From the IMG/VR virus record IMGVR_UViG_3300031787_000722, positions 1 through 26,332 of that record: a DNA stretch of 26,332 nucleotides; one strand, written 5' to 3'. Origin of the DNA: a virus. The notes under the pieces are model-generated. The model was not told where the DNA came from, made no database searches, and saw only the letters and a list, made by a program, of their open reading frames with translations. The position numbers and the translations under genes were made by a program. How positions within the stretch are numbered: position 1 is the first letter of the stretch; each line of letters starts with the position of its first letter. Below, one piece after another: positions 1-26,332 of the stretch.

Positions 1-47
1 GGATGCATCTCCTCGTTTAATACCTCGTAGGGTATAGTCACTTTCAT
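1..47 (-). CDS. Start of an unknown gene running off the left edge
   Basis: Only the first 15 codons are visible (MKVTIPYEVLNEEMH). The ATG at 47-45 overlaps the TGA of the terminase gene by an ATGA junction, as at many other joints in this phage, so it probably follows terminase in the same transcript. There is no stop before the window edge. A second ATG at 8-6 directly abuts a GAGGAG with no spacing and is a poorer start. Function cannot be judged from so few residues. Position after TerL would suit a packaging or portal-region gene, but that is only inference. Confidence 0.4.
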   Translation of the reverse strand, partial: MKVTIPYEVLNEEMH

Positions 48-1603
48 CTTGAGAATATATCAAAGTCGCTGTTAGCCACAGTCTGGGCTACATATGTTCT
101 TGATGACACGTCTCCTGGGCGAGTCATGCGCTTGTATTCACCGCCACCGAGCAAGAGATATCCAAAGGCATCACCAACGTGGGAGTGTTCGTTTTTGTTT
201 GGGCTATCCCTAAACCGCTCCTGACCAGAGCCGACTGATACCCGCTTGAAATGGTAGCCACCCGCTAGAGACTTGCGTAGTAGCTTGCATTTGCTGTCAA
301 CCATCAGCCCCGGCTTGCCGTTAATAAGACGTTGCATGGGCGCAGCAGCGGATTCTCTGCGAACCTTGAAGTCATTTGATGGGGTTGGCTGTGCCTTGAG
401 GCCAAGAGTCCTTAAAAAGTCAAAGGCCGTTACCTCATAGATCGCATCTCTAGCCATACCAGCCGGATCGCCCCACACCAATACTTGCATTCCTGGGTAC
501 TTTGCGTTGATTTCAGCCACGAGCTGGTGGCCAAAGCGCTCCAATCCCATGTCAAAGGTAACAATCTCGTCAATTACTTGCCACCTACCGCTAGGCAACC
601 TCTGCCCAATCACCGCAGCTGGTGTTAAACCAAAGTCAAGACCGATCTGGATCGGCACAGAGTTGTCCAAAATAGTCTCTCCAGACATGATGTTATCGTC
701 ATATTCAGGCCAAACCGACTTGCCCTCTTGGACATAGGTATATTTCCCTTCTGCGTAGCATCTGATCCAATCTAGATTTTTACCCAATAGCATCTGCTGA
801 TAGTATCCAGCCGGTAGATTGGCTACGTTTTCAGCCTTCTTGTTTAACTGCCACCACTTACCCGCTGAGAAGATGCAGTCATTGGCCTCTGGGTTTTCGG
901 GCAGATCGTCTTTGCCGACTTCAATAACCCCGCCAGGTTGCTTGTAAAATTTCCAAGCATATGGTCCTGTCATCTTTTCTTTCTCGGCCATCCTAAACCA
1001 CCAATGGTCATCATCCATTGGGTTGGTATCCATCCAGATGCCATGCCAACTAGCGCCACCATCTCGCTTGGTAGGGTATCTACCTACTCGGTGTGTAAGG
1101 CCATCGATTACAGCCTTTGGCAACTCTCGTGCCTCGTTAACCCATGCCCCTGTTAGCTCTAGGGATAATAGCTTTCTAACGTCTTTTGGTTGGTCAAGCG
1201 CTAAGAATATTACCTCGCAATCAAGACCAGCAGCTCCATCCCTTGCCGGTAGTCGGATGTGGTGGGTAATCGGTGGGGTATAGAGCATTGGTCCAAAGGT
1301 ATTCTCTGGGAAAAGGTCTTGCCACGTCTTAATTGTGGTTGTCTTGAGTTCAGGATAGCTATTGCGTACAATGACAAAACGGGTATATCGGACACCATCG
1401 ATAGGGGAGGGCTTTTGCTGAATGGCTCTGATGAACACCTCAGCAGCGCAAGCATAGGACTTGCCAGACCCTACTGGACCCATCATCCCACGCACGAATG
1501 CATTACTCGTTAGGAACTTATAAACCTCTGGGGATTTGGAAAAATCTAAGCTAATACCAGTAGTCGGTATCTGCTTACTTGACATCTCTTTTGTTTTAGC
1601 CAT
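44..1603 (-). CDS. terL: Terminase large subunit (DNA-packaging ATPase/nuclease)
   Basis: This is the packaging motor and genome-cutting enzyme, 519 aa, a usual length for the family. The ATPase half has a Walker A motif GPVGSGKS at residues 42-49. A Walker B-like segment ends in WVNEARE near 154-160, with E157 as the likely catalytic carboxylate, and a coupling motif MDTNP lies at 191-195. The C-terminal RNase H-like nuclease shows the three expected acidic positions: D323 in LDFG, D379 in GDP and D478 in VGDAF. The gene ends by ATGA overlap with the edge gene. No strong ribosome site precedes the ATG at 1603; M7 is an alternative. Its partner, a TerS-like gene, lies 2.2 kb away, separated by plus-strand genes. 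The family call is secure, the exact start less so. Confidence 0.96.
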   Translation of the reverse strand: MAKTKEMSSKQIPTTGISLDFSKSPEVYKFLTSNAFVRGMMGPVGSGKSYACAAEVFIRAIQQKPSPIDGVRYTRFVIVRNSYPELKTTTIKTWQDLFPENTFGPMLYTPPITHHIRLPARDGAAGLDCEVIFLALDQPKDVRKLLSLELTGAWVNEARELPKAVIDGLTHRVGRYPTKRDGGASWHGIWMDTNPMDDDHWWFRMAEKEKMTGPYAWKFYKQPGGVIEVGKDDLPENPEANDCIFSAGKWWQLNKKAENVANLPAGYYQQMLLGKNLDWIRCYAEGKYTYVQEGKSVWPEYDDNIMSGETILDNSVPIQIGLDFGLTPAAVIGQRLPSGRWQVIDEIVTFDMGLERFGHQLVAEINAKYPGMQVLVWGDPAGMARDAIYEVTAFDFLRTLGLKAQPTPSNDFKVRRESAAAPMQRLINGKPGLMVDSKCKLLRKSLAGGYHFKRVSVGSGQERFRDSPNKNEHSHVGDAFGYLLLGGGEYKRMTRPGDVSSRTYVAQTVANSDFDIFSR

Positions 1604-1621
1604 TGATTTTTAACACTTTTC

Positions 1622-1650
1622 AGTTAATATAAGCTAACTTTATCATTATA
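1622..1650 (-). promoter_or_regulatory. Candidate terminase promoter with overlapping inverted repeat
   Basis: In the 56-bp gap between divergent TerL and phosphoesterase genes the minus strand has an exact TATAAT (1650-1645), but no good -35 box. Just downstream lies an inverted repeat, AGTTA (1622-1626) and TAACT (1635-1639), placed where a transcription start would fall. It could be an operator. This is read from the sequence only; promoter activity is inferred. Confidence 0.3.
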
Positions 1651-1659
1651 AGGTATGTC

Positions 1660-2619
1660 ATGGTACGAAAAGCGTGTAGTGACGAAGAATTTATTGCGGC
1701 TTGGAAAGAACACCAATCCCCTGAAAAGGTAAGTTTGGCTATTGGTCTTAGCAATCGCAATGTTATGAAGAGGCGCAGAATAATAGAAAATAAATATGGC
1801 ATTATTCTAGAGGCTCTGTCACCCTCTGGCCAGCCTAAGATTTATATTCCTGATGAGCAGATGCAAGCTAACGTCACCATCGATAATGGTGTCATCTTAG
1901 TTGGCTCTGATTGCCACTACAACCCAGAGTATGTTACGACAGCTCACCGAGGCTTTGTTGAATTTGTAAAGTATCTGAAACCAAAGATTGTGATTCTCAA
2001 TGGGGATATTGCGGATTTCGCTAGTATCTCAGCGCATCATCGCATTGGCTGGCAGAAAGGCCCGACAGTCAAAGAAGAGCTAGATGAGATCCAAGAAAGA
2101 CTCGGAGATATTGAAAAGGTAAGACCGGCTGGCTGTAAGCTAATGATTACGATTGGTAACCATGACCTACGATTCTCAGGCAAGCTGTCTAACATCCTCC
2201 CACAATACGAGGGAATCAAGGGCTTTGATATTGCAGACCACACCCCGCATTGGAAGTGGTACTGGTCAATCATGGTCAACCAGACTTGCATGATTAAACA
2301 CCGCTGGCACAACGGAGTTCATGCGGTCTACAACAACACCATGAAATCGGGTACGAGTTTCGTCTCGGGTCATCTACATTCTCTCAAGATAACCCCTTGG
2401 ACAGACTACACCGGCACACGATATGGGGTAGATACTGGAACGATGGCCTGTATTAAGGACAACCAGTTTGCGTACACAGAAAACAACCCGGTCAACTGGA
2501 GAGCTGGATACGCAGTATTGACCTTTATCAACGGCAAACTCATGCCACCAGAGCTGGCAGAAGTTGTTAATGAGGATGAGGGTCTAATTTATTTTCGTGG
2601 TCAGTTAATGAAAGTATGA
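1660..2619 (+). CDS. Metallophosphoesterase (calcineurin-like) with N-terminal HTH segment
   Basis: This is a predicted metal-dependent phosphoesterase of 319 aa. The calcineurin-like motifs appear in order: D84-x-H86 (SDCHY), GD at 115-116 (NGDIAD), GNHD at 166-169, a histidine in KHRWH (214-218) and GHLH at 237-240. Residues 7-45 look like a helix-turn-helix with a basic run (MKRRR), suggesting nucleic-acid contact before the catalytic domain. An AAGG lies about 6 bases before the ATG. It is coupled by ATGA to the SprT-like gene, so the two are probably made together. Such enzymes are frequent in phages, but the substrate is not known. It could act on nucleic-acid ends, nucleotides or a phosphoprotein. 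Confidence 0.9.
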   Translation: MVRKACSDEEFIAAWKEHQSPEKVSLAIGLSNRNVMKRRRIIENKYGIILEALSPSGQPKIYIPDEQMQANVTIDNGVILVGSDCHYNPEYVTTAHRGFVEFVKYLKPKIVILNGDIADFASISAHHRIGWQKGPTVKEELDEIQERLGDIEKVRPAGCKLMITIGNHDLRFSGKLSNILPQYEGIKGFDIADHTPHWKWYWSIMVNQTCMIKHRWHNGVHAVYNNTMKSGTSFVSGHLHSLKITPWTDYTGTRYGVDTGTMACIKDNQFAYTENNPVNWRAGYAVLTFINGKLMPPELAEVVNEDEGLIYFRGQLMKV

Positions 2620-2972
2620 TCCAGCTCACATCTACTATTCTGAAGAATATGTACACCATGCTTGTGGTGTGCAAACCCTTTGATAATTGGAATATGCCGT
2701 TACCAGAGCAGATTAAATTTATCGTAGATCACGATCCAGATACGATGGGAACCTATCTATACGATGATGGGGGCAAGCATGAACACGTCATTACTATCTC
2801 AGCAGCTCGTTGTGGCTGGCTCGAAACAAGTATTCGTACGATGGCGCACGAGATGATTCACGCTAGTCGATGGAATACCTCCACAGCTGCATGGCAGAAA
2901 CACGATAAGACATTCCGGCACAGGGCCAAGATGGTAGCGGATGAGCTAGGCTTTGATCCGCTAGAGTTATAA
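2616..2972 (+). CDS. SprT-like zinc metalloprotease
   Basis: A small predicted metallopeptidase of 118 aa. The zinc-binding HExxH is at residues 78-82 (HEMIH), and a third ligand is likely H96 in KHDKTF, the usual SprT-like arrangement. The start overlaps the stop of the phosphoesterase (ATGA at 2616-2619). Cellular SprT/Spartan relatives cleave proteins trapped on DNA, so a role in clearing DNA-protein crosslinks or processing a DNA-bound protein is possible, but that is inference. There is no signal peptide, so it should act in the cytoplasm. The domain call is good; the biological role is unknown. Confidence 0.85.
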   Translation: MIQLTSTILKNMYTMLVVCKPFDNWNMPLPEQIKFIVDHDPDTMGTYLYDDGGKHEHVITISAARCGWLETSIRTMAHEMIHASRWNTSTAAWQKHDKTFRHRAKMVADELGFDPLEL

Positions 2973-2976
2973 AAAT

Positions 2977-3002
2977 GTTACGTTATGTATACATATGGTA
3001 AC
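2977..3002. repeat. Imperfect 26-bp palindrome with perfect 12-bp core
   Basis: The core TATGTATACATA (2984-2995) is a perfect palindrome, flanked by GTTAC on the left and GTAAC on the right. Only the two positions on each side between core and outer arms do not pair. AAATGTTAC occurs at 2973-2981 and again at 3014-3022. The 76-bp gap separates the convergent ends of the SprT-like gene and the small membrane protein gene. The pattern fits a protein-binding site more than a rho-independent terminator, as it is AT-rich and has no U-tract. Confidence 0.5.
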
Positions 3003-3027
3003 GATTATGTATCAAATGTTACACATT

Positions 3028-3050
3028 ATGCGGTGATTCATGCGGTGATT
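3028..3050. repeat. Tandem 11-bp direct repeat
   Basis: ATGCGGTGATT occurs twice with a 12-bp period (3028-3038 and 3040-3050). The second copy reaches the stop codon of the minus-strand 48-aa gene. No function is evident. Next to the palindrome it adds to the regulatory or origin-like appearance of this gap. Confidence 0.5.
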
Positions 3051-3195
3051 ATTTAGTGGCCAAAATAAAAAGCCCTATGTTGCTGAACCCATATCCGCTG
3101 TAAACCACCGCCATAGGTACATTGCCTTTGAGTCCTTGCTCTACAGCTATGTAGCCATAAATCAGACCTGTAACGATAATCAGCCAGGCACTCAT
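3049..3195 (-). CDS. Small phage membrane protein (48 aa)
   Basis: This short gene reads MSAWLIIVTG... and ends ...GLFILATK. It has two hydrophobic segments, about residues 2-18 and 28-45, separated by a polar turn containing EQGLKGN, so it should be a two-pass inner-membrane protein. Its ATG overlaps the stop of the preceding gene by ATGA (3195-3192), strong support for translation. The pattern of a short helix, E/DQxxKGN, then PMAVVYxGY and a second helix resembles small uncharacterised proteins I recall from other phages. Function unknown. It is the last gene of the minus-strand early operon. Confidence 0.7.
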   Translation of the reverse strand: MSAWLIIVTGLIYGYIAVEQGLKGNVPMAVVYSGYGFSNIGLFILATK

Positions 3196-3434
3196 TTCTC
3201 TTGTGCCTTTCTTAGTATTGCTCTAGCAAATTCAATCCAGCCTTCATTGGAATCAATAAGATTTGTAACTGCATTGCCTATTTCTATTATTTCCTCATCT
3301 GTTAGTGTCTTTGCTGGATAGGTGTAGAGTGGGATAGTATGTTGCTCATCTTGTTCTCTACGCACTACGGCTTTAATAATATGGTCTGCATCCAAAACAT
3401 CTTGTGATGTCCACGCTACTGGTTCATTGTTCAT
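3192..3434 (-). CDS. Hypothetical phage protein (80 aa)
   Basis: An 80-aa soluble protein with no clear enzymatic motif. The N-terminal half contains PVAW and, after a charged linker, HTIPLYTYP, a combination seen in small uncharacterised phage proteins. The C-terminal half (TDEEIIEIGNAV... to the end) is predicted helical. Its start overlaps the stop of the 22-codon mini-gene upstream and its end overlaps the 48-aa membrane protein gene, so all three should be co-translated. I cannot assign a function. Confidence 0.75.
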   Translation of the reverse strand: MNNEPVAWTSQDVLDADHIIKAVVRREQDEQHTIPLYTYPAKTLTDEEIIEIGNAVTNLIDSNEGWIEFARAILRKAQEK

Positions 3435-3499
3435 TTATTGGCTTTCCTCAACGCAATATGCTTTTGTAGGATGTGCCAGAACTCAGACTTGATCGGCAT
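3431..3499 (-). CDS. Possible 22-aa coupled mini-gene
   Basis: The ORF begins MPIKSEFWHI and is 22 codons long. It has a good GGGAG six bases before its ATG, starts directly after the upstream stop and ends in an ATGA overlap with the 80-aa gene. These signals suggest it is translated, either as a real micro-protein or as a coupling device carrying ribosomes to the next gene. The sequence is amphipathic and basic. Too short to recognise. Confidence 0.4.
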   Translation of the reverse strand: MPIKSEFWHILQKHIALRKANK

Positions 3500-3500
3500 C

Positions 3501-3746
3501 TTAGTCTCCCGCCCAGCGGACACCAGAGCGCCCAAGCCTAGTATTAATACTGAACTCCATATCATTGGCTAGTCTGCACAGCTTTTCATTATCAGACTCT
3601 TCATCGTCTAATGGAATAAAGCCAGCAAATGGAACTGGCTCTGTATTCGCACAATGGTGGATCTCATCAATGGGCAACCGCTCTCCGCAATGCTCACAAC
3701 TATTACGCATCGCTTCTTCTCTATCTTCAGTCGTAAACGTGGTCAT
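3501..3746 (-). CDS. Small Cys/His protein, first gene after the operator
   Basis: An 81-aa protein. The ATG at 3746 is preferred because GAGGAG sits six bases upstream; an in-frame GTG one codon earlier would be too close. Residues 17-32 contain C-x2-C, then H-H-C, which may bind zinc (C17, C20, H30 or H31, C32). The rest is acidic and shows no known domain. It heads a short block of tiny genes (81, 22, 80 and 48 aa) preceded by its own promoter-like sequence and the palindrome at 3765-3780. Function unknown; a small regulatory or host-interaction protein is a guess. Confidence 0.75.
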   Translation of the reverse strand: MTTFTTEDREEAMRNSCEHCGERLPIDEIHHCANTEPVPFAGFIPLDDEESDNEKLCRLANDMEFSINTRLGRSGVRWAGD

Positions 3747-3764
3747 CACAATCTCCTCAGTTAA

Positions 3765-3780
3765 ATAGCGATATCGCTAT
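3765..3780. promoter_or_regulatory. Palindromic operator candidate, copy A
   Basis: A perfect 16-bp palindrome, ATAGCGATATCGCTAT, lies just before the ribosome site of the gene starting at 3746. The 16-nt TAGCGATATCGCTATT on the minus strand here (3779-3764) is identical to plus-strand 7641-7656 before the serine recombinase. Upstream on the minus strand a TTTACT and AAGAAT with 17 bp between them could be a promoter, putting the palindrome near +8 to +23. It is most likely a repressor site. A recombinase site is the alternative. Confidence 0.6.
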
Positions 3781-3826
3781 AAACGAGATTCTTTCCTAAA
3801 AAAATAGAAAAGTAAAGGGGTTGTTG

Positions 3827-4249
3827 TTATTTTATTTCTACGTCTTCAATATCGGGTGGCTTGATATTGATGCCGATAACCGATGGCTTATCTGAATCCT
3901 CTGGGCTATCAAGCAATCCAGAGGCTTTGGCTAGTAGGCGCAACACTCCAACCTTATCGTACAGCTCTAACTCTAGATTACCATCCTTATTAACCTTAAT
4001 ACTGCGGATGGCTTGCAGAGCGTGTTCTGGAATATCCTTAGATGCCTTGACTTGGATGTTGCCTTGGTCATCCCACTCCATAATATCCGTAATCTTGGTG
4101 TTGGCCATACAGAGTAGGCTATAAGCCACCGCCTCCTTGTTCTCCATAATGGTAGCGGAGCGCTCTAACCTCTTCTGTATAGACCGAATCCCACCCCAAT
4201 TCTGCATGGAGGGGATCTGCGTACTTAGATTTGACTTAACTCTAGCCAT
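3827..4249 (-). CDS. Terminase small subunit-like protein
   Basis: A 140-aa protein. Residues 50-115 (TDIMEWDDQGNIQVKAS..., then a helical stretch with LYDKVGVLRLLAKASGLL) match the C-terminal half of terminase small subunits as I know them: a W-D/G turn, a beta hairpin and a final D-K-x-x-A/V-L-x-L-L helix. The usual N-terminal HTH for packaging-site recognition is not obvious; residues 1-45 are short and basic. It could be a divergent or shortened TerS that recognises DNA together with TerL (44-1603). It starts by ATGA overlap with the SSB-like gene and is the last gene before the internal operator. Moderate certainty. Confidence 0.55.
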   Translation of the reverse strand: MARVKSNLSTQIPSMQNWGGIRSIQKRLERSATIMENKEAVAYSLLCMANTKITDIMEWDDQGNIQVKASKDIPEHALQAIRSIKVNKDGNLELELYDKVGVLRLLAKASGLLDSPEDSDKPSVIGINIKPPDIEDVEIK

Positions 4250-4500
4250 CAGAATGGAATATCGCTATCTGACTTTGGCATCTCATCGTTGCCACGAGGG
4301 GTAAAACCAGCTTGCTTGGGCTTACCGATCTTACCGGCTAGGTACTTCTTGCCTGTCTTAGCCTGTTTCTCATACGCATTGAACCAATACTCGATGCCAT
4401 CAGCTAGCTTGATGGATCCTGTCCAATCCGCATCTGTTTCTCCACGCTTTCTGTCGTTAACGAATAGCGTAAAGCTACCTTCTTTCATTTCATATTTCAT
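4249..4500 (-). CDS. SSB-like / conserved phage protein with acidic tail
   Basis: An 83-aa protein preceded by GAGGAG with good spacing. It reads as a compact beta domain (GSFTLFVND..., DWTGSIKL, EYWFNAYEK, GKKYLAGKIGKP) followed by a flexible linker and the end DSDIPF. That C-terminus is very like the DDDIPF tail of single-stranded DNA-binding proteins, used to dock replication and recombination partners. This suggests an SSB-like or SSB-mimic role, though the beta domain is shorter than a standard OB fold and the homology is not certain. It is coupled by ATGA to the TerS-like gene downstream. Confidence 0.6.
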   Translation of the reverse strand: MKYEMKEGSFTLFVNDRKRGETDADWTGSIKLADGIEYWFNAYEKQAKTGKKYLAGKIGKPKQAGFTPRGNDEMPKSDSDIPF

Positions 4501-4514
4501 TTATTGCTCCTCAC

Positions 4515-4685
4515 TTATGGTTTAAATTTACTTTCTTCAATTGCCTCTACTACGTTTGCTGACTCCGACAGTCTCTGAGACTCCACTATCATTGCATGAA
4601 TAACTGCTTGTAGGGAGAAACCCTGTCTCAGTAAGCCAAGACTACAACTGTGCAACTCTCGTTTCAACTTCTCTTGCTCTTCCAT
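4515..4685 (-). CDS. Small helical hypothetical protein (56 aa)
   Basis: A 56-codon gene starting MEEQEKLKRE. GAGGAG lies seven bases before the ATG, which follows directly on the stop of a 14-codon mini-ORF (TAA-ATG). The product is predicted to be mostly alpha-helical and charged, with no cysteine motif or membrane segment. It sits 14 bp before the SSB-like gene in the same transcript. I recognise no family. Confidence 0.6.
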   Translation of the reverse strand: MEEQEKLKRELHSCSLGLLRQGFSLQAVIHAMIVESQRLSESANVVEAIEESKFKP

Positions 4686-4730
4686 TTACTCGCTCCTCTC
4701 GTAAAAGTAATTGTCTGCGACTAATTCCAT
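4686..4730 (-). other. 14-codon mini-ORF with consensus Shine-Dalgarno
   Basis: AAGGAGG (minus strand of 4735-4741) is the most canonical ribosome site in the window. It precedes an ATG that opens only 14 codons (MELVADNYFYERSE) before a stop touching the next gene's ATG. It may be a leader peptide or a ribosome-loading device for the 56-aa gene. Expression is inferred. Confidence 0.35.
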
Positions 4731-4739
4731 GTTGCCTCC

Positions 4740-4922
4740 TTAAAAAAGTGGGGAAAAATTGAGTGGTACACCCCGCCCATAGTGGCAAGGGTGGGGGGAG
4801 AGGTATGCCACTCGCTGGCAGACCGCCTCTGGCCAAGCGCAGAGGGCATCTTGCTTTCTGTATACACACCCACCTCTGCCTGTGCCGTATGCATACCACC
4901 GATTGGGTACGTTACAAGCCAT
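4740..4922 (-). CDS. Doubtful 60-aa Cys/Trp/Tyr-rich ORF in a GC-rich stretch
   Basis: An open frame of 60 codons (MACNVPNRWYAYGTGRGGC...) begins inside the last codons of the replication-type gene and ends at the consensus ribosome site for the mini-ORF. It has five cysteines and many aromatic residues but no clear ribosome site. The stretch is visibly more GC-rich than its neighbours and contains small inverted repeats, such as TGCCA/TGGCA at 4815-4829. It may be a real small protein, or untranslated structured RNA between two blocks of the operon. I cannot decide. Confidence 0.3.
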   Translation of the reverse strand: MACNVPNRWYAYGTGRGGCVYRKQDALCAWPEAVCQRVAYLSPHPCHYGRGVPLNFSPLF

Positions 4923-5631
4923 GGCTGTAGTCAATGATGGAGGCTGGTCGCTCTGGTCTGGCTCTCAACCACAGCTCCAGGTCATGTGCGAACTGCTCAT
5001 TGGTTAAACCTATCGATTCCGCAACCTCGATAGCCTTCATGTCTAGTTCATTTATTGTTTTCTTGTCTTTATATATTTTTCCATATAAGAGACTAACTAT
5101 CTCCAACTTGCTGTTATAAGCCAATATCTCTTCATCATTGCTCTCAACCACTCGCTTGCTATCCACATATTCCCCAAGTGTTTTCACAGCCTTAGCGCTC
5201 GTTTTAGACCCCTTCTTAGCCATCTCTCTCTCCTCTTTCAAAATCATGTATGGACTTCTTCCATCCTCAGTATTCAATGCCAACGCATCAGCCAATGAGA
5301 TATCTTCGTTATAAACAATCCTCATGGTTGATGTGTGGCTCATTCGTGCGCCCTTGGTTAGCCGATCAACGTAGTTCTTCTCTCTTAACTTCGTCATCTG
5401 GGCGGTAATGGTTCTGCGACTGACTCCCAGATCCTTAGCCAATCTCTCTTGACCAACCCAAGTAATCCCGCTCCTGTTCGCATAGGCACACACCATGCAA
5501 AGAACTCTGAGCGCCCCAAGACTCAGGCTCTTATCCATCACAGCTCGCAATGGCACTATCGCTATCTGCCTTCGATCTTGTGGCTTTGGTTTTAACCTAA
5601 TCTTAGGTTTCTTTGGGATATCAAAATTCAT
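4912..5631 (-). CDS. Winged-helix replication initiator-type protein
   Basis: A 239-aa protein. Residues 36-92 form a clear winged helix: a helical segment (LGALRVLCMVCAYAN), WVGQERLAKDLGVSRRTITAQMTKL as HTH, and a wing with a basic end. This is the layout of the N-terminal domain of phage replication initiators and similar plasmid or phage regulators. The C-terminal half (150-239) is helical and ends RARPERPASIIDY, without helicase motifs. It could bind the phage origin and recruit host helicase; transcription regulation is the alternative. TGAGG lies about 10 bases before the ATG. It is the largest gene of the early operon. Confidence 0.7.
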   Translation of the reverse strand: MNFDIPKKPKIRLKPKPQDRRQIAIVPLRAVMDKSLSLGALRVLCMVCAYANRSGITWVGQERLAKDLGVSRRTITAQMTKLREKNYVDRLTKGARMSHTSTMRIVYNEDISLADALALNTEDGRSPYMILKEEREMAKKGSKTSAKAVKTLGEYVDSKRVVESNDEEILAYNSKLEIVSLLYGKIYKDKKTINELDMKAIEVAESIGLTNEQFAHDLELWLRARPERPASIIDYSHGL

Positions 5632-5643
5632 TTGAATAGAACC

Positions 5644-5847
5644 TCACCCGCTTATATAAGCGAGATATCTCTTTCGAGAGTGTCTATCGTTTATCGCCAT
5701 GCTTAGGCTATTCGCCATCACAATGCTAGGCCCGATCTCTTCGATGGTCATCCCTTGTGATTCAGCTGCGTTTATCTTGGTCTGGCAACACTCCATTCCA
5801 AAGGGCTGGGTTATGGCCCCGAGTTGTCTTTTTAGCAGATTAGCCAT
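5644..5847 (-). CDS. Hypothetical protein (67 aa)
   Basis: A 67-aa protein beginning MANLLKRQLGAITQPFGMECC. Its start overlaps the stop of the zinc-ribbon gene by eight bases and it ends 12 bp before the replication-type gene, so it is probably part of the operon. A motif TIEEIGPSIVMANSL (34-48) could be a short HTH-like helix pair. The C-terminus is basic (NDRHSRKRYL). No family recognised. Confidence 0.6.
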   Translation of the reverse strand: MANLLKRQLGAITQPFGMECCQTKINAAESQGMTIEEIGPSIVMANSLSMAINDRHSRKRYLAYISG

Positions 5848-6019
5848 GAGTTTGTAAAGGATTATCTTTCAATTCAAATTCACCGAGTTCTACTGTCCAC
5901 CACGAGCAATGACACTCCTTGCAGACCCTACGTCTTCTGATCCAGTTCTTAGTCTCATGCGCCCTCGTCTCAGCTACCTTAATCTCAAAGCTGTCACAGC
6001 CATCATTCACACAAATCAT
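5840..6019 (-). CDS. NrdR-like zinc-ribbon protein (59 aa)
   Basis: This short gene reads MICVNDGCDS..., then ETRAHETKNWIRRRRVCKEC and a terminal WTVEL segment. Two cysteine pairs, C3/C8 and C33/C36, bracket an ETR...IRRRR stretch. This is strikingly like the zinc ribbon of the regulator NrdR, where two CxxC knuckles surround a DSR...IRRRR segment, but without its ATP-cone domain. That suggests a small DNA- or RNA-binding zinc ribbon. It starts by ATGA overlap with the preceding gene and overlaps the following one by eight bases. Role inferred only; a transcription modifier is plausible. Confidence 0.65.
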   Translation of the reverse strand: MICVNDGCDSFEIKVAETRAHETKNWIRRRRVCKECHCSWWTVELGEFELKDNPLQTHG

Positions 6020-6330
6020 TGCTCTTGCTTTCTCTTCCAGATATCTAACATGGCTGCGTACAACTTAGCATAGCCAGCCTCGCCACGCACCCTTGCCACT
6101 TCCTTGAGGTACAGTTGCCGAGTTCGCTTGGATCTAAACTTTCGAAAGACCCATTTGGCCTCACAGTACACCCTAAACTCGTCTGAATAGGATCCAACCG
6201 CTCTGCCATTCGGCAGATGAACCAGCCTTGATGTTGGGTGAACCTTACGACAAGCGAAACAGATGGGTCGTAATACATTTATTTGCTCTCCCTCTCTGTC
6301 TTCCTTCGGTAACAATCCTTGCACATCCAC
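6016..6330 (-). CDS. Cys-motif phage protein with YCEA..RG C-terminal segment; start uncertain
   Basis: The certain part runs from about 6284 to the stop at 6016. It holds C-x2-C (ICFAC) followed by KVH, then NGRAV, and a helical C-terminus with VYCEAKWVF...R..YL..V...RG, a pattern seen in small uncharacterised phage proteins. The start is a problem. The ATG next to the upstream stop (6278) is in another frame. The in-frame ATG at 6396 would overlap the upstream zinc gene by 118 bp. The GTG at 6330 is a compromise, with GGGAAGAG nearby. A non-standard start (ATA near 6282) or a frameshift is also possible. It ends by ATGA overlap with the NrdR-like gene. Confidence 0.65.
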   Translation of the reverse strand: MDVQGLLPKEDREGEQINVLRPICFACRKVHPTSRLVHLPNGRAVGSYSDEFRVYCEAKWVFRKFRSKRTRQLYLKEVARVRGEAGYAKLYAAMLDIWKRKQEQ

Positions 6331-6473
6331 CGCCTGACTCTTCCCTTTGCGCTTACTTTCCAATTGCCACCTTCTATATGTACGCTGTATTGACAATTAC
6401 TGCACCAGCGCTTGCCAGTAATACTGGACTCAGCCTGTACAGCCTTTGTGTATATATCTTTATCGTGACTCAT
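6279..6473 (-). CDS. Small zinc-finger protein (64 aa)
   Basis: A 64-aa basic protein with two CxxC knuckles, C24/C27 (CSNC) and C51/C54 (CKDC), separated by 23 residues ending VRRWM. This spacing is typical of a single four-cysteine zinc ribbon. The start overlaps the stop of the acetyltransferase gene by ATGA. It is one of three consecutive Cys-rich products here. Such proteins in phages often bind DNA or host transcription factors, but nothing in the sequence fixes the target. Confidence 0.75.
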   Translation of the reverse strand: MSHDKDIYTKAVQAESSITGKRWCSNCQYSVHIEGGNWKVSAKGRVRRWMCKDCYRRKTERESK

Positions 6474-7012
6474 ATGGCAATTACCACATCATTCTTTGGA
6501 ACAATTAAACCAGAGCTGGTTTGAAATAAACCATAACTTTGATATTGATATAAATTAACAACTCTTTTGCTGGTTTGTTTCCAGGTATTTTTATAACTAA
6601 TACCAAACCTTTCCCCAAACTTAGTCCATCCCATCTGCTGCCAAAAGAAGTTGCTGGCCAAGTCATTCGCACAGCCACAAGCAAAGTCTTGTATGCCACG
6701 CAAATTACCATGTGATATCGCAGCTGAGAGCAGCGCTTTGCCACGCTCTAAAAGCCTGGCATCAGACTGTATTGCTATCTGGTTGCACTTTGCAACCTTG
6801 CCATAAGAAAACAGCACAAACCCAACCGGTGTATTGTTTTCTTCGCAAATGAAAATCTTATCGTTACAAGTTGTACTCCAGCGTTTGCCTGTCTTGTGGC
6901 CTGTAATGGCCGCTGTATAAGCTGGCTTTGGAATAAACCCCAAAGATAAAGATTCTTTCTTTGCCAAGTCAACTATGTATGGCACGTCTTCAAGAGTTGC
7001 TGAACGAATCAT
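6470..7012 (-). CDS. GNAT-family N-acetyltransferase
   Basis: A 180-aa protein with the GNAT layout. MIRSATLEDVPYIVDLAKKE is the beta1-alpha1 opening, FICEENNTPVGFVLFSYG (54-71) the beta2-beta3 hairpin, and LLERGKALLSAAISHG (87-102) the acetyl-CoA-binding loop and helix. CANDLASNFFWQQMGW (114-129) is the final conserved N...F(Y)..xGW segment. It would transfer an acetyl group from acetyl-CoA to an amine; the acceptor is unknown. A C-terminal extension of about 40 residues is less conserved. It is coupled by ATGA to RusA before it and to a zinc-finger gene after it, so it belongs to the early DNA-metabolism operon. Confidence 0.85.
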   Translation of the reverse strand: MIRSATLEDVPYIVDLAKKESLSLGFIPKPAYTAAITGHKTGKRWSTTCNDKIFICEENNTPVGFVLFSYGKVAKCNQIAIQSDARLLERGKALLSAAISHGNLRGIQDFACGCANDLASNFFWQQMGWTKFGERFGISYKNTWKQTSKRVVNLYQYQSYGLFQTSSGLIVPKNDVVIAI

Positions 7013-7362
7013 TTAATCTCTTCAATCATTACTTTGATAGAGCCACCCGGCACAATGTGTGAGCCACGATAGATCGACAGCTCATCGATCTGTGAGTCAT
7101 CATCAAACAGGCCAGCATCTTGCAAGCTGTCTAACACGCTCTTGATGCGGTTATCGATATCGAATGCTCGCTTATCTCGTGGCCATACAACCATGCTGAC
7201 AGACAGTCTCTTGTTGCCCATCTTTGGGAAGTCTCCGCCAGAGATGTACTCAGCCACAGCTTGCTTGTACTCTCGCCCAGCCTTACTCATGTAGGTAGCA
7301 TGAGCTCCCCTACGATAGTAAGTGTTGACCGATGGCGGGAACGGCAACTCTAGGACAATCAC
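7009..7362 (-). CDS. rusA: RusA-family Holliday junction resolvase
   Basis: A 117-aa nuclease that cuts four-way DNA junctions as a dimer. The RusA signature is complete: the N-terminal PFPPSVNTYYR, then acidic residues in D68-x-D70-N71 and D78, and DDDSQID at 87-93, which supply the metal-binding aspartates. It starts at GTG 7362, overlapping the stop of the RHH gene by GTGA. This start is supported by the coupling and by the conserved start of the protein. It probably resolves branched DNA from replication or from YqaJ/ERF recombination before packaging. Confidence 0.93.
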   Translation of the reverse strand: MIVLELPFPPSVNTYYRRGAHATYMSKAGREYKQAVAEYISGGDFPKMGNKRLSVSMVVWPRDKRAFDIDNRIKSVLDSLQDAGLFDDDSQIDELSIYRGSHIVPGGSIKVMIEEIK

Positions 7363-7532
7363 GCAAGCATCTTGTTTAGACGTTGCGATAGGTCTCCATT
7401 CTTCGACAGAGAAGACCGCAGTTCATCATTAATGATTACAGCGATGGGCTTATTGCGCTGTTGGGCAGTCTGTTCTAACAAGGTTCTAACATCTGGGCGC
7501 AAGCGCACTAGGAATGGCTTTAATTCGGTCAT
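7359..7532 (-). CDS. Ribbon-helix-helix (Arc/CopG-like) DNA-binding protein
   Basis: A 57-aa protein starting MTELKPFLVRLRPDVRTLLE. The pattern is a short beta strand (KPFLVRL, 5-11), a helix starting RPDVRTLLEQTAQQ, a turn at RNKP, and a second helix AVIINDELRSSL. This is the fold of dimeric RHH repressors, in which the strand pair reads the DNA groove. AAGG lies six bases before the ATG, and the stop overlaps the RusA GTG. It is divergent from the serine recombinase, with a perfect palindrome between them, and RHH dimers usually bind such sites. Hence it is the best candidate for the phage's local repressor. Binding is inferred. Confidence 0.75.
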   Translation of the reverse strand: MTELKPFLVRLRPDVRTLLEQTAQQRNKPIAVIINDELRSSLSKNGDLSQRLNKMLA

Positions 7533-7681
7533 TGTTTGCCTTATTTGGTTGAGATATCTGATTGTAGACTAAATATAGCGTAATAAGATTAGGGTAAACA
7601 CCTACTATTAAAACTAGATATAGTTTGGTATATTCATTCCTAGCGATATCGCTATTAACCACCGAGACACAGGAGTTAACT
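7533..7681. promoter_or_regulatory. Divergent regulatory region between RHH and recombinase genes
   Basis: This AT-rich gap of 149 bp has no gene. On the plus strand TAAACA (7595-7600) and TATAGT (7619-7624) could form a promoter with an 18-bp spacer, and TATATT (7629-7634) is an alternative -10. On the minus strand TATATT with an upstream TTTACC is a weaker candidate for the RHH gene. AGGAG (7671-7675) is the recombinase ribosome site. The palindrome at 7641-7654 lies between promoter and ribosome site. Confidence 0.5.
7641..7656. promoter_or_regulatory. Palindromic operator candidate, copy B
   Basis: TAGCGATATCGCTA is a perfect 14-bp palindrome, and with the next two bases matches copy A (3779-3764, minus strand) over 16 bases. 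It lies about 10 bp downstream of a likely start point for the recombinase transcript. In both copies the site is followed by TTAAC-like sequence and the gene's ribosome site, so the whole leader arrangement is shared. Confidence 0.6.
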
Positions 7682-8332
7682 ATGTTTGTAACCTACTACA
7701 GAGTATCAACACAACGTCAAGGCCAATCAGGTCTTGGCTTAGAGGCACAGCGTTCTGCCGTACAGGCTTACCTTGCTGGCAAAGAAATCATTGCAGAGTT
7801 TACTGAGGTTGAGTCTGGCCGTAAGAACAATCGCCCACAGCTGGCAGCAGCTCTTGCATTGGCTAAGAAACAGAAAGCCACACTCGTTATTGCCAAGCTG
7901 GATCGTCTTGCTCGTAATGTGCATTTCATCTCTGGCTTACTTGAGTCTAACGTGCAGTTCGTAGCAGCTGATATGCCAGAGGCAGACCGCACATTCCTAC
8001 AGATGGCTGCTGTGTTTGCTGAGTGGGAGGCTCGCAAAATATCTGAGCGTACTAAGCTGGCTCTTGCAGAGGCAAAACTGCGTGGCACAAAATTAGGCTC
8101 ACCATCCCCACACATTGGATCAAAGGCTGGCCTAAAGGCTATCAACGATAGATGCAATGTTTATTTAGAAAACATCTCACCAATTTTGCAAGATATCGTT
8201 GGTGACGTAGGCTTTAATTTAAGAGCCATTGCTGCTAGGTTGCAAAGACGTGGTATCAAAACCGCTAAAGGTTTAGATGTATGGCATCCCGCCCAAGTAG
8301 GAAAACTTTTGAGAAAGGTTCAATATGCTTGA
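7682..8332 (+). CDS. Small serine recombinase (resolvase/invertase family)
   Basis: A 216-aa site-specific recombinase. The catalytic serine is S9 in YYRVSTQRQ, followed by GLGLEAQ, VESGRKNNRPQL, the conserved AKLDRLARN (71-79) and ERTKLALAEAKLRG (122-135), the E-helix region. The C-terminus (178-213, RAIAARLQRRGIKTAKG...W) is the HTH that binds DNA. The ATG at 7682 has AGGAG in front; an upstream in-frame extension would run through the palindrome and is rejected. It cuts and rejoins DNA through a phosphoserine link. It could be an integrase, a plasmid-style resolvase or an invertase. No tyrosine integrase is seen in the window. Confidence 0.93.
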   Translation: MFVTYYRVSTQRQGQSGLGLEAQRSAVQAYLAGKEIIAEFTEVESGRKNNRPQLAAALALAKKQKATLVIAKLDRLARNVHFISGLLESNVQFVAADMPEADRTFLQMAAVFAEWEARKISERTKLALAEAKLRGTKLGSPSPHIGSKAGLKAINDRCNVYLENISPILQDIVGDVGFNLRAIAARLQRRGIKTAKGLDVWHPAQVGKLLRKVQYA

Positions 8333-8504
8333 TTTAATCACCACCATTCTGGCCTTGGTTTATATCGTAGGCAGTCTGCTTGTAATCACTATGCTTGTAC
8401 TGGGTGCATACATAGTAGTGCAGAACACCCAGTTCTATGCAAGATGGCAACGTAAGCGCAGAGAGCGCCTCGCTGAAAAATTTATGGAGAGTCTAAAAAA
8501 ATGA
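8325..8504 (+). CDS. Small single-pass membrane protein (59 aa)
   Basis: The gene starts MLDLITTILALVYIVGSLLV, eight bases before the recombinase stop, with AAAGG at a good distance. A hydrophobic stretch covers residues 4-32, then a basic tail (RWQRKRRERLAEKF), so it should sit in the inner membrane with the positive tail in the cytoplasm. No family recognised. Position suggests co-expression with the recombinase. Confidence 0.65.
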   Translation: MLDLITTILALVYIVGSLLVITMLVLGAYIVVQNTQFYARWQRKRRERLAEKFMESLKK

Positions 8505-8626
8505 AAGCATGGAACCAACACAATCAATCTTCCAAGGACTTGTACAAGTCTGAGGACACAGTATTTGATCGGATCATCGCCACAATCTCGGTCATTGCAT
8601 TTGTTTTAATCGTGGCACTTTCATAA
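8501..8626 (+). CDS. Small tail-anchored membrane protein (41 aa)
   Basis: A 41-aa protein beginning MKAWNQHNQSSKDLYKSEDT and ending in a hydrophobic helix (about 24-41). Its ATG overlaps the stop of the preceding gene by ATGA. The shape is a polar head with a C-terminal membrane anchor. Function unknown. With the 59-aa gene it makes a membrane-protein pair that could be studied as one unit. Confidence 0.55.
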   Translation: MKAWNQHNQSSKDLYKSEDTVFDRIIATISVIAFVLIVALS

Positions 8627-8634
8627 GGAGAACT

Positions 8635-8808
8635 ATGTCAACCATATACGACATCAATAAGCATTATGTGCCATCGCAAAAGACAGATGTGATGGCCACA
8701 TTTATCAAGCATGGATTCCAACCCCCATCCGAGTGCAGTAAGCATCAAAAGAAATGGGAAATCTACCGCAACCTTTTATCAAGGAACGAAAAACGTGAGC
8801 AAAAATGA
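8635..8808 (+). CDS. Small hypothetical protein (57 aa)
   Basis: AAGGAG precedes the ATG at 8635. The product (MSTIYDINKHYVPSQKTDVM...) is polar and basic, with one cysteine, and ends in a charged helix NEKREQK. It overlaps the start of the HTH gene (GTG at 8795) by 14 bases. No family recognised. A DNA-associated role is possible from its charge and place. Confidence 0.6.
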   Translation: MSTIYDINKHYVPSQKTDVMATFIKHGFQPPSECSKHQKKWEIYRNLLSRNEKREQK

Positions 8809-9040
8809 TACGCAACTTCAAACAATACTGGCCCATCTCAAGCAAAAGAAAGCTCGTGGTATTACTTCTTGGGATGCTATTAGCACCTATGGTATTACTC
8901 GCCTGGCACACTACATACACCTACTTAGAGCAAGCGGTTATCGAATTGCTGACCAGTACGAGCATGAGCCAGACAACCGAACCCACAAGTGGAAACGCTA
9001 CTGGCTTACAAGTTCACCAAAAGCTGTAGCCAAAAAATAA
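8795..9040 (+). CDS. Phage helix-turn-helix protein
   Basis: An 81-aa protein starting at GTG 8795 with AAGGA upstream. The longer frame from 8711 overlaps the previous gene and adds residues that do not look coding. Residues 8-50 (QTILAHLKQKKARGITSWDAISTYGITRLAHYIHLLRASGYRI, shown in parts) follow the small winged HTH domain common in phages: L..HL, S/TxxxAI..YGIxRLxxxIxxLRxxGY. It sits directly before the exonuclease gene, with a 12-bp gap. Regulation of the recombination genes is plausible. Confidence 0.75.
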   Translation: MSKNDTQLQTILAHLKQKKARGITSWDAISTYGITRLAHYIHLLRASGYRIADQYEHEPDNRTHKWKRYWLTSSPKAVAKK

Positions 9041-9052
9041 GGAGAAATAATA

Positions 9053-10009
9053 ATGGTAGGTAAGGTCACTCCCAACGATATGCTCTCTGCAAGCCGCCTC
9101 CCAGCGGTTTGTGGGATGAGCCAGTATCGCTCGCCAAACGATGAGTTGCTTTCAAGTATTGCAGCCATCGATGGTAAGGAATTAGAAAACATAAGTAACG
9201 AGTCAATGGATTGGGGCAACAAGCTAGAGCCAACCATATTGACCGAGGCAGCTCACAGGCTGGGTTGCCACCAGCTAGACATCAACCACGAGAAACCATA
9301 CTTTCACGATAAGTGGCCTATCTCATGCAGTCTCGATGGCACAGCCACAGGATCCATGGAGGAGGTCTTCACCGATCCAGAGCGTGGCATCTATGTGGTG
9401 GGTCAGTCTTCTATAAGACTTGAGGGTACAGGAGTCTTGGAGGCCAAGCTAACTGCTATGGATGCCGAGGATGTCTTGCCCTTGTATCGGGGGCCAATCC
9501 AACTGCAAGCGCAGATGGCTATCACCAAGGCATCATGGGGCGCTATCGCTGTGCTGTATCGTGGCACAGAGTTGCGGGTCTTTTTGTTTGGACCACACCC
9601 AGAAACCTTAGAACTCATTGAGAGAACGTGCAAAGAGTTCCAAGACAAACTGGATCGCTATAAGAACACCGGCTACATTGACCACTACCCACCCATCAGC
9701 CCAAAGGATGCAGCTAGAACTTGGTCTACTAGCTCGGATAGTGAGCTAGTAAAGCTGGATGATTATGGTGTGGAGCTGACCAAATTAATCCTAGAAAACA
9801 AGCAAAAAATATCTAGGCTTGAAGAGGAAACGGCTAAGGCACAGACTGAGATTATGGGAATGATGAGAGACCACAGCCATGCATTGGCTGGTGACTTTCA
9901 GATAACGTGGCCACAGCGTAGCTACAAAGCAGCCCCAGCCAAGATTGTGCCAGCCAAAGAGGCTTACACAATTCGTCAATCAACATTAAATATTAAGGCA
10001 CTCAAATGA
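9053..10009 (+). CDS. YqaJ-family phage recombination exonuclease
   Basis: A 318-aa nuclease of the PD-(D/E)xK class, like lambda Exo in role: it trims double-stranded ends to expose single strands. Motifs in order are SASRLPAVCGMSQYRSP (12-28), WGNKLEP (54-60, the acidic helix), SLDG (93-96, metal aspartate), VLEAK (128-132, the E-x-K core) and QLQAQMAI (150-157). The C-terminal third is a coiled-coil-like helix (EEETAKAQTEI) and a basic tail. AAGGAG precedes the ATG with an 8-base gap. It is coupled by ATGA to ERF, its expected partner. Confidence 0.92.
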   Translation: MVGKVTPNDMLSASRLPAVCGMSQYRSPNDELLSSIAAIDGKELENISNESMDWGNKLEPTILTEAAHRLGCHQLDINHEKPYFHDKWPISCSLDGTATGSMEEVFTDPERGIYVVGQSSIRLEGTGVLEAKLTAMDAEDVLPLYRGPIQLQAQMAITKASWGAIAVLYRGTELRVFLFGPHPETLELIERTCKEFQDKLDRYKNTGYIDHYPPISPKDAARTWSTSSDSELVKLDDYGVELTKLILENKQKISRLEEETAKAQTEIMGMMRDHSHALAGDFQITWPQRSYKAAPAKIVPAKEAYTIRQSTLNIKALK

Positions 10010-10764
10010 AAGCAATATCAACCGCATTAGTACAGGCTCAAAAGGAGTTTGGGCCAGCACTCAAGACATCCACTAACCCACACTTTCGCAGTCGCTATGC
10101 TGACCTATCCGCTTGCGTGGAGGCAGTCATCGATGCGCTAAACAATAACGGCATCGCTCTGATACAGAAGTGTCACGAGTCTGATACAGGAGTCAATGTA
10201 GAAACATTGCTACTGCATGAGTCTGGTGAGTCTCTCTCCTGTGGAGTTCTGCACGTTCCAGCCAGCAAGCAAGACCCCCAAGGGTACGGATCCGCTCTGA
10301 CCTATGCTCGCAGATACAGCCTCATGGCTGCCTGTGGGATAGCGCCAGAGGATGACGATGGCAACGCTGCCTCTAGAACCGCTAGAAACCCCCTAGATTC
10401 GATTCCTAAAGTACCGCCAGTACCTACAGCTATGCCAGCAAAGAAAGTTGATCTGAACTCGATTAAAGAGGACATCCCAAGTAATGGCGAAAATACAACA
10501 CTTCCGACTCCGGGGTCAGTTAGGCTACAGATCCCAGGCAAGGATGCCGTCAACTGTAAAAACATTGAAGAGTTTATTAGCCAATACAACACAGTTGCGG
10601 ACAAGGTAGCCAACTCCAAGCTGGCTCTAGCTGATAAACAAAAGAAACTGCTTGAGTTCAACACGCTGAATAAGGACACCATCGAGATGCTCTCGCCCAT
10701 CCAGATGGTCATAATGACCAGCGCAAAGCAGAATCGTAAGAAAGTATTAGATGGTGTTGCTTAG
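10006..10764 (+). CDS. ERF-family single-strand annealing protein
   Basis: A 252-aa recombinase that pairs complementary single strands. The ERF core is clear: ALVQAQKEFGPALKTSTNPHF (8-27), SRYADLSACVEAVIDALNNNGI (29-50) and QGYGSALTYARRYSLMAACGIAPEDDDGN (92-120, written here as one conserved block of G-S-A-x-T-Y-A-x-R-Y). The C-terminal part is a variable linker and helices. The start is translationally coupled to the YqaJ-type exonuclease, giving a RecET-like pair. The 3' end overlaps the endolysin gene on the other strand by 18 bp. Confidence 0.92.
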   Translation: MKAISTALVQAQKEFGPALKTSTNPHFRSRYADLSACVEAVIDALNNNGIALIQKCHESDTGVNVETLLLHESGESLSCGVLHVPASKQDPQGYGSALTYARRYSLMAACGIAPEDDDGNAASRTARNPLDSIPKVPPVPTAMPAKKVDLNSIKEDIPSNGENTTLPTPGSVRLQIPGKDAVNCKNIEEFISQYNTVADKVANSKLALADKQKKLLEFNTLNKDTIEMLSPIQMVIMTSAKQNRKKVLDGVA

Positions 10765-11229
10765 GTAGAGCGCTCGCTCATCATTGCGCCTTGACACCAA
10801 CCCTTTGAGAACCTTGCCGCCAGCCTTTGTCCAATCGAGAAAGGCTTCAGCGGCTCCCTCAAAGTCTCCACGATTGTGTTTCATTCTGAGGCTAGATCGC
10901 TGGAGATTGCCTAGCCCAACATTAAACGCAAAGCTGACGAGTGCGCCAAACCTCCCAGGAGTAAGGCCATCAGGACATAGTCTGCGTACCCCGCTTTCAA
11001 ATCTCTGTAAATCTTCTTCAAGCAACTTGTTAACTTCATCCATGCTGAGGGTTCTGTTCCACCCCTCTGGGATTGGTAGGTTCTTGCGGTCTTCAAGTTT
11101 CACCTTTATATGATTAGGATCAATTACTCTGCCGACACCAACTGTCCACAATAATGCTGGACAGCGATAAGGTTGCGTTTTGCAACCCTCGTGGTGAATA
11201 ATCATTTTAATAACTTTTGGGTCAATCAT
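10747..11229 (-). CDS. Endolysin, GH24 lysozyme
   Basis: A 160-aa muramidase that hydrolyses peptidoglycan at the end of infection. Catalytic residues fit the E-x8-(D/C)-x5-T pattern of this family as E14, C23 and T29 (HHEGCK..YRCPALLWTVGVG), so the middle position is cysteine rather than aspartate. Later motifs are GALVSFAFNVG (95-105) and SRRNDERALYL (146-156). There is no signal or SAR helix at the N-terminus, so release should depend on the holin, whose gene overlaps by ATGA immediately before. The 3' end overlaps ERF convergently. Confidence 0.92.
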   Translation of the reverse strand: MIDPKVIKMIIHHEGCKTQPYRCPALLWTVGVGRVIDPNHIKVKLEDRKNLPIPEGWNRTLSMDEVNKLLEEDLQRFESGVRRLCPDGLTPGRFGALVSFAFNVGLGNLQRSSLRMKHNRGDFEGAAEAFLDWTKAGGKVLKGLVSRRNDERALYLSNTI

Positions 11230-11708
11230 TTTTTAAATGCTTGTGTACCGAACCAGAAAGCGACTACAGAACTCCAGATGATTTGTGTCTCGTTATCCCA
11301 TAGGACATCAAGAGCAATGGTGAAATCAACTCCTGTTTTCCAAGCGTAGACGAAACCAAATATTTCTACGAAAGCAAAGAGGACAAACATTCCATAGGTA
11401 ATCGCTGGGCGCACCATTGCACGAGCATTGATGACCCATGTAGATGCGCCTTGGCCAATCGCTATGTCGTGGGCATAGAGCGACTCACGCTCTTGTACTG
11501 CTGTGGTCATGGCTATCTGGTCTGTGCGGATCTCTTCGATGCGCTCTTGGGATGCGAGGCCAGCCTTACGCATCTCTAGCTCACGCTCGATCTGGAGTCT
11601 AGCAAGATCCATCTCATGCGCTTTGTCTGATTTATCTTGGAAAAAATCTAGGAGCTTTGGTAAGCCACCGGCTAAGAATGAAACGAGAGTTGTTAACAAA
11701 GTAAACAT
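11226..11708 (-). CDS. Holin, three-transmembrane type
   Basis: A 160-aa membrane protein. The layout is an N-terminal hydrophobic/amphipathic segment (1-20), a long charged helical region (27-80) and two hydrophobic helices (about 102-123 and 142-157). The conserved-looking ARAMVRPAITY precedes the second helix and the protein ends in FGTQAFKK. This is the 3-TM holin type known from phages and gene-transfer agents. It would form the lesion that lets endolysin reach the wall. It starts by TAATG overlap with the coiled-coil gene and is ATGA-coupled to the endolysin. Confidence 0.85.
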   Translation of the reverse strand: MFTLLTTLVSFLAGGLPKLLDFFQDKSDKAHEMDLARLQIERELEMRKAGLASQERIEEIRTDQIAMTTAVQERESLYAHDIAIGQGASTWVINARAMVRPAITYGMFVLFAFVEIFGFVYAWKTGVDFTIALDVLWDNETQIIWSSVVAFWFGTQAFKK

Positions 11709-12154
11709 TATTTATTTCCCCATACTAAAAAATAAGCTATCCATGCAGCGACTGCGAAACACCAGAACTGCGCCCACTTGGCTTTGGCTAGATCAGAATC
11801 AAAGGCTTTCTTCAAGTCCCTCTCTTGTTTCTCTAGCTTTGCTTTCAGAGCCTCAACCTCTGCCCACCGCTTGCCATACTTCTTTAAGAACTCTTCTCGC
11901 AGTCTTGCCTCTTCTCTGCGTACTTGCTCTTCATGTTCCCAGACAATCAACACACGCTTTAAGAACAGCTCCTTGCGGACTTCGTTCTCACGCAGTTCTC
12001 TGCGCCTGTCAAGGTTGCGTTGCTGGGCTACATCGGATGCCTCTTTCTGTGTATCTGCAATGCTCTTGGACAGCTCTTTGCTGACCTCACGACTAGCGTT
12101 TAGAGAACTGCTGATGCCCTTTGCGCTATCAAGAAACCCGAACTGATCTGCCAC
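11708..12154 (-). CDS. Coiled-coil protein with C-terminal membrane anchor
   Basis: A 148-aa protein starting at GTG 12154, one base after the previous stop. Residues 20-125 are strongly charged and helical (RRRELRENEVRKEL, VRREEARLREEFLKK, KAKLEKQERDL), predicted coiled coil. A hydrophobic helix with several aromatics covers 128-145, and the end is polar (WGNK). It lies in the lysis cassette directly before the holin. No Rz-type spanin (N-terminal anchor, periplasmic coiled coil) is seen. This protein could replace it, but its anchor is at the wrong end, so its role remains open. Confidence 0.7.
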   Translation of the reverse strand: MADQFGFLDSAKGISSSLNASREVSKELSKSIADTQKEASDVAQQRNLDRRRELRENEVRKELFLKRVLIVWEHEEQVRREEARLREEFLKKYGKRWAEVEALKAKLEKQERDLKKAFDSDLAKAKWAQFWCFAVAAWIAYFLVWGNK

Positions 12155-12155
12155 A

Positions 12156-12350
12156 TTAGTTGCCGATCTTGATATGGCCCATCCCAGCTAGGAATGTAAC
12201 TAAACCTACAGCTCCGACTCCAATAATCCAAAAGAACTTAGTGACCACAGACTTACCGATATTGGTATAGACCTTCTCAATGACACGCTCAGTCACCTTC
12301 TCAACGATATCTTCAATCTCTTTGTCAGTAAGCTGTGTCATAGTAATCAC
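12156..12350 (-). CDS. Small membrane protein with amphipathic N-terminus (64 aa)
   Basis: A 64-aa protein. The GTG at 12350 overlaps the stop of the basic 49-aa gene as GTGA, which favours it over the internal ATG at 12341. Residues 8-30 form an amphipathic helix (DKEIEDIVEKVTERVIEKV), and residues 38-57 a glycine-containing transmembrane helix (FFWIIGVGAVGLVTFLAG). It could be a holin-associated or antiholin-like protein because it sits in the lysis cassette, but there is no direct evidence. Confidence 0.65.
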   Translation of the reverse strand: MITMTQLTDKEIEDIVEKVTERVIEKVYTNIGKSVVTKFFWIIGVGAVGLVTFLAGMGHIKIGN

Positions 12351-12496
12351 GCTTTCTTTCGTACTGTTTTGCGTACTACTTTCTTGGCAGCCTTGCGAGC
12401 TGGCTTAACAGTAACTGGTTTCTCAATAGGGAACTCAAGCGTTGCCCTGGGGATAAAGCCAAAGCGATCTAGGATCCATGTAAAGATGAAGTTCAT
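12347..12496 (-). CDS. Small basic protein (49 aa) with hydrophobic N-terminus
   Basis: The ORF reads MNFIFTWILDRFGFIPRATL, followed by a very Lys/Arg-rich tail (PARKAAKKVVRKTVRKKA). The start overlaps the previous stop by ATGA and the stop overlaps the next start by GTGA, so it is almost certainly translated. The tail could bind DNA, membrane phospholipid or another virion protein. I recall similar short K/A-repeat proteins between tail and lysis genes of other phages. Function unknown. Confidence 0.65.
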   Translation of the reverse strand: MNFIFTWILDRFGFIPRATLEFPIEKPVTVKPARKAAKKVVRKTVRKKA

Positions 12497-12693
12497 GCCA
12501 AGCTCGCAACAAATTGATTAGCCTGTTCTTGTGTCATCACATTCCCATCGGCATCTTGCAGTTCTTTACCAGCTTTTATGTGTGTTTGAAACTCAGAGTG
12601 TTCTGCTGTACAAGTAAGACGACATAAACCATCGTCATCAATGCGAGCAAAGATTGTAATATCGTCTGTTTCTTTAATAATTTTATAAATCAT
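12493..12693 (-). CDS. Small protein following third fibre gene (66 aa)
   Basis: A 66-aa protein, MIYKIIKETDDITIFARIDDD..., with a beta-rich N-terminal half and the C-terminal DADGNVMTQEQANQFVASLA. It is coupled by ATGA to the fibre gene before it and to the basic gene after it. This repeats the arrangement fibre gene then small acidic protein found twice upstream, suggesting a fibre-assembly or capping role. That role is inferred from position only. Confidence 0.65.
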   Translation of the reverse strand: MIYKIIKETDDITIFARIDDDGLCRLTCTAEHSEFQTHIKAGKELQDADGNVMTQEQANQFVASLA

Positions 12694-13802
12694 AGTTCAG
12701 CACTCCAGCCTAAATATGATGCGTTTGTTAAGTTACCTAAACAAGATTGTCCCTGAACAAAATTATTTAATGATGTCATGCCAACAGTACCAGCCGTTAT
12801 GTTTGCTCCGTCAAAAGTAGGAACTGCTGTGCCAGTATATAATGAGCCGCCTTGACTGAGAACTCTGTAGTTTGAAGCTGTTCCTGTTTGTTCTAATGCA
12901 GAAGGAGATGCTCTCATCGGAACTGGAAACGGAAATATAAGTAATGCATTGCTAACAGTATAAGTTATACCAGTTCCAATATATGTATTTGCAGAAGCAG
13001 TAAATCTGTAATAATAGCGTTGTGCTAATTGCAATTCAGTTCCATAAGAACGCACATCAAAGCTAGTAGCTGTAGAGCCTACCTCAAGCTGAACTCCTGT
13101 GACATACCATGTGGCATTAAGAGTTCCAATAACAGATACCGCACCTGTTGCCGATAAAAAATTAGAACCAGACCATGCTCCAGCAGTACCACTAAATGAA
13201 GAACCAACACCTAGACCAAAGAATATTTTTAATCCAGCACCATTGTCAGTTAGCCATGTTCCGCTAGTATCGCCAGCAATAGTAATTGTTTCAAATTCCC
13301 ATGTATCTGCGACTGAAATTGTGTAAGTAAACGGATAAGAACGATTGTTTGCACTATTTCTAAATGAGCCACCAAAAGTGCCTGTTAACGAACTGCGTAC
13401 CCAAAACGAAAGGGTTACTGTTTTTGCATTAGCTGTACCCCAGTTTAAATCTGCAACATTAAAACCTTCAATCGATTGGCTAATCCCAGCATACTGAGAG
13501 GCAATTGAAGTATCTGCTGTAGTTGTAGTCCACTTTAAAGAATTTATAAAGCCAGCAGGAGCATTTGTATCTCGTTGTGCAGAATAAGCACCATCCGTAT
13601 CTTCAAAAACTATAAACCTATCAACAGGATATGCACCATCTGTTGTAACTGCACTACCAGCATTACGCTGGTCAATCACCATCGCACCATTGATGATGCG
13701 ATTCTTCATATTAACGGATGGTGTTACCGCATTAGCAGTAATACTCCCGTTGTACATGGGAGTTGTTATTCCTAGACTTCCATCGATAGTTACTGGTGGC
13801 AT
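12690..13802 (-). CDS. Tail fibre / receptor-binding protein (370 aa)
   Basis: A glycine-, serine- and threonine-rich beta protein. Near residues 34-49 it has NRIINGAMVIDQRNAG and then YPVDRF, and near 234-266 VTGVQLEVGSTATSF followed by LQLAQRYYYR. This set recurs in phage tail proteins with carbohydrate-binding-module-like beta sandwiches. The short N-terminus (PPVTIDGSLGITTP) probably attaches it to another fibre part. It is the third fibre of the array, so it may be the host-binding tip. The last residue region (SLNNFVQGQSCLGNLTNASY) is likely variable between relatives. Confidence 0.75.
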   Translation of the reverse strand: MPPVTIDGSLGITTPMYNGSITANAVTPSVNMKNRIINGAMVIDQRNAGSAVTTDGAYPVDRFIVFEDTDGAYSAQRDTNAPAGFINSLKWTTTTADTSIASQYAGISQSIEGFNVADLNWGTANAKTVTLSFWVRSSLTGTFGGSFRNSANNRSYPFTYTISVADTWEFETITIAGDTSGTWLTDNGAGLKIFFGLGVGSSFSGTAGAWSGSNFLSATGAVSVIGTLNATWYVTGVQLEVGSTATSFDVRSYGTELQLAQRYYYRFTASANTYIGTGITYTVSNALLIFPFPVPMRASPSALEQTGTASNYRVLSQGGSLYTGTAVPTFDGANITAGTVGMTSLNNFVQGQSCLGNLTNASYLGWSAEL

Positions 13803-14065
13803 TATTTTGCTCCTAACTTATTGGCTTGTTCAGCCTTAAATGTTTCGTATGCTTGGCGAACTTCGGGTGTCCATGCCGCATTGCAAATGTCTTTGACCTT
13901 TTGTTCTTGACCGCTAATGTCGGAATCAGGAGTTAATACCCAACGATGGAATGTGCGAGCAACAAATTGACCATCTCGCTCAATAACAGTAGCTTGGCGA
14001 ACTTGGATATTCCAATCGTTTACAACTTCAATTTGGTCAATGTTTGTGTTTTCTGTAAGTGCCAT
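13802..14065 (-). CDS. Small partner protein of second fibre (87 aa)
   Basis: The ATG at 14065 is chosen: it follows the fibre stop by two bases (TAA-TT-ATG) and removes an N-terminal stretch (MVFKCILLYGLI) that would overlap the fibre gene. The product (MALTENTNIDQIEVVNDWNI...) has a beta-rich N-terminal domain with VERDGQFVARTFHRWVL-like strands (sequence begins TVIERDGQ) and a helical C-terminus. It ends at the start of the third fibre. A fibre chaperone or tail-completion role is inferred from the repeated gene arrangement. Confidence 0.7.
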   Translation of the reverse strand: MALTENTNIDQIEVVNDWNIQVRQATVIERDGQFVARTFHRWVLTPDSDISGQEQKVKDICNAAWTPEVRQAYETFKAEQANKLGAK

Positions 14066-14067
14066 AA

Positions 14068-14718
14068 TTAATCCGTATAGTAAGATGCATTTAAATACCA
14101 AGTTATTGCAGTTCCCATTTCTGAAACTGCTATTGGTAATGGTGCGGAATCAACGCCAGCCGCAGTCATTCGATACATATCAAATCTAGTATTATTGTTT
14201 GGCACAATAGCTTGAACATTTATAAATGATGTTCCTGATGGGTTATACCAACCAGACCAATTAGTCGTTAATGGAAAACTTGCAGATGCGGCACTTGTAA
14301 AAGGTAACCCATTTATGTAAGCGATATAACCACCACTTAAAGTATTTTTGCTAAATGACAAATAAACTTGAACAGTTACAAATTTACCAATTTTTGTGTA
14401 TCTGCCATTTTGATTGGTGTATGTCGGACTTCCTGTTGTTCCACCGCTAGTTCCCAAAGTAGGTGTAAACGTTCCCTCTTCATAATCATCTAGCGTATTA
14501 GCGTCTGTGCTTGCTGATTGAGTAGCTGGGAATGTAATACCAGCACCGCTAGTAGATGGGGTAGCGTTACCCACACCCAAGCAGTTTAGGATTTGAATAC
14601 CCTCGTTGGTGTTTACTTTTAGAGCAGTTGTGCCGTTAGATTGAAGTTCAATCTCACCGCTTGTATCGGCACTTTGAATCAGCCCTGTGCTGGTGCTGGC
14701 ATTTATCAATACGGACAT
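14068..14718 (-). CDS. Tail fibre protein (216 aa)
   Basis: A Ser/Thr/Gly-rich protein of 216 aa. Residues 1-45 (MSVLINASTSTGLIQSADTS..., SNGTTALKV) form a repetitive beta region seen at fibre attachment points. Residues 77-85 hold LDDYEEGTF, followed by TPTLGTSGG, a segment often found just before the distal domain of phage tail fibres and structural adhesins. The rest (85-216) is a beta-rich distal domain. Its start overlaps the stop of the 89-aa gene and its stop is two bases before the 87-aa gene. Receptor binding is the probable role. Confidence 0.75.
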   Translation of the reverse strand: MSVLINASTSTGLIQSADTSGEIELQSNGTTALKVNTNEGIQILNCLGVGNATPSTSGAGITFPATQSASTDANTLDDYEEGTFTPTLGTSGGTTGSPTYTNQNGRYTKIGKFVTVQVYLSFSKNTLSGGYIAYINGLPFTSAASASFPLTTNWSGWYNPSGTSFINVQAIVPNNNTRFDMYRMTAAGVDSAPLPIAVSEMGTAITWYLNASYYTD

Positions 14719-14987
14719 TATGCTACTCCCTTCGGATACTTAGCCTTGACCGCCAAGCAGTCAGCAATGTATTTATCAATCTGTGCTTGGTCACCCTTTA
14801 CTACACCATCAATGTAATCGGTCATGGGTGGGTATTCTGCGGCTCGTTTAGCAATATAAGCATGAGCATCTACATAAGCCTGTACTGCATCTTTATCGTA
14901 TGCGACTTCGTTGCCGTCTTTGTCATAGGCTTTATCGCCATTAGTGGTAAGAACTTGTGGATATAGTTTATAAATAGCTTCAATCAT
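14718..14987 (-). CDS. Small partner protein of first short fibre (89 aa)
   Basis: An 89-aa acidic protein, MIEAIYKLYPQVLTTNGDKAYDKDG... ending ADCLAVKAKYPKGVA. Patterns VxTxGDxAYDKDGNEVxYD and RAAEYPxxxDYxDGxVKGDxAQ resemble small proteins found beside tail fibre genes in other phages. Function is not known; assembly or capping is likely. It is coupled by ATGA to the fibre before it and overlaps the fibre after it. Confidence 0.7.
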   Translation of the reverse strand: MIEAIYKLYPQVLTTNGDKAYDKDGNEVAYDKDAVQAYVDAHAYIAKRAAEYPPMTDYIDGVVKGDQAQIDKYIADCLAVKAKYPKGVA

Positions 14988-15583
14988 GCCGCAATCTCCA
15001 AAGCTGTAATTGTTGAACCAGTAACAAAAGTAGTATCGTTACCACGCCTGTTCACATATCCAGTTCCAGTTGTTACAAATTGTTGTATTTTGTAAGTTGT
15101 AGCAGAAGTGGTCGCTGGCGAATCTAAAAATGAAACGCTAGTGCATCCTAAATTATCTCCAGCACCACTTGCCCAATCAGCGTTATAACCTGAAACATTA
15201 TAAGTTCCACCAGTTCCTACACCTATTGCTGTTGAATCACGCATTAAACGAACACCAGTTCTAGCACTAGAAGCAACACCTAGCCAAGTGCTTACTAATA
15301 TAAGAATTTTGCTTGATGCACTTGTAGGTGTAATTGATAAAGAAAAACCTGTTATATCCACAAAACTTGTGCTCGTGGTTGAAAAAGTGTCATTTTTAAG
15401 GGTGCTTACCACTTGCAACACAGAACCAGTAGGTAATGCGGCTTTAGGAATAGACTGACCGCTAGAGCCTGTGGTTAGGATTGTTCCTGATACGGCTGGT
15501 AAGGTTAATACAGTAGTACCAGCAACGGCTGGTTCTTGTAATGTAACGCTACCCGATGTTGAGCCTACTAAAACAATACTCAT
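14984..15583 (-). CDS. Tail fibre protein (199 aa)
   Basis: The ATG at 15583 is preferred: it overlaps the stop of the 540-aa fibre by ATGA and has GGTGG upstream, whereas a GTG four codons earlier would lie inside that gene. The N-terminus (MSIVLVGSTSGSVTLQEPAV, then GTTVLTLPAVSGTILTTGS) is the short beta repeat that caps fibres and joins modules in many phages. The distal part (60-199) is a beta-rich domain with ILILVSTWLGV and TTYKIQQFV strands. It begins the series of three fibre-plus-partner pairs. Confidence 0.75.
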   Translation of the reverse strand: MSIVLVGSTSGSVTLQEPAVAGTTVLTLPAVSGTILTTGSSGQSIPKAALPTGSVLQVVSTLKNDTFSTTSTSFVDITGFSLSITPTSASSKILILVSTWLGVASSARTGVRLMRDSTAIGVGTGGTYNVSGYNADWASGAGDNLGCTSVSFLDSPATTSATTYKIQQFVTTGTGYVNRRGNDTTFVTGSTITALEIAA

Positions 15584-17202
15584 AATATTACCCACCTTTG
15601 TCCTGATGCAACTGTTACTGAGAATCCGCTAGAGATTGTGATTGGCCCAACTGACAGGCAATTGTTGCCCGATGTCGTTGTAATGTTTTCAGCAATCGTG
15701 GTGCTGTTATAAGCAATTGCTTTAGTAGCAGCTGATCCAAAGTATTGACCACCAGCTACGGCTGACGTTGTAACCGATGTTACTAATCCCTTGCCATTAA
15801 CTGTAACTACAGGAATAGAGCTAGATGAGCCAAAGGTTCCAGTAGTTGAGTTGACTGTGGCTAATGTCAGAGCAGACGATCCAGCAGAGCTAGTCGCATC
15901 ACCAGTAAACGCTGGCAGTCTGGCTGCACCGAGTGTGCCACTAGAGATATTGCTTGCGTTAGTGGTATCAGTTGTTGCCGATGCAACTAATCCAAGGTTT
16001 GTCCTAGCTGTAGAAACAGAGGCTAGATCAGATAAGTTGTTTGCTGAAGAAAGAAAGCCTGTGCCAGATACATAGGCAGCTACCCAAGCAGAGCCTGTAT
16101 ATACTCGCATCTCACCAGCGACAGAGTTAAAGTATAGAGCGCCACCAACTAGAGCGTTGCCGTCATTGTCTAATGTAGGATTGCTTGTCTTGCTACCGAG
16201 ATATCTATCATCAAAGTTATCGTATGCTGCTAGTGTTGCATCACGAGCTGCCTCGGCTGCGGTCTGTGCGTTACCAGCTGCGGTAGCGGAGTTGGCTGCG
16301 TTGGTTGCGTTGGTTGATGCGTTCTGAATAGCAACAATGTTTGTAGCGTTTGTGTTAACCGCTGCAATGTTTGTAGCTACAGTTGTTACGTTTGCAGATA
16401 CACCGGCTACAGTTGTTACGTTACTAGAGATACCAGCTACTGTAGTCACATTGGCTGATATCCCAGCCACAGTCGATACGCTGGAGGAGACTCCAGCAAC
16501 TGTAGTCACGTTGCCTGAGATGCCAGCAACTGTATTGATGTTGCTTGAGTTGCCAGCAACCGATGTGACGTTAGCGCTAATCCCAGCAACTGTGGTTACG
16601 TTACCCGATATCCCAGCAACTGTATTAATGTTTGAATTATTACCAGCAACTGTGTTAACGCTTGCTATATTTGTAGCAACAGTATTGATGTTTGCTGACT
16701 GAGCTGCGACTGTAGTTACAGAGCCAATGCTTGGGCCAGCCTCTGGGTTACCAGTTGTTGCGTTAAAGGCTAAGACTGTACCAGCACGAGTTGCCTTAGC
16801 TGGCAAGGTCATGTTGATGTCAGTCGGATCTACTACTGGAGCCTTGAGGCCACGCTCTGCGGTCTCGGCTACTTGCTGTGCGTAGATTGTCTGGGAGTCT
16901 AGGTCAGTATTAAGGGTGCTGGCGAACAAGTCACCGCCTGTCGTATAGTCGCTAGTGCGTTGAATTGCTCTTGCGCCAACAATCGTAATATTGCCTGTGC
17001 CAGCGGTTACTAAGGTAATTGATCCTGTGCCATTAGCATTGATGGTTACGCTGTAATCTGTGGTCAGAGTCAGCAATGTACTGCCCCGATATACAGCGAT
17101 ATCGGTATTGGCAAGAATTTCAAACGTAAACGAGTATGGCCCGACACCAGTATTGGTGTAGACCACACGTCTTGCTACGTTAGATATCGCATAATCAGCC
17201 AT
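15580..17202 (-). CDS. T7-type tail fibre with decapeptide-repeat shaft
   Basis: A 540-aa fibre. Residues 1-120 resemble the N-terminal anchor of T7-like tail fibres (NVARRVVYTNTGVGPYSFTF, FEILANTDIAVYRG, VGARAIQRTSDY, LDSQTIYAQQVAETAERGLK), which binds the tail hub. Residues 161-290 are 13 decapeptides of form N-V-T-T-V-A-G-I-S-A, probably a trimeric coiled or beta shaft. Then come an alanine-rich helix (300-327), a beta segment around GSAWVAAYV, and NNLSDLASVSTARTNLGL with ISSGTLGAARLPAFTGD, typical distal fibre repeats. AGGG lies seven bases before the ATG. It is the anchor for the shorter fibres that follow. Confidence 0.9.
   Translation of the reverse strand: MADYAISNVARRVVYTNTGVGPYSFTFEILANTDIAVYRGSTLLTLTTDYSVTINANGTGSITLVTAGTGNITIVGARAIQRTSDYTTGGDLFASTLNTDLDSQTIYAQQVAETAERGLKAPVVDPTDINMTLPAKATRAGTVLAFNATTGNPEAGPSIGSVTTVAAQSANINTVATNIASVNTVAGNNSNINTVAGISGNVTTVAGISANVTSVAGNSSNINTVAGISGNVTTVAGVSSSVSTVAGISANVTTVAGISSNVTTVAGVSANVTTVATNIAAVNTNATNIVAIQNASTNATNAANSATAAGNAQTAAEAARDATLAAYDNFDDRYLGSKTSNPTLDNDGNALVGGALYFNSVAGEMRVYTGSAWVAAYVSGTGFLSSANNLSDLASVSTARTNLGLVASATTDTTNASNISSGTLGAARLPAFTGDATSSAGSSALTLATVNSTTGTFGSSSSIPVVTVNGKGLVTSVTTSAVAGGQYFGSAATKAIAYNSTTIAENITTTSGNNCLSVGPITISSGFSVTVASGQRWVIL
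16333..16722 (-). repeat. 30-bp tandem coding repeats, 13 units
   Basis: The DNA encodes 13 diverged copies of a ten-residue unit ((N/S)-(V/I)-(T/N)-(T/S)-V-A-(G/T)-x-(S/I)-x) in register without insertions. The copies differ mostly at third codon positions and at unit positions 1, 8, 9 and 10. They are in frame and internal to the fibre gene, so copy number can change shaft length. Confidence 0.85.
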
Positions 17203-17239
17203 AATATTTCCCTAATCTAGTTGATTTTTTCATAAAAGT

Positions 17240-20125
17240 CTATCGCTTGTATTTCCCATAATCACGCTTTGCTTGCTCTACATCTCTGAACGCCTCGGCA
17301 AGATCGGGATCTTCTGCAATTAATATCTTCTTAGCCATGCTATATCTATCCGATATCTCTTTGCTAATAATCGACTGAGCTTTACCTAAGTCAACTGTTG
17401 CCAAATCTTGCAAGTTCTGGCCAAGACTCTCAACTGCTTTTGCTAATGAACCATCTTGGGTTGCTATCTCAATCCAGCGGTTGTACTGACTAGCGGACAA
17501 CTTGATGCCTTCAATGCTTTGGTTTGGTATATACATTGGAATGTTGTACTCAACCAATACGGCATGAGCTGGGCTGAACTTGCCATCCGATAACTTTAGG
17601 GGATTAAACATCTCATAAAGGTTACCTTTTCCAACCTTTTGTACATCACCAGTAATTGGGTCAAATTGACGTGGCAAGCTGTCGGATGTCAAAGGATTGC
17701 GAGACTTGTAGTAATTGACTGCCTCATAGAATCCACGCACCGCTGGCTCAACTAGGTCTTGCTTAAAGCCCATCTCGCCCGGCATCGTGTTGGATCTAGT
17801 TGGATCAACGATACGCTCAATCGCTGCCACAAAAGAACTGTGTGTTCCCAATGGCGATCCACCGATAGCAAACTCGGATACTTGCTTCGATGCTTTCTTG
17901 ATTAAGTCATAAAAAATGGATGGGGCATCTTTAGATCCAGAGGTGAATATCTTGCTGATATCGCTAAATCCTTGGAGCATTGGTTGCTCTGAGAGATATT
18001 GGTATATACCAATGGTAGCACCCATAGCCATCTTCTCCATGTCTGTGCCACCATGAGTCATCTGTGCATACTCGCCAGCTGTAGCACCGATTCCAAGCAA
18101 TGTGGCAATTGGCTCTAGACCAGCATAAGAAATATAGACTTTGTCTGGACCATACTTAACTGACGTAATCTTTTCAAACTCAGCAAGCAAGTCAGGATCT
18201 ACATCAGCCTTATTAAATACCATTGAGTATTGTTGCCAGCCTGTACCCTCTAATGCCTTCTTGTCATCCATCCGCATTGGGCCGTAGCCTGTCAGCTTGC
18301 CTTCAAATGTACCAGCGCTGACTGAATAAATCATTGCACCGCCAAGGGTAACACGAGCCATTGCTTGGTCTCTGCGAATACCGCCAGCATTAAAGTCACC
18401 CCAGAATCGTGGGCTTGCAAAGTTTAAGCCTGGAGTTCTAGCCATTGCCTCTAAAGCAATATTGGTTGGAGTCTTAACGAATGGTACAAATATCTTAATT
18501 AATGGATTCTGAGCTGCTGACTGCAAGCCTTGTAATGACTGCTCTAGCTCACGAGTAAACGTAACTGTACGAGATACAGCCTTAGCAGCCTCGTCAATAT
18601 CTGGTGTTGGGTTGGCAAGTAAACTAGCTGTTAGGTCAGATGCCTGTTTAGCTGCCTCATCTGGAGTAAGGCCAGACTGTATTAATTTTTTATATGTTCT
18701 GTCACCTTCTCGAACTGCAAGAGCATTTAACTCCATGCGATAGCCAACTGCTTTGTAGAACTCATCCTCTGCCATAAGCGCTCTGCCAGGCAATGTAACG
18801 AACTTGCCCCAATAACGCAATGCGTTACTAAGCGCTTTGCCTGTCTCAGAGTCACCAAAGTCAATGTCAAATGCATCTCGCCCAACTCGGCCAGTTTCAA
18901 TCTTAGTGAATGGATCGGTTGACGTATTCTTGACAAATGCAGTAGCAGCTATTTCTCCACCTTCTCTGATACCTTGCAAGAACCCGGCAGCCTGAGCATA
19001 TACCTCATTCATTGAGATAGCTTCTTCGCCACCTTTAAATAATAGGTTTCTGCCTTTGCCAATAAAAGATGCAACAGCTCGCTCTGGCATCTGTAATGCA
19101 CCAAAGAATAAGTTACCCGCCATATTCTTGGCATGGGTTACTGGGCTAGATAGCAGACCATTAATCCAAGTAGAGAACCACACATCTTTAAGAGTTCCTG
19201 ATATTGATTTATCTGCAAGCTCTGCCATTGCAGCTTTGCTTGATAGCGCTGTGTACTTATTGGCTAGGTCAAATGCAGACTCAATGCCACCAGCCTCTGT
19301 CATTAAACCAGCAAGCATCTCACCTCTGTTAACTGATGACTGTCTGGCTTGAGAGAAAATGCCAAGGGATCTAGCAATATCTACTTGTCTACCTTTAACC
19401 GCCTTAGCAACAACACCCTCATAGGCAATGGCTTGCAAGAACTCTGAAGACAACTCGTCTGTTAGTGTGCCGTTAGCCTTAGCCTCTTTAACCTTTAAGC
19501 CAAGGTCATATGTTCTCTTGCTGGCATCAGACTGAACCAATAGCATCTTGTATGCTTTGCCATAATCAGCCTCTGTAGCCACGCTTGGATCTATCAGCCT
19601 AGCAACAAATGCCTCATCGTATCCCTCAGCAGATGCCTTAGCAGCAAAGTCTGTATAGCTAATTCTCTCAAACTTATCTGCGCCAACTGACCTAGCGACA
19701 GCTTCAATGTGCTGCTTAAATGTATCTGGGCCATCAATCAAATCTAGGTTAAACACAGTCTCTGGCACACCAGCTGCAACCTCTGCTGACGTGGGTGAGG
19801 GTTTACCCGTAGTCGGCATGGTTGGAGTGGCTTTTTCAATAGCTTCTGCCTGTGCTGGCTTGGCCTCTTTAATAACGCTATAAGGCCCTATTTTCCCTGT
19901 CTCTGTACCTTCGGGTAGGATAGGTCTTTCTGTGCGCTTAGGAGCCTTTTTAACTGCCCTCCTAATCATTGATTCAAACCCAGCTACTTGGGTTGGCTCA
20001 AACTCAGGATTCTGGTCTGTTAATGCAGTAGGATCTAATGGCTCGGATTCTGGTGGCAGCGCAGCAACATCTTGCTCTACTGTAGAGAGTTCATCTAACC
20101 GCTCGTTTAATGGCTTTATAGACAT
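17240..20125 (-). CDS. Large internal virion / DNA-ejection protein (961 aa)
   Basis: This is the longest protein in the window and probably enters the cell with the DNA. Residues 1-125 are Pro/Glu-rich and disordered. 315-345 contain VWFSTWINGLLSSPVTHAKNMAGN (given in parts: WINGLLSSP, THAKNMAGN), a hydrophobic motif I know from phage ejection and polyvalent proteins, and about 540-565 has IFVPFVKTPTNIAL. Several amphipathic or membrane-active helices follow (590-605). No protease, lytic transglycosylase or nuclease motif is visible. Its place after the other internal proteins matches gp16 of T7-like phages, though it is shorter and without the transglycosylase domain I can recognise. It starts by TAATG overlap. 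Confidence 0.75.
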   Translation of the reverse strand: MSIKPLNERLDELSTVEQDVAALPPESEPLDPTALTDQNPEFEPTQVAGFESMIRRAVKKAPKRTERPILPEGTETGKIGPYSVIKEAKPAQAEAIEKATPTMPTTGKPSPTSAEVAAGVPETVFNLDLIDGPDTFKQHIEAVARSVGADKFERISYTDFAAKASAEGYDEAFVARLIDPSVATEADYGKAYKMLLVQSDASKRTYDLGLKVKEAKANGTLTDELSSEFLQAIAYEGVVAKAVKGRQVDIARSLGIFSQARQSSVNRGEMLAGLMTEAGGIESAFDLANKYTALSSKAAMAELADKSISGTLKDVWFSTWINGLLSSPVTHAKNMAGNLFFGALQMPERAVASFIGKGRNLLFKGGEEAISMNEVYAQAAGFLQGIREGGEIAATAFVKNTSTDPFTKIETGRVGRDAFDIDFGDSETGKALSNALRYWGKFVTLPGRALMAEDEFYKAVGYRMELNALAVREGDRTYKKLIQSGLTPDEAAKQASDLTASLLANPTPDIDEAAKAVSRTVTFTRELEQSLQGLQSAAQNPLIKIFVPFVKTPTNIALEAMARTPGLNFASPRFWGDFNAGGIRRDQAMARVTLGGAMIYSVSAGTFEGKLTGYGPMRMDDKKALEGTGWQQYSMVFNKADVDPDLLAEFEKITSVKYGPDKVYISYAGLEPIATLLGIGATAGEYAQMTHGGTDMEKMAMGATIGIYQYLSEQPMLQGFSDISKIFTSGSKDAPSIFYDLIKKASKQVSEFAIGGSPLGTHSSFVAAIERIVDPTRSNTMPGEMGFKQDLVEPAVRGFYEAVNYYKSRNPLTSDSLPRQFDPITGDVQKVGKGNLYEMFNPLKLSDGKFSPAHAVLVEYNIPMYIPNQSIEGIKLSASQYNRWIEIATQDGSLAKAVESLGQNLQDLATVDLGKAQSIISKEISDRYSMAKKILIAEDPDLAEAFRDVEQAKRDYGKYKR

Positions 20126-22296
20126 TATTTATTATCCTCTTGTTGCATTGCAGCGCCAGCTCCACCTACAGCAAATAATGGTTGACCTTTAGTTAAAACA
20201 GATTCTTTCATTTTAGGGGTAATGTCAATGTACTGGACTTGAGCTTTCATGTCCTCGCCCATCATATTTTTGTACATTGCATTTGGGGTAGAAATCTCTG
20301 TCATGCCAACTTTAGCATCCCACTTCTTAGCGTACTTGTCTAAGAACTTAGGTAGGATTTGGTCGTAAAAACCTTTCATGCCTTCACCGCCAACTTGGAG
20401 GTCAAGACCACTAAATACCTTTGTTCCGCTACTTACAGATTCACTAGGATATCCTTTTCCTTCGCCATTAATAATTTTCTTAGCCATTTCTTTTCCAACC
20501 AAATCAGGCAACTCTTGTTCAGTTACTTGTCTTTTTAGAACTGGCATATCATTTTTATCAACAGCAACAACTTCATAGTATGGTCCATCACCCAAACTTA
20601 AAGTTAATTCATCATCCATTTTTTTATAAGCAAGCTCATTAATCTGCTTACTCAAGTCATATCTCTCAGCCTGAGTCTTGCCAGTAGTAAACGCTACTCG
20701 GTCATAGCCACCCTCTGATGCAAGTTGGATAGCACGCTTGAGGGCAAGCTCATGCCATGTGGTTTTGAATGGTGCATCAGGAACTAATTTGTCTTTATTA
20801 AAGGCTTTTTGTGCTATTTCTGTATATTTTTCTACTTCATCTAAATACTTTGCCATGCCATTAAAATCGGTACTTCGCACTAAAGATGTTGATAATTTGT
20901 CAGCTTTTGCTTCGGTAAAACCATTTTTTAAAAAATCTGCTTTAATTGCTTCTCTAGCACGAGTTGGAAGATTAAATTCATAATCATGCAATTCTTTAAC
21001 TGCATTGCTAGTTTGGTAACCCTTCTTGCGCCCAGCTTGATGCCAATCAGATTGCACCTCTTCAACAAATAGCACTTTCTTGCCGTCAGCATCTACTCGG
21101 TCATTGACTCGCATATGGGCTAAAATATTGGGTTGGTCAAAGTGGCCAGACCTAAATTCTGGGCTTGTTTCTCCTCTAAGGCTTGCGTCATAGCGCTGAG
21201 CAAGAGCTTTGTACTCAACATCCTCAACTGGAGTGCGAGTCTTATTGGATAAGTCATTTAAACGGCCAATGTCTTTAGGGTCAAACTCAGGATTCTTGCT
21301 TGGCAAAGTCAGCAATATCTCTCTGTAGTTCTTGCCGCCTGGTAGGGTGTATTTAGAGAATTTGGTTGTATCTAAATCTAGCAACTTATCTGCTTCACGC
21401 TCTGGGCCTGTATAAATTACCTCTCCAGCCTTATTAACTACATCGTAATAGTCTTCATTTTCTGGACTATTAACAGAAAACTTTTTGGTTAGCTTTTCTG
21501 TTCCAAGACTAACTTCTTTAACCTCAACTCGATTTTTATCTAGGTATTCTTGAACCTCAGCCTTGGTAACTGTTTTCTTGGACTTTAAGAAGTCATCTAA
21601 GCCAGTCCACTTAATCTCTTCTGGCTTAACTCCAGGAGTCTTTTCAATCTGTTTTAGGAATTGCTCGCCAGTTCCCTTTGGTTGTTGGATAGAATTTACA
21701 GCCTCTTTAGCTGCTGAATAGAATCCAAGCTCGCTAACACCTTCGCCAACCATCTGCGTACTCATGCCAACTGGCATACCCTTGGTAGCCTGTACTGCTT
21801 TAGTTGCGCCCTTAACTACCTTTGGCACATCCAACAATCCTGGCGCTGGCAAGAACTCTCCAACAGCCTGTGCTACGTCAACTGTCTTTTGGCGCTCTGC
21901 TGCATTTGGTGCGCCAGCTGGTACAACTTGAGGCAATATATTGCTTTGCAAAACCTCTTCAGAAGTTGGGAACATACGCTTTCCCATTACAGCCTCTGCG
22001 CCCTCTTGATTAATCAAGTCAACAATAGAGCGGATGTCTCCAGGCAATCCAATCGCAGCGCCTGTAGCGCCACGCATTGCACCAGCCAAAGTATCCAATA
22101 AAGCAATTAATGGTTTATCTAAACCACCAGCTTTAGCGGATTGTTGCGGAGTAACACCAGCTCTGCCAAGACGAACCCCAGTTTGTGGAACGTCAGACGT
22201 TACTGGACCAGCAGCCAACATCGTATCCTCTACAGGCATCTCGGTTGGCAAGACAGAGTCTTTAGCCAAGTCATCCATGAATCGTTGGTCAATCAT
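20125..22296 (-). CDS. Internal virion protein with polyvalent-type domain (723 aa)
   Basis: Residues 1-215 are low-complexity and include hydrophobic, Ala/Gly-rich helices (LIALLDTLAGAMRGATGAA, 63-81). From about 230 to 705 lies a folded domain with a distinctive series: W-x-G-x-x-D-F, YREILLTLP, SGHFDQPNILAHMR, VLFVEEVQSDWHQ (408-420), PDAPFKTTWHELALKRAI (506-523), GYDRVAFTTGKTQ, GMKGFYDQILPKFLDKYAKK and ITPKMKES. I know this series from large phage proteins and injected polyvalent proteins, but no reaction is established. Conserved H, E, D and W residues make an enzyme possible. It is coupled to the ejection proteins on both sides, so it is likely carried in the virion. Confidence 0.65.
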   Translation of the reverse strand: MIDQRFMDDLAKDSVLPTEMPVEDTMLAAGPVTSDVPQTGVRLGRAGVTPQQSAKAGGLDKPLIALLDTLAGAMRGATGAAIGLPGDIRSIVDLINQEGAEAVMGKRMFPTSEEVLQSNILPQVVPAGAPNAAERQKTVDVAQAVGEFLPAPGLLDVPKVVKGATKAVQATKGMPVGMSTQMVGEGVSELGFYSAAKEAVNSIQQPKGTGEQFLKQIEKTPGVKPEEIKWTGLDDFLKSKKTVTKAEVQEYLDKNRVEVKEVSLGTEKLTKKFSVNSPENEDYYDVVNKAGEVIYTGPEREADKLLDLDTTKFSKYTLPGGKNYREILLTLPSKNPEFDPKDIGRLNDLSNKTRTPVEDVEYKALAQRYDASLRGETSPEFRSGHFDQPNILAHMRVNDRVDADGKKVLFVEEVQSDWHQAGRKKGYQTSNAVKELHDYEFNLPTRAREAIKADFLKNGFTEAKADKLSTSLVRSTDFNGMAKYLDEVEKYTEIAQKAFNKDKLVPDAPFKTTWHELALKRAIQLASEGGYDRVAFTTGKTQAERYDLSKQINELAYKKMDDELTLSLGDGPYYEVVAVDKNDMPVLKRQVTEQELPDLVGKEMAKKIINGEGKGYPSESVSSGTKVFSGLDLQVGGEGMKGFYDQILPKFLDKYAKKWDAKVGMTEISTPNAMYKNMMGEDMKAQVQYIDITPKMKESVLTKGQPLFAVGGAGAAMQQEDNK

Positions 22297-23912
22297 TTTT
22301 GAATAGCCCTTACTTGTCTCATAATCTTTTTACGCACATCTTCGTTTTTAACACCAGCACGTCTTAAATCTTCATCAGTCCAATTCTCTTTGTACTCAAG
22401 ACCATTTTCCTTGGATATGTTTTCAAGACCTTTCCTAGCTGTTTCTTTTGCGATAACAGAATCAGAAATTTCTTTTTCTTTAACAAGGGTCTGAGCAGCT
22501 TCCATAGCATTGAATGGCAAACCAGCAGTTAATGCCTCTTGTTTCTTTTGTGCTAATGTTGCCTTGGCTCTAGATGCTTTTGCTTTGGAATCCTCTAAGC
22601 CTGGCGATAGCGGATCATTAATGCCAAGGGTGTTGTCAATAAACTGTCTAGCAGCGCCCATGTCTTTCTCGTTGCCACGAGCAATCTTCTTGAGGGTGTT
22701 TGCCTGTCTCCAAGATATCTGACCATTCTTAGCAAGGGTATCTATGTCATTCTCGCCCAACTTACCTCTGTCAGCCTGTGACTCAAATGTGCCATAGTTC
22801 TGTGGATTAGCACCAGCCAAATCACCATTGAGCCAAGCCTTGCGTTTTTCATCTGGCAATGTAATGCCTAATGCTTTAGTCCTTCTGTAAGCCTCTGAGC
22901 CACTAATTTTGCCAGCATATAAATCATCTTCAATCGTATTTAATTCATCAACATTTTTTGATGCATTTAATTCGCTGGCACGTTTCCACATAACAGCTTC
23001 TTCGCCAGTTCTGTCAATATATGCTTTCTTTAGTTTATCTCTGTCAACTGTTTTCATTACTTCTGACAACTTACCAAAGTTACCAGACTCAATTAATTTA
23101 ATTGCTTGGGATGGGGTATCGGCAAATGTTGGGCTTGTTGTGTAATCAACAATAGCGTTTAGAACTTTTTTGTTAAATTCAGCCATGCTCGATTGAACAA
23201 ACTCTGGTCTACCAGTTTGTGATGCAATATCAAAAACTCTAGACCTTTCAACTTTAATTCTATTTGCAAGCATTGTTGGGTCATTTTCAGTTTTCAACGT
23301 ACTTGCAATAATTGTTGAAGTTGCTGCTAATGAATCATTTGCTAATGCAATTTTTCCCTCAGAAACAATCTTTGAAAAATTCTTGGTTGCTTGTTCATAT
23401 ACTGTATTACCAGCAGTAGCCATAGAGCTTCTGAACTTTAAGCCCTCCTCAGCATCTACAGCGCTAATTGCTCTAGCGTATCCAGCTGTCAATGACTTGA
23501 TGGTGGTTTGTACTTCTTGTAAGTTAAATGTTCCCGTTTCTACAGTAGCGCTTAACTTAGCCAACTCTTGACGGCCAAGAATCTCTAGCTCGCTACGCAA
23601 CTGGCCAGCCTGTACTTTTCTAGCAGCATCACCAAATATTGTGCCAGGTTTTGCAAATAACTCAGATGGGCTTTTGCCCTCTTCCATTGCCCTCATTACT
23701 TGCTCTGCGCTAGGCATATTCTCAGCGCCATACTGCAAACCTTCACGTCTTGCTTTTTCTTCGGCTTCTTTAAAAGCAAAGTTTGCTAATCTATCTAATG
23801 ATGCATTAATACCTTGAGTCATAGCAACTGACTCTTTGATGTTGGCAAAGTCTAGACGTGGAACGTCTGCTGGCAGATAGCCAGTTGATTGATAGCGTGG
23901 AAGTTCAGCCAT
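22293..23912 (-). CDS. Internal virion protein, gp15-like position (539 aa)
   Basis: A long, mostly alpha-helical protein without Cys motifs or clear membrane helices. The N-terminus (LPRYQSTGYLPADVPRLDF, then a helix with FAFKEAEEKARREGLQYG) is the style of podovirus internal proteins that sit between gp14- and gp16-like products. Helices continue to the end (RRAGVKNEDVRKKIMRQVRAI). Its role would be structural: part of the inner core or the channel that carries DNA into the cell. It starts by TAATG overlap with the 197-aa gene and ends by ATGA overlap with the next. Confidence 0.75.
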   Translation of the reverse strand: MAELPRYQSTGYLPADVPRLDFANIKESVAMTQGINASLDRLANFAFKEAEEKARREGLQYGAENMPSAEQVMRAMEEGKSPSELFAKPGTIFGDAARKVQAGQLRSELEILGRQELAKLSATVETGTFNLQEVQTTIKSLTAGYARAISAVDAEEGLKFRSSMATAGNTVYEQATKNFSKIVSEGKIALANDSLAATSTIIASTLKTENDPTMLANRIKVERSRVFDIASQTGRPEFVQSSMAEFNKKVLNAIVDYTTSPTFADTPSQAIKLIESGNFGKLSEVMKTVDRDKLKKAYIDRTGEEAVMWKRASELNASKNVDELNTIEDDLYAGKISGSEAYRRTKALGITLPDEKRKAWLNGDLAGANPQNYGTFESQADRGKLGENDIDTLAKNGQISWRQANTLKKIARGNEKDMGAARQFIDNTLGINDPLSPGLEDSKAKASRAKATLAQKKQEALTAGLPFNAMEAAQTLVKEKEISDSVIAKETARKGLENISKENGLEYKENWTDEDLRRAGVKNEDVRKKIMRQVRAIQK

Positions 23913-24505
23913 TAACTACCCCAATCTTCACCAGTTGTACGGAACCCGCCATCGCTTGGCTTTCCACCAAGTTTTGCATATGACATTCCAGCAGATCCTA
24001 GCTTACCAAAGGCATCAAAGTAACCAGCCTGTTCAGCAATCTGTCCAGCACCTTGATATAGACTTGATTGGATAAGACCGCTACGTTTTGTCATATCTGC
24101 ATTAGACAAAGCAAACACAAACTCTTTGCCACCTTTAGTATTGTTTACTTGCTGTATTAATCCAGCCGATCCCTCAAAGCCTTGTGTGCCACCAGCAAAG
24201 CCACGAGCCACTACAGCTGCGTTAGCTTGGTTGGTACGTCTAAGTATCTCGTTAGCCTGTAACTCATACTGCACAGCTCTGCGGTCAGACTCAACCTCTG
24301 CTTGCTTGGCTTGCATCTGATACATCTTGTTTCTAGCCTGACCAGCTTGTATTGATCCGGCTGCACTAACTGCTGTTAATGTAAGAGCAATAGCTGTTAC
24401 TGGGTCTTGATACTTCTGTCCAATATGCTTGTTTACGGCTGGGCCATTAAATGGATCACCGATTGGGCCATCAAAGTTTTTAAGGTCTTGTCTAGAAAAT
24501 CTCAT
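23912..24505 (-). CDS. Internal virion protein, gp14-like (197 aa)
   Basis: A 197-aa protein with AAGGA seven bases before the ATG. Residues 35-60 are a small-residue-rich hydrophobic helix (TAIALTLTAVSAAGS) followed by QAGQARNKMYQMQAKQAE and a helix ANEILRRTNQANAAVVARG. That gives a long QA-rich helix, then a glycine-rich loop GFAGGTQGFEGSAG. This is the common plan of T7 gp14-type internal proteins, which insert in the outer membrane on ejection. The gene lies between the nozzle and the larger internal proteins, as in T7-like phages. Confidence 0.8.
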   Translation of the reverse strand: MRFSRQDLKNFDGPIGDPFNGPAVNKHIGQKYQDPVTAIALTLTAVSAAGSIQAGQARNKMYQMQAKQAEVESDRRAVQYELQANEILRRTNQANAAVVARGFAGGTQGFEGSAGLIQQVNNTKGGKEFVFALSNADMTKRSGLIQSSLYQGAGQIAEQAGYFDAFGKLGSAGMSYAKLGGKPSDGGFRTTGEDWGS

Positions 24506-24506
24506 A

Positions 24507-26332
24507 TTAAGTTCCTTGATGTGTTGCTACTTTGTACTCTAAACCGAGCAAGGTCATCTTTAATGGTACGTCTTGCTCAACTGTAATCTTGCCTTCTGTC
24601 GTATAACCCAATATGCCATGCAATGTCTTTGTGCCTGTGTATTCGTCAACTGCCTCATCAAGAATATCGCCAAACGCTCTGAATGGTACTTGGATTGTAT
24701 TAATCTTTAAGTGTTGGGTGTTGGCAACCAATGCGTTAACCTCAACGATTCTCTTCTTAAATCCAATGCGTGTGCCTGTCTGTAGCTTTAGGTCAACTGG
24801 CATGGTTACGGCTCGTACTGTGATTGGCAAGCCAACCTCATATTTTGTTGCTGAAGAGCGTGGGAATGTGACTGTGCCACCGCCTGGTACTGTTTGATTA
24901 GCTTGTACAGATCCATCAAGAATGACGTTAACTGTCTCTGTAGCTACATGGCTCATTGAGACGGATGCAGCAGCTCCACCAGTTTTAGATGAGTCTGTTA
25001 ACAAATCATTGTCAAAAGCCTCAACGTAGTATTGGAATGTGCCGTTTACATTGCGCTTTGCTATTGTGTAGATGGTTGAAATATCAACACCTACATCAAC
25101 AAAGGATCCATCAACTGTAGTGAACTCTGATGGAGCGATTACGTTTTGCGCTCTTAATAACGAGAATACGGCCATTGTGCCGTCATCGCTGTTGGTAATT
25201 AGCAGTAAGTCGTTTTCGTCAGTAGCCACAGACCTACGCAAAGCCATGCGAGATGGAGTCCGTAAGAGATGCCCAGCAAGAAGCGATATCTTTTGTGTGA
25301 CGTATGTAAGTTGCGTATCAGTATAAGCAAACTCATTTAATGCCTTTCCTTGTCTCTGTACAAACAATGTACCAGACTCTAACTGCTGAACCCGAATGCC
25401 TTCTTTAATGCCGTTACGGCTTGCTGTTTTAACAAAGAAATTCGTTGGAGTAATTGGGTCAAGACCATTTTGGGGAACATAGAACTCACCTCCTGTAGTA
25501 AACACTTGCAAGTCTCGGCCAGAGATAATGTCAACAATAGCGTTAAATGTATTGGTGTCTAGAGTTGCCTCTACCGCATCATCATCCAAACCCTCTGTTG
25601 GGTCAAAGTCAAAGAACAATCCAACCTTAGAACCCCATATGGTTGATGGGCGAGACTTCGATCCACCAAAGTACAGACGGCCTTCATGGAATGTTACAGA
25701 GCGTGGCCAGCCTTTACCGCTTGACCATACATCCTCATAGCCTGACTCGTATTCCCATGAGCCATTAGCAATGGCTGATGTGTTAAAAAATGGGAACTCA
25801 GTAATTGCATCAACTGACGTGCCAGATGTGTACTTAACAATCTTGGCTCTACCTTGTGGTGTTGCGTTGACGTATTGACCAACGCTGCCAGCAGTAAACA
25901 CGCTAGACGATGCGGTCAATGTAACCTTGCCAGATACAGCCGATGGTGTTAGCGTACCGGCTGGATTGCTAAACGATGCTGTAAACGCATACTTTGGAAT
26001 GGAGTCAAACGTAATAGCAGATCCTGTCCAAGTCGCATCTGTGCCACCCCTAACAATCTTGATTGGATTAATGTCAGGATGAACCACAATCAACGTGTCT
26101 GCCGATTGAGTCCATACAATATTAGCTAAACGTGCGCCAGTTAACCCAAGTGATGATGTATCAAGGTATGGGTTGCCAGAGCCATTGATGTTGGTAATCT
26201 GATTTTTGTTTTTGAATACATACATCCGATTATGCGTAAAGCAAAGCATATAGGAATCAGATGTGCTGAACTCAAACTCAACTAAACGTGTGCCGTTACC
26301 GGCTGACTCTGTGCTACTGTTTGGTAGTGATG
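24507..26332 (-). CDS. Tail nozzle (tail tubular protein B-like), 5' end outside window
   Basis: The frame is open through the right edge: before the first visible in-frame ATG (26249) it continues upstream as VEFEFSTSDSY without stop. The gene therefore starts outside the window; the visible part is 608 codons plus a stop. The opening R-L-V-E-F-x-F-S-x-x-x-S-Y-M-L-x-F, then MYVFKN, is the typical entry of tail tubular protein B (T7 gp12-like nozzle). Further family-like segments are SVTFHEGRLYFGGS, LQVFTTGGEFYVP and RVQQLESGTLFVQRQGKALNEFAY. It would form the distal nozzle of the short tail, next to the fibre anchor. Confidence 0.88.
   Translation of the reverse strand, partial: SLPNSSTESAGNGTRLVEFEFSTSDSYMLCFTHNRMYVFKNKNQITNINGSGNPYLDTSSLGLTGARLANIVWTQSADTLIVVHPDINPIKIVRGGTDATWTGSAITFDSIPKYAFTASFSNPAGTLTPSAVSGKVTLTASSSVFTAGSVGQYVNATPQGRAKIVKYTSGTSVDAITEFPFFNTSAIANGSWEYESGYEDVWSSGKGWPRSVTFHEGRLYFGGSKSRPSTIWGSKVGLFFDFDPTEGLDDDAVEATLDTNTFNAIVDIISGRDLQVFTTGGEFYVPQNGLDPITPTNFFVKTASRNGIKEGIRVQQLESGTLFVQRQGKALNEFAYTDTQLTYVTQKISLLAGHLLRTPSRMALRRSVATDENDLLLITNSDDGTMAVFSLLRAQNVIAPSEFTTVDGSFVDVGVDISTIYTIAKRNVNGTFQYYVEAFDNDLLTDSSKTGGAAASVSMSHVATETVNVILDGSVQANQTVPGGGTVTFPRSSATKYEVGLPITVRAVTMPVDLKLQTGTRIGFKKRIVEVNALVANTQHLKINTIQVPFRAFGDILDEAVDEYTGTKTLHGILGYTTEGKITVEQDVPLKMTLLGLEYKVATHQGT

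Follow-up and report, generated by a model that had tools for sequence, protein, structure and literature searches.

A proposed palindromic operator at two putative promoters of an uncultured phage, with an Arc-like protein as its candidate binder

In this study, one short palindrome, here called operator O, was found at two places in the window, which is the whole 26,332-nucleotide stretch of viral DNA analysed (IMG/VR record IMGVR_UViG_3300031787_000722). On balance, we lean towards the reading that O is the operator of one phage repressor acting on two promoters, and that a putative Arc-like ribbon-helix-helix (RHH) protein is the most likely candidate binder.

Results

The two sites of operator O

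The preliminary description had reported a 16-mer, TAGCGATATCGCTATT, and its exact matches were recovered at 3779-3764 (minus strand) and 7641-7656 (plus strand). Its gene context was also correct, with an 81-aa Cys protein, a serine recombinase, an Arc-like protein, RusA, a replication-type protein and Terminase_2, all encoded in the window. The inverted orientation ascribed to the two sites was found to be arbitrary, because the shared core AGCGATATCGCT is a perfect palindrome and the orientation of the sites is meaningless. The sites are as follows:

3765-3780, no strand: site A of operator O, a perfect 16-bp palindrome, ATAGCGATATCGCTAT, with the 12-bp core at 3767-3778
7641-7654, no strand: site B of operator O, a perfect 14-bp palindrome, TAGCGATATCGCTA, with the 12-bp core at 7642-7653

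The distance from site A to site B is about 3.9 kb. The sites also form a direct repeat, identical at 18/19 positions (3766-3784 and 7641-7659, repeat family D6). A search of the 26,332-base record found no exact copy of the 12-base core beyond sites A and B, and a copy with one mismatch, AGCGATATCGGT, at 17095-17106 within a 540-aa reading frame. With up to 3 mismatches allowed, the 16-mer gave 7 strand matches, palindromic sites being scored on both strands, versus 0.22 expected from 100 shuffles, none of which reached 7. A chance origin of O was rejected by these shuffles, by the gene-anchored contexts and by the whole-record counts given below. The 12-mer also occurs in a paper on a mussel lectin, which was taken as chance.

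Putative promoters and the genes behind them

The elements next to the two sites are the following:

3788-3816, minus strand: putative site-A promoter, TTTACT (3816-3811), 17 nt, AAGAAT (3793-3788), read by eye
3501-3746, minus strand: 81-aa Cys protein, whose gene comes first after site A, ATG at 3746; weak NinF match below the cut-off
7629-7634, plus strand: TATATT, putative -10 at the start of the early rightward operon, read by eye, with no good -35 in this variant
7682-8332, plus strand: serine recombinase of 216 aa with a resolvase domain (PF00239, 98.8 bits)

The O core starts 9 nt after the by-eye -10 at site A, where close relatives have a similar layout, and 7 nt after it at site B. 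Lying 7-9 nt past the by-eye -10, O would overlap the start of transcription. At the early rightward promoter, relatives that belong to the other spacing class carry TTGAC...TAAA-T. The consensus scan reported no promoter at site A and, at site B, a hexamer pair other than the by-eye -10. O is placed as a palindromic operator at two presumed controlled promoters, the hexamers of which were read by eye and went unreported by the scans.

We propose that O overlaps the transcription start of both the early rightward promoter and a leftward promoter located between TerS and the gene of the 81-aa Cys protein. The early rightward operon would begin with the recombinase or another small gene, followed by the genes of a winged-helix protein, RecE and Erf. 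A single phage-encoded protein sitting on both O sites would repress both operons together. With the RHH protein as the most likely binder, its gene heading the leftward early operon, leftward (RusA/replication) expression would then silence the other two units or postpone them.

Conservation of O in relatives

Gene-anchored contexts were compiled from loci fetched by protein, in which the position of the site was set by its gene neighbours rather than by the motif. At site B, anchored on the RHH gene and the leader, exact O was present in 44/46 distinct contexts, and the two exceptions (L167 and L166) carry one- and two-base variants of O. Downstream of TerS, exact site A was read by eye in 14 of the 21 distinct contexts; the other 7 come from 3 O-bearing and 4 O-less genomes, and in each of them a gene starts straight after TerS. 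This holds for G006 (locus L171) and for L151 and L163 of its group, where the next gene follows TerS directly with no promoter gap. G006 is one of the three single-site records; in the other two, G010 and G011, TerS was not seen within the fetched loci.

Across the 25 whole records searched, exact O occurred twice in 10, once in 3 and not at all in 12. In the 10 two-copy records, the coordinates of both copies correspond to sites A and B, and O was restricted to these sites in 10/13 O-bearing records. O keeps to the promoter whichever gene is first in the rightward operon. In an alignment of contexts, most columns flanking O vary much more than the core does; this alignment was anchored on the motif, so that its core conservation is largely by construction.

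The earlier proposal that the two sites are shared operators is upheld in part: a near-invariant O follows the by-eye -10s and keeps to two places in 10/13 records, whereas binding by the RHH protein is our inference. Site A is absent in 3/13 O-bearing records, which speaks against a shared operator. Loss of sites where both genes stay had been named beforehand as evidence against the proposal, and it was seen partly, in three records that lack site A and keep RHH and recombinase.

Many of the listed 14-mer matches in the viral collection were set aside as unrelated to this family. Among the matches listed, 90 loci had at most one family gene, and neither the RHH nor the winged-helix profile matched any of these 90. 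A TerL search for a prophage or host gave 3 loci in binned MAG contigs, with TerS near TerL in 2/3; O was absent from all 3, and these loci indicated no host.

The control region around site B

Site B is part of a larger control region, which consists of the following elements, together with a likely reader of the Q boxes:

7568-7579, no strand: Q1, second NrdR-box-like site, ACTAAATATAGC
7590-7604, no strand: P palindrome, TAGGGTAAACACCTA, shared with most of a more distant clade
7613-7624, no strand: Q2, NrdR-box-like near-palindrome, ACTAGATATAGT
7655-7679, plus strand: leader hairpin around the Shine-Dalgarno AGGAG (7671-7675), from the fold of the 30-base leader and covariation
5840-6019, minus strand: NrdR-like zinc ribbon, 59 aa, putative and likely Q-box reader, PF22811 37.4 bits (cut-off 27.2)

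In the window alone, the NrdR-box-like pattern was not above chance. Each Q type matches, with 2 mismatches, a single site in front of nrdH or nrdD of E. coli; AACTACATATAGTT, related to Q2, differs at 2 positions from a site preceding nrdH. Residues of the zinc ribbon vary along with the Q type, and both Q sites and the ribbon change together. At 59 aa the ribbon leaves no room for an ATP-cone, and only the ribbon part matched (TIGR00244 24.1, cut-off 124.65). The NrdR rule given in PMC12051234 is a pair of boxes separated by 14-17 or 24-27 bp. Where both were scored, the centres of Q1 and Q2 lie 43-63 bp apart, that is, about 27-47 bp between 16-bp boxes, so that only the closest Q pairs come up to the limit of the longer spacing. 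The P pattern also occurs once within a gene, at 1072-1086. A search of Rfam over 3000-9000 gave one sub-threshold match, located elsewhere in that stretch.

Discussion

Which protein may bind O

The two main phage candidates for binding O are the following:

7359-7532, minus strand: putative RHH protein of 57 aa, Arc-like, leading candidate for binding O, phrog_582 Arc-like repressor, E 0.0028
8711-9040, plus strand: winged-helix protein, rival O binder, PF14090 46.2 bits, phrog_4973

The RHH gene lies beside site B in the genomes examined. In our own reading, it was the first leftward gene in 23/24 loci, L154 having another frame between. The strand residues L8, R10 and R12, which from RHH structure in general we take to be DNA-facing, are the same in 7 aligned O-bearing RHH sequences and altered in 10/11 O-less ones. 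Against this, the residue pattern also tracks descent, L200 keeps all three residues without O, and RHH is present elsewhere without O. RHH may read P instead, and P is also found with diverged RHH. The structure model of the protein is weak (pLDDT 72.5), with two helices and no formed strand. Its best Foldseek matches in the PDB were Arc chains at E 0.43 and above, the top one being Arc at E 0.43, with no match at E 0.001 or below. The RHH profile matched CopG family, Arc and AmrZ sequences in the PDB at E 0.3-0.95 only.

The winged-helix protein may be a Cro-like autorepressor of the rightward operon that has O as its operator, with RHH reading P instead. We regard this as unlikely, and still as a serious rival. 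On the sequences compared, the phyletic patterns do not decide between it and RHH. PF14090 is present in 10/10 O-bearing versus 2/11 O-less records, the segment ITRLA[HK]YI is common to the 48 distinct sequences listed, and P is retained in most of the O-less clade. However, L201 has a one-mismatch site, ACCGATATCGCT, in a promoter, and the winged-helix profile matches nothing in L201, where by eye the frames from the recombinase gene to the RecE gene look different; in addition, G013 carries PF14090 without O. The RHH gene of L201 lies off the contig, and because of this the L201 case gives no direct support for RHH.

That O is read by a host-encoded regulator or by a further small protein of the phage, for instance the 64-aa zinc ribbon, seems improbable to us. 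Several small genes do track O across the representatives, and the NrdR-box-like sites at site B are ones that a host protein might read, but the 64-aa protein is rather variable among O-bearing genomes.

O as a possible RNA element or crossover site

We give little credence to the idea that O acts as RNA, in the form of a stem-loop at the 5' end, UAGCG-AUAU-CGCUA, that would stabilise both transcripts. All four folded O-containing stretches form this stem, which would start the transcript, and in one distant group this position is taken by a longer palindrome that resembles a hairpin, CGATGTC-N5-GACATCG (a single exact copy per record in 4 of the 6 records searched). An RNA-only role is nevertheless disfavoured by the loop, which is kept as strictly as the stem in the gene-anchored contexts; the only two O variants, L166 and L167, are non-compensatory, and compensatory changes are found instead in the hairpin a few bases downstream of O.

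The proposal that O is a crossover or binding site, at which the serine recombinase flips the 3.9-kb segment or represses its own gene, is the one we believe least. Small resolvases are known to act on the promoters of their own genes, and site B stands directly before the recombinase gene in the window and some relatives. The preliminary description had put forward the crossover reading, and we rejected it on the palindromy of O, the single arrangement with no swapped junctions, and the tie of O to the promoter rather than to the recombinase. RHH and recombinase are divergent across site B in 44/44 genome clusters, Cys82 and TerS are on the same strand across site A in 7/7, and so are Cys82 and RHH in 4/4. 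Among the 200 tallied sites, there was no junction of TerS with the recombinase leader or of RHH with Cys82. These arrangements were drawn from assembled consensus sequences, not reads. In many relatives, other genes separate O from the recombinase, and in three records the recombinase is present with a single O site. TerS and RHH share a strand in 12/12 clusters, which is uninformative on inversion because both lie inside the segment. Of the traits of an inversion system, a resolvase-domain recombinase was found; oriented inverted sites and both orientations of the segment were not.

Comparison with known systems

The operator layout of Arc in phage P22 served for comparison. Both phages have a small RHH-like protein beside promoters presumed to be repressed; unlike in P22, O is a short, compact palindrome of 12-16 bp found where two promoters, about 3.9 kb from each other, presumably start, and its binder is putative.

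The closest cultured relative found is MEP301 (MW452941), a phage of a methylotrophic Methylophilales bacterium. Its TerL is 77% identical, and it has RHH-like gp52, resolvase-domain gp04, RusA, SSB and TerS in a similar layout. In contrast, MEP301 has no exact O, its RHH gene is away from the divergent promoter, and its single palindrome is a different one, AACACG-N6-CGTGTT at 34727-34744, so it offers no A/B pair for a comparison of operator change. The CGATGTC-N5-GACATCG group, like MEP301, has one palindrome per record and therefore no A/B pair to compare.

NrdR resembles the phage ribbon, which scores above the PF22811 cut-off, and the Q types are near the E. coli nrdH/nrdD sites. The phage ribbon differs in having no ATP-cone, the boxes are at phage early promoters, and the Q-box spacings are unlike the E. 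coli 15-bp linker. In the literature on phage-encoded NrdR, one paper lists nrdR among sporulation-linked genes. The small serine recombinase matches the PHROG 'DNA invertase', as in the Hin/Gin serine invertases; unlike those, no directional crossover sites or alternative arrangement were seen here.

Meaning for gene control in uncultured phages

As a tentative wider picture, the early divergent promoter may be a combined DNA and RNA switch through which the phage borrows or blocks a host regulator of nucleotide supply and so times its replication. Its inputs would be an RHH repressor at O and/or P, an NrdR-derived sensorless ribbon at the Q boxes and the Shine-Dalgarno leader hairpin. The dATP-sensing NrdR of the host might also sit at the Q boxes, and O would couple the operon to the second promoter.

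In the main text of two papers on Methylophilales phages, a term search found neither 'promoter' nor 'repressor'. A conserved two-promoter operator would give a defined handle on gene control in uncultured phages, and the linked NrdR-like boxes raise the question of whether phages are able to read, or else block, the host signal for DNA building blocks.

Conservation of the Putative Operator at Two Positions

Two 16-mers had been described before the Cys protein gene and the recombinase gene; both were borne out at their positions, and their count is far above chance. A search of the whole 26-kb record for the shared palindromic core, the putative operator O, found zero exact copies beyond site A (3765-3780, between the TerS and Cys protein genes) and site B (7641-7654, before the recombinase gene). 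The inverted orientation of the pair is uninformative because the core is perfectly palindromic, and the same pair can be read as an 18-of-19 direct repeat. An O-like site with one core mismatch lies at 17092-17109, within a 540-aa frame, and AGCGATATCGGT is also present in three related records (G001, G002, and G009).

The loci of relatives were fetched by protein query with the recombinase (80 kept of 352), the Cys protein (30), and the RHH protein (46), an Arc-like ribbon-helix-helix protein encoded beside site B, so the motif itself played no part in choosing the sites; overlap among these loci is common. Site B was located by the RHH gene (>50% identity, a filter that excluded more distant RHH genes, all from O-less genomes) together with the leader hairpin, which yielded 112 loci. 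Exact O was found in 44 of their 46 distinct contexts, a count that omits three RHH loci without the leader (L254, truncated; L267 and L268, O-less), and the exceptions were a one-base variant (L167) and a two-base variant (L166). Site A was located by the end of TerS (54 loci), and exact O was present in 14 of 21 distinct contexts. The other seven comprise the O-bearing L151/L265, L163, and L171 and the O-less L197, L199, L267, and L268; in all seven, a reading frame starts directly after TerS by eye, and small genes occupy this place in L171 (record G006), L151, and L163.

Among the 25 whole records searched, O was present in 13 and absent from the other 12, including the cultured Methylophilales phage MEP301, although records may be incomplete. 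Ten O-bearing records, G026 among them, had exactly two copies, both at sites A and B by coordinates, and three (G006, G010, and G011) had a single copy; the G010 and G011 loci showed no TerS. In the column alignments of 43 site-B and 13 site-A contexts, most flanking columns were far below the core, whose 95-100% conservation is largely by construction because the alignment was anchored on the motif. One -10 position at site B and several promoter columns at site A were as constant as the core.

Geometry of the Putative Promoters and Candidate Binder

At both sites, a -10 element is followed after 7-9 nt by AGCGATATCGCT (by eye), and this holds even where the promoter sequence differs. Site B of many relatives carries TTGAC and TAAA-T hexamers; consensus scans of the window did not report the by-eye promoters at sites A and B. 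If transcription starts 6-7 nt past the -10 element, O would span about +1 to +13, a placement that would be typical of repression.

Leaving aside short overlapping frames, we read the RHH gene as heading the leftward genes in 23 of the 24 loci inspected. Three strand residues of RHH, which we take to be DNA-facing by comparison with RHH structures, were constant in the seven O-bearing sequences aligned and altered in 10 of 11 O-less ones, a pattern that also tracks descent. The rival candidate binder is the winged-helix protein encoded in the rightward operon (PF14090, 8711-9040, plus strand), which tracks O almost as well as RHH does; mildly against it, the related locus L201 has a one-mismatch O in a promoter and no winged-helix profile match, though the RHH gene of L201 lies outside its contig. 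Within the clade of L201, ACCGCTATCGGT occurs in the promoters of L194 and L196, and no such promoter site was found in L193.

The suggestion that the recombinase flips the segment between the sites was not upheld. Loci sharing an exact 300-mer were merged into 53 clusters, O-less ones included, and the gene pairs compared were those whose arrangement such an inversion would alter. RHH and recombinase were divergent in 44/44 clusters (36 O-bearing, counted from the table), Cys82 (the Cys protein gene) and TerS lay on one strand in 7/7, and Cys82 and RHH in 4/4, as read from assembled consensus sequences in which a minority orientation could be hidden. Swapped junctions (TerS-leader or RHH-Cys82) were found at 0 of the 200 sites that lay close to a family gene or leader, a set drawn from overlapping loci, motif-fetched ones included. 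Many relatives have differing small genes between site B and the recombinase (e.g., L134, L138, and L161), and this variable slot is possibly a cassette-exchange point.

Leader Hairpin

7655-7679, plus strand: leader hairpin around the Shine-Dalgarno sequence; relatives show compensatory changes in its stem

The leader downstream of O reads UUAACCACC(G/C)AGANA(C/G)AGGAGUUAA. The proportion of pairing cells across 35 distinct leaders was 96.8%, and three of the eight base pairs changed on both sides (22 cells vs 6.7 in shuffles; slid controls ≤3); two of five covariation measures did not exceed shuffles (128 and 158 of 500). Folding of single sequences gave nothing striking (z of about -0.8 to -1.6). 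On its own, the 30-base leader takes up the proposed fold, and the best fold of a 50-base stretch of the window pairs it otherwise. In some relatives, a second leader hairpin follows a C/G-rich hairpin ahead of the recombinase.

NrdR-Box-Like Sites

7568-7579 and 7613-7624: Q1 and Q2, NrdR-box-like near-palindromes that flank P, all between RHH and O
7590-7604: P, palindrome-like TAGGGTAAACACCTA, which recurs across most of a more distant clade
5840-6019, minus strand: NrdR-like zinc ribbon (59 aa, without ATP-cone), candidate reader of Q1 and Q2

Q occurs as two types. Upstream of E. coli nrdH, the best match to AACTACATATAGTT had 2 mismatches (0/300 shuffles as good), and upstream of nrdD, that to CACAACATATTGTG likewise had 2 (2/300); the reverse pairings were not significant (62 and 85 of 300 shuffles), and O matched neither upstream region. 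Because ACTANATATAGT with 2 mismatches was not above chance within the window alone, the NrdR-box case rests on position and relatives. A single Q was scored in some genomes, and none in L169 at that cut-off.

The ribbon was present in 10/10 O-bearing and 0/11 O-less records searched. Q type and ribbon residues change together: DSR and RWNT were found in the six distinct sequences listed for CACAA-type loci, and ETR and SWW in those listed for ACTA-type loci. This co-change may represent one or few evolutionary events. The D of DSR presumably corresponds to Asp15 of E. coli NrdR. Asp15 is described as lying on the DNA-binding surface (PMC12176259).

In 50 distinct regions, many of which share descent, hand-made patterns gave O-Q2 centre spacings of 27-30 or 49-51 bp and Q2-P spacings of 19.5-21.5, 30.5-32.5, or 41.5. 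These classes, with the Q2-P distance shifting by roughly a helical turn at a time, suggest helical phasing. The half-site of P (TAGGGTnnnnACCTA) resembles that of O (TAGGG vs TAGCG), so a single protein might read both, which is only a lead. Four distant relatives (L195, L197, L198, and L199) carry CGATGTC-N5-GACATCG where O sits, with one exact copy per record.

Elsewhere in the window, a tandem array (16373-16653, 30-base period, 8 copies) lies inside a long minus-strand frame. A GNAT acetyltransferase gene (6470-7012, minus strand) is absent from all 25 representative loci compared and is perhaps a recent insertion; the near-identical contig L070 aligns across it.

From a limited literature search, we know of no report of an operator combined with NrdR-like boxes, a second promoter, and a hairpin. 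Phage repressors that act on two operators are of a known kind; what is unusual here is that NrdR-like boxes, coupling to a second promoter, and an RNA hairpin would accompany one.
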